This document shows positions 1-64,000 of a stretch of DNA of 64,000 nt, piece by piece. The stretch is from Agreia sp. Leaf210 (GTDB lineage: Bacteria; Actinomycetota; Actinomycetes; Actinomycetales; Microbacteriaceae), in assembly GCF_001421485.1 (NCBI RefSeq), contig NZ_LMKK01000001.1, positions 811,717 to 875,716 on the forward strand, in the 5' to 3' direction. The position numbers were made by a program, and so were the translations under genes. Each line of letters starts with the position of its first letter. Position 1 is the stretch's first letter. Under the pieces are notes generated by a model, which did not search any database, was not told where the DNA came from, and was given only the letters and a program-made list of their open reading frames with translations.

Positions 1-900
1 GAGCAAGCGGTCGTCATCGAGCACCGAGTACCAGGTCGTGCCCAGCATCCAGAGCGCGCCGCCGAAGTCGAACTCCGCCGCGTGCAGGGGGCGCAGCTCG
101 GCGTCTGCGAGCTCGACGAGGTAGAGGTTCCACCAGCCGGTGCGGTCGCTGATCACGAAGAGGGCGTCGTCGCCGCGCCACTCCGGCTGCAGCACCGACT
201 CGGTGGTGCTGCCCGCCAGGGTGCGCCACTCGCGCACCTGCCCGCCCTCGTCGAGCTGGCCGACCCTCAACTCCGTGCCGTCCCACGGCATCTGGGGGTG
301 CTCCCAAGCGATCCAGGCGAGCTTCGTGCCGTCGGGAGAGATGCGCGGCGACGCGACGAAGTGCGAGCCCGAGACGATCGAACGGATGCGCCCGGCGTCG
401 TGCGCCGCGCTGCCGTCGAGCGGTATCGCGACGATGTCGCGGGAGAGGCCGGCCTCGCCGTGCGTCTCGCGAACCGCGATGATCTCGGCGCCGCGCTGCT
501 GCAACTCCGCGAACCGCATTCCGAGCCCCTCGGGCGTCAGCGCGTGCGGAACGGCGTCGACCGTGTCGACATCGAGCCGGTAGACGCGCTGATCGTCGAA
601 GTTCGCGAAGACGAGAACAGCCGGCCCGTCGGCGAGACCGGTCACGGTCCACGCTCCCCCGCCATATTCGTGCACTCGGGTGCGGGCGTTGAAGGGAGCG
701 GGCAGCACGTCGATCGGTTCGCCGTCTGCACCGGCGCGACGAATCGAGAGGCGTCCGCCCTCTGTGGGCCGCAGTTCCTGCCACCAGACCTCGTCGCCGG
801 CGTAGGCTCCGCCGCCGACCGGATGGCCCGAACTCGCGAGGGATTCGGCGCTGATCGGCGAGGTCCAGGTTCCGTACGGGGCGATGCGGGAGTCGGTCAT
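1..900 (-). CDS. S9 family prolyl oligopeptidase-like peptidase, N-terminal part (cut by left edge)
   Basis: The reading frame runs 300 codons from an ATG at 900 to the left edge without a stop, so the gene is incomplete here. The visible part has the look of the N-terminal beta-propeller of cytoplasmic S9 peptidases (dipeptidyl aminopeptidase/acylaminoacyl peptidase type): an early VGGGAYAGDEVWW strand, a RVHEYGGGAW motif that is typical of this group, and repeated WxxxPDGT-type blades. The Ser-Asp-His alpha/beta-hydrolase domain would lie beyond the window. A TAGCGT box at 907-912 on the coding strand sits 6 nt before the ATG, so the mRNA is probably leaderless. The family assignment is firm; substrate cannot be told. 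Confidence 0.85.
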   Translation of the reverse strand, partial: MTDSRIAPYGTWTSPISAESLASSGHPVGGGAYAGDEVWWQELRPTEGGRLSIRRAGADGEPIDVLPAPFNARTRVHEYGGGAWTVTGLADGPAVLVFANFDDQRVYRLDVDTVDAVPHALTPEGLGMRFAELQQRGAEIIAVRETHGEAGLSRDIVAIPLDGSAAHDAGRIRSIVSGSHFVASPRISPDGTKLAWIAWEHPQMPWDGTELRVGQLDEGGQVREWRTLAGSTTESVLQPEWRGDDALFVISDRTGWWNLYLVELADAELRPLHAAEFDFGGALWMLGTTWYSVLDDDRLL

Positions 901-909
901 GCGCCCACG

Positions 910-1617
910 CTACAACGGGGTGCTGACAACGAAATCTCCGACAGCCTGATCGCCAGAGGGCGCCGTCGGCAGACCGGCCGCCTCGAGCGCTCGCGCATCC
1001 TGTTTCGTCGCGGCCGATCGAGCCGAACGCCTGGCGGCGCGAGCCATCATCCGGTCTACGAGGAGTCCCAGCAGAACGGCCGAGACGGCCGCGATCAGCG
1101 CCGAGAGGAGCGGATTGTTCTGGATCCACGTCGAGGCGACGAGTGCGACGACGAACATGTACAGCGACCACGAGACGCCGGCCACGACGCTGAGCGGAAC
1201 GAACGTGCGACGCGAGAGGCCGACGCTGCCCGCCGTGAGGTTCACCGCGATGCGGCCCACGGGAATGTACCTGCCCGTGATGATGAGGCTCGCCGGCCGC
1301 ACCCGCAGCTGCGTCGACGCGCCCGCCACGGCCGCACGCATCGGGCGGCTGCGCATCCATCTGTATCTCGTAGTGCCCACCCGGCGGCCGATCTCGAACA
1401 CGATGTTGTCGCCGACGATCGCCCCCACCGCCGCGACCAGCACGAGCGGAACGAGCAGCCCCGGCGATCCTGCGACGGCGACGGCCACCGCGGCGACGAG
1501 AACGATGTCGCTGGGAACGGGCGGGAAGAACGCGTCCAGCATGCAGACCGCGAAGACGACGACAAGAACCCAGGGCGACGACACGGCTCCCACGAGCAGA
1601 TCGGTGAGCTGTTCCAT
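910..1617 (-). CDS. DedA family membrane protein
   Basis: A 235-residue integral membrane protein of the DedA/SNARE-associated family, which includes bacterial lipid flippases/scramblases needed for envelope integrity. Several hydrophobic segments, the early acidic segment with DAFFPPVPSD (residues about 28-37), GDNIVFEIGRRVG and the later GRYIPVGR motif followed by NLTAGSVGLSRR are classic DedA landmarks. I place the start at the internal ATG at 1617 because AAAGGCG lies just before it; the frame stays open further upstream but those residues are arginine-poor leader-like and unrelated to the family. It ends 9 bp from the start of the peptidase gene and is transcribed in the same direction. 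Confidence 0.9.
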   Translation of the reverse strand: MEQLTDLLVGAVSSPWVLVVVFAVCMLDAFFPPVPSDIVLVAAVAVAVAGSPGLLVPLVLVAAVGAIVGDNIVFEIGRRVGTTRYRWMRSRPMRAAVAGASTQLRVRPASLIITGRYIPVGRIAVNLTAGSVGLSRRTFVPLSVVAGVSWSLYMFVVALVASTWIQNNPLLSALIAAVSAVLLGLLVDRMMARAARRSARSAATKQDARALEAAGLPTAPSGDQAVGDFVVSTPL

Positions 1618-1733
1618 GACGCCTTTCGAGATGATGTCGGGGGTGTGGCTCCACCCTAGAAAAGGCGAGGGAAGCAGCACATCCACCCGGGGGACCACGC
1701 GCGTCGCACCCCGGTCTCATCGTCGACGTTAGG

Positions 1734-2903
1734 TTATGGCTGCACCGCCGCGTAGGGGTATTCGGTTGAACGTTTCTGGAATTCGAGGATCGCCTCGTTG
1801 CGCACGAGGCCTCCCTCGATCTCGATGGCACGCCGGATCGTCTCCGACTCGGCCCATGACGACGATCCCTCCATCACCGTGCGGAGGAAGGGCATCAGCG
1901 CCTCACTGATCTCCCAGGTGGTCGAGTTCCAGAGCAGCGACGGGCTGTGATCGACGGCGTAATAGTTCGTCGAGTCGCCGACCGTGAACATCGGATCGGC
2001 GAACGTCGTGGCTCTCGCCCACTCGAAGCCCATGCCCTCGTCGACCGACACATCGACGATGAGGCTGCCCCCGCGGAACATGCTCAGGTCTTCGGTGCGC
2101 AGATACGTGAGCGGCGCGTTCGGATCCTGCAGGGTGCAGTTGACCACGATGTCGTTCTCGGCCAAGAAAGGCGCCAGCAGCACCGGCCCGTCGTCTGTGT
2201 TCACCGTGCTCTCGAACGGAGCAGAGTCGTTGTGCTCGAACTGGATGATGTCGACCGACGGGATGGGCGATCCCACGGCCGCTATCCCCCGGTTGGTCAG
2301 CACCCGCACATCGTGGATGCCGTGGGCGTTGAGGGCGGTGACGGCCCCGCGCGCGGTCGCACCGAATCCGATCACCACCGCCGTGAGCCGACGTCCGTAG
2401 TCACCCGTCGAGCCGCACAGCTGCAGCGCGTGGATGACGGAGCAGTAGCCGGCGAGCTCGTTGTTCTTGTGGAAGACGTGCAGACCGAAGCCGCCTTCGG
2501 CCTGCCAGTGGTTCATGGCCTCCCACGCGATGAGGGTCAGCCGCTTGTCGATGGCGAGCTGCGTGATCTCACGATCCTGCACGCAGTGCGGCCACCCCCA
2601 CAGAACCTGCCCGTCGCGCAGTTCTGCGAGGTCGGAGGCCTGTGGCTTGGGCAGCAGCACCACGTCGGAGCGCTCGATGATCTCTTCGCGTGTCGCCATC
2701 GACCCGACCAGCGGTTCGAGTTCGGAGTCGTGGATGCCGAAGCGCAGGCCGTAGCCGCGCTCCAGAATCATGTTCGCCCGTACAGCGTCGTCGATGCGCT
2801 CGAGGTGTGCGGGGTGAAGAGGGAGGCGCCGTTCGTCGGCCTTGCGTGACGTGGCCATCACACCGAGGCGCAGCAGGCCGGGCGTGGATGTCGTTTCGCT
2901 CAT
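1734..2903 (-). CDS. Alanine dehydrogenase/transhydrogenase (AlaDH/PNT)-like NAD(P)-dependent dehydrogenase, N5-(carboxyethyl)ornithine synthase-like
   Basis: 389 residues. The N-terminal domain has the AlaDH/PNT pattern (KADERRLPLHP near residue 21, ERGYGLRFG, and VVLLPKPQ around residue 82). The C-terminal Rossmann domain has VVIGFGATARG (about residue 176) as its nucleotide-binding loop. Within the superfamily it most resembles proteins labelled N5-(carboxyethyl)ornithine synthase, an imine-reducing enzyme, rather than true alanine dehydrogenase; saccharopine-dehydrogenase-like activity is another possibility. The reaction is therefore inferred, the fold is secure. TAGGGT (2909-2914, coding strand) lies 5 nt before the ATG, suggesting leaderless expression. 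It stands alone, with no amino-acid operon around it. Confidence 0.75.
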   Translation of the reverse strand: MSETTSTPGLLRLGVMATSRKADERRLPLHPAHLERIDDAVRANMILERGYGLRFGIHDSELEPLVGSMATREEIIERSDVVLLPKPQASDLAELRDGQVLWGWPHCVQDREITQLAIDKRLTLIAWEAMNHWQAEGGFGLHVFHKNNELAGYCSVIHALQLCGSTGDYGRRLTAVVIGFGATARGAVTALNAHGIHDVRVLTNRGIAAVGSPIPSVDIIQFEHNDSAPFESTVNTDDGPVLLAPFLAENDIVVNCTLQDPNAPLTYLRTEDLSMFRGGSLIVDVSVDEGMGFEWARATTFADPMFTVGDSTNYYAVDHSPSLLWNSTTWEISEALMPFLRTVMEGSSSWAESETIRRAIEIEGGLVRNEAILEFQKRSTEYPYAAVQP

Positions 2904-2942
2904 ACCTGACCCTAGGGCACGGGGTGATGCGCGACGATCATC

Positions 2943-3182
2943 TCATTCGCCCGAGAACTCGCCCGCCACGATCGCGTCGGCGTAGGTGCGGATGTCAGGA
3001 CCGGGTTCGAAGTCGATGAACTTGTCCTTCAGCGCCGAGAAGAGATCTGCGTAGACCTCGTCCGCCGAGCGCCCCTCCGATGTCTTCGCCAGTTCGAGTA
3101 CGGCTTCGCGCAGAACGCGATCGCTGTCTTCGAGGATCTTCGCGCGGGCTTCGTCGTTCCAGGAGATGTCAGATGAATTCAT
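2943..3182 (-). CDS. Small acidic hypothetical protein (79 aa)
   Basis: 79 residues, acidic and predicted helical, with no membrane segment or signal peptide. I do not recognise the family. The coding case rests on a clean frame, third-position GC like its neighbours, and a TAGCGT box at 3189-3194 placed 6 nt before the ATG, the same leaderless arrangement as several neighbours. It lies between metB and the AlaDH/PNT-like gene, 51 bp from metB, and may be co-transcribed with metB only if the metB promoter is weak; nothing else hints at a role. Confidence 0.65.
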   Translation of the reverse strand: MNSSDISWNDEARAKILEDSDRVLREAVLELAKTSEGRSADEVYADLFSALKDKFIDFEPGPDIRTYADAIVAGEFSGE

Positions 3183-3233
3183 GCCCCCACGCTATGTCGC
3201 GCTCAGGAGGCAGACCCGGGGGTTGCCAGGTCG

Positions 3234-4391
3234 CTACTTCTTGGGCAGGGCCTGTTCGATGTCGGCGAGCAGGTCGTCTGCATTCTCGATGCCGACCGAC
3301 AGACGGATGAGGTTCTCGGGCACCTCGAGCGCCGTTCCCTTGACCGAGGCGTGCGTCATCTCGGTGGGGTAGCCCACGAGCGACTCGACCCCGCCGAGCG
3401 ATTCGGCGAGCGAGAAGAGCTTCGTCGACTCGGCGAACTTGCGGGCGGCCTTCGGTCCTGCCTTGAAGGCGAGAGAGAGCATGCCTCCCGGGCGGCGCAT
3501 CTGCCGCTTCGCGAGTTCGTGGCCGGGGTGCGATTCGAGCCCCGGGTAGAACACCGTCTCGATGGCGGGGTGGCCCACGAGGTATTCCGCGATCTTCTGG
3601 GCGTTGTCGCTGTGGCGCTCCATGCGCACGGCGAGAGTCTTGATTCCTCGAACCGTGAGCCAGGCATCCATCGGGCCCGATACCGCGCCGGCCGCGAACT
3701 GCTGAAAGCGCACCTTCTCGTGCAGTTCGTCGTCGTCGAGCACGAGTCCGCCGCCGAGAACGTCGGAGTGGCCGCCCAGGTACTTGGTGGTCGAGTGCAC
3801 GACGACATCGGCGCCGAGAGCGAGGGGCTGCTGCAGATAGGGCGACGCGAACGTGTTGTCGACGACCACGAGTGCCCCGGCGGCGTGGCCGATCTCTGCC
3901 AGCTCGGCGACGTCGCTGATCTTCATCATAGGGTTCGACGGGGTCTCGAGCCAGAGGATCTTCGTCTTGCCCGGAATGACCGCCTTGGCGACGGCCTGCA
4001 GGTTCATCATCTCGACGGTGTCGTTCTCGACGCCCCAGCGACCGAAGACGCGGTTGATCAGCCGGTGCGTACCGCCGTAGACGTCGTTGCCCAGCACCAC
4101 GTGGTCACCGGGTTCGAGCACGGCGCGCAGCAGAGCGTCTTCGGCGGCGAGGCCCGACGAGAACGACAACCCGTGCTTCGCTCCCTCGAGGGCGGCGAGC
4201 AGGGTCTCGAGCGACGACCGGGTGGGGTTGCCGCCTCGCGCGTACTCGTAGCCTCCCCGAAAACCGCCGATGCCGTCTTGCACGAAGGTCGACGTCTGGT
4301 AGATCGGGGGGATGATCGCGCCGGTCGTCGGGTCGAACTCCTGTCCGGCGTGAACGGCGACGGTCTCGAACTGCTGCTTTTTCTGGGGCAT
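3234..4391 (-). CDS. metB: Cystathionine gamma-synthase
   Basis: 385 residues, normal length for the Cys/Met-metabolism PLP-dependent enzymes. It joins O-acyl-homoserine with cysteine to give cystathionine. The sequence shows the SSGLAAEDALL loop, the DNTFASPYLQQPL strand with the PLP-binding Asp, and HSTTKYLGGHSDVLGG carrying the Schiff-base lysine; the end has the SVGIENADDLLADI motif typical of this clade. MetB versus a gamma-lyase cannot be separated by sequence alone, but the head-to-tail position 62 bp after cbs argues for a transsulfuration pair. The start is the ATG at 4391 with GAAAG 9 nt upstream; the frame continues upstream of it only as overlap with cbs. Confidence 0.92.
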   Translation of the reverse strand: MPQKKQQFETVAVHAGQEFDPTTGAIIPPIYQTSTFVQDGIGGFRGGYEYARGGNPTRSSLETLLAALEGAKHGLSFSSGLAAEDALLRAVLEPGDHVVLGNDVYGGTHRLINRVFGRWGVENDTVEMMNLQAVAKAVIPGKTKILWLETPSNPMMKISDVAELAEIGHAAGALVVVDNTFASPYLQQPLALGADVVVHSTTKYLGGHSDVLGGGLVLDDDELHEKVRFQQFAAGAVSGPMDAWLTVRGIKTLAVRMERHSDNAQKIAEYLVGHPAIETVFYPGLESHPGHELAKRQMRRPGGMLSLAFKAGPKAARKFAESTKLFSLAESLGGVESLVGYPTEMTHASVKGTALEVPENLIRLSVGIENADDLLADIEQALPKK

Positions 4392-4453
4392 GTCTACTTT
4401 CAAGTCGAGTGGGCCGCGGAATATTCGCGCGGGCGGCTTATTCGATGGCGGAA

Positions 4454-5818
4454 CTATTCGCTCAGGAAGGTGAGCAGGTCGTGCCGGGTGATCACGGCCA
4501 CGGGCTTGCCGTCGTCGGTCACCAGCAGGGCGCCGGCTTCGCCGAGAAAGCGTCGCGCCGAGGCGACAGACTCGTGGATGCCGATGAGCGGCAGAGGATC
4601 GCTGGCAAAGGCCCCGACATGGTCGGTCATGGAGGCCCGGCCGGAGAACACCTCTTCGAGCAGGCTCTGCTCGTTGAGCGAACCGGTGACCTCGCCCATC
4701 ACCACGGGCGGCTCCGCCGAGAGCACCGGCAGCTGAGAGACGCCGTAGCTCGTCATGATCTGGATGGCGTCGCGCACGGTGTCGCTCGGGTGCGCGTGCA
4801 CGAGCGCGGGAAGCCCGCCGGTCTTGGCCTTCAGGATGTCGCCCACCGTGGCCTCGTCGGTGGCGTCTGCGAAACCGTAGCTTCGCATCCACTTGTCGTT
4901 GAAGATCTTGCCGAGGTAGCCGCGGCCCCCGTCGGGAAGGAGTACCACCACGACGTCGTCGGGCCCGAGCTTGGCGGCAGCCTTCAGAGCGGCGGCCACG
5001 GCGAGCCCGGACGATCCTCCGACGAGAAGGCCCTCTTCGCGCGCCAGCCGGCGGGTCAGAGCGAACGACTCGGCGTCGCTCGCCGCGATGATCTCGTCGA
5101 CCACGCTCGCGTCGTAGGCCTCGGGCCAGAAGTCCTCTCCCACTCCCTCGACGAGGTAGGGGCGGCCGGTGCCGCCGGAGTAGACCGATCCCTCGGGGTC
5201 GGCGCCGATGATCGTGACCTCGCCACCCGACACCTCTTTGAGGTAGCGGCCGACACCCGAGATGGTGCCGCCGGTGCCGACGCCCGCGACGAAGTGCGTG
5301 ATCTTGCCCTCGGTGTCGGCCCAGATCTCGGGGCCGGTGGTCTCGTAGTGGCTGAGCGGCCCGTTCGGGTTGGAGTACTGGTTCGGCTTGAAGGCGCCCG
5401 GAATCTCGCGAGCGAGACGATCGGAGACCGAGTAATAGGAGTTGGGGTCTTCGGGCGCCACCGACGTGGGCGTGACCACGATCTCGGCCCCGTAGGCGGT
5501 GAGCACGTTGCGCTTGTCTTCGCCGACCTTGTCGGGAAGCACGAAGACGCAGCGATAGCCGCGCTGCTGGGCCACGAGAGCGAGGCCGACGCCGGTGTTG
5601 CCCGAGGTCGGTTCGACGATCGTGCCGCCGGGCTTCAGCTTTCCCTCGCGCTCAGCTGCGTCGATGATGCGCGTCGCGATGCGGTCTTTCGACGAACCAC
5701 CGGGGTTCAGATACTCGACCTTCGCCAGCACCGTGGCCCGGATGCCCTCGGTGACGCTGTTGAGCTTGACGAGGGGCGTGTTGCCCACCAGATCGATGAC
5801 CGTATTCGCGTATTTCAC
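4454..5818 (-). CDS. cbs: Cystathionine beta-synthase (PLP domain plus CBS pair)
   Basis: 454 residues. Residues 1-320 form the fold-II PLP enzyme: NTPLVKL, NPGGSSKDRIA with the PLP lysine, EPTSGNTGVGLA, the GTGGTISG phosphate loop and GGSSGLA. Residues about 335-454 are a pair of CBS domains, as in mycobacterial and animal enzymes, which usually bind adenosyl ligands. It condenses serine (or O-acetylserine) with homocysteine. The start is a GTG at 5818; TAGTTT at 5825-5830 (coding strand) is 6 nt upstream, so the message is probably leaderless. metB follows in the same direction, giving a reverse-transsulfuration/transsulfuration unit. A cysteine synthase role is less likely because of the CBS tail. 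Confidence 0.93.
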   Translation of the reverse strand: MKYANTVIDLVGNTPLVKLNSVTEGIRATVLAKVEYLNPGGSSKDRIATRIIDAAEREGKLKPGGTIVEPTSGNTGVGLALVAQQRGYRCVFVLPDKVGEDKRNVLTAYGAEIVVTPTSVAPEDPNSYYSVSDRLAREIPGAFKPNQYSNPNGPLSHYETTGPEIWADTEGKITHFVAGVGTGGTISGVGRYLKEVSGGEVTIIGADPEGSVYSGGTGRPYLVEGVGEDFWPEAYDASVVDEIIAASDAESFALTRRLAREEGLLVGGSSGLAVAAALKAAAKLGPDDVVVVLLPDGGRGYLGKIFNDKWMRSYGFADATDEATVGDILKAKTGGLPALVHAHPSDTVRDAIQIMTSYGVSQLPVLSAEPPVVMGEVTGSLNEQSLLEEVFSGRASMTDHVGAFASDPLPLIGIHESVASARRFLGEAGALLVTDDGKPVAVITRHDLLTFLSE

Positions 5819-5869
5819 CTCACGAAACTATCACCGCCACCCGGTGAACAGGCCCGCGCGCGAGCTGAT

Positions 5870-7765
5870 CTACGTCGTTTCGTGCTGCTGCGAGTAGAGC
5901 GTCGAGTAGACCCCGTCGGCGTCGATCAGCTCGGCGTGCGTTCCGCGCTCGACGACCTCGCCGTTGTCGATCACGAAGATGACGTCGGCCGACAGCACCG
6001 TCGAGAGCCGGTGGGCGATCGCGATGGTCGTGCGGCCGCGGGATGCCGTGTCGAGCGCCGCCTGCACGACCCGTTCCGAGATGGTGTCGAGGGCGCTCGT
6101 GGCCTCGTCGAGAATGAGCACAGCGGGGTCTTTCAGCAGCACCCGGGCGATGGCGATGCGCTGCTTCTCTCCGCCGGAGAGGCGATAGCCCCGCTCCCCC
6201 ACCACGGTGTCGTACCCGGCGGGGAAGCTCATGACGCGGTCGTGGATGTTCGCCTGACGCGCGGCTTCTTCGATTTCGGCCTGCGTGGCATCCGGCTTCG
6301 CGTAGCGCAGGTTGTCGGCGATCGTCGCGTGAAAGAGATAGGTCTCCTGGCTCACGATTCCGAGGTTCGCCACCAGGGAGTCCTGGCTGAGGTCGCGCAC
6401 GTCCGTGCCCGCGAAGCGAACCGTGCCGTCGGTCGCCTCGTAGAAGCGCGGCACCAGATACGACACCGTGGTCTTGCCCGCACCCGACGGACCGACGAAG
6501 GCCGCGAACTGGCCGGGCTCGATCACGAACGACACCCCGTTCAGCGTCGGGCGAGAGTCGTCCTCGGCATCCGGGTAGCGAAAGACGACGTCGTCGAACT
6601 CGATGCGGCCGAGGTGAGCCGTGTCGACCGCCCGCGCATCGGGCGCATCCGAGATGGCCGGCTTCAGATCGAGATACTCGAAGATGCGGGCGAACAACGC
6701 GCTCGAGGTCTGCAGGTCGAGCGCCACGCGCATGAGTCCGAGCAGGGGGAACAGGAGCCGGGCCTGCACGGTCGTGAACGCAACGATGGTGCCCGCGGTG
6801 ATGTCGGGAGAACCGCCGACCAGCAGCCATCCGGCCACGAGGTACACGATGGCGGGGATCGCCGACAGGAAGATGTTGACCATCGCGAAGAACCACTGGC
6901 CGCTCATCTGCTGGCTCACCTGCAGTCGCACCTGGGTGGCGTTCTCGTCGGCGTAGCGACCGATCTCGGTCTGCTGCCGGTTGAAGCTCTTCGAGAGCAG
7001 GATGCCCGACACGCTCAGGGTCTCCTGCGTGATCGCCGTCATGTCCGAGAGCGATTCCTGGGTCTTCGTGGCGATGCGGGCCCGCACTTGACCTACCCGT
7101 CGCTGCGCGAGAACCAGGATGGGCATCAGCACCAGGGCCACGATCGTGAGCTGCCAGTTCAGCAGCAGCATGGCCACGACGGCGGCGATGAGCGTGACGG
7201 TGTTGCCGAGAATCGACGAGATGGTGTTGGTCAGCACGCTGGCCACGCCGCCCACGTCGTTCTGCAGGCGCGACTGGATGACACCCGTCTTCGTCTTGGT
7301 GAAGAAGCTCAGCTCCATCGCCTCGAGGTGCGTGAAGAGTCGAACGCGGAGCGCGCCCATGACGCTGTTGCCGACCTTGGCGGTGAGATAGGTCTGCCAG
7401 ACGCTAAGAAGGCTCGAGACGATGTAGATCACGATCATCAGAACGACGATCTCGATCAGCACCGGCAGGTTGGGGCCCTGGATGATCGAGCCAGCGTCTC
7501 CCGTGTCGGCCCCTGGGCCTGCAGACGGGAACAGCCCGTCGTCGAAGGCCCGCTGCGTGAGCAGCGGCGGGATCACCGTGAGGCCGGCCCCGAGCAGCAC
7601 GAGCACGATGGTGCCGATGATGGGCCGGCGGTATGGCGAGAAGAGCGAGAGGATGCGGCTGAGGAGGTGGTCGATCTTCGGAGCGCTCTTGTTGAGCTCT
7701 TTCTGCAGACCGACATCTCCGGCGCTCACGCCGCCTCTGTGGCCGCCGCCACCTCGCATACTCAT
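5870..7765 (-). CDS. ABC exporter half-transporter (fused permease and ATPase)
   Basis: 631 residues. Residues 1-340 hold an ABC transmembrane region type 1 with about six membrane spans; residues 375-631 hold the ATPase with GPSGAGKTT (Walker A), LSGGEKQRIAIARV (signature), VLILDEATSALD (Walker B) and the H-loop IAHRLST. This is the MsbA/multidrug exporter architecture that works as a dimer in the cytoplasmic membrane. A glycine-rich N-terminus (MSMRGGGGHRGG) is unusual but low-complexity. It is transcribed alone; its 3-prime end lies 51 bp before cbs, and a strong hairpin at 7796-7850 separates it from the sugar transporter. Substrate unknown. Confidence 0.92.
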   Translation of the reverse strand: MSMRGGGGHRGGVSAGDVGLQKELNKSAPKIDHLLSRILSLFSPYRRPIIGTIVLVLLGAGLTVIPPLLTQRAFDDGLFPSAGPGADTGDAGSIIQGPNLPVLIEIVVLMIVIYIVSSLLSVWQTYLTAKVGNSVMGALRVRLFTHLEAMELSFFTKTKTGVIQSRLQNDVGGVASVLTNTISSILGNTVTLIAAVVAMLLLNWQLTIVALVLMPILVLAQRRVGQVRARIATKTQESLSDMTAITQETLSVSGILLSKSFNRQQTEIGRYADENATQVRLQVSQQMSGQWFFAMVNIFLSAIPAIVYLVAGWLLVGGSPDITAGTIVAFTTVQARLLFPLLGLMRVALDLQTSSALFARIFEYLDLKPAISDAPDARAVDTAHLGRIEFDDVVFRYPDAEDDSRPTLNGVSFVIEPGQFAAFVGPSGAGKTTVSYLVPRFYEATDGTVRFAGTDVRDLSQDSLVANLGIVSQETYLFHATIADNLRYAKPDATQAEIEEAARQANIHDRVMSFPAGYDTVVGERGYRLSGGEKQRIAIARVLLKDPAVLILDEATSALDTISERVVQAALDTASRGRTTIAIAHRLSTVLSADVIFVIDNGEVVERGTHAELIDADGVYSTLYSQQHETT

Positions 7766-7795
7766 CTGCTCAACCTACCCGCGGTTCAACGCACG

Positions 7796-7850
7796 AGGCC
7801 CTCCGGCGGGCTCGGGGAACGGTTCGCTCCCTGAGCCCGTCGAAGGGCCT
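7796..7850 (-). terminator. Long hairpin between sugar ABC operon and ABC exporter
   Basis: Two 26-nt arms (7796-7821 and 7825-7850) can pair with 22 of 26 matches around a 3-nt loop. The arms are two opposite copies of the CCCTGAGCCNGTCGAAGGG-type interspersed repeat also seen at 14.2 and 35.9 kb. It lies just after the last gene of the CUT1 operon, so it probably ends that transcript, but there is no U-tract on either strand. Confidence 0.6.
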
Positions 7851-7863
7851 GCATTGCGCGTCA

Positions 7864-8826
7864 CTAGCCCTTCGTGGCTCCGGCGAGCAGGCCTCGAACG
7901 AAGAAGCGCTGCAGCGAGAAGAACACGACGAGCGGCACGATGATCGAGATGAACGCACCGGCGGACTGCAGGAACCACTGGTTGCCCCAGGTGCCCGACA
8001 GCGAGTTGAGCGTCTGGGTGAGCGGCAGCGATGTCGACGGCGCGAAGATCGTCGCCACGAGCAGGTCGTTCCAGACCCAGAGGAACTGGAAGATGGCGAA
8101 CGACGCGATCGCCGGCGTGGCCAGCGGCAGCACGATACGGAAGAAGATCTGTCCGTGTCCGGCTCCGTCGACACGAGCGGCCTCGATCACCTCTCCCGGA
8201 ATCTCCGAGATGAAGTTGTGCAGCATGAAGATGGCCAGCGGCAGGGCGAAGATCGCGTGGGCGATCCAGACCGTCGCGAAGCTGTGCTCGGCGTCACGCA
8301 GCTCGAATCCCGGGAAGATGCCCACGCCGTTGACGGTGAGGCCCTTCGAGAAGAGGCTGAGCAGCGGCACGAGCGCCATCTGGATGGGCACGATCTGCAG
8401 GGCGAACACACCGACGAACACGATGTTCTTGAACTTGAAATCGATCCACGCGAAGGCGTATGCCGCGAGCGAGGCGATGACGAGGGGGAACACGGTCGCC
8501 GGAATCGTGATGCCCAGCGAGTTGATGAACGACTGGCCGAGCGTGAGCGCCGTTCCGCCGGAGTTCAGAGCCTGCGAATAGTTGTCGAGCGTGAACGAGG
8601 GGTTCACGAAGACCGTCCACCACCCGGAGGACTGCGTGTCTGATCCGGGGCGGAAGGAGGTGACGAAGAGGCCGAAGGTGGGGATGGTCCAGATCACGGC
8701 GATGATGATCGCGGCGATCGTGGCGCCCTTCGAGGTGAGGCGCTTCTGCGCCATCTTCTCGCTCTTCTGGGTGGCCCGAGCGACCTGACGCTTCGACCTG
8801 TTGTCGACGAGAGTGTCGGTGGTCAT
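7864..8826 (-). CDS. CUT1 carbohydrate ABC transporter permease (MalG type)
   Basis: 320 residues with six predicted membrane spans and the EAA loop EAARVDGAGHGQIFFRIVLP around residue 220, which docks to the ATPase. It is the second permease of the operon and overlaps the first by 4 bp (ATGA-type junction at 8823-8826), so translation is coupled. No ATPase is encoded nearby, so a shared MsiK/UgpC-like ATPase elsewhere in the genome must energise the system, as is usual in actinobacteria. The N-terminal 35 residues are charged and cytosolic. Confidence 0.92.
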   Translation of the reverse strand: MTTDTLVDNRSKRQVARATQKSEKMAQKRLTSKGATIAAIIIAVIWTIPTFGLFVTSFRPGSDTQSSGWWTVFVNPSFTLDNYSQALNSGGTALTLGQSFINSLGITIPATVFPLVIASLAAYAFAWIDFKFKNIVFVGVFALQIVPIQMALVPLLSLFSKGLTVNGVGIFPGFELRDAEHSFATVWIAHAIFALPLAIFMLHNFISEIPGEVIEAARVDGAGHGQIFFRIVLPLATPAIASFAIFQFLWVWNDLLVATIFAPSTSLPLTQTLNSLSGTWGNQWFLQSAGAFISIIVPLVVFFSLQRFFVRGLLAGATKG

Positions 8827-10166
8827 CGGATCTCCCTCTGCTTCCGCATCTGGTTGGCGTTGTAGATGATCAGCGGCAGCACGAACAGGAACAGTACGAC
8901 GGCGAGCGCCGCCGAGTGCCCGTAGCTCTGGAAGCGCTGCTGCTGGTTGACCATCTCGAAGCCGAGGACAGTCGTATTGGCGCGGCCACCGGTCATGACG
9001 GCGACGATGTCGTACACCTTGAGCGAGCCGATGGCGATGGTCGTCAGAACGACGATCAGCGACGAGCGGATGCCGGGAACCGTGACGTTGCGGAAGCGCT
9101 GCCAGGCGTTGGTGCCGTCGAGCTCGGCGGCCTCCATCTGCTCGGTGGGAACGCCCTTGATAGCCGCCGACAGGATCACCATGGCGAATCCGGTCTGCGT
9201 CCAGATGAAGACCACGAGCAGGAGCAGGGTGTTGATGAGGGGCTGCGCGTCGAGCCACGAGACCGGCTGTCCGCCGAAGGCCGTGACGATCGCGTTCAGC
9301 AGACCGACCTGCTCGCCCTGGCGGTTGTCGTAGATGAACTTCCAGATGATTCCGGCGCCGACGAACGAGATGGCCATGGGCATGAACACCAGCGACTTGA
9401 GGTACTTCTCGCCGCGAGCCTTGTCGATGAACACCGCGTAGGCGAGACCGATCATCGTCGAGAAGACGGGGGCCACGAGCACCCAGATGAGGGTGTTGAC
9501 GACAGACCAGAATCCCTCGGGATTGGTGAAGACCCAGAAGTAGTTCTCGAGGCCGACGAACTCGGTCGTGGTCTTGTCGAAGAACGACTGGTAGATCGTG
9601 GCCACGGTCGGGTAGATGAGTCCGAGCGCGAGCAGCAGCGCCGCGGGGGCCATGAACGTGACGAGCTGGAAGAGGTAGCCCGCGCCCTGTCGCGACCGGT
9701 AGTCGGCGAAGAACAGCAGGGCGCCCACGACGAGCGCGATGACCAGAACCCAGATGAGCGCGTTCTGGTAGGGGCGCAGGAGCATCAGCGCCAGTACCGG
9801 GATGACGAAGCACGCGGCGAGACGCAGCCAGAAGTAGAAGTTGCCCGCTCGCGGCGCGTACTCGATGAGAACGAGGATGAGCGCGATGACGAGACCGAAG
9901 ATCACGATGATGATCGGAATCTGAGCGAGAGGGTTCAGGTTTCCCATCCACCGGAAGAGGCTGTTCAGCGAGAACCCGAGAGAGACGGGCTTGGCCTCGT
10001 CGTTCGGCGGACTCGTGATCAGCAGGACGAAGACGACGGCCAGGACGACCGCGGCTCCCGCGACGACCAGCTTGGTCGTGCGCGCCGACGGCTGCCGCCT
10101 CGGCGATTCATGTGGCTCCGGTGGTACTGCTGACACCGGAGGCGTCTTCGTTCGTGTGTCGGACAT
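8823..10166 (-). CDS. CUT1 carbohydrate ABC transporter permease (MalF type, long N-terminus)
   Basis: 447 residues, longer than the usual 300-residue permease because extra hydrophobic spans occur before residue 170 (about four spans in the first 150 residues after a proline-rich cytosolic start). The core permease domain follows, with the EAA motif MEAAELDGTNAWQRFRNVTVP near residue 350. The start at 10166 (ATG) has GAAAGG 7 nt upstream; the frame runs further upstream but lacks a ribosome site. It overlaps malG-type by 4 bp and lies 166 bp after the binding-protein gene, with two hairpins in between. Confidence 0.9.
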   Translation of the reverse strand: MSDTRTKTPPVSAVPPEPHESPRRQPSARTTKLVVAGAAVVLAVVFVLLITSPPNDEAKPVSLGFSLNSLFRWMGNLNPLAQIPIIIVIFGLVIALILVLIEYAPRAGNFYFWLRLAACFVIPVLALMLLRPYQNALIWVLVIALVVGALLFFADYRSRQGAGYLFQLVTFMAPAALLLALGLIYPTVATIYQSFFDKTTTEFVGLENYFWVFTNPEGFWSVVNTLIWVLVAPVFSTMIGLAYAVFIDKARGEKYLKSLVFMPMAISFVGAGIIWKFIYDNRQGEQVGLLNAIVTAFGGQPVSWLDAQPLINTLLLLVVFIWTQTGFAMVILSAAIKGVPTEQMEAAELDGTNAWQRFRNVTVPGIRSSLIVVLTTIAIGSLKVYDIVAVMTGGRANTTVLGFEMVNQQQRFQSYGHSAALAVVLFLFVLPLIIYNANQMRKQREIR

Positions 10167-10261
10167 GAATACCCTTTCGAGTACAACGGTGGACTCTTGG
10201 ATTGGCCAACAGTAGCGCTTAAAGAATGGGCGCATCGACCTTTCGGTCGGTAGGGCCGAGA

Positions 10262-10319
10262 GTGGGGGCCGCCCCGTTGTACGAGCGGCCCCCACGGGCG
10301 CCGGGCAGGTCTGCCCGGC
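10262..10319 (-). other. Intercistronic hairpins between binding protein and permease genes
   Basis: Two stems follow one another: GTGGGGGCCGC (10262-10272) with its complement at 10285-10295, and GCCGGGCAG (10300-10308) with CTGCCCGGC (10311-10319). Such hairpins after a binding-protein gene commonly stabilise its mRNA or partly terminate transcription, so that the binding protein is made in excess over the permeases. No U-tract follows. Confidence 0.65.
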
Positions 10320-10332
10320 AGGTGGTCATGCG

Positions 10333-11658
10333 TTAGTTCTCGTAACCAGCCTGGATGTCGCTGAGCACCGTGTCGGTGTCCTTGCCATCGATCCAGCTGA
10401 CCATGCCCTTCCAGAACGAACCGGAGCCGACGGTCGAGGGCATCAGGTCAGAGCCATCGAATCGAACGGTCGTGTTGGAGTCCTGGAGGAGCTTCATGGC
10501 GTCCTGCAGCAGCGGGCTGGATGCCTTCGAGGGGTCGGCGTTCAGGTTGGCCGAGATGACGCCACCGAGGCTGACGCGAGCGTCGGCGAACTCGGGGGTG
10601 GCCATGTAAGCGGTGACCTTCTTGACAGCCTCGGAGTCGGTGAACGGCGTGACGAACTCGCCGCCGACCTCGATGTTGGCCGAGCCGGCCTCGATGCCCG
10701 GAAGCACGAAGCCGTAGACATCACCGTCGGGAGCGACGGTGGGCGTGGCGCCCGCAGCGGTCTTGACGTCGAGGAAGTTGCTCGAGAGGAACGACGCCTG
10801 GTGGGTCAGCGCGCAGCTGCCGTCGGCGACCTTGGCGGCAACGTCACCGAATGCGGTGGAGTTGATGCTCTTGACATCGCCGTAACCCGCGTTCACGTAG
10901 TTCGGGTTGAGGAGGATCTCTCCGACGGAGTCGAAGGCCTTCTTGATGTCGGGGTCGGTGAACTTGGTGTCTCCCGCGACCCAGCTGTCGTAGACGTCGG
11001 GGCCGGACTGGCGGAGGACGAGGTCCTCGATCCAGTCGGTTCCGGGCCAGCCCGAAGCAGCGTCAGACGCGAAGCCGGCACACCAGGGCGCCTTGCCCGT
11101 CTTCTCCTGGATGGTCTTGGTCAGGGCGAGCGTCTCGTCCCATGTGGTGGGCACGGTGACGCCCCACTCCTTGAACTGCGCCGGCGAGTACCAGACGTAG
11201 CCCTTGATGCTCGCGAGCATCGGGGCCGCGTAGAACTTGTCGTCGAACGTGCCGTACTTCTTCCAGTCGGGCGACCAGTTCTTGTCGACGTTGGCGCTCG
11301 TCTCTTCTCCGGCCTCCTTGACCTCACCGGTCTCGACGAGGGTCTTGAGCAGACCTGGCTGGGGAACGATGGCGATGTCGGGGGCGGAGCCACCGGTCAC
11401 CTTCGTGACAATGTTGCCTTCGAAGCTCTTGTCACCCGTGTACTCGACCTTGATGCCGGTGTCTTTGGTGAATGCGTCGAAGCTCTTGTTCAGGGCGTCG
11501 GCCTCGGTGCCGGTGATACCACCGGAGATCTTGACGGTCTGACCCTCGGTCGAACCGGAGTCGGTGCCGCTCTCTTCGGCACAGCCGACAAGGGCGAGTC
11601 CGACGATGGTGGCGATGGCGATAGGTGCTGCGATACGGCGATGCAGGGAAACCCGCAT
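10333..11658 (-). CDS. CUT1 sugar ABC transporter, lipoprotein substrate-binding protein
   Basis: 441 residues. A lipoprotein signal peptide ends in LVGC (Cys about residue 26), followed by a Ser/Gly/Thr-rich linker. The mature part is a family 1 extracellular solute-binding protein: VKISGGITGTEADALN near the start and a long region with Trp-rich sugar-site segments (PGTDWIEDL, GSFWKGMVSWIDGK). It captures an oligosaccharide outside the membrane for the two downstream permeases. Alpha-glucosides are a common substrate for close relatives, but the sequence does not decide it. The divergent LacI gene begins 305 bp away. Confidence 0.92.
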   Translation of the reverse strand: MRVSLHRRIAAPIAIATIVGLALVGCAEESGTDSGSTEGQTVKISGGITGTEADALNKSFDAFTKDTGIKVEYTGDKSFEGNIVTKVTGGSAPDIAIVPQPGLLKTLVETGEVKEAGEETSANVDKNWSPDWKKYGTFDDKFYAAPMLASIKGYVWYSPAQFKEWGVTVPTTWDETLALTKTIQEKTGKAPWCAGFASDAASGWPGTDWIEDLVLRQSGPDVYDSWVAGDTKFTDPDIKKAFDSVGEILLNPNYVNAGYGDVKSINSTAFGDVAAKVADGSCALTHQASFLSSNFLDVKTAAGATPTVAPDGDVYGFVLPGIEAGSANIEVGGEFVTPFTDSEAVKKVTAYMATPEFADARVSLGGVISANLNADPSKASSPLLQDAMKLLQDSNTTVRFDGSDLMPSTVGSGSFWKGMVSWIDGKDTDTVLSDIQAGYEN

Positions 11659-11848
11659 TTCTCCTCCTCATTGAGTCGAGAACAGATCGTCAGGACGGCC
11701 GATCTGCCTGCCGGTTGAGTGACCGGACTAGGACCGCCCAGCCACGCGAACAGGACGCGGGGAGGGCATGTAGGAAAACCTTTCCATGAGTTCCATGGAA
11801 TCACAACCCTGCGAGCGACGTAAGAAAATTCCGTAACGATTCGATACC

Positions 11849-11860
11849 GAGAGCGCTCTC
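11849..11860. promoter_or_regulatory. LacI-family operator candidate 1
   Basis: GAGAGCGCTCTC is a perfect 12-bp palindrome with the central CG that LacI-family proteins need. It resembles the GAGCGCTC core of actinobacterial sugar regulators such as CebR. It lies between the divergent regulator and transporter genes. Confidence 0.7.
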
Positions 11861-11929
11861 AGAGTTCAGCCTCATCCGGGTGCCGACGCTATTGTTGTGC
11901 TCGGGAATGTGACGGGGACGTTACATTTG

Positions 11930-11943
11930 TGGAACCGATTGCA
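11930..11943. promoter_or_regulatory. LacI-family operator candidate 2 (near regulator start)
   Basis: TGGAACCGATTGCA fits the general LacI-family pattern TGnAAnCGnTTnCA; 10 of 14 positions are dyad-symmetric. It ends 20 bp before the regulator start codon, a good place for autorepression. Confidence 0.55.
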
Positions 11944-11963
11944 GACGAGGGGGTCAGCCAGGA

Positions 11964-12992
11964 ATGTCGGGTATCGAAGACGTCGCGATTCGAGCGGGAG
12001 TGTCGAAGGCCACGGTCTCGCGCGCTCTGAGCGGACGCGGCTATGTCTCGTCGATCACCCGCGACAAGGTGGCGATCGCGGCCAGCGAGCTCGGCTACGT
12101 GGTCTCGTCGAATGCCTCGAGTCTCGTCACGGGGCGAACAAACAACGTGGGCGTGATCATCCCGGTGATCAACCAGTGGTTCTTCGGCAGCATCATCGAG
12201 GGCGTCGAGCGCGCCCTGATCGAGCGCGGCTACGACCTCATGCTCTACAACCTCACCAAAGACATCGAGGCCCGAAGCAGGGTCTTCGAGTACTTCCTGG
12301 TGCGCAAGCGGGTCGACGCGATCATCGCCGTGACCCTCGAGATCTCACCAGACGAGGCATCCAGCCTGCTCGGCCTCGGCAAGCCCATCGCGGGCATCGG
12401 CGGCCCGCTCGCGGGCATCCCCACCCTCAGCATCGACGACATCGCAGCGGCCCGATTGGCGACAGAGCACCTCATCGCCCTCGGCCACACCAACATCATG
12501 CACGTGGGCGGCGATGCGGCGGAGCTGATGGACTTCCACGTGCATTCCAAGCGCCTGCAGGGGTTCATGGATGCCCTGGCGGCCGCGGGTCTCCCGTTCA
12601 GCGACGAGTCCTACGTCGCGACCCACTTCGACATCCCGGGCGGTTACGCCGCGGGCAAGCAGATCCTCGGCGATCCGCGGCGCCGGCCCACCGCCATCTT
12701 CGCCGCAGCCGACGAGGTGGCGATCGGCGTCATCCTCGCCGCCCGTGAGCTGGGCATCTCGGTTCCCGACGACCTGTCGGTGATCGGCATCGACAACCAT
12801 CCGCTCGCCGAGCTGTTCGGGCTCACCTCGATCGCGCAGAACCCCGCCAAGCAGGGCGAGCAGGCGGTCGACCTGGTGATCCGTCAACTCGAGACGGCCG
12901 GCTGGACGCCGCCGAACATCCACACGACGGTGCCCGCGCAGCTCGTGATGCGCTCCAGCACGTCTGCCCCGCGCGCGGGCTCCCCGCGCTGA
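11964..12992 (+). CDS. LacI family transcriptional regulator of the CUT1 transporter
   Basis: 342 residues. The helix-turn-helix is at residues 4-24 (EDVAIRAGVSKATVSRALSG), the hinge near residue 50, and a periplasmic-binding-protein-like sensor domain fills residues 60-330 (NNVGVIIPVINQWFFGSIIEGVE at its start, ending with the SVIGIDNHPLAELFGLT segment typical of GalR/LacI proteins). The start ATG has GAGGGGG 11 nt upstream. Divergent position next to the binding-protein gene implies it represses that operon and itself until the sugar binds. Confidence 0.92.
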   Translation: MSGIEDVAIRAGVSKATVSRALSGRGYVSSITRDKVAIAASELGYVVSSNASSLVTGRTNNVGVIIPVINQWFFGSIIEGVERALIERGYDLMLYNLTKDIEARSRVFEYFLVRKRVDAIIAVTLEISPDEASSLLGLGKPIAGIGGPLAGIPTLSIDDIAAARLATEHLIALGHTNIMHVGGDAAELMDFHVHSKRLQGFMDALAAAGLPFSDESYVATHFDIPGGYAAGKQILGDPRRRPTAIFAAADEVAIGVILAARELGISVPDDLSVIGIDNHPLAELFGLTSIAQNPAKQGEQAVDLVIRQLETAGWTPPNIHTTVPAQLVMRSSTSAPRAGSPR

Positions 12993-13019
12993 CCGAGGGC
13001 CGAGCTCGGGCGTCGACGG

Positions 13020-13697
13020 TCAGTCGCGCTCACCTCGGAACGCCCGACCCGACGATGCGAGGAATTCGTCGAACGACGCGCGGGCACGACGACGTCGATC
13101 GCCACGCTCGTGGCCGACGACGCGCACCCGAGGATCGGGCTTCGGGGTACGGAGACGTGATGGGCGCCAGCGATCCGGCCACCAGGTGTGCGCGAGAGAG
13201 AAGGCGAACAACAGCCACCCGGGTACGAGCAACCAGCCGTTCGGCGCTCCCCCGCCGCCGAGAACGGCCGATGCGATGAGGAGCCCGGCGCCGACCACCG
13301 CGCCGACGAAGGCGAGCTCGCTGTTGCGGATCCACCAGTGCCGCGCCCTGCGGCTGACACGCAGCGGAAGCCCCGCGACGACGACGAAGACGGTGGAGAT
13401 CGCGGAGACCACGACGGCGGCGAGCAGGCACAGGAGGAATGCGCCGACCCCGTCGGACGCATAGCCCGTCGACAGCAGCAGAATCGTGGCCGCCACCGAC
13501 AGGATGGCGCCGGTGGCGATGAGGTGAGCGGTCAGAACCCCGAGCTGGGCGGCTCCACGAGCCACGGGCGGGGCCGCGGCTTTGACCGTGCCGACCACAC
13601 GGGCACCGGATGCGCGGAGGTTCGGCCTGGCCCTGCGATCGCGGGCGGGCGGGGCGTCGTGCACGCGTGGGGGAACGTCGTCGTACACCGTGGCCAT
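13020..13697 (-). CDS. Hypothetical membrane protein (225 aa)
   Basis: 225 residues: a basic, proline-rich cytosolic start (1-50), four hydrophobic segments (about 50-72, 83-108, 128-146, 152-170), and a strongly basic tail (about 175-225). I do not recognise a named domain. It is convergent with the LacI gene (28 bp apart) and lies upstream-antisense of nothing else. The ATG at 13697 is preceded by GAGGAGT-like sequence (coding strand of 13700-13706), a good ribosome site. It is separated from rplL by a strong terminator. Confidence 0.75.
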   Translation of the reverse strand: MATVYDDVPPRVHDAPPARDRRARPNLRASGARVVGTVKAAAPPVARGAAQLGVLTAHLIATGAILSVAATILLLSTGYASDGVGAFLLCLLAAVVVSAISTVFVVVAGLPLRVSRRARHWWIRNSELAFVGAVVGAGLLIASAVLGGGGAPNGWLLVPGWLLFAFSLAHTWWPDRWRPSRLRTPKPDPRVRVVGHERGDRRRRARASFDEFLASSGRAFRGERD

Positions 13698-13750
13698 GAC
13701 GACTCCTCTCGTCGCTGAACTTCAAGGGTACACACCCCGCCTGAGTACAC

Positions 13751-13785
13751 AGAAGGCCCCCGCACGTTCGGTGCGGGGGCCTTCT
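13751..13785 (-). terminator. Rho-independent-type terminator after rplL
   Basis: A perfect 15-bp stem (13751-13765 with 13771-13785, core GGCCCCCGCAC) and a 5-nt loop lie 35 bp after the rplL stop. The U-tract is poor on the rplL strand, as is common in actinobacteria. It can also stop transcripts from the other strand. Confidence 0.85.
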
Positions 13786-13819
13786 GATTCAGTAGTGTGC
13801 TCCGAAGCCGGAGCGCAGA

Positions 13820-14203
13820 CTACTTGAGGGTGACGGTTGCGCCAGCCTCTTCGAGCTGAGCCTTGGCCTTCTCGGCGGTCTCCTTGTTGGCGCCCTCGAG
13901 GACAGCCTTGGGAGCTCCGTCAACGAGTGCCTTCGCCTCTCCGAGACCGAGGCTCGTGAGGGCGCGCACCTCCTTGATGACCTGGATCTTCTTCTCGCCA
14001 GCCGACTCGAGGACGACGTCGAAGGAATCCTTCTCCTCGACCTCTTCGACGGCGGCGGCAGCGCCACCGGCCGCGGCGACCGCGACGGGGGCAGCAGCGG
14101 TGACCTCGAAGGTCTCCTCGAACGCCTTGACGAACTCGCTCAGCTCAATGAGCGTGAGCTCCTTGAACGCGTCGAGCAGCTCTGCAGTTGACAGCTTTGC
14201 CAT
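13820..14203 (-). CDS. rplL: 50S ribosomal protein L7/L12
   Basis: 127 residues, normal length. The N-terminal dimerisation segment ([21 protein letters not shown]), an alanine-rich hinge (about residues 38-55) and the conserved C-terminal domain ([20 protein letters not shown], ending AGATVTLK) are all present. It forms the ribosomal stalk that recruits translation factors, together with L10. It follows rplJ by 60 bp and is made from the same transcript. Confidence 0.98.
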
Positions 14204-14224
14204 GATTTTCTCCTTGTGATTTTC

Positions 14225-14250
14225 CCCTTCGACAAGCTCAGGGAACGAAC
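14225..14250. repeat. Interspersed repeat copy between rplJ and rplL
   Basis: CCCTTCGACAAGCTCAGGG followed by AACG is a single copy of the short repeat also found at 7796-7850 and 35948-36000. Its two ends can pair (CCCT...AGGG) into a small hairpin within the rplJ-rplL spacer. Confidence 0.7.
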
Positions 14251-14263
14251 TTGTGAAACGGAA

Positions 14264-14776
14264 TTAGTTACTTGACTGCTTCTCGCGCAGCGCATCGACC
14301 GTGCGAACGGCCTTCGACAGCGGTGCGTTGAAGAGGTATGCGGCACCGAACAGCGAGGCCTTGAAGGCGCCTGCGAGCTTCGCAAGCAGCACCTCCCGGG
14401 ATTCGAGGTCGGCGAGCTTCGAGACCTCTTCGGCGGTCAGGGGGTTACCGTCGAAGTAACCGCCCTTCACAACGAGAAGAGGGTTTGCCTTGGCAAAGTC
14501 GCGCAGGGACTTCGCGACGGCGACAGGGTCACCGTGAACGAAAGCGATGGCGGACGGGCCGGCGAGTTCGTCGTCGAACGACGAGATGCCGGCGTTGTTG
14601 GCCGCAATCTTGGTCAGCGTGTTCTTTACCACGGCGTAGCTAGCGTGCTCACGGAGGGTGCCGCGCAGCGTCTTAAGCTGGGCGACCGTGAGACCGCGGT
14701 ACTCGGTCAGCAGAACGGCGGTCGAGCTCTGGAAAAGTTCCGTGAGTTCGGCAACCGAGGCTTCCTTGTTCGCCAT
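14264..14776 (-). CDS. rplJ: 50S ribosomal protein L10
   Basis: 170 residues, the usual size. [15 protein letters not shown] at the start, [30 protein letters not shown] and the C-terminal helix that holds L7/L12 dimers are conserved. The start is the ATG at 14776 (GGAG-like site just upstream). An open stretch further upstream, up to 14860, is not part of the protein: it covers the leader terminator. Expression is likely controlled by the attenuator at 14823-14852, through L10 binding its own leader. Confidence 0.97.
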
Positions 14777-14822
14777 GGCGCTCCTTGTGGTTTCAATGCC
14801 GGTAGCCCCAGGCGCACCCCAC

Positions 14823-14852
14823 AAAAAAAGCTCCGGCGCAGGAGGCCGGAGC
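14823..14852 (-). terminator. Attenuator (intrinsic terminator) in the rplJ leader
   Basis: On the coding strand, GCTCCGGC (14852-14845), a 7-nt loop, GCCGGAGC (14837-14830) and then seven U residues (14829-14823) form a textbook intrinsic terminator 46 nt before the rplJ start. Inside a ribosomal-protein leader this is best read as an attenuator, in line with known L10(L12)4 leader control; the L10-binding fold itself is not proven here. Confidence 0.85.
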
Positions 14853-14986
14853 GAATGCACACGAGTGTGCGTTTACTAACGTATTCCTGCGCAGGTCTTC
14901 ACGGACGTGAACCTTCGATCACTGCGTCTGCGTTCGAACGAATCGAATGCGGGCACGGCGATAACCGGCGGTCTTTGGCTTCGTTC

Positions 14987-15015
14987 ACCCTACGTCATGC
15001 GCGGGAGCCATGCAA
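14987..15015 (-). promoter_or_regulatory. Predicted rplJ-rplL promoter
   Basis: On the minus strand TTGCAT (15015-15010) and TAGGGT (14992-14987) are separated by exactly 17 bp. The expected start of transcription near 14980 leaves a leader of about 200 nt before rplJ. Confidence 0.75.
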
Positions 15016-15100
15016 GTGCGCGGCGGAATCATGCCGTGGTACTACCCAGACACATCCCCGGTCGGATGCCCGGATCGCGCCTCGTTCGTAGCGTTGAAGC

Positions 15101-15532
15101 ATGACAACTTCGACACTCACCCCAGACACCCCGAACGTTCCCGACACCGATGCCAACACCACCGTTCAGCTGCCGATCTCGCAGCTGCCCGCCTCCGAAA
15201 CGTTTGCCTCGCAGCAGCCACCGGCGCAGCCCGCCGCGCCGCAGGCCACCGCTCCCGCCTCACCCCACTACGACTACCCGCCCGTTCGCCCCACGAACGT
15301 GCTGGGCATCGTCACCCTGGTGCTCGGCGTGCTCGGCTTCGCGATCGTGCCCGTGGTCACCGGGCACATCGCCCTGGCACAGATCAAGCGCACGGGCGAT
15401 GAGGGACGTGGCATCACGATCGCCGGCCTCGTTCTCGGCTACATCGGCCTCGCCGGCTACACCCTCGCGGCACTGCTCTTCTTCGGAGCGCTGTTCCTCG
15501 GCTTCATCGGCGCAGTGAGCTCCTACCGGTGA
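15101..15532 (+). CDS. DUF4190 domain membrane protein
   Basis: 143 residues. The first 65 residues are Pro/Ala/Gln-rich and probably disordered; residues about 68-140 have two hydrophobic hairpins separated by HIALAQIKRTGDEGRG, the hallmark of DUF4190. It is a small cytoplasmic-membrane protein of unknown role. TAGCGT ends 6 nt before the ATG, so translation is probably leaderless. Its end overlaps the convergent TolB-like gene by 10 bp. Confidence 0.85.
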   Translation: MTTSTLTPDTPNVPDTDANTTVQLPISQLPASETFASQQPPAQPAAPQATAPASPHYDYPPVRPTNVLGIVTLVLGVLGFAIVPVVTGHIALAQIKRTGDEGRGITIAGLVLGYIGLAGYTLAALLFFGALFLGFIGAVSSYR

Positions 15533-16449
15533 TCGCCGCCCCGGCCTTCCGCGAGCGCCTGCGTCATCGGATAAGCGACGTAGGCGACGCGGCGGCCATC
15601 CGGAGACCAACCCGGCACGTTCGTCGTGCCCTGCCCACCCAGAAATGAGTCGATCAGTCTGTCGTCTCGCGACGAGAGATCGATCAGCCTCAGTTCGACG
15701 TCGAGATTCGGCGGATGGCCCGTCGTACCCGCGGGGTAGCTGAGGTAGAGCACGTGTCGGCCGTCGGGCGACGGATGCGGAAACCAGTTGACCCGGTCGT
15801 CGTGTGTCATGCGCTGCAGACCGCTGCCGTCGATGCCCATGCGGAACAGCTGGGCGTGTCCCGGGTACTCTCCCGCGCGCTCCGAGTTGAACCAGATGGC
15901 CTCGCCGTCGGCCGAGAAGTCGCAGCCGTCGTCGGCGAAGGCGTCGTCGGTGAGTTGCGTGTGCGGCCCGCCCGCCGCGGGCAGCGTGTAGACGTTGGTC
16001 ACCCACGTGCCGGATGCGTCGAGGCCGCCCCCGATGGCGGCCAGCGTCTGACCGTCGCGCGAGACCCCGTGCAGGTAGTACTTGAAGCGCAGCGCCGGGT
16101 CGCGCCGCTCCGTGATGCGGCTCGCGACACCTCCCCGCCACGGGATGCGATAGAGCTGACCGTCTCTCGCCGAGACCAGCAGGTGCTCGCCGTCGGGCGA
16201 GATGACGTGGTCGTTGTTCAGCACGAGCGGCTCCGGCACCGCGATGGTCTGCAGCGGAGACGTCCCATCCGCGCGCAGCCGCACGAGGCCGCCCTCGACG
16301 TTGAGCACGAGCCACTCGCCGCCCGGATGCCAGTTCGGCGCCTCGACGAAACGCTCCGTCGAGCTGAACACGACCGTGGTCTCGCCCGCGTCGAGATCGT
16401 GCACGCGCACCTCGGCACGCTGGTGCGTCTGCAAGGTCAAGAAGGTCAT
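15523..16449 (-). CDS. TolB-like WD40/PD40 beta-propeller protein
   Basis: 308 residues with repeated PD40 signatures (ISPDGEHLLVSA, FSADGEAIWFNS, PSPDGRHVLYLS, WSPDGRRVAYVA), spaced as in a six-bladed propeller. There is no signal peptide, so it acts in the cytosol, unlike periplasmic TolB. Such proteins are often annotated as biopolymer transport or as propeller halves of S9 peptidases; no peptidase domain follows here. GAGAAT lies 6 nt before the ATG. The function is unknown. Confidence 0.85.
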   Translation of the reverse strand: MTFLTLQTHQRAEVRVHDLDAGETTVVFSSTERFVEAPNWHPGGEWLVLNVEGGLVRLRADGTSPLQTIAVPEPLVLNNDHVISPDGEHLLVSARDGQLYRIPWRGGVASRITERRDPALRFKYYLHGVSRDGQTLAAIGGGLDASGTWVTNVYTLPAAGGPHTQLTDDAFADDGCDFSADGEAIWFNSERAGEYPGHAQLFRMGIDGSGLQRMTHDDRVNWFPHPSPDGRHVLYLSYPAGTTGHPPNLDVELRLIDLSSRDDRLIDSFLGGQGTTNVPGWSPDGRRVAYVAYPMTQALAEGRGGDHR

Positions 16450-16476
16450 GCCACCATTCTCGTTCGATGCGGCACG

Positions 16477-17973
16477 TCAGCGGATCGGTGCGTCGTCGAC
16501 CAGCAGCGGGACGGAGATGCGGAACTCCGTCTCGCCAGGCCGTGACGCGACATCGACACTGCCGCCGTGCGCGTCGACCACGGCCCGCACGATCGCGAGG
16601 CCCAACCCCGTCGAGGTCGAGCCGGCCTGGCGGAACCGAGAGGCATCGCCGCGCACGAAGCGTTCGAAGAGCGAGTCGACGAGCACCGGGTCGATCCCTG
16701 GGCCGGTGTCCGAGACGGTGACGACCGCGCTCGGGGTTCCGCATGCGTCGACATCGGAGGAGAGAGACACGGTCACCTCGGTACCCGCGGGCGTGTGCAC
16801 TCGGGCGTTCGCGAGCAGATTCGACACCACCTGGTAGAGGCGGGGCGCGTCTCCCGCAACCTCGAGCGGCTCCTCGGGCAGGTCGAGTACCCACTCGTGA
16901 TCGGGACCTGCGACGTGGGCGTCGCTGACAGCATCCACGAGCACGCGCGTGAGGTCGACAGGAGCCTTCTCGATGGGCGGGCCCTCGTCGAGTCGGGCGA
17001 GCAGAAGCAGGTCTTCGACCAGACTCGTCATCCGCGTGGCCTCCGACTCGATGCGGCCGAGCGAGTGAGTGACGTCGGCGGGCAGATCGAAATCGCCCCG
17101 ACGGGTGAGCTCGGCGTATCCGCGGATCGAGGCGAGGGGCGTGCGCAGCTCGTGGCTGGCGTCGGCAACGAATCTGCGCACTTTGTTCTCACTCGCCTGT
17201 CGCGAGGCGAGGGCCGAAGCCACGTGGCCGAGCATCTTGTTGAGCGAGGCACCCACCCTGCCGACCTCGGTGCGCGGATCGGTATCGGCATCCGGAACCC
17301 GCTCGGCGAGCGCGACATCACCTCGGTCGAGTTGAAGGCGCGTGACGCGCGTCGCCGTTGCCACCACGCGATCGAGCGGGCGCAGGGCGAGCCGGATGAG
17401 CGCGGTTCCGAGAAGAGCGGCGATCAGGAGACCGATCAGGGTCACGATCACGATCACGACGATGAGCTGCGTGACGGTGGCCGTGACCTCGGAGAGCGGC
17501 AGCCCGACGATGATGCCGTCGCCGCTCGGAGACTGATCGAAGGCGACCCGATAGTCGCCGAGCGATCCGCCGAGACTCACGGTCTGCGGATTGTCGGTGA
17601 CGACAAGCGACGAGAGGATCTCGAGTTGCTCGCTCGAGAGCTGCTGCAGCTCCCCCACCGTGTCGACGATCGCGGCCCTGTCGACGACGCCCGCTCGGGT
17701 GAATCCGCCGAGGGTTCCAGCGGCCTGCCCCGGCCCGCCCACGAAGGCGGGCGCACCCGACGAGCCGCCTCCGGTCGAGTCGGAGTCCGTCCCGGGCTCC
17801 GGCCTGGGACCGTCGATCGACATGAGTGACCTGTTGGTGGCCGTCTGCAACTGGCCGTCGAGGCGGTCGACGAGAAAGCCGTTCAGGGCGAGAGACGAGA
17901 CGACGCCGATGATGAGCCCGACGAGGGCGATGAGGGCGAGCACGCTCAGAATGAGGCGATTGCGCAGGGTCAT
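16477..17973 (-). CDS. Sensor histidine kinase
   Basis: 498 residues. Membrane spans at about 9-30 and 167-193 enclose an extracytoplasmic sensor that includes a Gly/Ser-rich stretch (60-90). A HAMP domain follows, then the dimerisation helix with the phospho-acceptor His274 in DASHELRTPL, and the ATPase domain with NLLANA, SDTGPGID and GLGLAIV. It pairs with the response regulator directly upstream (24 bp). The ATG at 17973 is chosen; a GTG three codons earlier (17982) is equally possible, and neither has a strong ribosome site. Confidence 0.93.
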   Translation of the reverse strand: MTLRNRLILSVLALIALVGLIIGVVSSLALNGFLVDRLDGQLQTATNRSLMSIDGPRPEPGTDSDSTGGGSSGAPAFVGGPGQAAGTLGGFTRAGVVDRAAIVDTVGELQQLSSEQLEILSSLVVTDNPQTVSLGGSLGDYRVAFDQSPSGDGIIVGLPLSEVTATVTQLIVVIVIVTLIGLLIAALLGTALIRLALRPLDRVVATATRVTRLQLDRGDVALAERVPDADTDPRTEVGRVGASLNKMLGHVASALASRQASENKVRRFVADASHELRTPLASIRGYAELTRRGDFDLPADVTHSLGRIESEATRMTSLVEDLLLLARLDEGPPIEKAPVDLTRVLVDAVSDAHVAGPDHEWVLDLPEEPLEVAGDAPRLYQVVSNLLANARVHTPAGTEVTVSLSSDVDACGTPSAVVTVSDTGPGIDPVLVDSLFERFVRGDASRFRQAGSTSTGLGLAIVRAVVDAHGGSVDVASRPGETEFRISVPLLVDDAPIR

Positions 17974-17996
17974 GGAACGCACGGCGCGGTCGACTC

Positions 17997-18737
17997 TCAG
18001 GCCGACTTGAGGATGTAGCCGGCACCGCGAACGGTGTGGATCATCGGCGGCCGTCCGGCATCCACCTTCTTGCGCAGGTACGAGATGTAGATCTCGACGA
18101 CGCTCGAGCGCCCGCCGAAGTCGTAGCTCCACACCCGGTCAAGGATCTGGGCTTTCGACAGCACCCGTCGCGGATTGCGCATGAGAAACCGCAGCAGCTC
18201 GAACTCCGTTGCCGTGAGTTCGATGGGCACACCGCCTCGGTGCACCTCATGGCTGTCTTCGTTGAGCACCAGATCGCCGATCACGACCTCCGGGTCGAAG
18301 GCGTCGGTGAGGGTCAGAGTCGACCGACGGATGAGCCCGCGCAGGCGCGCCACCAGTTCATCGAGGCTGAACGGCTTGGTGACGTAGTCGTCGCCGCCCG
18401 CGGTCAGCCCGGCGATGCGATCGTCGAGCGCATCCTTCGCCGTGAGGAAGAGCACCGGAGTCTCCTGCCCATCGGCGCGCAGGCGTTGCAGCACGGCCAG
18501 ACCGTCGATATCGGGAAGCATGATGTCGAGAACGACGACGTCGGGCTTGAACTCGCGGGCGGTGCGCAGCGCCGTCTGGCCGTCTCCGGCGGTCCTGACC
18601 TCCCACCCCTCGTAGCGCAGCGCCATCTGCAGCAGATCGGTGAGAGTGGCCTCGTCGTCGACGACGAGAGCGCGAACGGGCGAGCCGTCGGCCCGGGTGA
18701 TCTTGGGGCGGGATGCGGAATCGAAGGTGTCGGTCAC
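17997..18737 (-). CDS. OmpR/PhoB family response regulator
   Basis: 246 residues. The receiver domain (22-140) keeps the acidic pair VVDDE, phospho-acceptor Asp71 in VVLDIMLPD, and KPF. The winged-helix DNA-binding domain (150-244) shows TATEFELLRFLMRNPRRVLSK and ends VRGAGYILKSA. It is closest in style to the TcrA/MprA group. Start is GTG or ATG at 18737 with a GATAGT box 6 nt upstream. The phased CATA boxes in the divergent region are its most likely target, giving autoregulation and control of the ABC pair. Confidence 0.94.
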   Translation of the reverse strand: MTDTFDSASRPKITRADGSPVRALVVDDEATLTDLLQMALRYEGWEVRTAGDGQTALRTAREFKPDVVVLDIMLPDIDGLAVLQRLRADGQETPVLFLTAKDALDDRIAGLTAGGDDYVTKPFSLDELVARLRGLIRRSTLTLTDAFDPEVVIGDLVLNEDSHEVHRGGVPIELTATEFELLRFLMRNPRRVLSKAQILDRVWSYDFGGRSSVVEIYISYLRKKVDAGRPPMIHTVRGAGYILKSA

Positions 18738-18756
18738 GGGTCCACTATCGACGCCG

Positions 18757-18775
18757 TTCCTATGCGATTCCTATG
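18757..18775. promoter_or_regulatory. Response-regulator box, pair 1 (direct repeats)
   Basis: TTCCTATG occurs at 18757-18764 and again at 18768-18775, exactly 11 bp apart, so both copies face the same side of the helix. This is the usual layout of an OmpR-family dimer site. It lies 20-38 bp upstream of the regulator gene. Confidence 0.75.
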
Positions 18776-18818
18776 AACGGGGCTGCAGGACGCTGTGCAC
18801 TCGCGACGTCCGCACGCT

Positions 18819-18846
18819 CATACGCCATTCATAGCCTCGCCATACG
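18819..18846. promoter_or_regulatory. Response-regulator box, phased triplet
   Basis: CATA starts at 18819, 18830 and 18841, a strict 11-bp phase (CATACG, CATAGC, CATACG). The same CATAGG word appears in reverse in the pair at 18757-18775. The site sits 69-96 bp before the ABC permease start, so phosphorylated regulator may activate that operon. Confidence 0.75.
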
Positions 18847-18914
18847 TATCGCCCGGGTGGCGTCCCTAGCTTGTGACCGCGGAACACCGCATTCACCGTC
18901 TCTCAAGGAGCACC

Positions 18915-20414
18915 ATGTTCATCACCTACCTTCGACGAGAACTCGTCAACAGGCGAAAGCAGAGCATCATCATCGCCGTGGGAATGGCCCTCGCCATCGC
19001 CCTCGTCATCATCGTCAACTCCGTCGCCGCCGGGGTGAAAGACGCCCAGGCCTCGGTTCTGGGCAGCGTCTACGGTGTCGGCACCGACATCACCATCTCG
19101 AAGGCGGCCTCAGCTCCGGGCGCAGACGGGGCAGAAGGCCCCGGCCAGCGCTTCGACTTCGGCGCTGACGCCGGCGCGACGACCGACGGCACGACAGCCG
19201 TCGCAACCTCGCGTCTGGCCGCGGGCATGGGCACGTCGACGTTCGACACGTCCGCGCTCAACGCGGTCACCGCGCAGAGCGGCGTCTCGGAGGCCGCCGG
19301 CGTGCTGTCACTCACCAACACCACCTTCGACGGCGAACTGCCCGACTTCAGCCAGATGCAGGCGGGGCAGGCGGGCGGCACTCCGGGCGACGCGGCAGCG
19401 GGTGCAGCACCGACGGGCGGGCCGGATGGCGCGGGCGGCTCCTCGTTCAACGTCGATTCGTTCACGGTGCTGGGTCTCGACCCGGCGGCGTCGGCGGTCG
19501 GGCCGCTCTCGGCCGTGACGCTCACCGACGGCCGTACCCTCGCATCCGACGACTCGGGCGCGAACGTGGCGGTGCTCGACAGTGCGTATGCGACGACCTC
19601 GGATCTGACGGTCGGCGGCACGATCGACATCGGCGGCACATCGTTCGAGATCGTCGGACTGGTCGCGTCGTCGAGTGGCGACGCTGCGACCGCGTCGAAC
19701 GTCTACATCCCTCTGGATGTCGCCCAGAAACTGAGCGGCGAGAGCGGCATGATCTCGAGCATCTACGTGCAGGCCGCCTCGGCCGACGGCATCGCATCGC
19801 TCAAGACATCGCTCGAGACGGCACTGCCCGACAACACCGTCAGCACCCAGTCTGACCTCGCCTCGAGCGTGTCGGGCTCCTTGTCGACGGCCTCCACCCT
19901 CATCGGCAACCTGGGCACCTGGCTGTCGATCGTCGTGCTCGCCGCGGCCTTCCTCATCGCTATCCTGTTCACCATCTCGGGCGTCACTCGGCGAACCCGC
20001 GAGTTCGGGACGCTGAAAGCGATCGGGTGGAGCAACCGGCGCATCGTCGGCCAGGTCGCCGGGGAATCGCTCGTGCAGGGCCTTATCGGCGGCGTCGTGG
20101 GCATCGTGGTCGGACTCGTCGGCGTGCTGGTCATCAACATCATCGCGCCGACGCTGAGCGCAACCGCGGCGACGCAGGTTGCAGGCGCGCGCGTCGGTCC
20201 GGGCGACGGAGCCGGCGGCCCCGGCGCAGGCGGCTTCGGACAGGCGGCGCAGACCGCCGCCACCTCCGATGTCGTGCTGAACGCCCCCATCACGGTGTCG
20301 GTGATCCTCATCGCCGTCACGCTCGCCGTGGTCGGCGGGCTGCTCGCCGGCGCGATCGGCGGATGGCGGGCCTCACGCCTGCGCCCGGCCGAAGCGCTTC
20401 GCGCCGCCGCCTGA
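18915..20414 (+). CDS. ABC transporter permease (MacB/FtsX type)
   Basis: 499 residues: one membrane span near residues 18-40, a large extracytoplasmic domain rich in Gly/Ala/Ser (about 40-345), then three spans in the FtsX domain (345-490) with RTREFGTLKAIGWSNRRI between the first two. The start at 18915 has AAGGAG directly upstream. It works with the ATPase 52 bp downstream, and the pair faces away from a two-component system, a setting often linked to export of, or resistance to, envelope-acting compounds. No separate membrane-fusion protein is encoded. Confidence 0.92.
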   Translation: MFITYLRRELVNRRKQSIIIAVGMALAIALVIIVNSVAAGVKDAQASVLGSVYGVGTDITISKAASAPGADGAEGPGQRFDFGADAGATTDGTTAVATSRLAAGMGTSTFDTSALNAVTAQSGVSEAAGVLSLTNTTFDGELPDFSQMQAGQAGGTPGDAAAGAAPTGGPDGAGGSSFNVDSFTVLGLDPAASAVGPLSAVTLTDGRTLASDDSGANVAVLDSAYATTSDLTVGGTIDIGGTSFEIVGLVASSSGDAATASNVYIPLDVAQKLSGESGMISSIYVQAASADGIASLKTSLETALPDNTVSTQSDLASSVSGSLSTASTLIGNLGTWLSIVVLAAAFLIAILFTISGVTRRTREFGTLKAIGWSNRRIVGQVAGESLVQGLIGGVVGIVVGLVGVLVINIIAPTLSATAATQVAGARVGPGDGAGGPGAGGFGQAAQTAATSDVVLNAPITVSVILIAVTLAVVGGLLAGAIGGWRASRLRPAEALRAAA

Positions 20415-20466
20415 CCCATCCACCCCCCTCGCGCATCCACCCTCATAAGCCCCCAAGGAGCGACCC

Positions 20467-21135
20467 ATGTACCAACTCACGAACGTCACGAAGAGCTACA
20501 GCACGTCGAAGCACACCATCACCGCCCTCAAGGACGTGACACTCACCATCCCCCGCGGCCAGATGGTCGCCATTCAGGGCCCGACCGGCGGCGGCAAGTC
20601 CACCCTGCTGCAAATGCTCGGCGCGCTCGATCGACCCACCTCGGGCGCGGTGGTGCTCGGTGACTCAACACTGTCGAAGCTCGGCGACACCCGACTGGCG
20701 CACATCAGGGCGAAGGAGATCGGCTTCGTGTTCCAGGGCTTCAATCTGATCCCTACCCTCTCAGCCCGCGAGAACGTCGAGACGGCGCTCGCCCCCCTCG
20801 GACTCTCCAACGGCGAGCGCGCGTCGCGGGCATCCGCCGCGCTCGAGTCGGTGGGGCTCGGCGAGCGCATGCGACACCTGCCCGCCGAGCTGTCGGGCGG
20901 TCAGCAGCAACGTGTCGCGATCGCCCGGGCGATCGTCAAGGACCCCGAGGTGCTGCTGGCCGACGAGCCCACAGGAAGCCTCGACGAGCAGACCCGCGAT
21001 GAGATCATGGATCTGCTCGAGGGCATCTGGCGCCACACGAAGCTGACGCTCGTCGTCGTCACGCACGACTCCACGGTCGCGAAGCGTGCCGAGCGTCGGC
21101 TGCACCTCACGAACGGAACAGTGAAAGAGCTGTAG
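20467..21135 (+). CDS. ABC transporter ATP-binding protein (MacB/LolD type)
   Basis: 222 residues, standard for the LolD/MacB ATPases. GPTGGGKST (Walker A), LSGGQQQRVAIARA (signature), VLLADEPTGSLDE (Walker B plus D-loop) and VTHD (H-loop) are intact. AAGGAG lies 7 nt before the ATG. It powers the preceding permease. The gene ends 3 bp before the convergent epimerase stop. Confidence 0.95.
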   Translation: MYQLTNVTKSYSTSKHTITALKDVTLTIPRGQMVAIQGPTGGGKSTLLQMLGALDRPTSGAVVLGDSTLSKLGDTRLAHIRAKEIGFVFQGFNLIPTLSARENVETALAPLGLSNGERASRASAALESVGLGERMRHLPAELSGGQQQRVAIARAIVKDPEVLLADEPTGSLDEQTRDEIMDLLEGIWRHTKLTLVVVTHDSTVAKRAERRLHLTNGTVKEL

Positions 21136-21138
21136 GGC

Positions 21139-21978
21139 TCAGTCGCGCCAGCTGTGCTTCGGGTCGTAGCCGAGCAGGCGTCGGGCCTTGTCGATCGACA
21201 GCAGCGTGTTGGTGTTGTCGAGGTCTCCCCGGGTCTCCACTCCGGGGAAGACCTCGGCGACCAGCTCGGAGTTCGGGCGGCTCATCACCGTGTCGGGCGA
21301 GGCGATGATGAAGCGGTCGAAGCCCGTGTGCTGCCACTCAAGGGCCTTGAGAACGGCCTGAGCTCCGTCGCGGGCGTCGATGTAGCCCCAGAGGTTCCAC
21401 TTGCGAAGAAGCGCGTCGGCGTCGAACGACGGGAACTCGGCGTAGTCGGACTCGTGCATGACGTTCGAGAAGCGCAGTGCCACGATCTTCAGCTCGGGGT
21501 TCCAGCGGGTGAGCTCGATCGCCATCGTCTCCTCGAGGTGCTTCACGAGCGAGTAGGTGCTCTCGGGCCGCGCCGCGTACTCCTCGTCGACCGGGATGTA
21601 GGGCGGCGGAGCATCGAAGGGCAGCCCCAGCACGGTCTCGCTCGAGGCGTAGACGATGTTCGTGATTCCGGCCCGCTCGGCCGCCTTGAACACGTGGTAG
21701 GTGCCGAGCATGTTGTTCTCGAACGTCACCACATCGCTCCGGATGCCCGGGGCCGGGATCGCGGCGAGGTGCACGATGGCGTCGAAACCGTCGGGTCCGT
21801 CGTCGACGCTGTGGAACGCATCCACGACATCGCCGTAGTTGGTCAGGTCGAGGCGCACGAAACCGGAGCCCCGCTCGCCGACGACATCGAAGTTGGTGAC
21901 GGTGTGACCCTGCTCTCGCAGGTACGGCAGCACCACGCTGCCGAGCTTTCCAGAACCGCCGGTCAGTGCAATACGCAT
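21139..21978 (-). CDS. NAD-dependent epimerase/dehydratase family protein
   Basis: 279 residues of the extended short-chain dehydrogenase type. TGGSGKLGSVV (residues 6-16) binds the cofactor, SSETVLG carries the catalytic Ser and TYSLVKHLEE carries the YxxxK pair. Uronate dehydrogenases and sugar-nucleotide epimerases share this layout; the short length and lack of clear nucleotide-sugar residues leave the substrate open. GGGAG is 7 nt before the ATG. An 8-bp inverted repeat (22004-22011 and 22026-22033) lies in the divergent promoter region. Confidence 0.85.
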   Translation of the reverse strand: MRIALTGGSGKLGSVVLPYLREQGHTVTNFDVVGERGSGFVRLDLTNYGDVVDAFHSVDDGPDGFDAIVHLAAIPAPGIRSDVVTFENNMLGTYHVFKAAERAGITNIVYASSETVLGLPFDAPPPYIPVDEEYAARPESTYSLVKHLEETMAIELTRWNPELKIVALRFSNVMHESDYAEFPSFDADALLRKWNLWGYIDARDGAQAVLKALEWQHTGFDRFIIASPDTVMSRPNSELVAEVFPGVETRGDLDNTNTLLSIDKARRLLGYDPKHSWRD

Positions 21979-22074
21979 TCAAAACTCCCGTGTTGTGAGG
22001 CGAGCGCTCGGCATCGATGGTCAAACCGAGCGCGTCACCCCAGTCTGTCACCGGTCGTGAGCGAGAATAGGCAG

Positions 22075-22704
22075 GTGACTCTTCAGCCCATGCTCTCGTT
22101 CCCCTGGGAAGAGGAGCAGCGGCCGGCCCGACCCGCGCATCTCGATCGACTCGTCGCAGACGGCACGAACCGTGTCGAATGGCTGAGAGCACGCAGCCGC
22201 GGCGTCACCGCCACCGACGTGGCCCGCCTCACCGGCCCCCAGAACCTCGAATCGGTGGCCTACGACAAGATCAACGGCACCGGCTTCGGCGGCAACATCT
22301 TCACCGACCACGGCAAAGACCGCGAGCCGCACATCGCGCGCTACGTGCGGGCGATGTTCGGAGTCCTGCCCAGCTCATCGCTCTTCCACGCCGAGGGAGA
22401 GAAGCGCCATCTGGCGACTCCCGACGGCGTCGCTGTGACCAAGCACGGAACGATCGAGCTGGCCGAGATCAAGACCACGAACAAGGCCTGGCGCTCGATT
22501 CCGCGCCACTACCTGCGCCAGGTGTGGTGGCAGCAGTACGTGCTCGGCGCCGAGCGCACCATCGTGGTGTGGGAACAGCACGACAACTTCATGCCCGTCG
22601 ACCCCGAGCCGCAGAGCCGCTGGGTCGATCGCGACGAGAACGAGATCGCGCGTCTCGTGAACCTGGCCGACCGACTACTCGCGCTCATCCAACCCGGCCG
22701 CTGA
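22075..22704 (+). CDS. YqaJ-like viral recombinase/exonuclease family protein
   Basis: 209 residues of the PD-(D/E)xK nuclease superfamily, the lambda-exonuclease/YqaJ group. The core is visible: an early Glu in WLRARSRGVTATDV context, ATPDGV with the catalytic Asp, and ELAEIKTT with the E-x-K pair. Such enzymes usually resect double-stranded DNA ends for single-strand annealing, but no annealing protein or phage gene is nearby. I use the GTG at 22075, with GAGAAT 6 nt upstream; an ATG at 22090 is the alternative. The end overlaps the convergent membrane protein by 20 bp. Confidence 0.8.
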   Translation: MTLQPMLSFPWEEEQRPARPAHLDRLVADGTNRVEWLRARSRGVTATDVARLTGPQNLESVAYDKINGTGFGGNIFTDHGKDREPHIARYVRAMFGVLPSSSLFHAEGEKRHLATPDGVAVTKHGTIELAEIKTTNKAWRSIPRHYLRQVWWQQYVLGAERTIVVWEQHDNFMPVDPEPQSRWVDRDENEIARLVNLADRLLALIQPGR

Positions 22705-23386
22705 CCGGGCTCGCACGCTCGGCCGTCGCAGACGCGCCTGTCGGCAGGGCCGCGAGTAGCGCGACCGCGAGGATCGCCAGCCACAGCAGGGCGACGGTGG
22801 TCGCGGCGAACTCGAGCAGGCCACCCAGGTGCTGCATGAATCGGGCGAGAGACAGGATGCCGCCGGTTCCGGCGACCACGGCCACCACGACGGCCGACAC
22901 CATCGAGAGGCGAGCGAGCCTCGGGTGGTCGCGTGCCGTCGCCACCTGCAGCATGGCGACGCACGCCGCCGCGAAGCCGAGCACGGCGATCACCGTGTGG
23001 GTGAAGTCCTGCCAGGTGAACGAGGCACCCACCGGCAGCGGACACCCGCTGGTGCAGGTGATCTGCGACGCGAGAGCGAACGCGGCCCCGGCGATCAGCA
23101 GAGAGACCGAGGGCGTGATGAGGGCGAGGATGCGCACGCGCGAGCGCAGGGGCGTCGCCTCCGCGGCCACGATGAGGGCGGCGACGGCGATGAGCAGCAG
23201 CGACCAGCGGAACGCCCAGGCGGTCGGCTCCCCGTCTGCCCCGAGTTCGCTCACGTAGACAAAGCGATTCGCCGCGATGCGTGCACCCCAGAGCAGCACG
23301 AGGCCGACGAGCACCGCCACCGCCGCCACAGCGAGCAGCGGGCGAGCCACTCGGGGCGACACTGCGCGAGAAAGGCGGAAAGACAC
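22685..23386 (-). CDS. DUF998-like polytopic membrane protein
   Basis: About 233 residues with six hydrophobic segments and a TCTSGCPLP loop followed by DFTHTVIAVLGF, which resembles DUF998 proteins; a conserved HxxxAxxxF element within the membrane supports this. Role unknown. The frame is open well upstream (to 23611), but that part is charged and unlike a membrane protein; a GTG at 23386 is a reasonable start, though no ribosome site is visible, so the start is uncertain. Confidence 0.65.
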   Translation of the reverse strand: MSFRLSRAVSPRVARPLLAVAAVAVLVGLVLLWGARIAANRFVYVSELGADGEPTAWAFRWSLLLIAVAALIVAAEATPLRSRVRILALITPSVSLLIAGAAFALASQITCTSGCPLPVGASFTWQDFTHTVIAVLGFAAACVAMLQVATARDHPRLARLSMVSAVVVAVVAGTGGILSLARFMQHLGGLLEFAATTVALLWLAILAVALLAALPTGASATAERASPVSGRVG

Positions 23387-23575
23387 GATATGCGAATGGT
23401 ACCCGCGGTCTCGTTTGTTTGCTTCCAAGGAACACCGTCGTAACACCGGTGAATCATTCGAGCGATTGACTGGAGCCTGCGGGAAGCCCGAACGACCCTC
23501 ACGCTCGGCAGGCAGCATATGCCTCGTCGAGAATCCCTCACGGGATGCCCAGACCCCGTCGATGAAAGGCCAGCG

Positions 23576-24598
23576 ATGACGCCGCACGAGAGCAACTCGA
23601 TCACCCCGCACCTCGTCAGCGCTCCCCCGTCGTCACCGCCCGCGCTGATGAGGGCGGTCGTGTTCGACGAGCCGGGAGACCCGTCGGTTCTGCACGTGGC
23701 GGAGGTGCCCACGCCGGCCCGGGTCGGTTCCGAGGTGCTGATCAAGGTGTCCGCGGCCGGCATCAACCCGATCGATGCGAAGACCCGTTCGGGCGCAGGC
23801 GTGTCCGTCGCCATCCCGTTCTATCCGACCGTCATCGGTCGCGACTTCTGCGGAATCGTCGTCGAGAGCCCGTACGACGGGCATCCGTTGAAACCGGGCG
23901 ACGAGGTCTACGGCGTCAGTGCCGCGCCGCGCACCTTCGGGTCGTACGCGGAGTACGTGACCGTTCCGACCCTGCAGGTCGCCCGCAAGCCGCGTCGACT
24001 CACTCCCATCGAGGCCGCCGCCGTACCGACCGCGGCACTCACGGCGTGGGGGCTCGTCGTCGACCTGGCGAAGGCTCACGAAGGGCAGCGGATGCTCATC
24101 CACGCGGGGGCGGGCGGCGTCGGCCACCTGGCGGTGCAGTTGGCCGCATACTTCGGCGCCCGCGTGATCGCGACGACATCGAGCAACAACGTGAGCTGGC
24201 TGCGCGAACTCGGTGCCGAAGAGGTCATCGACTACTCGACGACGCGCTTCGAAGATCGGGTGTCGGATGTCGACGTGGTGATCGACCTCATCGGCAACGT
24301 TCGCGACAACACCGGAACGCGCTCGCTGGCGACGCTCCGTCACGGCGGGCTGATCATCTCGGTTCCGACCGGCGGGCATCCCGGGCTCGCTGCAGAGGCG
24401 GAGGAGGCCGGTGTTCGGTGGAGCGGGTATTCCGTGTCACCAGACGCGGCCTGCCTGGCCATCATCTCGAGGCTCATCGACTCCGGCGATCTGCATGTGC
24501 ACGTCTCCGAGATCTACCCGCTCGACGAGGCCTCGGAGGCGCACACGCATCTCGAACGAGGCCACACACGCGGAAAGATCGTGCTCGAAGTTCCCTGA
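23576..24598 (+). CDS. Quinone oxidoreductase-like zinc-type alcohol dehydrogenase (MDR superfamily)
   Basis: 340 residues. A GroES-like domain (about 25-140: AAGINPIDAKTRSG, GRDFCGIV, GDEVYG) is followed by the NADPH-binding domain (GAGGVGHLAVQLAAYFGARVI). The structural-zinc cysteines are absent, so this is the QOR-like, zinc-free class that reduces quinones or enones. GAAAGG stands 6 nt before the ATG at 23576; a later ATG (23648) gives a tighter domain start but has no ribosome site. It lies 55 bp before the ribonuclease gene. Confidence 0.88.
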   Translation: MTPHESNSITPHLVSAPPSSPPALMRAVVFDEPGDPSVLHVAEVPTPARVGSEVLIKVSAAGINPIDAKTRSGAGVSVAIPFYPTVIGRDFCGIVVESPYDGHPLKPGDEVYGVSAAPRTFGSYAEYVTVPTLQVARKPRRLTPIEAAAVPTAALTAWGLVVDLAKAHEGQRMLIHAGAGGVGHLAVQLAAYFGARVIATTSSNNVSWLRELGAEEVIDYSTTRFEDRVSDVDVVIDLIGNVRDNTGTRSLATLRHGGLIISVPTGGHPGLAAEAEEAGVRWSGYSVSPDAACLAIISRLIDSGDLHVHVSEIYPLDEASEAHTHLERGHTRGKIVLEVP

Positions 24599-24653
24599 CC
24601 CCCGGCCGCCCCGTCTGCCCGGCATGTCGCACGTGCCGCGTACGCTGGGGCGC

Positions 24654-26093
24654 GTGACCCGATCCTCGCTCCGGCTGACGACAACCACCGACGACCGTCT
24701 CGCCACGGCGATCGCGGCCATCCGCGCCGAGCTCGACCTGCCCGACGACTTTCCGGCATCCGTCGAGGCGGAGGCTCAGCGCGTCGTCGAGGCGAGCCCG
24801 CTGCCCGAGGCCGATCTCACGGATGTTCCGTTCATCACGATCGACCCCGAGGGCTCGACCGACCTCGATCAGGCCGTGCACATCGAGCGGCTGGGCGACG
24901 GCTATCTCGTGCGCTACGCGATCGCCGACGTTCCCGCGTTCGTCGAGCCGCTCGGCGAGATCGACGACGAGGCGAGACGCCGCGGCCAGACGTTCTACGC
25001 GCCCGACGGGCGCATCCCGCTTCACCCCACGATCATCAGCGAGAACGCCGCGTCGCTGCTGCCCGACCAGGTGCGTGGCGCATTCGTGTGGCAGTTCTCG
25101 CTCGGCGCTGACGGCGCCGTGCTGTCGACGGAGCTGTCGCGTGCGCGCATCCGCAGCGTTCGCCAGCTGTCGTACGTCGAGGCGCAGAGCGAGATCGATT
25201 CGAGTGAGGGCCCGGATGCGGCGAGCGCCGACGAGACCCTGGCGCTGCTCGCCGAGGTGGGCCCCGCCCGGCGTGTGCTCGAACGCCAGCGCGGCGGTGC
25301 GAGCCTGTCTCGACCCGAGCAGATCGTCTTCTCGAGCGAAGGCCACTACGCGCTCGAGCGGCGCTCGTCGCTTCCGGTCGAGGAGTGGAACGCTCAGATC
25401 TCGCTGCTCACCGGCATGGAGGCGGCGCGCATCATGATCGCCGGCCGGGTCGGCATTCTGAGAACGATGCCCGCCCCCGACCCCGACACGATCGAGCGGT
25501 TCAGATTGCGCACCGAGGCGCTCGGCCACCCGTGGCCCGCCTCTATGCCCTACGGGGAATATCTCGCATCGCTCGACTCGAACGATCCCCTTCAACTCGC
25601 CATCACCCATGCTGCTGGCTCCCTGTTCCGAGGAGCCGGCTACACGGCCTTCGACGGCGAGGTGCCCGAGCAGGTCTCGCAAGCCGCGGTCGGGGCGCCC
25701 TACGCCCACACCACCGCGCCCCTTCGCCGCCTGGTCGACCGCTTCACCCTCGTCGTCTGCGAGGCACTGTGCGCGGGTGAGGCGCCGCCGCCGTGGGCCC
25801 GCGACGCCCTGGCCTCCCTGCCCAAGATCATGGCGGCATCCGATTCGCGTGCATCGCAGCTCGACAACCGATCGATCGCAGCGGTCGAGGCTGCGATCCT
25901 CTCTGATCGCATCGGAGAGGTCTTCGAGGCGTCGGTCATCTCGGCCAAGCAGGATCGGGGCGTGGTTCAGATCATCGACCCGGCCGTCGACGCGGAGTGC
26001 ACGGGCAGCCTGACGCCCGGCGAACGGGTGCGGGTGCGCCTGGTCGAGGCCGTCATCGAGTCGGGCCGAGTTCTGTTCGAGCTCGTCGCCTAG
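24654..26093 (+). CDS. RNB-domain exoribonuclease (RNase II family)
   Basis: 479 residues. The RNB catalytic domain dominates, with FITIDPEGSTDLDQAVH and IADVPAFV holding the metal-binding Asp residues, then PHIT-like YAHTTAPLRRLVDR near residue 355. The tail (about 420-479) looks like a reduced S1 domain. It degrades single-stranded RNA 3-prime to 5-prime. The start is a GTG at 24654 with TACGCT (24641-24646) 7 nt before it, so leaderless. The stop overlaps the convergent TetR gene by 4 bp. Confidence 0.92.
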   Translation: MTRSSLRLTTTTDDRLATAIAAIRAELDLPDDFPASVEAEAQRVVEASPLPEADLTDVPFITIDPEGSTDLDQAVHIERLGDGYLVRYAIADVPAFVEPLGEIDDEARRRGQTFYAPDGRIPLHPTIISENAASLLPDQVRGAFVWQFSLGADGAVLSTELSRARIRSVRQLSYVEAQSEIDSSEGPDAASADETLALLAEVGPARRVLERQRGGASLSRPEQIVFSSEGHYALERRSSLPVEEWNAQISLLTGMEAARIMIAGRVGILRTMPAPDPDTIERFRLRTEALGHPWPASMPYGEYLASLDSNDPLQLAITHAAGSLFRGAGYTAFDGEVPEQVSQAAVGAPYAHTTAPLRRLVDRFTLVVCEALCAGEAPPPWARDALASLPKIMAASDSRASQLDNRSIAAVEAAILSDRIGEVFEASVISAKQDRGVVQIIDPAVDAECTGSLTPGERVRVRLVEAVIESGRVLFELVA

Positions 26094-26755
26094 AGAGGCC
26101 GTGCCTGCTTGTCGCGTGCCTGGTTGTCGCTCGCGGCGCAGAGAACGGTGTCGAGCTTGGCTCCGAACGAGAGGTTCATCAGCTCCGTCGCCGCTTCGTC
26201 ACCCTCGAAGTTGTCGGGCAGTCCGATGGCCAGGAGTGTGTTGATCAACATGCCGTCGGCGAGAAAGCTGCGCACCTGGTCTGCGGGAATCCCGGCCTCG
26301 TCGCGCAGCAGCCGGTAGATCTCCAGGAACCCGGCGCGTGCGTGCCGTCCGATCACGTCGTCGTGGCCCTGGATGAAGCCCTGCATCAGAGACATCAGGA
26401 TTCCCCGGTCTTCGATCAGATCGACGTAGGCCTGCCCCAGCCTCGCGCCGAGCTCGTCTGCGGCGATCTCCCCCTCGTCGCGCTGACGGATGATCTCTCG
26501 GAAGGCCAGGATGAGCTTCGCGAGCGCGCGTTCGATGACCTCGACGAACAGCTTCTCTTTCGTACCGAACATGCGCACGACGTAGGGCTGGCTGATGCCG
26601 GCGGCCTGGGCGATCTGCTCGGTCGTGGTGCCTGCGTAGCCGGTGCGACCGAAGACGGCGCTGGCGTGGCCCAGAATCAGCTCTCGCCGCTCGGCGGCCG
26701 GCATGCGTTCGCGAATGGGGCGCTCGGACGGGGCTTCGGTGGTCACGCTTGACAT
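26090..26755 (-). CDS. TetR family transcriptional regulator
   Basis: 221 residues. The N-terminal DNA-binding domain (about 20-65) has RELILGHASAVFGRTGYAGTT and QAAGISQPYVVRMFGTKE. The remaining helices form the ligand pocket and dimer interface. It is divergent from an MFS pump; its start codon overlaps the pump promoter -35 box, and a perfect 6-4-6 palindrome lies exactly there, so it almost certainly represses both genes and is released by a pump substrate. Confidence 0.95.
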   Translation of the reverse strand: MSSVTTEAPSERPIRERMPAAERRELILGHASAVFGRTGYAGTTTEQIAQAAGISQPYVVRMFGTKEKLFVEVIERALAKLILAFREIIRQRDEGEIAADELGARLGQAYVDLIEDRGILMSLMQGFIQGHDDVIGRHARAGFLEIYRLLRDEAGIPADQVRSFLADGMLINTLLAIGLPDNFEGDEAATELMNLSFGAKLDTVLCAASDNQARDKQARPL

Positions 26756-26778
26756 GGTATCAGCCGATACCTTAGCCT
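26749..26778 (+). promoter_or_regulatory. MFS pump promoter with embedded operator
   Basis: TTGACA (26749-26754) and TAGCCT (26773-26778) are 18 bp apart, a strong -35/-10 pair. The spacer is almost filled by the palindrome GGTATC-AGCC-GATACC (26756-26771). A repressor bound there would block polymerase completely. Confidence 0.85.
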
Positions 26779-26786
26779 CTTGGTTA

Positions 26787-26801
26787 TTAGTTGATTACTA
26801 A
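26787..26801. promoter_or_regulatory. Second TetR operator candidate
   Basis: TTAGT-TGATT-ACTAA is a 15-bp inverted repeat 10 bp after the pump -10 box, inside the 5-prime leader and upstream of the TetR gene. It may be a second site for the same repressor or lie in the tetR promoter. Its sequence differs from the first palindrome. Confidence 0.6.
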
Positions 26802-26822
26802 CTTAGATCCTATGGAGAACTC

Positions 26823-28253
26823 ATGACCGTCGCCCGCCGCATTCCAGTCTGGCTCGCGCTCGTCGCCGCGTCGGTGCCGGTCTTCATGGCCACCCTCGAC
26901 AACCTGGTCGTGACCAGCGCGCTACCCGTCATCCACGAGGAACTCGGAGCGGGCGTCACCGATCTGCAGTGGATCACCAACGCCTACACCCTGACCTTCG
27001 CCGCCCTGATGCTGCTCTTCGTCAGCCTGGGCGACCGCTTCGGGCGCCGAAACGTGTTCGTCGGCGGCATCGTGCTCTTCACCCTCTCGAGCGGAGCTGC
27101 CGCGCTCAGCACCGAGCCGTGGATGCTCGTGCTCGCCCGAGCCGTGCAGGGTGCCGGCTCCGCCGCCATCATGCCGCTGTCGCTCACCCTCCTCGTCGGC
27201 TCCGTCTCCACACGCATGCGTCCCCTCGCGATCGGCATCTGGGGAGGCATCTCCGGGCTCGGTGTCGCCCTCGGCCCCCTGATCGGCGGTGCAGTCGTCG
27301 AGGGCTGGAACTGGCAGGCCATCTTCTGGCTCAACGTTCCTCTGGGCATCCTCTCGGTGCCTCTCGCCATCGCCGCACTGCCGAACTCCTTCGGCGCCCG
27401 GGTGGGTGCGGACATCTGGGGAGTGGTCCTCGCCGGCGTGGGAATCCTCGGCATCGTCTATGGAATCGTGCGCGGCAATGACGCCGGCTGGGCGAGCGCA
27501 GAGGTGCTCGTCGCCCTCATTGGCGGCGCCGCGCTGATGGCCCTCTTCCTCGTGCGGGAGTCCCGAGTGGCCGCTCCGCTGCTTCCCCTGCGCCTCTTTC
27601 GAGACCGCAGCTTCTCGATCGCGAACGCCGTGGGGCTCATCTTCAGCTTCGGTGCCTTCGGCGCGGTGTTCATCCTCATCCAGTTCCTGCAGATCGTGCA
27701 GGGCCGCTCACCCCTCGAAGCGGGCGTGCTCACCATGCCCTGGACGATGGCTCCCATGGTGGTGGCGCCGCTCGCCGGATTCATCGCGCCTCGGGTGGGC
27801 ACGCGCATCCTGATCGTCACCGGCCTCGCCTCGCTCGCCATCGGCATCGGCTGGCTCGCCTCCACCATGGCCCCGGATGCGACGTATCCGGCCATGCTGC
27901 CCGGCTTCATCTTCGCGGGGCTCGGCATGGGCCTGGTGTTCGCCCCGAGCTCGACGGCCGTGCTGGTGAACATGGCTCCCGCCGATCACGCCAAGGCATC
28001 GGGAACGAACTCCACGCTGCGCGAGATCGGTGTCGCTCTCGGCATCGCCGTGCTGACCGCCGTCTTCACCGGTGCCGGCGGCCAACTCACGCCGACCGGG
28101 TATGTGGATGCCGCGGTTCCGGCCGTGTTCGTCGGTGCCGCCGCACTGGCCCTCGCCGCCGTGATCGCGCTGTTCCTGCCCGCTGGGCGCGGCACGGAAC
28201 TACGCGGCGAGACGCCCGCCGTGCGCGAATCCGCGCTTGAGACTGCAGCCTGA
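26823..28253 (+). CDS. MFS multidrug efflux transporter (DHA2, EmrB/QacA type)
   Basis: 476 residues with about 14 membrane spans. DNLVVTSALPVIHEELGA, the GDRFGRRNVFVGG loop between spans 2 and 3, and GPLIGGAVVEGWNWQAIFWLNVPLG (motif C region) are diagnostic of drug:proton antiporters of this group. GGAG lies 7 nt before the ATG. Gene order, strand and the operators show that the adjacent TetR controls it. Substrate unknown. Confidence 0.94.
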   Translation: MTVARRIPVWLALVAASVPVFMATLDNLVVTSALPVIHEELGAGVTDLQWITNAYTLTFAALMLLFVSLGDRFGRRNVFVGGIVLFTLSSGAAALSTEPWMLVLARAVQGAGSAAIMPLSLTLLVGSVSTRMRPLAIGIWGGISGLGVALGPLIGGAVVEGWNWQAIFWLNVPLGILSVPLAIAALPNSFGARVGADIWGVVLAGVGILGIVYGIVRGNDAGWASAEVLVALIGGAALMALFLVRESRVAAPLLPLRLFRDRSFSIANAVGLIFSFGAFGAVFILIQFLQIVQGRSPLEAGVLTMPWTMAPMVVAPLAGFIAPRVGTRILIVTGLASLAIGIGWLASTMAPDATYPAMLPGFIFAGLGMGLVFAPSSTAVLVNMAPADHAKASGTNSTLREIGVALGIAVLTAVFTGAGGQLTPTGYVDAAVPAVFVGAAALALAAVIALFLPAGRGTELRGETPAVRESALETAA

Positions 28254-28284
28254 TCGCCTGCTCCCGGAGGCTGTCGACGGGCAG

Positions 28285-28815
28285 TTAGAGCACGCGCTCC
28301 CGCACGAAGTCGTCTTCGTACTTCTCGCCCACGAGAAACCGCTTCGTGCCGACCTTGGCGAAGTCGTTCTTCTCGTAGAAGCGATTCGCGCGGGCGTTCT
28401 CCTCATTCACGCCGAGCCACACGGCGGCCGCTCCCCGCTCGTGCGCCGTCGCGATCGTCGCGTCCATGAGAGCGGAGGCGATGCCTTGCCCGTGATGCCC
28501 CGCAAGAACGTAGAACTTGCTGAGTTCGATGGAGGGTCTCACGGTCAGCGCCGTGGCCACATCGGGGTCGGACGGCTCGGCGAACACGAGCATCGTGTAG
28601 CCCACCGCCTCGCCCTCGACCTCGGCGATCAGGATGTCACGGGCCGGGTCGGCGAGGTAGCCGTCGAAACTCGTCGGGCTGAGATGGGCGGCGATGAACG
28701 CGGCCTTCGCCTCGTCGGTGGTGTGCGGAGGACACGCGAGCGGAAAGGTTGCAGCGGCCAGCGTGGCGAGCGCGCCGCTGTCGGAAGCGACAGCACGCCG
28801 CACAGAGAGAACCAT
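28285..28815 (-). CDS. GNAT family N-acetyltransferase
   Basis: 176 residues, a single GNAT domain. LSKFYVLAGHHGQGIASALM is the acetyl-CoA loop (Q/RxxGxG/A variant GQGIAS) and NARANRFYEKNDFAKVG is the usual C-terminal helix-strand. The start at 28815 has TATTCT 6 nt upstream. The open frame continues upstream but only through non-conserved sequence. Substrate cannot be told. Confidence 0.88.
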   Translation of the reverse strand: MVLSVRRAVASDSGALATLAAATFPLACPPHTTDEAKAAFIAAHLSPTSFDGYLADPARDILIAEVEGEAVGYTMLVFAEPSDPDVATALTVRPSIELSKFYVLAGHHGQGIASALMDATIATAHERGAAAVWLGVNEENARANRFYEKNDFAKVGTKRFLVGEKYEDDFVRERVL

Positions 28816-28897
28816 CGGCCCAGAATACCGCTGCCCGCCCGAGTGCCCGCCGCCGCCCTCGTCGGCGCCATGCTCCCTTCGGAGCGTTCGCCAGGTG

Positions 28898-28949
28898 CGA
28901 GTTGCCGCTTCCGTGCACTCGTGAGCTCCGAGTTGCCACTTCCGTTGAC
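28898..28949 (+). repeat. Two copies of a 21-bp repeat downstream of the first DUF559-type gene
   Basis: CGAGTTGCCGCTTCCGT (from 28898) and CGAGTTGCCACTTCCGTTG (from 28929) are direct repeats 31 bp apart. A third copy (30036-30056), 19 of 21 identical to the second, lies on the other side of the gene, so the gene is bracketed. Confidence 0.75.
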
Positions 28950-28988
28950 CTGAACCGTCACATCGCAGGCGCGTACCGCACCGCCCCG

Positions 28989-29942
28989 TCATCTGGATCG
29001 ATAGCGGAGTCGTCCCGTCCAGCCCTGTCGGTCGAGTTCACCCTGAACGTCGTCGAGGAACTCGTAGACGCCCGGTGGCTCCAGGTCGTCGGCGATGACA
29101 CGAAGACCGACGATCTCGGCTCCCGCCAACTGGCGGAACCGCCGCACATCACGCATCCACTGACGGCGTTGCGTTCGATGATGGTCGCCCTCGTAGTCGA
29201 GCGTGATCCTGAAGCCACGAATGCGAAGGTCGGGTTGCACGACGACGCGACCCCACTCATCTCGTAAGGGCTCGTTCACGATGAGATCGGGACATCCGGC
29301 CCGAAGCAGGAGAAGCCGCAGCTGAGTCTCCTTCGGCGAATCGACCCGCTCCCGGATCTGCTCGAGAGCGGCCGAGACCACACGGGCGCTTCGGCGATCG
29401 ATCGAACGTTCCGCTGCCGTTCGCAGTTCGTCGAGGGTAGCGAGCGGCCGGTGTCCCCTCCGAGTCTCCCTGGGTCTCACGAGGTAGTCGCCGACGACGA
29501 TGGCCTCGTCGAGAGCCAGGGACGAACCCGCGAGTTCCAGCCACGCGCGGCACGCGGTGCTGTGCGCGAACCCGGCCGACCGCATCCATTCGTCGCCGAT
29601 CACAGTGCGACGGTGACCAACGACGTGACGACGGCGGGGCGCCCGATGGGGTGGGGGCACCGTGACGTGGATGCTGCGCTCGTCTCTGTAGCGAATGGGA
29701 AAGTCGAAGAGACGCGCGGCTGATTCGTGGCTGATGAACGACCCGGGCGGGAGGACCTCCATCAGCGCGCGGCAACGCTGCACGAAAGTCGGCTGCCGCG
29801 CGGAGACGAGGTTGACCCCGCGAAACGGGTGAGCGATGTCGCGAGCCCGCAATCTCGACGGGCCGACACCGCGCGACAGCGCTTCTCGAGTAGTGAAGAC
29901 CCCCGAGTCGAACTCTTCTGGAAGGGGTGACGGTCTGGACAT
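28989..29942 (-). CDS. AbiEi/DUF559-type protein with Vsr-like endonuclease fold (copy 1)
   Basis: 317 residues. The first 60 residues resemble the winged-helix start of AbiEi-type antitoxin-like proteins (TTREALSRGVGPSRLR, then a short basic wing). The C-terminal 100 residues carry a PD-(D/E)xK-like pattern: VQPDLRIRGFRITLDYEGDHH, then DVRRFRQL. It matches actinobacterial proteins named DUF559 or type IV toxin-antitoxin AbiEi domain proteins. No toxin partner is adjacent. The coding strand start is the ATG at 29942. Short direct repeats bracket the gene. Nuclease activity is inferred only. Confidence 0.75.
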   Translation of the reverse strand: MSRPSPLPEEFDSGVFTTREALSRGVGPSRLRARDIAHPFRGVNLVSARQPTFVQRCRALMEVLPPGSFISHESAARLFDFPIRYRDERSIHVTVPPPHRAPRRRHVVGHRRTVIGDEWMRSAGFAHSTACRAWLELAGSSLALDEAIVVGDYLVRPRETRRGHRPLATLDELRTAAERSIDRRSARVVSAALEQIRERVDSPKETQLRLLLLRAGCPDLIVNEPLRDEWGRVVVQPDLRIRGFRITLDYEGDHHRTQRRQWMRDVRRFRQLAGAEIVGLRVIADDLEPPGVYEFLDDVQGELDRQGWTGRLRYRSR

Positions 29943-30035
29943 GTTCTGACGGTGTCAGGTGCAGCCACCCCAGCAACTCGGCAGAGGGCCACGTGTGGAG
30001 AGCTGCTCGCCCTCGGAAGCTGTGGCGGAGCTCTG

Positions 30036-30056
30036 CGAGTTGCCAGTTGCGTTGAC
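30036..30056 (+). repeat. Repeat copy upstream of the first DUF559-type gene
   Basis: CGAGTTGCCAGTTGCGTTG begins this 21-bp copy. It differs from 28929-28949 at only two positions. A diverged inverted partner (CGAAATGGCAGTTTC, reading the minus strand near 30090-30105) suggests an imperfect palindrome. Confidence 0.7.
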
Positions 30057-30142
30057 GCCACGTGGCACGTCGACCACCACACCTCGCTGAAACTGCCATT
30101 TCGAGGTCGGGGCAGTCCCGCGAGGCGGCGGGCGGCACGCAG

Positions 30143-30177
30143 AAAGGGCCGCCCTCGCGATGCGAGAGCGGCCCTTT
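30143..30177 (-). terminator. Terminator after rplA
   Basis: A 10-bp outer stem (AAAGGGCCGC at 30143-30152 with its complement at 30168-30177) encloses an inner CTCGC/GCGAG stem. It starts 16 bp after the rplA stop and ends the secE-nusG-rplKA transcript. Confidence 0.85.
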
Positions 30178-30192
30178 CGGGTGAAGCTGAGC

Positions 30193-30882
30193 CTAGATGG
30201 CGTTGACGTCGAGCGGGATGCCCGGGCCGAACGTCGTGGAGACCGTGCCCTTGTGGATGTAGCGGCCCTTGGAGGAGGACGGCTTCAAGCGGACGACCTC
30301 TTCGAGGGCGGCCTTCACGTTCTCGGTGAGCTGGTCTTCGGTGAACGAAGCCTTGCCGGCGACGAAGTGCACGTTGGAGTGCTTGTCGACGCGGAACTCG
30401 ATCTTTCCACCCTTGATCTCGTTGACGGCCTTGGCGACGTCGGGCGTCACGGTGCCGGTCTTCGGGTTGGGCATGAGACCACGGGGGCCGAGGACCTTAC
30501 CGAGGCGTCCGACCTTACCCATGAGCTCGGGGGTCGAGACTGCCGAGTCGAAGTTCGTGTAGCCAGCGGCCACCTTCTCGATGAGCTCGTCGCCACCGAC
30601 CTCGTCGGCGCCGGCCGCGATGGCGGCTTCGGCGGCGGGACCGGTCGCGAAGACGATGACGCGGGCGGTCTTACCGGTGCCGTGAGGAAGAATCACGGTG
30701 CCGCGGACCATCTGGTCTGCCTTGCGGGGGTCGACGCCGAGCTTGAGAGCGACCTCGACGGTGCTGTCGAACTTGGCCGAGCCGGTCTCGCGAGCGAGAG
30801 CCATTGCCTCGGTGGGCGAGTAGACCTTGCCCTCTTCGATCTTTGCTGCCGCCGCCTTGTAGGCCTTGGAATTCTTTGCCAT
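30193..30882 (-). CDS. rplA: 50S ribosomal protein L1
   Basis: 229 residues, the standard length. [19 protein letters not shown] at the start, [11 protein letters not shown], and [15 protein letters not shown] in the L1 signature region are all present. It forms the mobile L1 stalk on 23S rRNA and in many bacteria also represses its own operon. The ATG at 30882 follows GGAG (about 8 nt upstream). It lies 82 bp after rplK. Confidence 0.98.
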
Positions 30883-30964
30883 AACTGATTCTCCTGAATC
30901 TGAAGAGTGTGGTTTACGTGAGCCTGGCTGGCTCTCCCACGTCGTGCTGTGAAGCGGTGAGGAG

Positions 30965-31396
30965 TTAGGCCTCGACCGTGATGCCCATGGAGCGGGCGGT
31001 GCCGGCGATGATCTTCGACGCGGCGGCGATGTCGTTCGCGTTGAGGTCGGCCATCTTGGTCTCGGCGATCTCGCGGACCTGAGCCTGGGTGAGCTTCGCA
31101 ACCTTGACGGTGTGCGGCGTTCCCGAACCCTTGGCGACTCCGGCGGCCTTCTTGATGAGCTCTGCTGCCGGGGGGGTCTTCAGGATGAACGTGAACGAAC
31201 GGTCTTCGTACACGGTGATCTCGACGGGGATGACGTTTCCGCGCTGAGCCTCGGTGGCTGCGTTGTACTGCTTGCAGAACTCCATGATGTTGACGCCGTG
31301 CTGTCCCAGCGCAGGCCCGATGGGCGGTGCGGGGTTGGCGGCGCCGGCCTTGATCTGAAGCTTGATCAGACCGGTAACCTTCTTCTTCGGTGCCAT
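30965..31396 (-). CDS. rplK: 50S ribosomal protein L11
   Basis: 143 residues. [25 protein letters not shown], the conserved signature loop that binds the GTPase-centre rRNA, is intact, as are [14 protein letters not shown] and the C-terminal RNA-binding domain. The start at 31396 is the MAPKKK methionine with GGAAGAG upstream; a longer open stretch of ten codons is not conserved. It is first of the rplKA pair. Confidence 0.98.
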
Positions 31397-31549
31397 TTTT
31401 CTCTTCCTTATCTGTGTCGAGTCCACCCTGATTGGCGAACTCTCCCGCCGTTCGGTGAACGCGGTTTGTGGCCGACTTCGTCAGCACGCCAGAAGGCGCG
31501 CCGGTATGAGGACAACCCTGTAAGCATACGCGATCCAGGCCGTTAACGC

Positions 31550-31583
31550 CATCGAGCCCATCGAATGAACGATGGGCTCGATG
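31550..31583 (-). terminator. Hairpin between nusG and rplK
   Basis: A perfect 14-bp stem (CATCGAGCCCATCG at 31550-31563 with 31570-31583) and 6-nt loop begins 13 bp after the nusG stop. With no U-tract it may be a weak or factor-assisted terminator, so rplKA may have its own promoter in the 199-bp gap. Confidence 0.7.
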
Positions 31584-31595
31584 AAGTGAAGAGCG

Positions 31596-32648
31596 TTAGA
31601 GCTTGGTGACCTGGTCGAAGCTGAGCTCGACCGGGGTCTCGCGCTCGAACAGCGAGACGAGAACCGTGAGCTTGCCGCTCTCGGGCTTGATCTCGCTGAT
31701 CGATCCGGGCAGACCCGCGAACGAGCCTTCCTTGATCGTGATGGTCTCGCCGATCTCGAAGTCGACCTCGGCCGGAATCGAGCGGGAGACGGCCTTGCCG
31801 CCCTTGCCGCCCGCAGCCTTGGCAACGGGAACATCGGCTACGACGACGAGCGACTGCAGCATCGAGAAAGCCTCTTCGAAACGCAGCGGCGTGGGGTTGT
31901 GCGAGTTGCCCACGAAGCCGGTGACACCGGGCGTGTGACGCACGACAGACCAGCTGTCTTCGTTGAGGAACATGCGTACGAGCACGTAGCCGGGGATACG
32001 AACGCGAGTGACGAGCTTGCGCTGGCCGTTCTTGATCTCGACGACGTCTTCCATCGGAACCTCGACCTGGAAGACGAAGTCCTCCATGCCCATCGAGGAC
32101 TTGCGGCTCTCGATGTTCTGCTTCACGCGCTTCTCGAAGCCGGCGTACGAGTGGATGACGTACCACTTGCCCGGCAGGGTGCGCAGCTCTTTGCGGAACG
32201 CCTCGTAGGGGTCGACGTCGGCGACAACGGGCTGGCCATCGGGGTCGAGCTCGACCTCTGAGACGTCGACCTCTGACTCCGGGGCGATTGCGCCGAGCGT
32301 CTCGGTGTCGTCGGCTTCGGTGCCGGATGCCTCGGGCTGCTCGGCCGCATCGCTCACGTCGGCCTCTGCCTCGGCTTCGGCGACGGCCGTGGCGATGTCG
32401 TCGCCATCTTCGTCGAGCACCGTCGCGGCGTCGGGGTCGTCGAGCACGTCGATGGCCGCTGCGGCTTCTTCGGGATCGCTGATGTCGAGGGCGTCATCGA
32501 CGAGGGCGTCGGCCTCGGGGTCGGGATTCGCATCGATCGCCTCGAGGAGTGCGTCGAGGTCGGCGGGCGTTTCGCGCGCCGCCGTGGTCTCGGCTGACTT
32601 CTCTTCGGCTGCGACGTTCTCGACGTCGTCGCGCTGTGACTCTGCCAC
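31596..32648 (-). CDS. nusG: Transcription termination/antitermination protein NusG (long acidic N-terminus)
   Basis: 350 residues, about twice the E. coli length. Residues 1-155 are an acidic Asp/Glu/Ala-rich extension as found in actinobacteria; the NGN domain starts at GKWYVIHSYAGFEKRV (about residue 160) and binds RNA polymerase; the KOW domain (about 295-350: IGETITIKEGSFAGLPGSI) contacts S10 or Rho. I use the GTG at 32648 (protein MAESQ...) with GGAACGGA upstream; a TTG at 32663 is possible. It follows secE by 135 bp. Confidence 0.96.
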   Translation of the reverse strand: MAESQRDDVENVAAEEKSAETTAARETPADLDALLEAIDANPDPEADALVDDALDISDPEEAAAAIDVLDDPDAATVLDEDGDDIATAVAEAEAEADVSDAAEQPEASGTEADDTETLGAIAPESEVDVSEVELDPDGQPVVADVDPYEAFRKELRTLPGKWYVIHSYAGFEKRVKQNIESRKSSMGMEDFVFQVEVPMEDVVEIKNGQRKLVTRVRIPGYVLVRMFLNEDSWSVVRHTPGVTGFVGNSHNPTPLRFEEAFSMLQSLVVVADVPVAKAAGGKGGKAVSRSIPAEVDFEIGETITIKEGSFAGLPGSISEIKPESGKLTVLVSLFERETPVELSFDQVTKL

Positions 32649-32783
32649 GTAAATCCGTTCCAATTCGTTGGTTATTGCGCTCTGCGCACGATGTCTTGGC
32701 TCACCGCTCTGCGGATGACCAGCCCGTTACGACTGCTCGGGCTGCACCGGTTCTGACAGAACATGTGTGCCCGCTTCAGTTGA

Positions 32784-33056
32784 CTAGACCGGGTTTCCGA
32801 AGACCATCAGCGCAAGCCACGCGAACACTGCGTCGAGACCCGACACCAGCGCCATCATGATGATGACGAAGACGAGAACGACTGCGGTGTAGCTCAGCAG
32901 CTCTTTGCGCGTCGGGGTGACGACCTTCTTGAGCTCTTGGAAGACCTGCTTGATGAAGAGCACGATACGGGCGAACGGGTTGCGGCGAGCAGCCCGTTCT
33001 TTTTTGGCGCTCTCGACGACTTCTTCACTCGGTTCGTCGATTACTTTGCGTGCCAC
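32784..33056 (-). CDS. secE: Preprotein translocase subunit SecE
   Basis: 90 residues: a charged cytosolic N-terminus, the amphipathic RIVLFIKQVFQELKKVVTPTRKEL helix region, and one membrane span (about 56-80). This is the single-span SecE of Gram-positive bacteria that clamps SecY. Position directly before nusG is conserved across bacteria. Confidence 0.97.
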   Translation of the reverse strand: MARKVIDEPSEEVVESAKKERAARRNPFARIVLFIKQVFQELKKVVTPTRKELLSYTAVVLVFVIIMMALVSGLDAVFAWLALMVFGNPV

Positions 33057-33146
33057 GTAAGTAGTTACCCTTCACAATTCGGCCATCCGGCCCAATCTCG
33101 TCCGTTGCCTCTCACACGATCTGAGAGAGCTACCGGATTCGATCAG

Positions 33147-33219
33147 CAGGGCGGACAGGACTCGAACCTGCAACCTGCGGTTTTGGAGACCGCTGCTCTA
33201 CCAATTGAGCCACCACCCT
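33147..33219 (-). tRNA. trnW: tRNA-Trp (anticodon CCA)
   Basis: A 73-nt cloverleaf on the minus strand: acceptor AGGGTGG with CCGCCCT, D-arm GCTCAATTGGTAGAGC, anticodon loop CTCCAAA (anticodon CCA), TpsiC arm GGTTCGAGTCC and discriminator G. The terminal CCA is not encoded. Location beside secE is typical. Confidence 0.97.
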
Positions 33220-33220
33220 T

Positions 33221-33236
33221 CGGGCTGAAAAGCCCG
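33221..33236 (-). other. GNRA-type hairpin at the 5-prime end of tRNA-Trp
   Basis: CGGGCT-GAAA-AGCCCG reads as a 6-bp stem with a GAAA loop on the plus strand (UUUC loop in the tRNA precursor). It ends 1 nt from the mature tRNA 5-prime end and could guide processing. The rest of 33220-33416 has no gene, only the rmlB promoter region. Confidence 0.5.
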
Positions 33237-33341
33237 GGAATCGTCACCCGCCAAACCCTTCGAGACCCAAAAAGGGCATAAAAAAGCTTGGCAGACTTCA
33301 ACTACCTCGACCAAGTGTAGGCGAGAGCAGAACGAGAGTAA

Positions 33342-34415
<1,074 letters not shown>

Positions 34416-35123
34416 GTGACGACCGCCTCCACGACAGGAGACGTCGGCATCACGAGCCTCACCGCTCGAGCCGTGCTGTTCGACATGGACGGCACGCTCG
34501 TCGATTCCACCGCGGTCGTCGAGCAGGTCTGGACGGCCTTTGCGGCCGAGAACGGCATGGATGCGCGGGCGATCATCGCCACCGGCCATGGCGTGCGGGC
34601 CGAAGACACGATGCTGCGGCACGGTCCGACCGGCTTCGACGTGGTGGCGGGCGCCGACCGGCTCTTCGACCTCGAGCTCGCGGCCGTCGACGGCATCGTT
34701 CCCATTCCGGGTGCCCGCGCATTCGTCGAGAGCCTGCCCGCGGCATCCATCGCTCTCGTCACCTCGGCCCGGCGCGCGCTCGCCCTTCGGCGGCTCGAGA
34801 TCGCCGACGTGCCCGCGCCGAACGTCGTCGTGACGGCCGCCGACGTCGAGCGCGGCAAGCCCGCGCCCGACTGCTACCTCCTGGCGGCCGAGCTGCTCGG
34901 CATCGACCCAGCAGACGCGATCGTCTTCGAGGATGCCGAGGCCGGCATCGCGGCCGGTCTCGCGGCGGGCATGCGCACCGTCGTGGTGGGCTCGCACGAG
35001 AGCGAGACCACGCGTGGCCTGCCGCGCATCCGGGACTATCGCGACGTCACGGTGACCGTGCACGACGCGGCGCCCGGTGCCCCGGACCCGCGGCCGAGTT
35101 TCACCATCGCTCTGCCCCTCTAG
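34416..35123 (+). CDS. HAD-IA family phosphatase (sugar-phosphatase-like)
   Basis: 235 residues. FDMDGTLVDST holds the two nucleophile-site Asp residues, LVTSA the second motif, GKPAPDCYLLAAELLG the lysine motif and IVFEDAEAGIAAG the acidic metal motif. This pattern fits small-sugar phosphatases (glycerol-3-phosphate, hexose-phosphate). The GTG start follows the rmlB stop with no gap (TAG then GTG), so it is translated by coupling with rmlB, which hints at a link with sugar-nucleotide metabolism. Confidence 0.9.
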   Translation: MTTASTTGDVGITSLTARAVLFDMDGTLVDSTAVVEQVWTAFAAENGMDARAIIATGHGVRAEDTMLRHGPTGFDVVAGADRLFDLELAAVDGIVPIPGARAFVESLPAASIALVTSARRALALRRLEIADVPAPNVVVTAADVERGKPAPDCYLLAAELLGIDPADAIVFEDAEAGIAAGLAAGMRTVVVGSHESETTRGLPRIRDYRDVTVTVHDAAPGAPDPRPSFTIALPL

Positions 35124-35170
35124 AATCGACGCGCCCCGCGACTTCCGCGATCGGTGCAGAACGGACAGCC

Positions 35171-35929
35171 ATGACCTCGACTCCCCGCCTCGTCGCCTTC
35201 GACCTCGACGACACGCTCGCCCCCTCGAAAACGGCCATCGACCCGCGCATGGCGGACCTCCTCGTGACGCTGCTCGACCGGGTCGACGTGTGCATCATCT
35301 CGGGCGGCCAGTACGGGCAGTTCACGGCTCAGGTGATCGACAAGCTCACCGATGCGAGCCCCGAGGCCCTCGCTCGACTGCATCTGATGCCCACCTGCGG
35401 CACCCAGTACTACCGCTTCGAGGGCGGCGTCTGGAACCAGGTCTACGCGCAGAACCTCACCGACGACGAGAAGCACCGCGCACTGGCGGCCGTCGAGGGC
35501 GAGGCCCGACGACTCGGCTACTGGGAGTCCGAGACCTGGGGACCGATTCTCGAGGATCGCGGATCGCAGATCACCTTCTCGGCGCTCGGCCAGGGTGCGC
35601 CCGTGTCGGCGAAGTCCGCCTGGGACGCCGACGGCGTGAAGAAGAACACGCTCCGTGAGGCCGCGCAGGCACTACTGCCCGACCTCGAGGTGCGCAGCGG
35701 CGGCTCGACCTCGGTCGACATCACCCGTCAGGGCATCGACAAGGCCTACGGAATGACCCGGCTCGCCGAGCTCACCGGCATTCCCCTCGACGACATGCTC
35801 TTCGTGGGCGACCGCCTCGACCCCGACGGCAACGACTACCCGGTGAAGGCACTCGGCGTCGAATGCCACGCGGTCGAGGGCTGGCACGACACCGCGGCGT
35901 TCCTCGACGAGCTCATCCCGACCCTGTAG
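35171..35929 (+). CDS. HAD-IIB family hydrolase (phosphomannomutase/sucrose-phosphatase-like)
   Basis: 252 residues. FDLDDTLAPSK starts the HAD core, IISGGQ is motif II, a C2b cap follows (about 85-185) and FVGDRLDPDGNDYPV is motif IV. The cap and DEDEKHR segment resemble eukaryotic-type phosphomannomutase and trehalose/sucrose phosphatases. It is the third gene of the rmlB cluster, 47 bp after the previous HAD gene, and probably acts on a sugar phosphate used for glycan precursors. Confidence 0.88.
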   Translation: MTSTPRLVAFDLDDTLAPSKTAIDPRMADLLVTLLDRVDVCIISGGQYGQFTAQVIDKLTDASPEALARLHLMPTCGTQYYRFEGGVWNQVYAQNLTDDEKHRALAAVEGEARRLGYWESETWGPILEDRGSQITFSALGQGAPVSAKSAWDADGVKKNTLREAAQALLPDLEVRSGGSTSVDITRQGIDKAYGMTRLAELTGIPLDDMLFVGDRLDPDGNDYPVKALGVECHAVEGWHDTAAFLDELIPTL

Positions 35930-35947
35930 GTCTCGCCCCTGAGCCTG

Positions 35948-36000
35948 CCTAAGCCCCTTCGACAGGCTCAGGGAACGCCTCGACAGGCTCAGGGAACGCG
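35948..36000 (+). repeat. Tandem pair of the interspersed CGACAGGCTCAGGGAACG repeat
   Basis: Two copies follow each other: CCCTTCGACAGGCTCAGGG-AACG at 35950-35973 and CTCGACAGGCTCAGGGAACG at 35976-35997. They lie between the convergent HAD and SDR genes. The first copy can fold (CCCT...AGGG), but the pair has no U-tract. Confidence 0.8.
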
Positions 36001-36002
36001 GA

Positions 36003-36779
36003 TCACCAGGTGGAGTCGCCCCTGATGACCGCGTCGCTGCCGCCGTCGACGAACACGACCTGGCCGCAGAGGTGCGAGTTCTCTTCGCTCACGAGCCAGG
36101 CCAAGAGACGCGCAGGCACGATGGCGTCGGCGAATCCGTTCAGCGGCATCGGCACGCCCTGTCGGATCTGCTCGCGCCCCTCCTCGGTCTCGAGCAGTGG
36201 GGCCGTCATCGGGGTCACGATGACTCCGGGCGCGATGGCGTTCAACGGGATGCCGGCTCCGGCCCAGTCGGGTGTGGTCGCGGCCCGACGGATCCACTGC
36301 GCGAAGGCCTTCTTGGTCGACGCGTAGATCGTGCCGCCCGTTCCACCCGCGGCGACGGCCTCCGCACGCGCGAGCGCCGCAGCCTCGTCGCCCGCCTCCA
36401 TGGCCGCGACCAGCTCGTCGTCGACGGGATGCAGGCTGGCCATCGATGCGATGCCCACGGCTCGGGGCGCATCGGACGTGGCGAGCAGGGGCCTCAACCC
36501 CTCGAGCGTGGCGACCATGCCGAAGAAGTTCACGCCGACGGTGGCGGGAATCTCGGCCGCGAGTCCGGCGATGCCGAGCACACCGTCGATCGACCCTCCG
36601 CTGATGCGTTCGACCTCCGAGACGAGCGTGCGGCGACCCTCGTCGGTGGTGAGGTCGACGTTGACGTCGGAGTTCTTGAGGTCGACCCCGATGACCCTCT
36701 CGCCCCGCTCGGCCAACAGCGCGGCCGTGGCCTGACCGATGCCCGATGCTGCCCCGGTGACGACGTATGTGCGAACCAT
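36003..36779 (-). CDS. Short-chain dehydrogenase/reductase
   Basis: 258 residues of the classical SDR type. TGAASGIGQATA binds NAD(P), the catalytic Ser lies near SMASLHPV, and YASTKKAFAQWIRR holds the YxxxK pair. IASM and NAIAPGVIVTPM match 3-alpha-hydroxysteroid-dehydrogenase-like enzymes. The ATG at 36779 follows AGGGAG by 6 nt. A MarR regulator is divergent and a clear palindrome lies between, so the gene is likely inducible by a small aromatic or ketone compound. Confidence 0.92.
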   Translation of the reverse strand: MVRTYVVTGAASGIGQATAALLAERGERVIGVDLKNSDVNVDLTTDEGRRTLVSEVERISGGSIDGVLGIAGLAAEIPATVGVNFFGMVATLEGLRPLLATSDAPRAVGIASMASLHPVDDELVAAMEAGDEAAALARAEAVAAGGTGGTIYASTKKAFAQWIRRAATTPDWAGAGIPLNAIAPGVIVTPMTAPLLETEEGREQIRQGVPMPLNGFADAIVPARLLAWLVSEENSHLCGQVVFVDGGSDAVIRGDSTW

Positions 36780-36806
36780 GAAATCTCCCTTGATCTCGAC
36801 AAAAAC

Positions 36807-36823
36807 AGTTTCCATTAGAAACT
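36807..36823. promoter_or_regulatory. MarR operator candidate
   Basis: AGTTTC-CATTA-GAAACT is a 17-bp perfect inverted repeat midway between the divergent SDR and MarR genes, 27 bp from one start codon and 25 bp from the other. Confidence 0.8.
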
Positions 36824-36848
36824 ATATCGGTCGACTAGCGTGTACTCC

Positions 36849-37340
36849 ATGGCCGCTACCGAATCCGCGGGTGACGGCGTCGCTCCCCTGCAGTACCGCT
36901 CCGAACTGGTCGCGATCCTGGCCGACCTGCAGGGGGTGTGGGATTCGCCGCGGTTCCAATCGGGCATCGCTCACTCCCGTCGGCGCGACTTCGGGGCGAT
37001 CGAGGTGCGCATCCTCTGGACTCTCGCCCGGCGCGGCCCGCTCCGCTCCTCTGCGCTGGCCCAGCTGCTGGTGACCGGCGCCCCGACGATCAGCAAGGCC
37101 CTCGTGAAGCTGACGGCATCCGATCTCGTTCGCCGAGAGGTCGACGCGAACGACCGCCGGGCCCACACCATCGCGCTCACCGCCGAGGGCGTCGCCGCGG
37201 CGCAGGATCTGTACGACGCCGGCGACGACATGATGGCGGAGTTGCTGGCCGACTGGCCCGCCGACGAGGCGGCCGCCTTCACCCGCTACGCCCGGCGCTT
37301 TCTCGAGCAGACGATCAGCTACGCGACCCGTCTGAGCTGA
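36849..37340 (+). CDS. MarR family transcriptional regulator
   Basis: 163 residues. The winged helix (about 45-115) includes RSSALAQLLVTGAPTISKALVKLTASDLVRREVDANDRRAH, whose DxRRA/H wing is the MarR signature. Dimerisation helices flank it. TAGCGT at 36836-36841 is 7 nt before the ATG at 36849, so translation is probably leaderless; a GTG at 36840 is the alternative. It should repress the divergent SDR gene and itself through the palindrome. Confidence 0.93.
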   Translation: MAATESAGDGVAPLQYRSELVAILADLQGVWDSPRFQSGIAHSRRRDFGAIEVRILWTLARRGPLRSSALAQLLVTGAPTISKALVKLTASDLVRREVDANDRRAHTIALTAEGVAAAQDLYDAGDDMMAELLADWPADEAAAFTRYARRFLEQTISYATRLS

Positions 37341-38076
37341 CGACGGAGCCGGCCTGACGACCGAGCCGGCGCGCCCAGCGCAGCCACGGAAAGTCGTGCG
37401 GCCAGTGGATGGTCAACGAGTGGAAGCCCCGTCTGATGCGCGTGGCGAATCCGCTGGCGTCGAAGAGCGGCCGCATCGAGATTCCCATGCCGAGGCCCCG
37501 CACGTAGCGGATGCGCCGCCTCGGCCCGATGTGCAGCGACAGATCCATGTCGTCGTGAACGAAGGAGTCACCTCGGTGCACGGCGTCGCTCACCGCGACC
37601 CAGGCGTCACGGCGCAGGGCGAAGTTCGAGCCGAACAGCGGCATGTGCCCGAGCGCCAGGTACACCGTGCCGAAGTACGCCCCCAGATAGAACGCGGCCA
37701 GCATCCCGCGCAGCGGCTTCGGCCCGTCGATGAAGTGCGCGCCGCCGGTGACGGCCACGGCATCCGGATGCGCGACGAGCGCCGTCTCGACCCGCTCGAG
37801 CCATGCGGGCTCAGGCAGGCAATCCGCATCCAACCGCGCGATGACGTCGAAGCCGGCGGCGTCGTAACCGGCGGCGCTGGCCGCGGGGATTCCGCCGCCC
37901 TCGACGAAGACGACCCGGGCGCCGGCATCCCTCGCCACCTGCGCGCTGTGGTCGCTCGACCCGTTGTCGACGACCACGATCTCGTCGGGCCGACGCGTCT
38001 GCTTCGCGAGCGCACCGAGGCAGCGCCTCAGAAGCTCGCCGTCGTCTTTGACGGGAACGACGACCGAGATGCTCAG
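37315..38076 (-). CDS. Glycosyltransferase family 2 (unusual CTG start)
   Basis: About 253 residues. The GT-A start VVVPVKDD, VVDNGSSDHS, ARLDADCLPEP (DxD metal motif) and the later HDDMDLSLHIG (ED-like acceptor motif) are present, then a basic end. The full N-terminal strand is encoded only if translation begins before the first usual start, a GTG at 37977 that would delete it. In that upstream frame the only candidate is CTG at 38076, which shares TGA with the stop of the preceding gene. Sugar and acceptor unknown. The 3-prime end overlaps the convergent MarR gene by 26 bp. Confidence 0.82.
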   Translation of the reverse strand: MSISVVVPVKDDGELLRRCLGALAKQTRRPDEIVVVDNGSSDHSAQVARDAGARVVFVEGGGIPAASAAGYDAAGFDVIARLDADCLPEPAWLERVETALVAHPDAVAVTGGAHFIDGPKPLRGMLAAFYLGAYFGTVYLALGHMPLFGSNFALRRDAWVAVSDAVHRGDSFVHDDMDLSLHIGPRRRIRYVRGLGMGISMRPLFDASGFATRIRRGFHSLTIHWPHDFPWLRWARRLGRQAGSVVSSDGSRS

Positions 38077-39221
38077 TTCGATGACGACCCGCCACCCGAT
38101 TCGACGCTGGCGTCGTCGCCCGACTCCGCGAAGAGGTCCTCCTCGACGTCGGCGCCCTCATCGATGCGCTCGCCGGGCAGGCGGGCCTCTTCGGGCTCGT
38201 CTTCGGGCTGCTGCTCCTCGAGGGTGACCTCGGCGGGGATGCGCACGCGCAGCGCCCCGGCGTCGACCCAGGTGCGGAACGCGATGGCCGTGCCGAAGCT
38301 GTCGCCGTCGAGCTCGATGTCGTGGGCGCGGTCGAGCTTCACGACGAGCTCCTTGCCCTTCACGTAGTTCAGGGCGCGCACTTCTTTCGACAGTCCGGCG
38401 AGGCGACGACCCGCGGCCGTGCGACGCAGAACGCCGTTCTCCCAGATGATCTTCACGATGATCTGGATCCAGCCCCCGACGCCCTTCGGGCGCAGCATCA
38501 CGATGTCGAAGAGTCCGTCGTCGACGGCGGCCTCCGGCAGCAGCAGGATGTTCGCCGGCAACGATCCGCAGTTGCCGATGATGATCGTGTGGGCGCGAAC
38601 CGAGTGGTTGCCCTGCTTGTCGAGGTTGTAGCGCATGCGCAGCTCGTTCTTGTCGCGCAGGGCCTTCGCGATGGCGCTCACATAGGCGAGCCAGCCGACC
38701 TTCTTCTTGAGGTCGTCGTCAGTGTTCGCGATCATGGTGGCGTCGATGCCGAGACCGGCCATGACGACGAAGGCGAACTTCTCGACCGAGGAGTCCTCGC
38801 GCCGCACCTGGATGAGTCCCACGTCGATGGCACGGTCGTCGCCGGCGAACGCCGTCTCGACCGCGTGGTCGAGGTCGTTCAGCGTCAGATCGAGGTTGCG
38901 GGCGAGCAGGTTGCCCGTTCCGCTCGGAAGCAGAGCGAGCGATGCCTTGCTGCCGTGCACGGCCTCGGCGACCGAGCGCACCGTTCCGTCACCGCCGGCC
39001 GCGAGAACCATCGAGGCACCGGCATCCAGGGCGTCTTTCGTCACGCCCTGACCCGGGTCTTCGACGCTCGTCTCGAACCAGAGCGTCTCGCCCCACCCGT
39101 TCGGGCCCTCGTGCCGCTCTACAGAGGCGCGAAGGGCGTCGACATCGACCTTGATCGGGTTGTAGACGACGGCGGCGACGGGCTTCTGGCTGTCGGATGC
39201 GTCGGGCTGATTTTCGCTCAT
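38073..39221 (-). CDS. Diacylglycerol/lipid kinase family protein
   Basis: 382 residues. [15 protein letters not shown] and [15 protein letters not shown] are the nucleotide and substrate loops of DAGK-catalytic proteins; GIDATMI and the [13 protein letters not shown] strand follow. It probably phosphorylates a lipid such as diacylglycerol at the membrane; in mycobacteria relatives make phosphatidylinositol-mannoside precursors. The last 50 residues are acidic and disordered. TACCCT (39229-39234 coding strand) lies 7 nt before the ATG: leaderless. It is followed by the glycosyltransferase with a 4-bp overlap. Confidence 0.92.
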
Positions 39222-39344
39222 ACCGTCAAGGGTATGGGCGACGGAAAGATCCGGACTATCTGTGGCAGACCCGGTGCGAAAACACGCGCCGAAGCCCTAA
39301 ACTCTCCGGTCGAATCACAGGCCCTCCCGCTAGGCTTGGCTCTC

Positions 39345-40547
39345 GTGACCGAACCCACCCGCATCTCGCACCGCATCGCATCCATCGCCGAATCGGCGAC
39401 TCTCAAGGTCGACAGCAAGGCGAAGGCGTTGCAGGCCCAGGGCCGCCCCGTCATCAGCTACGCCGCGGGTGAGCCCGACTTCGCGACACCCGCTCACATC
39501 GTCGAGGCGGCGTCGCGCGCGGTGCTCGATCCCAAGAACTACAAGTACACGCCGGCGGTCGGTCTGCCCGACCTGCGCGAGGCGATCGCGGCGAAGACGC
39601 TGCGCGACTCGGGCCTCGAGGTCTCGGCGTCCCAGGTCATCGTCACCAACGGCGGCAAGCAGGCGGTCTACCAGAGCTTCGCCACGCTGCTCGATCCGGG
39701 CGACGAGGTGCTGCTGCCCACTCCCTACTGGACCACCTACCCCGAGGCCATCCGCCTCGCCGGCGGCGTTCCCGTCGACGTCTTCGCGGGCAGCGAGCAG
39801 AACTACCTGGTCACCGTCGAGCAGCTCGAGGCCGCGCGCACCGAGCGCACCAAGGTGCTGCTGTTCGTGTCGCCGTCGAACCCGACCGGCGCCGTGTACT
39901 CAGAGGAGCAGACCCGCGCCATCGGCGAATGGGCCGAGGCCAACGGGCTCTGGGTCATCACCGACGAGATCTACCAGAACCTCACCTACGACGGCGTGCG
40001 TGCCGTCTCGATCGTCGAGGCCGTGCCCGCGCTGGCCGACCGCACGATCCTGGTCAACGGCGTCGCCAAGACGTATGCCATGACCGGATGGCGGGTCGGC
40101 TGGATGGTCGGCCCGGCAGACGCCATCAAGGGTGCCGCGAACCTGCAGTCGCACCTGTCGAGCAACGTGTCGAACATCTCGCAGCGCGCTGCCCTCGAGG
40201 CGCTCACCGGTCCGCAGGACGCGGTGGAAGAGATGCGGCTGGCGTTCGACCGCCGTCGCAAGGCGATCGTCGCGGGCCTCAACGCCATCGACGGCATCGT
40301 CTGCCCCACTCCCGAGGGCGCGTTCTACGTGTACCCCGATGTCACCGGTCTGCTCGGCCGCTCCTGGGGAGGAGTAACGCCGACGACCTCTCTCGAGCTC
40401 GCCGATCTGATCCTCGATCAGGCCGAGGTGGCAGCCGTTCCCGGTGAGGCCTTCGGCCCGAGCGGGTTCCTGCGTCTGTCGTACGCGCTGGGCGACGAGC
40501 CCCTCGCCGAGGGCATCGAGCGTCTGCAGAAGCTCTTCACGGCGTAG
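39345..40547 (+). CDS. aspC: Aspartate aminotransferase (class I, fold-type I PLP)
   Basis: 400 residues. [35 protein letters not shown] and [19 protein letters not shown] (PLP lysine in AKTYAMTG) identify an Ib-type aspartate or prephenate-type aminotransferase. It transfers amino groups between aspartate and 2-oxoglutarate. The start is GTG at 39345 with TAGGCT 8 nt upstream, giving a leaderless mRNA. Its divergent neighbour is the lipid kinase. An unusually long palindrome follows the stop. Confidence 0.93.
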
Positions 40548-40559
40548 CCGCGCGGAGCT

Positions 40560-40620
40560 TGTGCCCGAATACCTCCATTCTGCGTCCGTTCGGGCGACGG
40601 AATGGAGGTATTCGGGCACA
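40560..40620. terminator. Perfect 21-bp inverted repeat between convergent genes
   Basis: The 21-nt arms at 40560-40580 and 40600-40620 (starting TGTGCCCGAATACC) are exact complements around a 19-nt loop, which itself pairs CGTC with GACG. It lies between the ends of aspC and the small gene at 40640. It is a good bidirectional terminator, but there is no U-tract and the arms are longer than usual. Confidence 0.75.
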
Positions 40621-40639
40621 TAAGCCCGGCTGCGAAGGG

Positions 40640-40918
40640 CTACTTGCCCTTCTTCTCGCTCTTCGACATCGTGGCCCGCTCTGCTTCGAGCGTTGCGCGC
40701 AGATCGTCGTCGATGCGGTCGTCGACGACACCGATGAACGGGTTCGCCATGCGCTTCTTGGCGGGCAGCGCAGAGAGGTAGGCGGTCGCCGCCTTCTGAA
40801 CACGAACGGTCGCCCGCTCGGTCTTCGAGACCGAGGCATCGGGGGTCGCAGCGATCTCTGCGTGCTTGCCCAACGCCTTGATGAGTTCGGCCAGCGCCGT
40901 GGTGATCTTCTTCGTCAT
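40640..40918 (-). CDS. Small basic hypothetical protein (92 aa)
   Basis: 92 residues, helical and lysine-rich at both ends (MTKKITTALAELIKALGKHAEI start, SKSEKKGK end), with VRVQKAATAYLSALPAKKRMANPF in the middle. No domain recognised. The ATG at 40918 is the likely start; the frame is open upstream through sequence that is antisense to the phosphatase gene and not protein-like. It may bind nucleic acid, judging by charge alone. Confidence 0.65.
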   Translation of the reverse strand: MTKKITTALAELIKALGKHAEIAATPDASVSKTERATVRVQKAATAYLSALPAKKRMANPFIGVVDDRIDDDLRATLEAERATMSKSEKKGK

Positions 40919-41117
40919 GGCTGCATTGTCGCAGGCCAAAGTGAACACGCAAGACCATGCCTCGTGCTGCGCGATACCGCGGATCGACGGCCCGAACACA
41001 TGTGCAAGATCCGGCCCCCGACGGCGCATCCGCGGGCGGCGTTCTACGATTGACTGCGGGGCCTCGACCTGTCTTCGAGAGCGCCCCTCCCCCACTCTCG
41101 ACGAAAGCCCTTCCTCC

Positions 41118-41699
41118 ATGCGCATCGAACTCATTCGCCACGGCCAGACCGACTGGAACCGCGACGGTCGCCTGCAGGGCTCCAGCGACATTCCGTTGAA
41201 CGACACCGGGCGGGCACAGGCCGTGGAGACCGCCGCCGTGCTCGCCGACCAGGGCCTCTCGGCGATCGTCTCGTCTCCGCTGATGCGTGCCCGAGAGACC
41301 GCGCGCATCATCGCCGAGATCCTCGACATCGACCTGGGCGCCACCTACGACGACCTCATCGAGCGCGACTACGCCAGCCTCGAGGGCGCTGTCCCCACCG
41401 AGCAGATCCCCGACGAGCCCGACGCCGCCTTCCCCGACATCGAGCCTCGCGAGGCCGTCACCGCCCGAGGCATGCGCGCCATCGCCGAGATCCGCGACAC
41501 GCGGCTGCCTCTCGACGGGCCGGATGCGACGGTCGCCGCGGTCTGCCACGGCACGATCATCCGCTTCGTGCTCTCCGAGATCCTCGGCGAGGAGATTCCG
41601 CACATCCACAACGCGGCGATCAACGAGATCGAGTGGGTAGACGGCGCCTGGCGCGTGCTGAGCGTGAATGGCAGCCCGGCCGCCGATCCTCGCTCGTAG
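41118..41699 (+). CDS. Histidine phosphatase (phosphoglycerate mutase-like)
   Basis: 193 residues. ELIRHGQTDWNRDGRLQG is the catalytic RHG motif with the phospho-histidine; SSPLMRARETA, and VCHGTIIRFVL with the second catalytic His, complete the active site. These enzymes hydrolyse small phosphomonoesters, and glucosyl-3-phosphoglycerate or alpha-ribazole phosphatases belong here. The start at 41118 fits the family exactly; the frame extends upstream without conservation. TACGAT near 41044 could be its -10 box. Confidence 0.9.
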   Translation: MRIELIRHGQTDWNRDGRLQGSSDIPLNDTGRAQAVETAAVLADQGLSAIVSSPLMRARETARIIAEILDIDLGATYDDLIERDYASLEGAVPTEQIPDEPDAAFPDIEPREAVTARGMRAIAEIRDTRLPLDGPDATVAAVCHGTIIRFVLSEILGEEIPHIHNAAINEIEWVDGAWRVLSVNGSPAADPRS

Positions 41700-41711
41700 C
41701 CGCGCGCCACA

Positions 41712-41780
41712 ACTCAGGCAGAACCGCTCTGCTGCGTACGAGGACGTCGCTTTCGGCCCGCTTCTCCTGAATCAGAGCGG
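41712..41780 (+). repeat. Palindromic repeat, copy D (remote copy)
   Basis: ACTCAGGCAGAACCGC (41712-41727) and CTTCTCCTGAATCAGAGCGG (41761-41780) are diverged inverted ends matching the family around the second DUF559-type gene at 49-50 kb. The stop codon of the adjacent ATPase-like gene lies inside it. Confidence 0.6.
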
Positions 41781-43214
41781 CGCCACCAGCGTCAGCAGTT
41801 CGAGCGTCGACGCTCCGCGCCCCACTTCGCCCACCACGCGTCCTCCGGCCATCGCCACGACGCGGTCACTGATCGCCCGCAGCTCGTCGAGGTCGGCCGA
41901 GGCCACGATCACGGCCTTGCCCGCCTCGGAGATCACCCGCAGCAGCCGCCACACCTCGGCGCGCTGCTCAGCGTCGAGCTCACGCGTCGGCTCGACGAGC
42001 AGCAGCACGCGGTGCTGCGACTCGGGAAACAGCTCGAGCAGGCTGCGGATGCGCACCCACTCGTCGTCGCGCCCGCGCAGACGCACGGCGTCGAGGGCAC
42101 GCGCGCCGGGCGTCGACCTCGTCTCGTCGTCGCGCGTCACCACTCCGGCCTTCACGAGCGCGGGCAGCATCGACGGCGTCGCCGGAGCCGAGATGCCCCC
42201 GACGATGCGCACCCGGTACTTCGGCTGCACGGTCACGATCGCGAAGATGCCGTGCTCGATCGCGGCCATCGTGGTGCTCGTGTCGACGGGGAGCCCGTCG
42301 ATGAATACCGTCCCCGAGGGAATCGTTCCCGCCGTGCGCCCGAACACGCTCAGCAGCAGCTCGTTACGCCCCGAGCCCTCGAGCCCGGCCAGTCCGACGA
42401 TCTCGCCGGCCGCGGCGCTCAGCGAGGCGCCCATGACCACGGGGGTCTCGCGGTCGAACTCGTCGTCGGTGCTCCAGTCGATGATCTCGATCACGGCTCC
42501 GGATGGCGACTCCGCCGCCGCGTCGCGCACCGCGGGGCCCGTCGCGCCCGCCGCATCCGCGCCGGCCGCATCCGCGCCTGCCGGGCGCGCGTCAGCCGCG
42601 CCGCCGCCGCCGGCCATCGCCTCGAGGAGCCGGCCACGGGCATCCAGCCGGCTGTCATCGGGCCGCAGCACCACCGCGACGGAACCGGCCGACAGCACCG
42701 ACACCGTGTCGCCGATCTCGAGCGCGAAGCTCGGGCGCTGGGATGCGACGACCACGGCGATTCCGTCGTTGGCGAGACGGCGCAGCACCCGCACGACCCG
42801 CTCGGCGCCCGCGTCGGTCAGCCCCGCCGTGGGCTCGGTGAACGCGAGCACGGTGGCACCATGGGCGAGCGCCCTGGCCGCTTCGACGAGAACGCGCGAG
42901 GCGTCGTCGAGTCGAGACGCGAGCGTGGGAAGCGGCGAGTAGACATCGACCTTGCGCAGCAGCGCGGTGGCCTGCGTGCGCATCGCGGCGCGGTCGACGA
43001 TGCCGGGCAGCCCGAAGAAGCGACGCTTCGGCTCGATGCCGAGAAAGACGTTGTCAGCCAGATCGAGGGTGGCCGTCAGCGACGACACCCGGCGCACGTG
43101 CGCGAACGCGACGGCCCCCGCGACCCGCGTCAGAACGGCGTCGAGCCCGGGCGAGTCCACGCCGAGTACGACGTGGATCTCGCCCGGGCTCGGGCTGAGC
43201 TCTTCGGAGATCAG
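41772..43214 (-). CDS. Degenerate MmsA-like tandem ABC ATPase (probable pseudo-ATPase)
   Basis: About 480 residues that align in order with a sugar-transporter tandem ATPase such as mmsA two genes upstream, but catalysis is lost. The Walker A place reads GVDSPGLDAV, the first Walker B reads LAFTEPTAG, the first signature is replaced by LDDASRVLVEAARAL, and the second half lacks the SGGNQQK signature (LFPESQHRVLLLVEPTREL instead). The N-terminal strand before Walker A is also missing. The frame is intact, without stops. The start is unclear: CTG at 43214 (CTGA overlap with mmsB) or a GTG at 43295 deep in mmsB. An Ala/Gly-rich linker lies near residue 210. Confidence 0.75.
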   Translation of the reverse strand: MISEELSPSPGEIHVVLGVDSPGLDAVLTRVAGAVAFAHVRRVSSLTATLDLADNVFLGIEPKRRFFGLPGIVDRAAMRTQATALLRKVDVYSPLPTLASRLDDASRVLVEAARALAHGATVLAFTEPTAGLTDAGAERVVRVLRRLANDGIAVVVASQRPSFALEIGDTVSVLSAGSVAVVLRPDDSRLDARGRLLEAMAGGGGAADARPAGADAAGADAAGATGPAVRDAAAESPSGAVIEIIDWSTDDEFDRETPVVMGASLSAAAGEIVGLAGLEGSGRNELLLSVFGRTAGTIPSGTVFIDGLPVDTSTTMAAIEHGIFAIVTVQPKYRVRIVGGISAPATPSMLPALVKAGVVTRDDETRSTPGARALDAVRLRGRDDEWVRIRSLLELFPESQHRVLLLVEPTRELDAEQRAEVWRLLRVISEAGKAVIVASADLDELRAISDRVVAMAGGRVVGEVGRGASTLELLTLVAPL

Positions 43215-44452
43215 CGGCCTCCGGAGCGACGCTTGTTGTAGACGTCGAAGGCGACGGCGAACAACAGCACGAGGCCCTTGACCGCCTGCTGCCACTCGAT
43301 GCCGATACCCATGATCGACATACCGTTGTTCAGAACACCGATGATCAGACCACCGATGATGGCGCCACCGATCGTTCCGACACCACCCTGAACCGCGGCT
43401 CCACCGATGAAGGCGGCGGAGATGGCCTCGAGCTCGAAGCCGTCACCGGCCTTGGGGCCTGCGAGGTTGAGTCGCGCGGTGAAGATGAGGCCGGCGAGTG
43501 CGGCGAGGAATCCCATGTTGACGAACAGCCAGAAGGTGACGTTGCGGGTCTTGATGCCCGAGAGCTCCGCCGCGTGCAGGTTTCCACCGATGGCGTAGAT
43601 GTGGCGGCCGAAGACCGAGCGGTTCATCACGATGCCGTAGACGAGAACCAGTACGGCGAGAACGATCAGGGTGATCGGGATGCCCTTGTAGCTGGCCAGC
43701 GCGTATGCGAAGAAGCCGATGGCGACGGTGATGAGCACGAGCTTGGCGATGAACCAGACGATCGGCTCGACGGCCTGGCCGTAGCTGGCGCGGCCCTTGC
43801 GGGTGCGGAACTGCTGCACGAACAGCGCGATCACGGCGATGGCCGCGACACCGAGGGTGAGCGGGTCGAGTTCGAGTTCACCGAAGACGTTGCTGAGGAA
43901 GCCGTTACCGAGAGCGCGGTACTCGGTGGGGAACGAACCGATGTTGGCGTTGCCGAGGACGACGAGGGCGAGACCGCGGAATATGAGCATGCCCGCGAGC
44001 GTCACGATGAACGCGGGTATGCCTACGAAGGCGATCCAGAATCCCTGCCAGACACCCACGAGGGCACCGACCAGCAGCGAGAGCACGATCGACAGCCACC
44101 AGGGAAGTCCCCATTGCACCGCGAACACACCAGACACGGCGCCGACGAATGCGGCCACCGATCCGACGGAGAGGTCGATGTGGCCGGCGATGATGACCAT
44201 CACCATTCCGATCGCGAGAACGAGGATGTACCCGTTCTGCACGATCAGGTTCGAGATATTCTGCGGACGCAGCAGGATGCCGTTGGTGAGGACGCTGAAC
44301 AGCACCACCACCAGGATCAGGGCGATGAAGATGCCGTTCTTGCCCAGGTCGGCGAGGATGTGGCTGAACCTGTTGGTGAACCTGTTCTCCACGGGATTCA
44401 CCTGGCTGCCGGCCGCGACGCCGTCGGCGGGCTTGGTCTCGAGGTTAGACAT
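43211..44452 (-). CDS. mmsB: Multiple-monosaccharide ABC transporter permease
   Basis: 413 residues with about ten membrane spans of the BPD_transp_2 (ribose/xylose permease) family. GHIDLSVGSVAAFVGAVSG and GGNLHAAELSGIKTRNV (the ATPase-contact loop) are conserved, and IGGAAVQGGVGTIGGAIIG is near the end. Imports aldoses with mmsA and the ChvE-like protein. It follows mmsA by 33 bp. The C-terminus, FDVYNKRRSGGR, overlaps the degenerate ATPase gene by 4 bp. Confidence 0.94.
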   Translation of the reverse strand: MSNLETKPADGVAAGSQVNPVENRFTNRFSHILADLGKNGIFIALILVVVLFSVLTNGILLRPQNISNLIVQNGYILVLAIGMVMVIIAGHIDLSVGSVAAFVGAVSGVFAVQWGLPWWLSIVLSLLVGALVGVWQGFWIAFVGIPAFIVTLAGMLIFRGLALVVLGNANIGSFPTEYRALGNGFLSNVFGELELDPLTLGVAAIAVIALFVQQFRTRKGRASYGQAVEPIVWFIAKLVLITVAIGFFAYALASYKGIPITLIVLAVLVLVYGIVMNRSVFGRHIYAIGGNLHAAELSGIKTRNVTFWLFVNMGFLAALAGLIFTARLNLAGPKAGDGFELEAISAAFIGGAAVQGGVGTIGGAIIGGLIIGVLNNGMSIMGIGIEWQQAVKGLVLLFAVAFDVYNKRRSGGR

Positions 44453-44485
44453 GTCGTTGTGCTCCTATATCCACCAGCGCGAGCG

Positions 44486-46033
44486 CTAGCGGGCCTTTTC
44501 CATGGTCATGAGTTTGAGCAGAGCCTCGGGGCTCGCTTCTTCGATCGGCAGTTCGCCAGTGATGCGGCCCTCAGAGAGGGCGTAGATGCGGTCGCAGATT
44601 CCGAGCAGCTCTGGCAGCTCGCTCGAGATCACGATTACACCCTTGCCCTCGGCCGCCAGCTTGTTGATGATGCTGTAGATCTCGTACTTGGCGCCGACGT
44701 CGATTCCGCGGGTGGGCTCGTCGAGGATCAGCACGTCGGGGTCGGAGTAGATCCACTTCGAAAGAACGACCTTCTGCTGGTTTCCGCCCGACAGCTTGCC
44801 GGTCTTCGCCAGCACGGTCGGCGACTTGATGTTCATGCTCTTGCGGTACTCGTTGGCGACGGTCCACTCCTGGCCGTCGTTGACGAGGCCCAGCTTCTCG
44901 AGCTTCTTCAGCGCCGCCATCGAGATGTTGCGCTTGATGTCGTCGATGAGGTTGAGGCCGTAGGTCTTGCGGTCTTCGGTGGCGTAGGCCAGTCCGTTCG
45001 CGATGGCCTCGGACACCGTGCGGGTCTTGATCTCGACGCCGTTCTTGAACACGCGACCAGAGATCTTCGATCCGTAGCTGCGGCCGAACAGGCTCATCGC
45101 GAACTCGGTGCGCCCTGCGCCCATGAGTCCGGCGATGCCGACGATCTCGCCGCGGCGCACGTTGATGTTGACGTTGTCGACGACCACGCGGCTCACGTCC
45201 TGCGGGTGGTGGGCGGTCCAGTCCTCGACGCGCAGGATCTCGTCGCCGATGTGCGGCGTGTGATCGGGGTAGCGGTTCTCGAGGTCGCGACCCACCATGT
45301 CTTTGATGATGCGCTCTTCGGTGACGTCGCTCTTCTTGATCGTCTCGATCGTCTTGCCGTCGCGGATGACCGTGACCGCGTCGGCGACCTTCTTGATCTC
45401 GTTCAGCTTGTGGCTGATGATGATGGCCGTGATGCCCTGCTCCTTGAGGTGCAGGATCAGGTTCAGCAGGTGGTCGCTGTCTTCGTCGTTGAGGGCCGCG
45501 GTGGGCTCGTCGAGAATGAGCAGCTTCACGCGCTTCGAGAGGGCCTTGGCGATCTCTACGAGCTGCTGCTTACCGACACCGATGTCCATGATCTTGGTCG
45601 TCGGGTTCTCGCGCAGACCCACGCGGGCGAGCAGCTTTGCCGCCTCGGCGTTGGTCTTGTTCCAGTCGATCAGCCCGAGGCCGCCGCGCTGTTCGTTGTT
45701 GAGGAAGATGTTCTCCGCGATCGACAGGTACGGGCTGAGCGCCAGTTCCTGGTGGATGATCACGATGCCTTCGGCCTCGGAATCGCGGATGTCTTTGAAC
45801 TCGACGGTCTTGTTCTCGAAGACGATGTCGCCCTCGTAGGTGCCGAACGGGTAGACACCCGAGAGCACCTTCATCAGCGTCGACTTGCCGGCGCCGTTCT
45901 CACCGCAGATGGCGTGGACCTGGCCACGGCCGACCTCGATGGTCACATCTTGCAGCGCCTTGACGCCGGGGAACGTCTTGGTGATTCCCCTCATCTCGAG
46001 GATGTTGAGCGGAGCGTCGACCTTGTCCGTCAT
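44486..46033 (-). CDS. mmsA: Multiple-monosaccharide ABC transporter ATP-binding protein (tandem ATPase)
   Basis: 515 residues, two fused ATPase domains. Domain 1 is complete: [41 protein letters not shown]. Domain 2 has the family-typical [10 protein letters not shown] in place of Walker A, then [14 protein letters not shown] and [11 protein letters not shown]. It powers mmsB. The ATG at 46033 follows GGAAGC upstream on the coding strand. It provides the intact reference for the degenerate copy at 41.8-43.2 kb. Confidence 0.95.
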
Positions 46034-46162
46034 CGCGATTCTGCTTCCTTGCTGGTTGTTCGTGGGGTGATTTACGTCGCCGTGATGGCGACGAGAGACT
46101 GGATGCGCCGGGCGCGCGACCCGTGAAGGTCACGCGCCCGGAGCATCCGGGATCTTTAGGTG

Positions 46163-47284
46163 TTAGCCCTTGATCTCGTCTTCGGTCCAGTAACCGGAGT
46201 CGACCAGGACCTCCTTGATGTTGTCTTTCACAACGATCTGCGAGTCGAGCAGGAAGGACGGAACGACCTTCTTGCCGTTGTCGTAGTCCTCGGTGTTGTT
46301 GACCTCGGGCTTGTCACCCTTGAGGATGGCGGTGGCCATGTCGACCGCGACCGTGGCGAGCTTGCGGGTGTCCTTGAAGATCGTGGCGTACTGCTCGCCG
46401 CCGTTGATCGCCTTGACGCTGTCGAGCTCGGCGTCCTGGCCGGAGATCGTGGGCCATTCGGCGCCCACGGTGTAGCCGGCGTCGGTCAGAGCCGAGATGA
46501 TTCCACGCGAGATGCCGTCGTAGGGCGACAGAACACCGTTGACCTTCTTGGATCCGTCGGAGTACGTGGAGGTCAGGATGTCCTCCATGCGGCTCTGGGC
46601 AGCTTCGCCGTCCCAGCGGAGGGTTGCGACCTGCTCGAAGCTGGTCTGGCCACTGCCGACGACGAGGGTCTTCTTGTCGATGTAGGGCTGCAGAACGTCC
46701 ATCGCGCCTTCGAAGAAGAACGTGGCGTTGTTGTCGTCGGGAGAACCGGCGAACAGCTCGATGTTGAACGGACCGGCGGGTGCGCCGGCGATCTCGGTGC
46801 CGTCGAGCTCGGTCAGACCGAGGCCGTTCAGCATCGACCATGCCTGCTGCTGGCCGACCTTGAAGTTGTCGAACGACGCGTAGTAGTCGACGTTCTCGGT
46901 GTCGCGGATCAGGCGGTCATAGGCGATGACGGGGATGTCGGCGTCCTTGGCGTCCTGCAGCACGCTGGTGAGCGTGGTGCCGTCGATCGAAGCGACGATC
47001 AGGGCCTTGGCGCCCTTGGTGATCATGTTCTCGATCTGCGAGACCTGGGTGGGGATGTCGTCCTCTGCGTACTGCAGGTCGACGGTGTAGCCGGCGTCTT
47101 CGAGCTGCGACTTCACGGCGTTGCCGTCCTGGATCCAGCGCTCGCTCGACTTGGTGGGCATCGCGACGCCGATGAGGCCGCCGTCTCCGCCGCCTTCTCC
47201 GCCGCCTGAGCCGGAGGAGCAGGCCGAGAGGCCGATGATCATCGCGCCGGCGGCGACGCCGGCGAGGAGGGTTTTGATTTTCAC
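46163..47284 (-). CDS. chvE: ChvE-like multiple-sugar-binding lipoprotein
   Basis: 373 residues. [21 protein letters not shown] is a lipoprotein signal with LSAC, followed by a Ser/Gly linker. The mature part is a periplasmic-binding-protein type 1 fold: [46 protein letters not shown]. It binds aldoses such as galactose, xylose or arabinose outside the membrane. The GTG at 47284 follows AAAGGAA by 8 nt; earlier codons in frame belong to the leader and operator. Confidence 0.93.
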
Positions 47285-47504
47285 TGTGTGAATTCCTTTC
47301 GAATGTGCAGTGGACGTCGTTGTCTGCAGTGGTGCGCGATTCGGCCTCGTCCCGAAGACCGATTCGTTCGCCGTGCAGGGCAGGGAGCCTTGCGCGGCAT
47401 AGGGGTGAGAACTAGAGAGAAGGCGGATGAGCTGCGCTGCGAATGCTGCTGGCCATATCGACGACTCCCTTGTCTGCTCTGGTGCGTTGTTGCGACCACA
47501 ATCC

Positions 47505-47520
47505 TTGTGAACGTTCACAA
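47505..47520. promoter_or_regulatory. LacI-family operator of the chvE-mmsAB operon
   Basis: TTGTGAACGTTCACAA is a perfect 16-bp palindrome with central CG. It lies just downstream of the predicted transcription start, so the bound repressor would block initiation. A near-identical site lies in front of the repressor gene. Confidence 0.85.
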
Positions 47521-47529
47521 CGCGTGTTC

Positions 47530-47560
47530 ATACTAGACCCGTACATGATCACCCTGTCAA
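47530..47560 (-). promoter_or_regulatory. Predicted chvE-mmsAB promoter
   Basis: On the minus strand TTGACA (47560-47555) and TAGTAT (47535-47530) are separated by 19 bp. The spacing is longer than ideal, but both hexamers are strong, and the operator follows directly. Confidence 0.65.
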
Positions 47561-47587
47561 CCTCGATTGTTCGGCGTGTCACGATCG

Positions 47588-48634
47588 TTATCCAGACGAC
47601 GGTGCAGCCGATGAACCGCGCACGACGAGGGTCGGAAGAATGCTTCCTGAATATTCCTCGCCCGCCTCGAGCCCGCCTAACAGCAACGCCATGCAGCGCC
47701 GGCCGAGCTCGGCGAAGTCCTGCCGCACGGTGGTGAGCGGGGGCCAGAAGTGTGCCGAATCAGGAATGTCATCGAAGCCGACGATGCTGACGTCTCGCGG
47801 CACCTCGAGGCCGCCGTCGCGGATCGCATGCATGAGCCCCAGCGCCATCTGGTCGTTCGCCGCGAAGATCGCCGTGAAGTCGCGCATGCGCAGCAGCTCG
47901 CGCCCCGCGAAGTAGCCGAACTCGGCTGTCCAGTCGCCCAAGATAGGTGCCGTCGTCGGCATATCTTGCGCGTTCATCTCGTCGAGAAAGCCTGTCATGC
48001 GGGCCTCGGCCTCGATCCAGTCCTGTGGACCGGCGAGGTGGTAAATGTACCTGTGCCCAAGCTCGATGAGGTGGCGGGTCGCCAGGCGCGCCCCCGTGAT
48101 CTGATCGACCGACAGCGACTTGTCGTTCTCGGTGCCCGTGGATTGCAGCGTGACGATCGGCAAGCGCAACGACATGCCCGCAAGGGTGTCGAACACCCGG
48201 CGCTGCGGCGCGATCACGACCAGACCCTCGATCGCCTGGTCGAGCAGGCGGTCGATGGCGCGCACGATCGAGGTGGACTCGTAGCCGCTGATGCTGGCCG
48301 TCGTGACCGAGTATCCGGCCGCACTGGCCGCATCCTCGATGGCTTGAATACTGGCGGCGGGGCCGTACATCGTGCGCGAGGCAGACAGGATGCCGATGGT
48401 GCGGGAGCGAGACGTGACCAGCGCACGCGCGGCCCGGTTGGGCCGGTACTGCAGCTGCTCCATGGAGTCGAGCACCCGCTGCTTGGTCTCTTCACGGATG
48501 TTCGGCAGGTCGTTGATGACGCGCGAGACGGTCTGATGCGAGACCCCGGCGAGGCGCGCCACATCGTGCATGCTCGGGGCCCGTGACTTCTTCGCCACCG
48601 GCTCGGGATCCTTTGCCACGCGTTCAAACCTCAT
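47588..48634 (-). CDS. LacI family repressor of the monosaccharide transporter
   Basis: 348 residues. The helix-turn-helix (SMHDVARLAGVSHQTVSRVIN, about residues 21-41) and hinge (YRPNRAARALVT) are canonical, and the sensor domain ends with SIVGFDDIPDSAHFWPPLTTVRQD. It lies upstream of and in line with chvE. A 16-bp site in its own leader and the matching perfect palindrome in front of chvE make a simple autoregulated sugar-sensing circuit. The ATG at 48634 is 2 bp from the operator. Confidence 0.94.
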   Translation of the reverse strand: MRFERVAKDPEPVAKKSRAPSMHDVARLAGVSHQTVSRVINDLPNIREETKQRVLDSMEQLQYRPNRAARALVTSRSRTIGILSASRTMYGPAASIQAIEDAASAAGYSVTTASISGYESTSIVRAIDRLLDQAIEGLVVIAPQRRVFDTLAGMSLRLPIVTLQSTGTENDKSLSVDQITGARLATRHLIELGHRYIYHLAGPQDWIEAEARMTGFLDEMNAQDMPTTAPILGDWTAEFGYFAGRELLRMRDFTAIFAANDQMALGLMHAIRDGGLEVPRDVSIVGFDDIPDSAHFWPPLTTVRQDFAELGRRCMALLLGGLEAGEEYSGSILPTLVVRGSSAAPSSG

Positions 48635-48636
48635 CG

Positions 48637-48652
48637 TTGTTCACGTTCACAA
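48637..48652. promoter_or_regulatory. LacI operator in front of the repressor gene
   Basis: TTGTTCACGTTCACAA matches the chvE operator at 14 of 16 positions. It sits 2 bp before the repressor ATG; CATAAT at 48670-48675 (minus strand) is a likely -10 box. Confidence 0.8.
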
Positions 48653-48784
48653 AGGGTGAGCGCCTACTTATTATGCACACCCGTTCACCCCTGCGGTGCC
48701 CTCGCGTCGATGGCAGCGTCGGCAAACGAGTCGACATCGGCGTGACAGGCAGCTGCCGCGAGGCGCTGTGGATGTTGCAGCGGA

Positions 48785-48905
48785 GGTGGTGCGCGGGCTT
48801 CGGTAGGCGGTGCGCGCGGGCTTCGGTAGGTAGCGCTGGGCCTCGGTAGGTGGTGCGCGGGCTTCGGTAGGTGGCGCGCCGGCCTCGGTAGGTGGCGCTG
48901 GGCGC
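48785..48905. repeat. Degenerate tandem array, unit about 21 bp
   Basis: CGGTAGG recurs at 48801, 48824, 48844, 48865 and 48886 (steps of 23, 20, 21 and 21 bp) inside a repeated GGGCTTCGGTAGGTGGTGCG-like unit. It looks like a minisatellite rather than CRISPR, as there are no spacers. Confidence 0.85.
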
Positions 48906-48948
48906 GGTTCGGCGGTTGTCCTGCACTCGCCCGATGCCGCCGCCGCCC

Positions 48949-49020
48949 GTATTCAGGAAAAGCGCGCCCAAACCGCGCTTTTCGCCCTCGACGCACCAGT
49001 TTTTCCTGAATTCGAGCGCG
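48949..49020 (+). repeat. Palindromic repeat, copy A
   Basis: ATTCAGGAAAAGCGCG (from 48951) and GTTTTTCCTGAATTCGAGCG (from 48999) are inverted ends about 60 bp apart. Inner sequence is similar to copy B. Confidence 0.75.
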
Positions 49021-49116
49021 GCCCGCCGCCGAACACCTCGGCACGACGGCACTACATCACGCAGGCAGCTGACACGGATGAGTACTTCTCTCAGCCGACG
49101 CTCCACCCGCCGCCTC

Positions 49117-49196
49117 CGCTCCAATTCAGGAAGAACGCGCCGAAACCGACCTTTTCGCACGCCGCTCCCTGGCTCTCCCTGAATAAGAGCGCGCGC
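49117..49196 (+). repeat. Palindromic repeat, copy B
   Basis: ATTCAGGAAGAACGCGC (from 49124) and CTCCCTGAATAAGAGCGCG (from 49175) match the ends of copy A, and the interior CGAAACCGACCTTTTCGC lines up with copy A as well. Confidence 0.75.
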
Positions 49197-49268
49197 TCCC
49201 CTCCGCCACCGCAGCCGATCACGTTAATCGCTCCACAGATCCGCCTCACAGGCCCCCGACGCGTCTGC

Positions 49269-50240
49269 GTGGCGGCAACCATCATTCGCATGAACAGACC
49301 CCGCGGCCACATCGTCGCTCGAAAAGAACTCCTCGCCTTCGGCATGACGCATCACTCGATAGCCCGTGCAGTTACCCGTGGAGAGCTGCTTCGTCTGCGA
49401 CGAGGGTGGTACGCAACGCCCGGTGCGGCGCCCCTCGCAATGCGCGCCGTCACCGTGGGCGGCGTGGCCACGTCGCTCTCTGCGGCCGAAGTGATCGGAC
49501 TCTGGTCACCGCCCGACTCCACGCTCCATGTCGCCGTTCCGACCAACGCCAGCAGGTTGCGAGGCGGTGTATCCCAGCCATCGCGGCCAGGCAGGACAGC
49601 TCCACTGCAGCCGCAAGGAAGCTCGGTCTCGAAGCGCGTCTGCCTGCACTGGCGCACGCACCGGGACTCACCGCGCGACGGCGTCGCGTCGGTGATCGAC
49701 GCACTGATCGATACGGTGCAGTGCCAGCCCGAGGAGTATGCCGTCGTTGTCATCGACTCCGCCTTGAACCAAGGCCTCCTCACCCTGCGTCAGCTCGAGT
49801 CGGCATTCGCGCGCCTCCCCCGACGCTACGTTCGCGCATTCAGCCGCGCCGACGCGCGAAGCCAGTCAGGCACCGAGACCCTCGTTCGGCTACGGCTTCG
49901 AGCCCTCGGCCTTCGCGTCTCTGTTCAGGTGCGAATCTCCGAGGTCGGATACGTCGATTTGATCATCGGCGACCGCTTCGTTCTGGAGTGCGACAGCAAG
50001 AAGTTCCACACCGGCCAGGAACGCTATTACGCGGACCGCCTTCGCGACCGCACGCTCATCAGGCTCGGCTATCTGCCCATGCGACTCACCTACGAGATGG
50101 TCATGTTCGACTGGCCGGAGACCCTCGAGACGATCCTCTCCCGCGTTCGGCGAAGAGAGCACTTATGGCCGCGGCGCTCTAAAACAGGAAAAACCGCCTC
50201 TCGCCGTGCGAAAACGCACGAGGAGAACGGTTTTTCCTGA
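49269..50240 (+). CDS. AbiEi/DUF559-type protein with Vsr-like endonuclease fold (copy 2)
   Basis: 323 residues; the same two-part build as the gene at 28989-29942. The N-terminus is a winged-helix-like AbiEi domain (VARKELLAFGMTHHSIARAV, then RLRRGWYATPG). The C-terminal part has GYVDLIIGDRFVLECDSKKFH and YADRLRDRTLIRLGY, the D...ExD/K pattern of Vsr-like nucleases. The start is GTG at 49269 or ATG at 49290. The last 19 codons run through palindromic copy C, which provides the stop. No toxin partner is next to it; the nuclease role is inferred. Confidence 0.75.
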   Translation: MAATIIRMNRPRGHIVARKELLAFGMTHHSIARAVTRGELLRLRRGWYATPGAAPLAMRAVTVGGVATSLSAAEVIGLWSPPDSTLHVAVPTNASRLRGGVSQPSRPGRTAPLQPQGSSVSKRVCLHWRTHRDSPRDGVASVIDALIDTVQCQPEEYAVVVIDSALNQGLLTLRQLESAFARLPRRYVRAFSRADARSQSGTETLVRLRLRALGLRVSVQVRISEVGYVDLIIGDRFVLECDSKKFHTGQERYYADRLRDRTLIRLGYLPMRLTYEMVMFDWPETLETILSRVRRREHLWPRRSKTGKTASRRAKTHEENGFS

Positions 50241-50250
50241 ATTACAGCGG
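50185..50250 (+). repeat. Palindromic repeat, copy C (at the gene end)
   Basis: CAGGAAAAACCG (50185-50196) and CGGTTTTTCCTG (50228-50239) are perfect 12-nt arms, with an inner GTGCG-AAAA-CGCAC hairpin. The right end, TTTTTCCTGAATTACAGCGG, matches copy A. As RNA this is also a strong terminator-like hairpin for the gene. Confidence 0.8.
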
Positions 50251-50360
50251 CAGAAGCAGCAGAAGCAGCGGCGGCGGCGGCGGCGGCAAAGCAGCAGTAG
50301 CTACGGCAGCACCAGCAGCAGTAGCTACGGCAGCACCAGCAGCAGCGGCTGCTGCTGCCG
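50251..50360. repeat. Triplet-rich tract with a 24-bp tandem duplication
   Basis: CAG/CGG triplets (50251-50290) are followed by two copies of a 24-bp unit starting CAGTAGCTACGGCAGCACC (50295-50318, 50319-50342) and a CAGCAGCAG-CGG-CTGCTGCTG hairpin (50337-50357). It lies after the desaturase stop and may act as its terminator. Confidence 0.8.
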
Positions 50361-50365
50361 AGCGA

Positions 50366-51481
50366 CTAGCGCCCGAACGCCTGCGCTGCCGGGCAGTCGA
50401 AGGGATCTCCGCCGGCCGAGAGACCCACACGGTTGAGGTAGCGGATCACGATGCCGTACGACTGACGCAGACCGGTCTCGGTGTAAAGGATGTCGTGCTT
50501 CTCGCAGTATTCCTTCGCGATGGCCTGAGCCTTTTTGAGGTTGGGGCGCGCCATGTTCGGAAAGAGGTGGTGCTCGACCTGGTAGTTGAGACCGCCCATG
50601 AACGTGTCCATGACGAAGCCGCCGCGGATGTTGCGCGAGGTCAGCACCTGACGACGCAGGAAGTCGACCTTGCTGTCGTGCGGCAGAGTCGGCATTCCCT
50701 TGTGGTTGGGAGCGAAGGACGCGCCCATGTAAACACCGAAGACGGCCAGCTGAACACCGATGAAGGCGAACGCCATTCCGGGCTCGAGCAGCAGGAAGAT
50801 GACGAGCACGTAGGCCGAGATGCGCGTGGTGAGCATCACGATCTCGAGCCAGCGCTTGTCGACCTTGCCCTTGCCGAAGACGGTGCGGAAGCCGTGGATG
50901 TGAAGGTTGAGACCCTCGAGCATCAGGATCGGGAAGAAGAAATATCCCTGGCGCTTGGTGGCCCAGGCGTAGAGGCCGCGCGACTTGGCCGCGTCTTCGG
51001 GCGTGAACGACACGAAGTCGCGCTCGATGTCGGGGTCTTTGCCGAGCACGTTCGGGTTGGCGTGGTGACGCGAGTGCTTCGTCATCCACCACGAGTAGCT
51101 GATGCCGACGAAGAGGTTGGCGAGCGTGCGGCCCGCGATGTCGTTGGCCTTGCCCGAGGTGAACACCTGGCGGTGCGAGGCCTCGTGAGCGAGGAAGGCG
51201 AACTGCGTGAAGATGATGCCGAGCGCGGCAGCCATCAGCAGCTGGAACCAGGAATCGCCCAGCAGAACGACTCCGACGCCCACGCCGCCGAGCGCTGCGA
51301 GCAGCACACCGAACATGGCGTAGTAGAAACCCTTGCGGCGGCGAAGAAGGCCGGCATCGCGAACGGTGTTGAGCAGCGAAGAGTACTCGCTGGTCGGGCT
51401 GGTGCGCGCACCACCCGGCTTCGTCTTGGTGAATGTAATGCGCGGTTTGACTGTGTCGGTCACAAGGCCCCTCTCGGCCAT
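50366..51481 (-). CDS. Membrane fatty acid desaturase
   Basis: 371 residues. The three histidine boxes that bind the di-iron centre are present: HEASH (about residue 100), HSRHH (about 138) and QVEHH (about 305). Four hydrophobic spans lie between. There is no cytochrome b5 domain; electrons must come from a separate reductase/ferredoxin. Acyl-lipid desaturases of this type control membrane fluidity, often in the cold. I use the ATG at 51481 with GAGGG upstream; a GTG six codons later, preceded by GAGAGGGG, is a real alternative. Confidence 0.92.
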   Translation of the reverse strand: MAERGLVTDTVKPRITFTKTKPGGARTSPTSEYSSLLNTVRDAGLLRRRKGFYYAMFGVLLAALGGVGVGVVLLGDSWFQLLMAAALGIIFTQFAFLAHEASHRQVFTSGKANDIAGRTLANLFVGISYSWWMTKHSRHHANPNVLGKDPDIERDFVSFTPEDAAKSRGLYAWATKRQGYFFFPILMLEGLNLHIHGFRTVFGKGKVDKRWLEIVMLTTRISAYVLVIFLLLEPGMAFAFIGVQLAVFGVYMGASFAPNHKGMPTLPHDSKVDFLRRQVLTSRNIRGGFVMDTFMGGLNYQVEHHLFPNMARPNLKKAQAIAKEYCEKHDILYTETGLRQSYGIVIRYLNRVGLSAGGDPFDCPAAQAFGR

Positions 51482-51618
51482 CGGGCCCTCGCAGGGCAGC
51501 AAGACAACCAGGTTCTAGGGGTGACTTGCTCTCACTCTAGGGGGCGTGGGCAGCGATCCACGGATCGGGCCACGGATGCACGGTCTTTGGGTAGAGAATT
51601 GCCAGCCCAAGGGATTGA

Positions 51619-52053
51619 TTAACGCCGCTCGCGCCCGAGCTGTACATAACGCAAAATGCATATAGCAGCGCCACCGAGCAGTGCTCCCGCGGTGTTCGCG
51701 GCCACATCACCGGCCGACGCAAACCGCTGTGGCAGCAACAGGGCCTGGGAGAGTTCGATGGTGAGTGACGCTAAGAACCCGAGAACGCCCGAGATCCACC
51801 ACAGCGAGGGCCAGGCCAGCAGGGCGATCAGCGCGCCGAGCGGAACGAACATCACGACGTTCGATGCCGACTCCACGACCGAGTAGGTGACCCACTCGGG
51901 CAAGCCATGTCGGTGCAGCATATATAGCAGCCGCACGAGCGCACTGTGAAACGGCTTGTCTACGGGCGTCGGCCAGAACGTGATCGCCACGACCGCGACC
52001 GCGATCACGCCGAGAGCACGCCAGGCCCATCGACGAGTGCGCGCGCTGTTCAT
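51619..52053 (-). CDS. VanZ family membrane protein
   Basis: 144 residues with about four membrane spans. SNVVMFVPLGALIALL and ELSQALLLPQRFASAGDVAANTAGALLGG form the VanZ motif. Family members include a teicoplanin-resistance accessory protein, but most, like this one, are of unknown role. TAGCCT (52060-52065 coding strand) is 6 nt before the ATG: leaderless. Confidence 0.9.
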   Translation of the reverse strand: MNSARTRRWAWRALGVIAVAVVAITFWPTPVDKPFHSALVRLLYMLHRHGLPEWVTYSVVESASNVVMFVPLGALIALLAWPSLWWISGVLGFLASLTIELSQALLLPQRFASAGDVAANTAGALLGGAAICILRYVQLGRERR

Positions 52054-52116
52054 GCCTCGAGGCTAACGAAGACATGTTTCACGGCGATTGCCGCGGGGCA
52101 CCGATCACGCGTCGCG

Positions 52117-53505
52117 CTACGCCCCGAGATACTGCTTCAATGCCTCGTCGCCGTCGCGGGGAACGAACCCGGTGGCCGCCAGTTTGCCCAGCGGCAGAAC
52201 GCTGCCGAGCGGCCGCGGGGCCACGGACTTGCCCGCGAAGTACTCCTCGGTCGAGACCCCGGTCACGTCAGAGGCGGAGTGACCCGTGAGCTCGTAGACG
52301 CGCGCGGCGATGGCCGCCCACGAGAGCGGCTCGCCCTCGTTCGTGAGGTTGTACGTGCCGAAGTCAGCACCCGACGACAGCAGGTGCCGGATGCCGGCGG
52401 CCAGGTCGGTCGTGAAGGTCAGGCGCCCGATCTGATCGTTTACGACGCTCGGAGCCACTCCACGCGAGGCGAGCGACCCCATGGTGCGCACGAAGTTGTT
52501 GCCCTCGCCGATGACCCAGCTGGTGCGCACGATGTAGTGCTTGGGAACGGTCGACACCAGAGCGTCGGCCGCGGCCTTGGTCTGGCCGTAGACGCCCAGC
52601 GGCGAGAACGCCTCGTCTTCGGGGTGCTCGGCGGCGGTTCCGTCGAAGACGTAGTCGCTCGAGACATGCACGAGGGTGAGGCGGTTGGCGGTGGCGACCG
52701 ATGCGAGCAACGCGACGGCCGAGACGTTCGCGGCCCACGCATCCGGTCGGCCTGTGGCCGTCTCTGCCTCGTCGACCTTGGTGTACGCGGCGGCGTTGAT
52801 GATGGTGTCGTAGTCGCCCCAGTGCCGCGAGGTGTAGCTGGCCGGGTCGGCCACATCGAAGTCGGCGCGCGAGACGTACTCCGCGTCGGGGAACTCGGCG
52901 CGCAGGGCGAGGCCGAGCTGTCCGCCGGCGCCGAGCACGAGCGTGCGCGCGCCCTTCATGGGCACGACGTCGCCGAGACGCGGGTGGGCCTGGTCTTTCG
53001 CGCTGATCTCGACGTCGTCGAGCGCGATGGGCCACTGGATGTTCGCGGTCTCGTCGGCGAGGTTGAGGAACGTGTACGAGGCGGCCGGGCTCCAGTGGTC
53101 GTTGACCAGGTAGGTGTAGGCCGTGTCCTCTTCGAGAGTCTGGTACGAGTTGCCCACTCCACGCGGCACGTAGACGGCGCGACCGGCATCGAGCTCGACG
53201 GTGACGACAGCTCCGAAGGTGTCGCCCTCACGCAGGTCGACCCACGCTCCGAAGATGCGGCCGGTGGCCACAGACACGTACTTGTCCCAGGGCTCGGCGT
53301 GGATGCCGCGGGTCGTTCCGGTCTTGCCGTTGAACGAGATGTTGTTCTGCACCGGTCCGAAGTCGGGCAGGCCGAGCGCCAGCATCTTCTCGCGTTGCCA
53401 GTTCTCTTTGAACCAGCCGCGATTGTCACCGTGCACCGGCAGATCGAGAATGACGAGTCCGGGAATCGCGGTCTCTGTCAGACGCAGTTCTGTCGCTTCG
53501 GCCAT
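52117..53505 (-). CDS. rmlCD: Bifunctional dTDP-4-dehydrorhamnose 3,5-epimerase/reductase (RmlC-RmlD fusion)
   Basis: 462 residues. Residues 1-185 are the RmlC cupin: NNISFNGKTGTTRGIHAEPW with the catalytic His, VDLREG, VPRGVGNSYQTLEEDTAYTYLVND. Residues 190-462 are RmlD: LVLGAGGQLGLALR, HVSSDYVFDG, YGQTKAAADALV (YxxxK), and TSWVIGEGNNFVRTM. The fusion performs the last two steps to dTDP-rhamnose. rmlB is 18 kb away. The ATG at 53505 follows AGGTATTACCG. Confidence 0.93.
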   Translation of the reverse strand: MAEATELRLTETAIPGLVILDLPVHGDNRGWFKENWQREKMLALGLPDFGPVQNNISFNGKTGTTRGIHAEPWDKYVSVATGRIFGAWVDLREGDTFGAVVTVELDAGRAVYVPRGVGNSYQTLEEDTAYTYLVNDHWSPAASYTFLNLADETANIQWPIALDDVEISAKDQAHPRLGDVVPMKGARTLVLGAGGQLGLALRAEFPDAEYVSRADFDVADPASYTSRHWGDYDTIINAAAYTKVDEAETATGRPDAWAANVSAVALLASVATANRLTLVHVSSDYVFDGTAAEHPEDEAFSPLGVYGQTKAAADALVSTVPKHYIVRTSWVIGEGNNFVRTMGSLASRGVAPSVVNDQIGRLTFTTDLAAGIRHLLSSGADFGTYNLTNEGEPLSWAAIAARVYELTGHSASDVTGVSTEEYFAGKSVAPRPLGSVLPLGKLAATGFVPRDGDEALKQYLGA

Positions 53506-53671
53506 CGGTAATACCTGTGCTTTCTCTCGCCGCACGCGTTCGGTCGCGCGCAGCGAGCCTATCGGCAACGAGCGCCCGGGTCACCCCGGCGCGGGGGTGC
53601 ACACCCTCTGTTCACGTGCCAAAACGACGGATGTCGGAATATCACCGCGCGCGAGCCGGTTTCCGAGAGCG

Positions 53672-54811
53672 ATGACTTCTGACAGCAACACCTCCTCCCC
53701 CGCTCCTCTTTCTCTCGCCGAGAGCGACGTCGCGTCGCCCTCGCCCGACCGGGTCGCGCTCGTCGTGGGCGCATCCGGCATTACCGGCTCGGCCCTGGTC
53801 GACCGATTGGCGGGCGATGGATGGCGAGTGCTCGCGTTGGCCCGTCGCGAGGGCCGGCCGGTCGCCGGGGTGCGATGGATCTCTGCCGACCTGCGGTCGC
53901 CCGAGAGCCTGCGCTCGGCCCTCGAGGGCCAGGGCATCAGTCACGTCTTCTTCTCTGCCTGGGCGCGACAGGCCACCGAAGAAGAGAACATCGCGGTGAA
54001 CGGCGGCATGGTGCGCGATCTTCTGGCCGCCCTCGACTCGTCGCCCGTAGTGCACGCGTCGCTCGTGACCGGCCTCAAGCACTACCTCGGCCCGTTCGAC
54101 GCCTATGCGCAGGGCGAGATGCCCGACACTCCGTTTCATGAAGAGGAGCCGCGCCTCGACACCCCCAACTTCTACTACGCGCAGGAAGACGAGCTGTTCG
54201 CGGCCGCCGAGCGACAGACGTTCACGTGGTCGGTGCACCGCTCGCACACGGTGATCGGTCACGCCGTCGGCAACCTCATGAACATGGGGCTCACCCTCGC
54301 CACCTACGCCTCGATCTGCAAGCACCTCGGCCTCCCGTTCATCTTTCCGGGCAGCGAGACGCAGTGGAACGGTCTCACCGACATGACCGATTCCACCGTG
54401 CTCGCCGAGCAGATGGTGTGGGCCGCCACGACTCCGAGCGGCGCGAACGAGGCCTTCAACGTGGTGAACGGCGACGTCTTTCGCTGGCGCTGGATGTGGC
54501 CGCAGCTCGCCGCCTACTTCGGCGTCGAGCCCGAGGGCTTCGACACGGCACCGCGACCGCTCGAGCAGCAGATGATCGGCATGGAGAGCATATGGGCGGA
54601 GCTCGCCCAAAAGCACGCGCTGGTTGAGCCCGACCTCACCCGCCTCGCGTCGTGGTGGCACACCGATGCCGACCTCGGGCGCGACATCGAGGTGGTGACC
54701 GACATCAGCAAGAGTCGCCTCGCGGGCTTTCACACCCATCACCGCACGGTGGACTCGTTCACGGCGCTGTTCGACCGCTATCGCCGCGACGGCCTGATTC
54801 CCAGCGCCTGA
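53672..54811 (+). CDS. PRISE-type SDR oxidoreductase (progesterone 5-beta-reductase/iridoid synthase-like)
   Basis: 379 residues. GASGITGSALVDRL binds NADPH. WSVHRSHTVIGHAVGNLMNMGLTLATYASICKHLGLPF, FPGSETQW and NVVNGDVFRWRWMWPQLAAYFGV match the PRISE enzymes that reduce activated C=C bonds. The start at 53672 is chosen because upstream in-frame sequence is antisense to rmlCD. It probably reduces small enones; it stands alone. Confidence 0.88.
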   Translation: MTSDSNTSSPAPLSLAESDVASPSPDRVALVVGASGITGSALVDRLAGDGWRVLALARREGRPVAGVRWISADLRSPESLRSALEGQGISHVFFSAWARQATEEENIAVNGGMVRDLLAALDSSPVVHASLVTGLKHYLGPFDAYAQGEMPDTPFHEEEPRLDTPNFYYAQEDELFAAAERQTFTWSVHRSHTVIGHAVGNLMNMGLTLATYASICKHLGLPFIFPGSETQWNGLTDMTDSTVLAEQMVWAATTPSGANEAFNVVNGDVFRWRWMWPQLAAYFGVEPEGFDTAPRPLEQQMIGMESIWAELAQKHALVEPDLTRLASWWHTDADLGRDIEVVTDISKSRLAGFHTHHRTVDSFTALFDRYRRDGLIPSA

Positions 54812-54844
54812 GTCGACGCATCTGCCCGCACGTAGTCAACCTGG

Positions 54845-54940
54845 CTTCGACTTGTCGAACTTTCGCGCGCATGGCCAGTAAAGTCAAGCCCTCGGGGAGG
54901 GCCTGCGCGTGCGCCACGCTCGAAAGTGGACAAGTCGAGG
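54845..54940 (+). promoter_or_regulatory. Large inverted repeat overlapping promoter and ribosome site of the 99-aa gene
   Basis: Arms 54847-54856 and 54929-54938 pair over 10 bp; 54860-54865 pairs with 54921-54926; then 54866-54871 with 54904-54909 and 54873-54876 with 54900-54903 (one bulged base). The base of the stem covers the start of GAGGGAG, the ribosome site. TAAAGT at 54879-54884 inside it could be a -10 box, in which case the arms act as DNA sites. Confidence 0.55.
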
Positions 54941-54952
54941 GAGACGAGACCT

Positions 54953-55252
54953 ATGAAGCGCGTTGATTGCCAAGGCAAGACCTTCATCACCACAGACGAC
55001 GTCGCGCAGGCGATCACGAACTTTTCGCAGGCCGCACAGCGGCGAGGCCGTGTCGTAAAGATCGATGTTCCGGCGATCGCCGAGACCGGCGAGCACGTCG
55101 TCGAGTTGGTGCTGTCTCCGGGCGAACCGCTCGACGTCTCCGACTCTTCCCACGAGCCCGTCGACCTCGACACGGCGCCCCTGATCCGCTCGCTGTCTGA
55201 GCGCAAGCTGGCGTGGAGGCCCCACACGATGCCGCGGGGCGAGACGGCGTAG
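54953..55252 (+). CDS. Hypothetical protein (99 aa)
   Basis: 99 residues, soluble, mixed alpha/beta: KRVDCQGKTFITTDDVAQAITNF then VVKIDVPAIAETGEHVVELVLSPG. No domain recognised. GAGGGAG lies 9 nt before the ATG. Regular codon use and the neat 5-prime element make it a real gene. It ends 88 bp before ugd, with which it may be co-transcribed. Confidence 0.75.
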   Translation: MKRVDCQGKTFITTDDVAQAITNFSQAAQRRGRVVKIDVPAIAETGEHVVELVLSPGEPLDVSDSSHEPVDLDTAPLIRSLSERKLAWRPHTMPRGETA

Positions 55253-55340
55253 GGCTTGCTGCCCCCGAACTCTGGTAGGAATGAGGCATGCAAAAGCACG
55301 ACGGAGTGCCTCAATTTGCCACATCGGGGGAAGGCAGAAA

Positions 55341-56657
55341 ATGAAGCTCTCTGTAATCGGCTGCGGCTATCTGGGCGCGGTTCACGCCGCATCGATGGCC
55401 GAGTTGGGCCACGAGGTTATCGGCATCGACATCGACCAGGCCAAGATCGAGGCGCTGGCAGCCGGAAAGGCGCCGTTCTTCGAGCCGGGCCTCCCCGAGA
55501 TCCTCACCTCTGCCACCGCCACGGGCCGTCTGCGCTTCTCGACTGATCTTGCGGATGCAGCCGGCTCGCAGGTGCACTTCATCGCCGTGGGAACCCCGCA
55601 GAAGCGGGGCAGCTACGCCGCCGACCTCACGTACGTGAACGCCGCCCTCGAGGGCCTGCTTCCCTATCTCTCGGATGGCGACCTGGTGGTCGGCAAGTCG
55701 ACAGTGCCCGTCGGCACCGCTGCCGACCTGGCCGCGAAGGTCGCCGCGAGCGGCTCCGGAGCCATGCTCGCCTGGAACCCGGAATTCTTGCGCGAGGGCT
55801 TCGCCGTGCAAGACACCATCTCGCCCGACCGTCTCGTCTACGGTTTGCCGCCCGAGGCCGCCCAGGCCGAGGCATCCAAGGCCTTGCTCGACGGCGTCTA
55901 CGAGTCGGCGCTGAGCAAAGACACCCCGCTGGTGGTCACCGACTATGCGACCGCCGAGCTCGTGAAGGTCTCGGCCAACGCGTTTCTCGCCACGAAGATC
56001 TCGTTCATCAACGCGATGGCCGAGATCGCCGAGGTCACCGGAGCCGACGTGACCCAGCTGTCGACCGCGATCGGCCTCGACGACCGCATCGGCTGGAAGT
56101 TCTTGAAGGCCGGCGTGGGCTTCGGCGGCGGATGCCTGCCGAAAGACATTCGGGCGTTCACCGCTCGCGCGGAGGAGCTGGGCCGCGGCGAGAGCGTCGC
56201 GTTTCTCAAAGAGGTCGACGCCATCAACCTGCGCCGTCGCCAGCGCGTGGTCGACCTCGCGGTCGAGGCGCTCGGCGGTTCGGTGCACGGCAAGAAGATC
56301 GCCGTTCTGGGCCTAGCCTTCAAGCCGCACTCCGACGACATCCGCGACAGCCCCGCGCTCGACGTGGCCGTGCAGTTGAAGGGCCGTGGGGCCAACGTGG
56401 TGGCCACCGACCCCGAAGCCATCCACACGGCCAGCCGCGTGCACCCGCAGCTCACCTACGAGGCCGATCCGGCTGCGGCCCTGCAGGATGCCGACCTGGT
56501 CGTGCTGGTGACGGAGTGGGACGAGTTCCGCTACATGGACCCGACGTGGGCCCTGCCGCTGGTCAAGACGCCGACGATCATCGACGGCCGCAACACACTG
56601 GATGCGACGGCCTGGCGCGCTGCCGGCTGGACGTACGTCGGGCTGGGTCGACCGTAA
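55341..56657 (+). CDS. ugd: UDP-glucose 6-dehydrogenase
   Basis: 438 residues. GCGYLGAVHAASMAELGHEV binds NAD; PGLPEIL, GKSTVPVGTA, and GVGFGGGCLPKDIRAF with the catalytic Cys are diagnostic; LAFKPHSDDIRDSPALDV starts the C-terminal domain. It oxidises UDP-glucose to UDP-glucuronate for surface glycans. GGGGGAAGG lies 7 nt before the ATG, the same purine-rich ribosome-site style as the LPXTG gene. The downstream glycan genes support this role. Confidence 0.96.
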   Translation: MKLSVIGCGYLGAVHAASMAELGHEVIGIDIDQAKIEALAAGKAPFFEPGLPEILTSATATGRLRFSTDLADAAGSQVHFIAVGTPQKRGSYAADLTYVNAALEGLLPYLSDGDLVVGKSTVPVGTAADLAAKVAASGSGAMLAWNPEFLREGFAVQDTISPDRLVYGLPPEAAQAEASKALLDGVYESALSKDTPLVVTDYATAELVKVSANAFLATKISFINAMAEIAEVTGADVTQLSTAIGLDDRIGWKFLKAGVGFGGGCLPKDIRAFTARAEELGRGESVAFLKEVDAINLRRRQRVVDLAVEALGGSVHGKKIAVLGLAFKPHSDDIRDSPALDVAVQLKGRGANVVATDPEAIHTASRVHPQLTYEADPAAALQDADLVVLVTEWDEFRYMDPTWALPLVKTPTIIDGRNTLDATAWRAAGWTYVGLGRP

Positions 56658-56666
56658 CGCAGCGCT

Positions 56667-56700
56667 GGTCGAGTAGGCCACCCGCGGCCGTATCGAGACC
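56667..56700. repeat. Palindromic repeat GGTCGAGTA...TATCGAGACC
   Basis: The outer words GGTCGAGTAGGCC and GGCCGTATCGAGACC are near-complementary around a CCCGC loop. This word pair is a familiar type of interspersed repeat in Micrococcales. It starts 9 bp after the ugd stop and may serve as its terminator. Confidence 0.65.
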
Positions 56701-56774
56701 GCACAATACACGACGTTTCGTAGTTAAGCGAGAAATACTCGATTTACACAAGGCTGCGCCATAAGCTCCTCCTC

Positions 56775-56921
56775 ATGGAACTTTCTGCCATCGCCGCCTC
56801 GGTCATCGTCATCGCTGCCGCATGGATCTCGTTGGCCCTCGCCGTGGGCCTTGGGCTCGGAGCCGTTGTTCGACGTCGCGACGCCGAGCCACCTCTTTCG
56901 CGAGCCTCCGACCTTCGCTAG
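56775..56921 (+). CDS. Small single-span membrane protein (48 aa)
   Basis: 48 residues: MELSAIAASVIVIAAAWISL begins a single hydrophobic span (about 4-32), then a basic stop-transfer RRRD and a short polar tail ending ASDLR. It is too short for usual gene callers. TAAGCT at 56762-56767 ends 7 nt before the ATG, the leaderless arrangement seen in several neighbours; third codon positions are GC-rich. No family recognised. It may be an accessory factor of the envelope locus. Confidence 0.6.
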   Translation: MELSAIAASVIVIAAAWISLALAVGLGLGAVVRRRDAEPPLSRASDLR

Positions 56922-56969
56922 CTCGACATCCTCCGCATCGACCAACCGCGCCTGACGCCCTCAAACGCA

Positions 56970-56998
56970 AAAGGCCCCAAGCTTTGCTTGGGGCCTTT
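56970..56998. terminator. Bidirectional terminator
   Basis: A 13-bp perfect stem (AAAGGCCCCAAGC at 56970-56982 with 56986-56998) and 3-nt loop, flanked by A-rich sequence on the left and CTTTCG on the right. It separates the small membrane-protein gene from the convergent LPXTG gene. Confidence 0.88.
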
Positions 56999-57048
56999 CG
57001 ACGTAAATCCCGTGAGGGACGGGCAACGTTAGTTGCGACGTATAGCTA

Positions 57049-57579
57049 TTAGGCTGCGCTCTTGTTGCGGCGAACGACGCTCAGCACGAAGACGAGTGCG
57101 ATGCCCAGAACGAGTGCACCACCGGCGCCCCAGACGATCAACATCGGAGTCTCGAAGCCCGTGTTCGGCAGCGCGCCGTTGGAACCAGACCCAGAACCTG
57201 AACCTGAACCAGCTGCGTCGGTCGGCACGACGGTGAGTGTTCCGGTGGCGACATTGCTGGCGCTAGAGACGGTGATCGTGTAGCTGCCCGGCTGAGTTGC
57301 AGACGCGGTGTAGCTGACGGTTCCGTTGGGACCTGCCGGCTTGCTGGCGGTAACGACAACCTTGAGCGCGCTCAGAGTGACGGCGTCAGGAGCCGAGGCA
57401 ACGGTCGGCTCTCCGGGCTGAAAGCCGCCGAAGGAAAACGTTACGGGCGCTCCGGGAGCCACAACTACGGTCGCTCCGTTGTCACCGCCGTCGCCGTACG
57501 AGGCAGCGTTAGCCGCGGTCGGAACCGAGAAGATAGCGAGAACGGCGAGAGCGCCGATCGCAAGAGCCTTTTTGAACAT
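57049..57579 (-). CDS. LPXTG-anchored surface protein
   Basis: 176 residues. A Sec signal (MFKKALAIGALAVLAIFSVP, cleavage near AANA-A, residue 28), a beta-rich Ig-like region, a Ser/Gly repeat (GSGSGSGSGS, about 125-135), then LPNTGFE, a membrane span and RRNKSAA. This is a sortase substrate that is fixed to peptidoglycan. No sortase gene is in the window. GGGGGAAG lies 6 nt before the ATG. It sits beside the polysaccharide genes. Confidence 0.92.
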   Translation of the reverse strand: MFKKALAIGALAVLAIFSVPTAANAASYGDGGDNGATVVVAPGAPVTFSFGGFQPGEPTVASAPDAVTLSALKVVVTASKPAGPNGTVSYTASATQPGSYTITVSSASNVATGTLTVVPTDAAGSGSGSGSGSNGALPNTGFETPMLIVWGAGGALVLGIALVFVLSVVRRNKSAA

Positions 57580-57654
57580 GAGAACTTCCCCCAATAGTTT
57601 GCGCTGGGGCAAAGTGAACGCCCCCACACCAGTCATGCCTCAGTTGAGACTCTT

Positions 57655-59511
57655 CTACTGTAAGGCATTTTGACAGTCGACTTCGAGGGCCTTTGTTTCT
57701 AAAGCGTAAACAAAGGGGGTATGTTGCACCGAAACGGCCTTGGTTTGCGGCGTGTCACCTAAGAATTGGAAGTCAAGCACCGTACTATCTCCCGGCGCGA
57801 GTTCTATCTCCACCTTCGAAACACCATATCCCAGTTCTGTAGATGGTTGATATGGAAACGCCGCCCCATCTCGAGTGAGTCCCAAGTTGTAGAGGCCTTC
57901 GGCTCCGTATGCGGCTATGTTCGTGCGGATATTGCCTGGAGGTATGCCAAACTCCCCACCGCCCGTGACGTAGTCGGGGAGCGATGTGGCAGCGTCCGCT
58001 GGCGCCGTGTTGGTGAGTGTGACGCGCACCGAGTTCAGCGGCAAACCGTCGTTCCGGCAAACAGCCTGACCCGCTTCGATGTTCACCTGCAGATAGGGGT
58101 CCATCTTGGCGGTGGTGCTGTCGTTGAAGTACACGCCGAAACGCTGCTCAGTCTCGGAGCTTTTCGGCAGCCCTCCGGCCAGCGTCGTGCCTGCCAAAAC
58201 TTGCTGGTCTTCATCGTTCGCGCTCCACACCAGCACGCGGTTCTCGTCGCCGGCTTGCCCCAGCGCGGACACCAGCGCAGCGGGGTCAATGTTGCCGCTC
58301 GCGACTTTGTCGAAGACGGCCGCGGCCGCCGATGCGAAGAAGGCGTCCTGCTCGGGCGGCTGCTCGTACTTCGCATAAACGTCCTGCAGCAGCAGCTTTA
58401 CTGCGTTCTCGCTCGTGAGCTGATCGCCGCTGGGGAGGGCGATGGGGCCCGTCGCCTTCAGCAGATACGACAGGGCGACCGGATCGAGCGAGATAACCCC
58501 ATCCACCTGTAGGCCGAACTTCCTGTTCCACATCTCCCTGGCGATCTGACCTGACAGCGCGAAGTTGGGTGTGAAATTCACGTCTTGCATGAACTCGGCA
58601 GTGTTGTCGCCGTAAAGCGACTTTGTGTCGAGCGGCAACTCGATCACGGGTTCAGGAAACTGCCGGAAGCTGCTGCCGGATGTCTGCTGGCTCAGCTTGA
58701 TGGAGCCAGCATCGGTATTGACGAGCGCAAGGGCGCCCGGGATGCCTCCGGTCGAACGAAGCTCCGCGTTGTTCTGGAAGAGCAGTAGATAGTTACGCGG
58801 ACCGTCGGCGCCAAGCATGGCGGGCAGGAGCACGGCCGCTTTGCTCAGGATGGTTAGCTCGCCCGATGCCTCGGTGAGTTTATCGAGAAGCTGCAATCGC
58901 GCATCCGCCAGCGGTTGAATGACGCCGTCGCCATCGAGCGCGTCGACTCGTGCCACGGCATTGCCGACGGCCGCAGATGAATCCGCCAGAACTCCCTGCG
59001 CGTCGAGCAGCGGTTGCAGATCAACCCGTCCGTCGACGGGCTTGAAGTCAGAGAGGCCGATGGAACCAGCGAGCCCCGTCAGCGGCTGGATGCCGTAGCG
59101 CGAGACGTCATTCACGGTCGAGGAGAGCTCGCGCATTACGGTGAGGTTGCTACCGACCCACGGAAGCAACTCCGTCGCGCGCCAGACCGGATCGCTCGTC
59201 AGATCGGCGGCAGACTGCGCGTGCTGCGTGAGCCTGTTCATCGAATCGATCGCTCCGGCAGAGTCCCCCGACGTGACCTGAGTCTTTAGCTGAGTCACCA
59301 GAGGGATGGCGGCCTCCAGCTCGCCCTTCGCCTGGTAGCCGCGAACGCCTACCCACGCGGCCACGGCTACGACGAGCAGGGCGACGACGCCGAGAACGAC
59401 ACCGAGAACCTTTCGGCGTGACTTCGTGCGCCTAGGCCGACGCCGCCGTTCATCAGTTGTTGCGTGCCGGTCAAGCAGCGGCTCTTCTCCTGAGTTACTC
59501 ACCCGCGGCAT
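57655..59511 (-). CDS. DUF4012 domain protein
   Basis: 618 residues. A basic N-terminus (about 20-32) and one membrane span (about 33-53) anchor a large extracytoplasmic part that contains the DUF4012 region (about 230-600; NYLLLFQNNAELRSTGGIPGAL is its hallmark). The family occurs in Gram-positive surface-polysaccharide clusters, but its biochemistry is unknown. Its start overlaps the end of the glycosyltransferase gene by 17 bp, so it is translated with it. Confidence 0.9.
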   Translation of the reverse strand: MPRVSNSGEEPLLDRHATTDERRRRPRRTKSRRKVLGVVLGVVALLVVAVAAWVGVRGYQAKGELEAAIPLVTQLKTQVTSGDSAGAIDSMNRLTQHAQSAADLTSDPVWRATELLPWVGSNLTVMRELSSTVNDVSRYGIQPLTGLAGSIGLSDFKPVDGRVDLQPLLDAQGVLADSSAAVGNAVARVDALDGDGVIQPLADARLQLLDKLTEASGELTILSKAAVLLPAMLGADGPRNYLLLFQNNAELRSTGGIPGALALVNTDAGSIKLSQQTSGSSFRQFPEPVIELPLDTKSLYGDNTAEFMQDVNFTPNFALSGQIAREMWNRKFGLQVDGVISLDPVALSYLLKATGPIALPSGDQLTSENAVKLLLQDVYAKYEQPPEQDAFFASAAAAVFDKVASGNIDPAALVSALGQAGDENRVLVWSANDEDQQVLAGTTLAGGLPKSSETEQRFGVYFNDSTTAKMDPYLQVNIEAGQAVCRNDGLPLNSVRVTLTNTAPADAATSLPDYVTGGGEFGIPPGNIRTNIAAYGAEGLYNLGLTRDGAAFPYQPSTELGYGVSKVEIELAPGDSTVLDFQFLGDTPQTKAVSVQHTPFVYALETKALEVDCQNALQ

Positions 59512-60448
59512 CCTCGTATTGGCTTGATCGGTTGCGCGACGCCGCCCGGAGTCCCGAGAAGACGCCTCTCCATGTTCCCCCGAGCTTTGACAGCACTGAC
59601 TTTTCTCCTCGCACGATCTTGATTATCGCAACCGTGAGGCCGCAGCATTTCTGATCGCCGACGAGCAGGGCACGCAGAACGAAGGCAACCGTCTGCGATC
59701 TCGACGAGTAAAGAGACAAGGCGAGCGCCTCGTTGTGCCGTTGAACGAGAATGCGCTCCCGCGTATAACTAGTGCGTTCGTCGCCCGTCGCCCGCTTAGC
59801 CGGAAAGTGGTCGACCTGCAGGCGCGGATCGTAAGCGGCGCCATACCCCTGGCTGGTGATCCCGAGACTCAGAACGAACTCATTGCGAGACTGTGCGCCG
59901 GTGCCCGCGACGAGCCGGCCCAGCGGCACTCGCCGAGCCGGCGCTACACGCATGCTCATGTTTGCGCCTTTGACGTGCTCGGCCACCCGGAAGACACCCT
60001 TGCCCAGGTGATGGTTGCCTGCGATCTTGCCTCTCGTCAAGCGCCCGACCGCCAGGTCGGCACCGCCCGAACTGCGGTCACCATCGACGTTGTCTCGCCC
60101 TCCAAAAAGTCCGAGGTTCGGGTCGGATACATAGGCCTGCCGGATGCGACCGACCCAGTCGGGCAAAGCTCGAGCGTCGTCGTCTACGAACGCGATCACA
60201 TCGGTCGCCGTAGAACGGATCGCCGTCTCCAGTGCGAGAGCGAGGCCCGGCTCAGTGACGATGATCGTGCGCAGTGCCGCCTCTGCTGCAACCGCCTGGG
60301 TTGCCGTATCGGAGCTCTGCGCGACGACGACGATGGCATCCGGCGTATCGGTCTGCAGCCGCAGGGCGGCGATGCACTGTTTCAAGTCGTCTGGACGACC
60401 CACGCTGGCGATCGCCACAGTGACGCTCGGAGTCAGAGGTGTAGCCAC
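59495..60448 (-). CDS. Glycosyltransferase family 2
   Basis: 317 residues. VTVAIASVGRPDDLKQCIAAL and AFVDDDARALPDWVGRI (DDD metal motif) identify a GT-A enzyme; KGANMSMRV is the later acceptor-side motif. The end has no membrane span. I use the GTG at 60448 because GGAGGG is 7 nt upstream; an ATG at 60472 is the alternative but lacks a ribosome site. It heads the minus-strand pair with the DUF4012 gene and likely adds a sugar to the surface glycan. Confidence 0.88.
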   Translation of the reverse strand: MATPLTPSVTVAIASVGRPDDLKQCIAALRLQTDTPDAIVVVAQSSDTATQAVAAEAALRTIIVTEPGLALALETAIRSTATDVIAFVDDDARALPDWVGRIRQAYVSDPNLGLFGGRDNVDGDRSSGGADLAVGRLTRGKIAGNHHLGKGVFRVAEHVKGANMSMRVAPARRVPLGRLVAGTGAQSRNEFVLSLGITSQGYGAAYDPRLQVDHFPAKRATGDERTSYTRERILVQRHNEALALSLYSSRSQTVAFVLRALLVGDQKCCGLTVAIIKIVRGEKSVLSKLGGTWRGVFSGLRAASRNRSSQYEDAAGE

Positions 60449-60579
60449 GAGTTCCCTCCCCCAGGGCTGCATGCGGTCATGACGCGATGGCTCAATGCCA
60501 CCCCCGCTTCATTCACTAGACGGTACCGCACGCCATTCATGATTGCCTGATTGGCGACGAGCCCCTGTAAGTTGACGCT

Positions 60580-61992
60580 ATGGGGAAGAGCGTGATGCGC
60601 AACGTCATGGCGCTGTGCGCTCTGGTTGCACTGGGGGCTGTGGCCGGAGTCGCTGCATCCCGATTGGACGTGCAGATCACCCTCTCGGCCCTGATCGTTC
60701 TGAGTGCGCTGTGCATGTACAACGTTCGTCGCGTGCTCATTTTCGCCGTCGTGCTCGTGCCCCTCATCTCGTTGGTTCGGAGACTGGTCAGTGGTGGTCG
60801 TGTCGATTCCGATCCCCTGGTGCTCGTTCCGCTCATTCTCGTGATTTCAGTTCTCTTGATTCGCTTTTTTCACGAACACGAGAAGCACAATCGCACCAGC
60901 TGGGTGAATCGTCTGGTCATCGCATTCGCAGTGGCCGTGGCCTTCACTCTGGTCATCCGGACTGTCACGGCAATCGCGCCTCTCTACGCGGCAGGGGCCA
61001 TCGTGGTGCCCCTTCTTTTGATCCCACTTGTCATCGACGGCAGGGTTCCGGATGTCTGGCACACCGCGGATCGCGTCATTCCTATACTCGGGATCCTGGT
61101 CGGCCTCTATGGGGTGTACCAGTTCTTCTTCCTCCCCGAATGGGACAAGTCGTGGATGATCGCCTCGGACCTCAATAGCATCGGAGCCCCGAACCCACTC
61201 GAGGTGCGCGTCTTCGGCGCCTCGGAGTCACCCGGGCCCTACGCGCTCTTCGTCGGGCTTGCGAGCGTCGTCGCGCTTGCCAAAGCGACCGTCACATCAA
61301 AACTGGTTGCGAGGGTCCTCTGGTTCGGATGCGCGGCGAGCCTGACTGTTCCGCTCATTCTTTCGGGAGTCCGAACCGCCCTCATTGCCGTCGCCCTCTG
61401 CGCAGTCGTCCTGGCCCTCATCCGGGGTAAGGGATTCGGCCGCTTCATCCCAGTCATCCTGGTGGTTCTCGTGGGGTTCGTGCTGGTCCGAATTCTGAAC
61501 GCCCTCGACGGCAGCTCGACCATTCTGTCGGCCGACCGGTACACCGATTTCGATTCCAGCACCGATGACTCGTTCCAGGCTCGGTTGGGTATTTTGCAGT
61601 ATTTCTTCAGCCCCGCGAAATACGTCATCGGAAATCCGTCAGGGGCTCGGGCAGACAGCTTGATCGGCGACACGATCATGCAGTACGGCTACATCTCCGG
61701 CGTTCTGATAACCATCCTGTGCGTCGTGATGTTGTTCATCTCGCTCAAGAACCTTGGGGCACGACGCGCTGAGACCGCGTCGCTTAGTTCCATTTTCATT
61801 GTGGTGGCAAGCGTGTCAGGCAATGTCTTTCTCGCGACGTTCGGCATCATCATCGGGCTCGCCTTCGCATCGACGGCCAAGGCCTATTTCTTGGCAAGAC
61901 AGACACGACCAGCGCCGCCTGCAGATCCCCATCATGCTAATCAAGAGCACGCGGCGCGTTCGGCCAAGTACCGTAAGCTGGGCGTCAATTAG
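60580..61992 (+). CDS. Wzy/O-antigen-ligase-like polysaccharide polymerase
   Basis: 470 residues with 10-12 membrane spans, an extracytoplasmic loop near SPGPYALFVGLAS and another with SSTDDSFQARLGILQYFF (about 325-345), as in O-antigen polymerases/ligases. The family is recognised by layout more than by residues, so polymerase versus ligase is open. TAAGTT (60568-60573) is 6 nt before the ATG: leaderless. Codon use is slightly less GC-biased than in the housekeeping genes, as is common in surface-glycan loci. Confidence 0.8.
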   Translation: MGKSVMRNVMALCALVALGAVAGVAASRLDVQITLSALIVLSALCMYNVRRVLIFAVVLVPLISLVRRLVSGGRVDSDPLVLVPLILVISVLLIRFFHEHEKHNRTSWVNRLVIAFAVAVAFTLVIRTVTAIAPLYAAGAIVVPLLLIPLVIDGRVPDVWHTADRVIPILGILVGLYGVYQFFFLPEWDKSWMIASDLNSIGAPNPLEVRVFGASESPGPYALFVGLASVVALAKATVTSKLVARVLWFGCAASLTVPLILSGVRTALIAVALCAVVLALIRGKGFGRFIPVILVVLVGFVLVRILNALDGSSTILSADRYTDFDSSTDDSFQARLGILQYFFSPAKYVIGNPSGARADSLIGDTIMQYGYISGVLITILCVVMLFISLKNLGARRAETASLSSIFIVVASVSGNVFLATFGIIIGLAFASTAKAYFLARQTRPAPPADPHHANQEHAARSAKYRKLGVN

Positions 61993-62097
61993 CCGAGGGT
62001 TCGACGTCCCACGGTCTCCATGGATGCAGCGCCGCATGCTCAAAGGTCGTAGTTCAAACCGTCCGGCGAAGGGGAATCAGCACTACATTCGGGGGGA

Positions 62098-63198
62098 ATG
62101 GTTTTGACTGGTGTGATCGTGCACGAATGGCTCGAACCTCACGGGGGTGCCGAGAAGGTCGTTGAAGAACTCGCCGCGATTTTTCCGGATGCGCCGATCA
62201 AGGCTCTCTGGAATGCCGCTCCCGAGCGATTCACTTCGGACAGGGTTTCCGAAACGTGGATGTCACGCACGCCTCTTCGAAATCACAAGGGAATTGCCGT
62301 GCCCTTGATGCCCGTTACCTGGCGACATCTAGGCAAGAGTGACGCCGAGTGGATTCTGTGCAGCTCACACCTGTTTGCGCATCATGCACGCTTCTCAGGT
62401 CCCGCTCGATCGGCAGCAAAGTACGTCTACGCCTACACGCCGGCGAGGTACATCTGGAATCCCGAGCTGGACAGGCGAGGCGCGTCGTTAGCCGTCCGCG
62501 CCGCGTCGGTGCCACTCAAGGCGATCGATCGTAGGCGAGCGCAAGAGCCTCACGCCATCGCCGCCATCAGCAACTTCGTTCGCGGCCGGATCAAGGAGAG
62601 CTGGGGCCGAGACAGCACGGTCATCTACCCTCCGGTCGACGTCGAAGGGTTCATCTCACCGAGTGACGAGCTGAGCGAGCGCGATCAGAAGATTCTCGAT
62701 TCGCTTCCAGACACCTTCGTGCTCGGCGCATCTCGCTTCATTCCCTACAAGCGCCTCGATCTCGTGATTGACATGGGCATCGCGGCCGACCTCGACGTGG
62801 TTCTCGCTGGCGACGGCCCCTCGCTCGGCGACCTACAGCACAAGGCGTCTGAACACCCCGGCCGAGTGACATTCGTCAAGCATCCCTCCCATGCGCTACT
62901 CAGGGCCCTCTACATTCGTTCGCTCTTCTACATGTTTCCCCCGATCGAAGACTTCGGCATCATGCCCGTCGAGGCTATGGCGACAGGAACGCCGGTGGTC
63001 GCGAGCGCGATCGGGGGAGCCTCCGAGACGGTGCAACACGGCACAACCGGAGTTCTGCTCGAGGGCTTCAGCCCGGCCGAACTGCGGGAAGCCGCGCAAA
63101 CGGTCGTAACGATGGATTCGGCCGCCTGCGTCAGCCGTGCCTGGGACTTCGACCGCTCTTCGTTCGCGAAAGAGATCCGCGCATGGGTGGGTTCATGA
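62098..63198 (+). CDS. Glycosyltransferase family 4
   Basis: 366 residues. HEWLEPHGGAEKVVEEL is the acceptor-domain start; the donor domain shows GASRFIPYKRLDLVID and IEDFGIMPVEAMATGTPVVAS, the E(x7)E motif of GT4. It resembles mannosyl- and galactosyl-transferases of capsule loci. A GGGGGGA stretch lies 2 nt before the ATG, so a TTG two codons later (62104), at better spacing, could be the true start. Confidence 0.9.
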   Translation: MVLTGVIVHEWLEPHGGAEKVVEELAAIFPDAPIKALWNAAPERFTSDRVSETWMSRTPLRNHKGIAVPLMPVTWRHLGKSDAEWILCSSHLFAHHARFSGPARSAAKYVYAYTPARYIWNPELDRRGASLAVRAASVPLKAIDRRRAQEPHAIAAISNFVRGRIKESWGRDSTVIYPPVDVEGFISPSDELSERDQKILDSLPDTFVLGASRFIPYKRLDLVIDMGIAADLDVVLAGDGPSLGDLQHKASEHPGRVTFVKHPSHALLRALYIRSLFYMFPPIEDFGIMPVEAMATGTPVVASAIGGASETVQHGTTGVLLEGFSPAELREAAQTVVTMDSAACVSRAWDFDRSSFAKEIRAWVGS

Positions 63199-64000
63199 GA
63201 GGCGGGGGCCCGTCGCCTCGGGTGCTGCACCTCGACCACACGCAGGCCCGTGGCGGCGCGGAGTATGCACTGATGAGAGTGCTGAAAAAAGCAACGTGGA
63301 CGGCGACGTTGGGATTACCCCCGGCTGAATCCGGGGACTTCAACGTCTACGGCACGCTCACCGGCTTGCCGAACGTGAAGGTCGAAACGATCGGCCCGCG
63401 GCAACGGTTCGGCGCCAGCAGCAGCCGCTCGATCGTAGCCATTGCTCGGTTCGCCATCGCCGCACTCGGGCAGGCCGTCAGCATCCGGCGCAGCCCCGCA
63501 TTTGCAGGAGCAGATGTCATTCACACGAACACGTCGAGGGCAGCCGTGTACGCGGCGATTGCGACCGTGGGCAGCCGCAAACCTCTGGTCCTACACCTTC
63601 GCGACCTGGTCGACAAGCCGAGCCTGGGCTCGATCGGCTACGCCCTGTTCACCCGCATCGCTCTCCCTCGCGCCGCGGGCGTCATCGCGAATTCGCAATC
63701 GACGCTCGCCTCAGCCGCCCCATTCATCTCGGTCAAGACGCGACACGTCATCATCCCCAGCGCCGCCGGTATCGAGGCAACCGGACGCACATCGCCGTCG
63801 AACGATGTCGTCGCCAGGGTAGGCATGATCGCTCGATTGGACCCGTGGAAGGGCCAGGACCTGCTGCTGCGGGCGTTCGCCGGGGTCTATGCAGGCCGCG
63901 ACGTGCAACTTCTTCTAGCCGGAGACGCAGCCTTCGGGCACGAGCGTTTTCTCGCTGAGCTGCAAGATCTCGCGAAGCAACTCGGCATAGAAGGCCAGGT
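63195..64000 (+). CDS. Glycosyltransferase family 4, N-terminal part (cut by right edge)
   Basis: 268 codons are visible, open to the window end. The ATG at 63195 overlaps the previous stop as ATGA. The acceptor-domain start VLHLDHTQARGGAEYALM and the donor-domain start VARVGMIARLDPWKGQDLLLRAF place it in GT4. A HTNTSRAAVYAAI strand and LRDLVDKPSLG lie between. It continues the surface-polysaccharide operon beyond the window. Confidence 0.9.
   Translation, partial: MRGGGPSPRVLHLDHTQARGGAEYALMRVLKKATWTATLGLPPAESGDFNVYGTLTGLPNVKVETIGPRQRFGASSSRSIVAIARFAIAALGQAVSIRRSPAFAGADVIHTNTSRAAVYAAIATVGSRKPLVLHLRDLVDKPSLGSIGYALFTRIALPRAAGVIANSQSTLASAAPFISVKTRHVIIPSAAGIEATGRTSPSNDVVARVGMIARLDPWKGQDLLLRAFAGVYAGRDVQLLLAGDAAFGHERFLAELQDLAKQLGIEGQ

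Follow-up and report, generated by a model that had tools for sequence, protein, structure and literature searches.

Can a nuclease of a class unrelated to the known enzymes of extragenic palindromes form a unit with a palindromic repeat of its own, and perhaps move it? This question is raised by a 64,000-nucleotide stretch of DNA from Agreia sp. Leaf210 (hereafter the window), in which the gene for a predicted AbiEi-type/PD-(D/E)xK nuclease is bracketed by members of one palindrome family (Table 1). To our knowledge, HUH RAYTs are the dedicated enzymes of extragenic palindromes in bacteria. Among the matches listed for open-access PubMed Central, judged by title and start of the abstract, none linked a DUF559/AbiEi-type nuclease to palindromic repeats.

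The initial annotation of the window had placed three palindromic units around the gene, two 5′ and one 3′ of it, and a further one 7 kb away, and all four were located. Their palindromic nature was borne out; the size, given there as 65-80 bp, had to be corrected to a core of exactly 61 bp in 4/4 window units, with no more than 2 mismatches in the two 9-bp ends taken together. An inverted outer flank (GCGCTC / GAGCGC) extends the conserved family A unit to ~77 bp. Units of 61 bp were absent from 20 first-order shuffles of the window, and an Rfam search of the window yielded nothing beyond one tRNA. The 3′ copy includes the TGA stop codon of the nuclease gene and codes for the last residues of the protein. 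The left ends are imperfect in this copy and in the solo copy. When single-strand folding was compared with shuffled sequences, 5/8 units folded far better (z −6.1 to −8.5) and 3/4 window copies showed weaker folding (z −1.4 to −3.5). The individual values are −3.5 and −3.1 for the upstream copies, −8.1 for the 3′ copy and only −1.4 for the solo copy, which hence folds poorly. Two other repeats adjoin the locus, namely short imperfect GCGCGGGCTTCGGTAGGT-like repeats with ~20-23 bp spacing just 5′ of the first palindrome (48789-48916) and an AGC/GGC-rich tract immediately 3′ of the last one (50246-50360).

Table 1. Coordinates of the palindromes, the nuclease gene and its neighbours in the window, and of the cassette at rimM-trmD (given by locus).
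Feature	Position	Strand	Remarks
Family A palindrome, outer upstream copy	48951..49011	+	61 bp core; 48943-49019 with GAGCGC-type flanks
Family A palindrome, inner upstream copy	49124..49184	+	
Family A palindrome, 3′ copy	50182..50242	-	inverted relative to the upstream copies; holds the nuclease stop codon
Family A palindrome, solo copy	41712..41772	-	directly after a histidine-phosphatase gene
Family A nuclease gene	49269..50240	+	N-terminal AbiEi_4-type DNA-binding domain; C-terminal MTES_1575/DUF559 domain (PD-(D/E)xK, Vsr-like)
LacI-family regulator	47591..48634	-	neighbour, syntenic marker, outside the unit
Fatty acid desaturase	50369..51502	-	neighbour, syntenic marker, outside the unit
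rimM-trmD cassette	L041 1290-2464		orthologous in L036, L039, L040, L042, L043, L045, L046

The DNA-binding-like N-terminus and the Vsr/PD-(D/E)xK-like C-terminus previously recognized in the protein agree with its matches to AbiEi_4 and MTES_1575/DUF559. In the protein scan, AbiEi_4 passed its cut-off (25.8 bits, cut-off 25), and MTES_1575 (33.1 bits, cut-off 38.2) and DUF559 (19.8 bits, cut-off 20.6) fell just short; in the genome scan, DUF559 scored above its cut-off (22.3) and MTES_1575 below (35.5). It is solely through this domain match that the window nuclease resembles Vsr, the very-short-patch enzyme, which nicks at mismatches and usually goes together with a cytosine methylase. The nuclease proteins have a conserved stretch VDL...ECDS..H in common, which we take to be the likely active site. 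As judged from dN/dS values of 0.13-0.22 in seven comparisons among the five Agreia A orthologues, the A gene is under purifying selection. The AlphaFold model (pLDDT 43.6) was too poor for use, the search of solved structures returned six weak, unrelated matches only (best E 0.13), and NCBIfam and PHROGs gave zero matches.

Eight Agreia genomes (G000-G007) constituted the genus sample. An end-motif scan found the A gene bracketed by family A palindromes in five of the eight, that is, in 5/5 orthologues. The orthologues of the window gene in G001, G002, G004 and G005 share 70-81% identity, and the locus has the same neighbours in all five genomes. Strict vertical conservation had been named at the outset as an observation that would speak against a mobile pair, and this synteny comes close to it; known RAYT genes are likewise vertically inherited. 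A paralogue, present in G003, G004 and G006 (3/8), is bracketed by palindromes of a second family, B (59 bp), at another locus common to all three, and its protein is 46-48% identical to the window protein (G003, G004). In G006 the B nuclease is frameshifted (L037) and in G004 it carries an E-to-K exchange in the likely catalytic motif (L038); B palindromes are still numerous in both genomes.

Copies were counted in the eight genomes with covariance models as strand-matches, in which one palindrome can count twice. Family A gave 30, 58, 52, 31 and 50 strand-matches in the genomes with the A gene (G000, G001, G002, G004 and G005, respectively) and 0, 9 and 0 in those without it (G003, G006, G007). 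Family B gave 38, 26 and 39 where the B gene is present (G003, G004, G006) and 14, 8, 0, 6 and 2 where it is missing (G000, G001, G002, G005, G007), corresponding to 19, 13 and 20 versus 7, 4, 0, 3 and 2 distinct sites. By these counts, copy number tracks the cognate nuclease gene in this one genus, a contrast drawn from eight related genomes with few independent transitions. Clustering of copies at DUF559 genes had been proposed as a check in the initial annotation; most copies are solo, away from any DUF559 gene. Since the five A copies printed for G006 look genuine, palindromes can exist without their gene. Family A gave no match in G003, in contrast to the 31 strand-matches of the closely related G004; this may be due to a quick loss of copies after gene loss, or to gain in G004.

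The Y1_Tnp model (PF01797; RAYT/IS200) matched 0/8 Agreia genomes and 5/14 control genomes. This bears on the idea of an insertion sequence, with the palindromes as transposon ends, the transposase elsewhere and the nuclease as cargo. Family A copies on the two sides of the nuclease gene do stand inverted to each other, and two A copies bracket a GNAT acetyltransferase gene in G000 (L006 1500-2242), with an equally spaced pair in G005 (L250 1408-2150). Against this idea speak the 0/8 result for Y1_Tnp, the transposase class that was looked for, and the fact that palindrome type goes with nuclease type; we consider an insertion sequence very unlikely. The acetyltransferase gene shows that bracketing is not confined to the nuclease, and other bracketed genes would be missed because loci were searched outward from the nuclease.

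Where the solo copies lie was assessed for those among the fetched loci, with genes predicted by a composition rule and two weak G007 matches included in family B. Inside predicted genes we found 0/17 A and 4/20 B copies, compared with 67% and 82% of random places. Between convergent genes lay 12 of the 16 extragenic B copies and 6 of the 17 A copies; few sampled solo copies sit between divergent genes. One could regard the palindromes as AbiEi-type operators serving autoregulation, and the solo copies as a regulon or as borrowed terminators. AbiEi proteins recognise inverted repeats located 5′ of the operon that encodes them, and the preference of B copies for the space between convergent genes is typical of terminators. 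Such a regulatory role would however leave the sharp-ended dispersal described below unexplained. It also fits poorly with units of ~50-100 bp that are nearly fixed in length per type and stand 3′ of the gene as well, with the scarcity of sampled copies between divergent genes, and with the absence of an AbiEii partner from both genes flanking the window nuclease. We regard it as improbable.

If the units were mobile, occupied and empty sites might differ by exact insertion of one unit, as had been proposed. No clean case, and no target duplication, was found among the A and B sites compared between Agreia genomes. The solo copy of the window occupies the same position in G001, G002, G004 and G005. 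It was considered as a candidate empty site in G003 and rejected: the right-hand end persists there, pointing to a deletion instead. Another A site carries a copy in G005, G002 and G001 but lacks it in G000, G003 and G004, with spacers too diverged to place a boundary. At four B sites compared between G003 and G004, one copy is shared, one has decayed in G004 and two are absent together with larger stretches. In batches selected by extrapolated colinearity, 1/4 A pairs and then 0/10 could be aligned. The absences look like decay or deletion.

A different kind of variation was observed between rimM and trmD, where flank homology places a palindrome-nuclease-palindrome cassette at one position in 8/8 Agreia genomes (the identity of the flanks was checked with Pfam on the G003 locus). 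Among G000-G005, which represent six species, the upstream DNA shows 93-98% identity. The nuclease alleles form groups that cut across these species: G000/G001 (83% identity), G002/G003/G006 (74-82%) and G004/G005 (81%), with G007 apart and 48-58% identity between groups, or 50-58% when the six species alone are compared. Palindrome length, arms or interior follow the allele group, with 61 bp in G004/G005 and 59 bp in the others. In the pair closest by its flank, G003 and G004 (98%), successive 100-bp intervals are 95-99% identical as far as position 1200, the first interval excepted, 42-75% identical over 1201-2400 and 80-98% identical thereafter. The G003 palindromes lie at 1308-1366 and 2349-2407, hence identity falls at the upstream palindrome and recovers near trmD. 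Because this drop spans the cassette and the palindromes follow the allele group, nuclease and palindromes change together. Among the comparisons made, such co-switching is the strongest single argument that the two would form one unit. The vehicle of the switch could be ordinary flank recombination or an old polymorphism; even within one allele group, the divergence of the cassette outpaces that of the flanks. A TrmD-like motif also occurs near three loci of other genera (L180, L183 and L186; motif match only).

The same locus invites a comparison with homing, in which a selfish gene would cut alleles devoid of its own palindromes and be copied in as a cassette by repair. The palindromes would then mark or protect self, and dispersed copies would be by-products. 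Trans-species allele groups at rimM-trmD, the fall of identity at the upstream palindrome with its return near trmD, and the existence of damaged copies (the frameshifted B gene of G006 and the E-to-K exchange in G004) are all in line with homing. By itself, though, it accounts neither for the dispersed palindromes, of which a genome may have as many as 34, nor for a copy number that tracks the nuclease, and we judge it unlikely.

Bracketing was then surveyed in the Microbacteriaceae, a family of bacteria from soil and plants, with profile A5, composed of the A and B proteins, which matched 53/80 genomes at E<=1e-15. From these and other searches, 54 loci outside Agreia were available: 28 best-of-genome loci drawn from the 51 non-Agreia genomes with an A5 match, which are the least biased part; 19 loci from eight genomes selected for the AATGCAGGA pattern (see below), a biased set; and seven from a phylum-wide profile. 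A strict arm test asked for the same arms on both sides (12-nt arms, >=10 matching). Matching palindromes on both sides were found at 36/54 homologues, covering Microbacteriaceae and three loci beyond, that is, at 17/28, 15/19 and 4/7 in the respective sets, and the test failed at the remaining 18/54; a few pairs, such as L179 and L230, are weak with a high G+C content. Cross pairs matched in 38/648 cases, a number of which are real but related types, and random 900-bp Agreia segments away from A and B nucleases had pairs in 2/600 cases. Within Agreia, 14/30 loci passed, fragments included, and 16/30 failed. The failures include all five A loci (0/5) because their copies are imperfect, and bracketing of A is thus taken from the end-motif scan. 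A CAGGA-like core is common to many arms. A plain upstream-downstream alignment was dropped as a measure on account of outliers in its cross-pair control (95th percentile 23, 99th 91, maximum 171); own pairs exceeded the 95th percentile in 21/28 cases and the 99th in 0/28.

The palindromes also appear specific to their nuclease. Within ten genomes, own pairs matched at 29/35 loci and cross pairs in 8/100 cases, a count made without the A loci and without genomes G001, G006 and G007. The more alike two nucleases are, the more similar are their arms (Mantel r 0.231; 0/2000 permutations as high). This comparison covers 51 loci at which a pair was found, two of them (L053, L234) being one place, and shared ancestry alone could explain part of the correlation. 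The reverse position, that a palindrome family unrelated to the nuclease flanks an old gene by chance, the two being inherited together, may draw on the A locus and the window solo copy keeping their positions and on the A copies at the acetyltransferase gene. It hardly deserves credence given the different palindrome types that bracket paralogues at different loci in many genera, the 2/600 random segments and the way in which palindrome and nuclease switch jointly at rimM-trmD. Genome comparison makes it very likely that the nuclease-palindrome association is genuine and holds generally across Microbacteriaceae, if not for every homologue. The link that the initial annotation had drawn from position has gained bracketed orthologues and paralogues, copy number, the 0/8 Y1_Tnp result and co-switching.

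A further palindrome type is dispersed as well. The pattern AATGCAGGA-N45..75-TCCTGCATT occurs at 1-34 sites each in 10/80 genomes and at none in the other 70; the reversed pattern, used as a control, gave 0 in 80/80. Five of these ten genomes (G016, G036, G044, G055 and G083) have a nuclease bracketed by this type or a near variant, and in the other five no nuclease bracketed by it was found among the loci fetched. No nuclease was found in 20 stretches surrounding copies of AATGCAGGA (G065, G067, G048) with a profile that recovered 8/8 known loci. In G044, eight of 16 sites were read, seven of them solo and one beside the nuclease; they have ~87 bp in common, with sharp ends beyond which the flanks are unrelated. 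In G036 the boundaries are harder to place, since some of the copies share a longer repeated stretch. Near-identical palindromes also stand in close pairs ~180-230 bp apart in G036 (L264 414/593, L265 496/722), suggesting local duplication.

Beyond the family the evidence for bracketing is thin. The phylum-wide profile, with at most nine candidates scored per genome, matched 4/246 genomes at E<=1e-15; its three loci outside the family comprise two weak pairs and one without a pair. Four plasmid records contain homologues, two of them annotated as AbiEi antitoxins. The Actinomyces oris locus is bracketed, by a unit not found in other plasmid records, and the Tsukamurella loci are not (0/3). Phages yielded one unbracketed homologue fragment, and the 49 pattern matches in viral contigs included no relative.

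Bracketing, pair specificity, the dispersal of some types and co-switching at a locus are demonstrated here by comparison of genomes. We consider it probable that they reflect a REPtron-like or homing-like cassette, in which a sequence-specific PD-(D/E)xK nuclease and its cognate palindrome form one unit. Binding, cutting and mobilisation by the nuclease, including the mobilising role first suggested for it in the window, are what we infer. The AbiEi-type N-terminal domain would bind the arms of the cognate palindrome, and the Vsr-like PD-(D/E)xK domain would nick or cut the palindrome itself or DNA close to it, perhaps upon hairpin extrusion. Once cut, the palindrome could be repaired or copied; solo copies would thereby be seeded at other extragenic places, and the entire cassette could take the place of its counterpart at a fixed locus. 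Palindromes of their own are seen for many of the nuclease lineages, and paralogous pairs coexist in one genome. There is an even chance, in our estimate, that AbiEi-type/PD-(D/E)xK nucleases generally are dedicated, HUH-independent mobilisers of a large, undescribed palindrome superfamily, co-diverging with their palindromes and swapping as a unit. The findings suggest a selfish DNA system of a new kind, whose enzyme differs from the known ones.

If this is true, extragenic-palindrome systems arose at least twice, with unrelated enzyme classes. Proteins now annotated as antitoxins or without function would obtain a testable role, dozens of putative cognate pairs would be at hand for deriving recognition rules, and what moves palindromic repeats without a known transposase would become a testable question.

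Several known systems share single features with the cassette. The AbiEi antitoxins of type IV toxin-antitoxin systems have the N-terminal domain in common with the window nuclease, which differs by its C-terminal nuclease domain and by the lack of an adjoining AbiEii gene. The nuclease domain family is shared with VsrA, a DUF559 Vsr-like protein of Caulobacter crescentus, which is reported to be needed for the SOS response in the absence of the ScmA methylase and was proposed to act in mismatch repair at methylated sites (PMC12907096); the main text of that paper contains no word with the stem 'palindrom'.

Among palindromes, a 2013 survey associates GTAG REPs with RAYTs and describes CGTC-tagged REPs, found mostly in Alphaproteobacteria, with an 8-9 bp stem and a 4-5 nt loop, that 'apparently lack a dedicated transposase' (PMC3733652). 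The units described here resemble these CGTC REPs as portrayed there in being extragenic palindromes, and the outer flank of several B copies is CGTCACTA or near to it. They are nevertheless much longer (~50-100 bp) with long interiors, and CGTC is found only in some B flanks. Speculatively, DUF559 enzymes could be candidate mobilisers of the alphaproteobacterial CGTC REPs.

The closest likeness is in organisation, to the REPtrons, described in part in the same survey (PMC3733652). The nuclease gene has palindromes of its own on either side and keeps its place through inheritance, solo copies are extragenic, several type-specific pairs occur per genome, and units may overlap the end of the gene. 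In contrast, the enzyme here matches the MTES_1575/DUF559 and AbiEi-type models instead of an HUH/Y1 enzyme (Y1_Tnp in 0/8 genomes), and the units, many with the CAGGA-like core, exceed the 20-40 bp of a single REP. Lacking the HUH feature, the Agreia cassette is outside the REPtron family, though organised like a REPtron.
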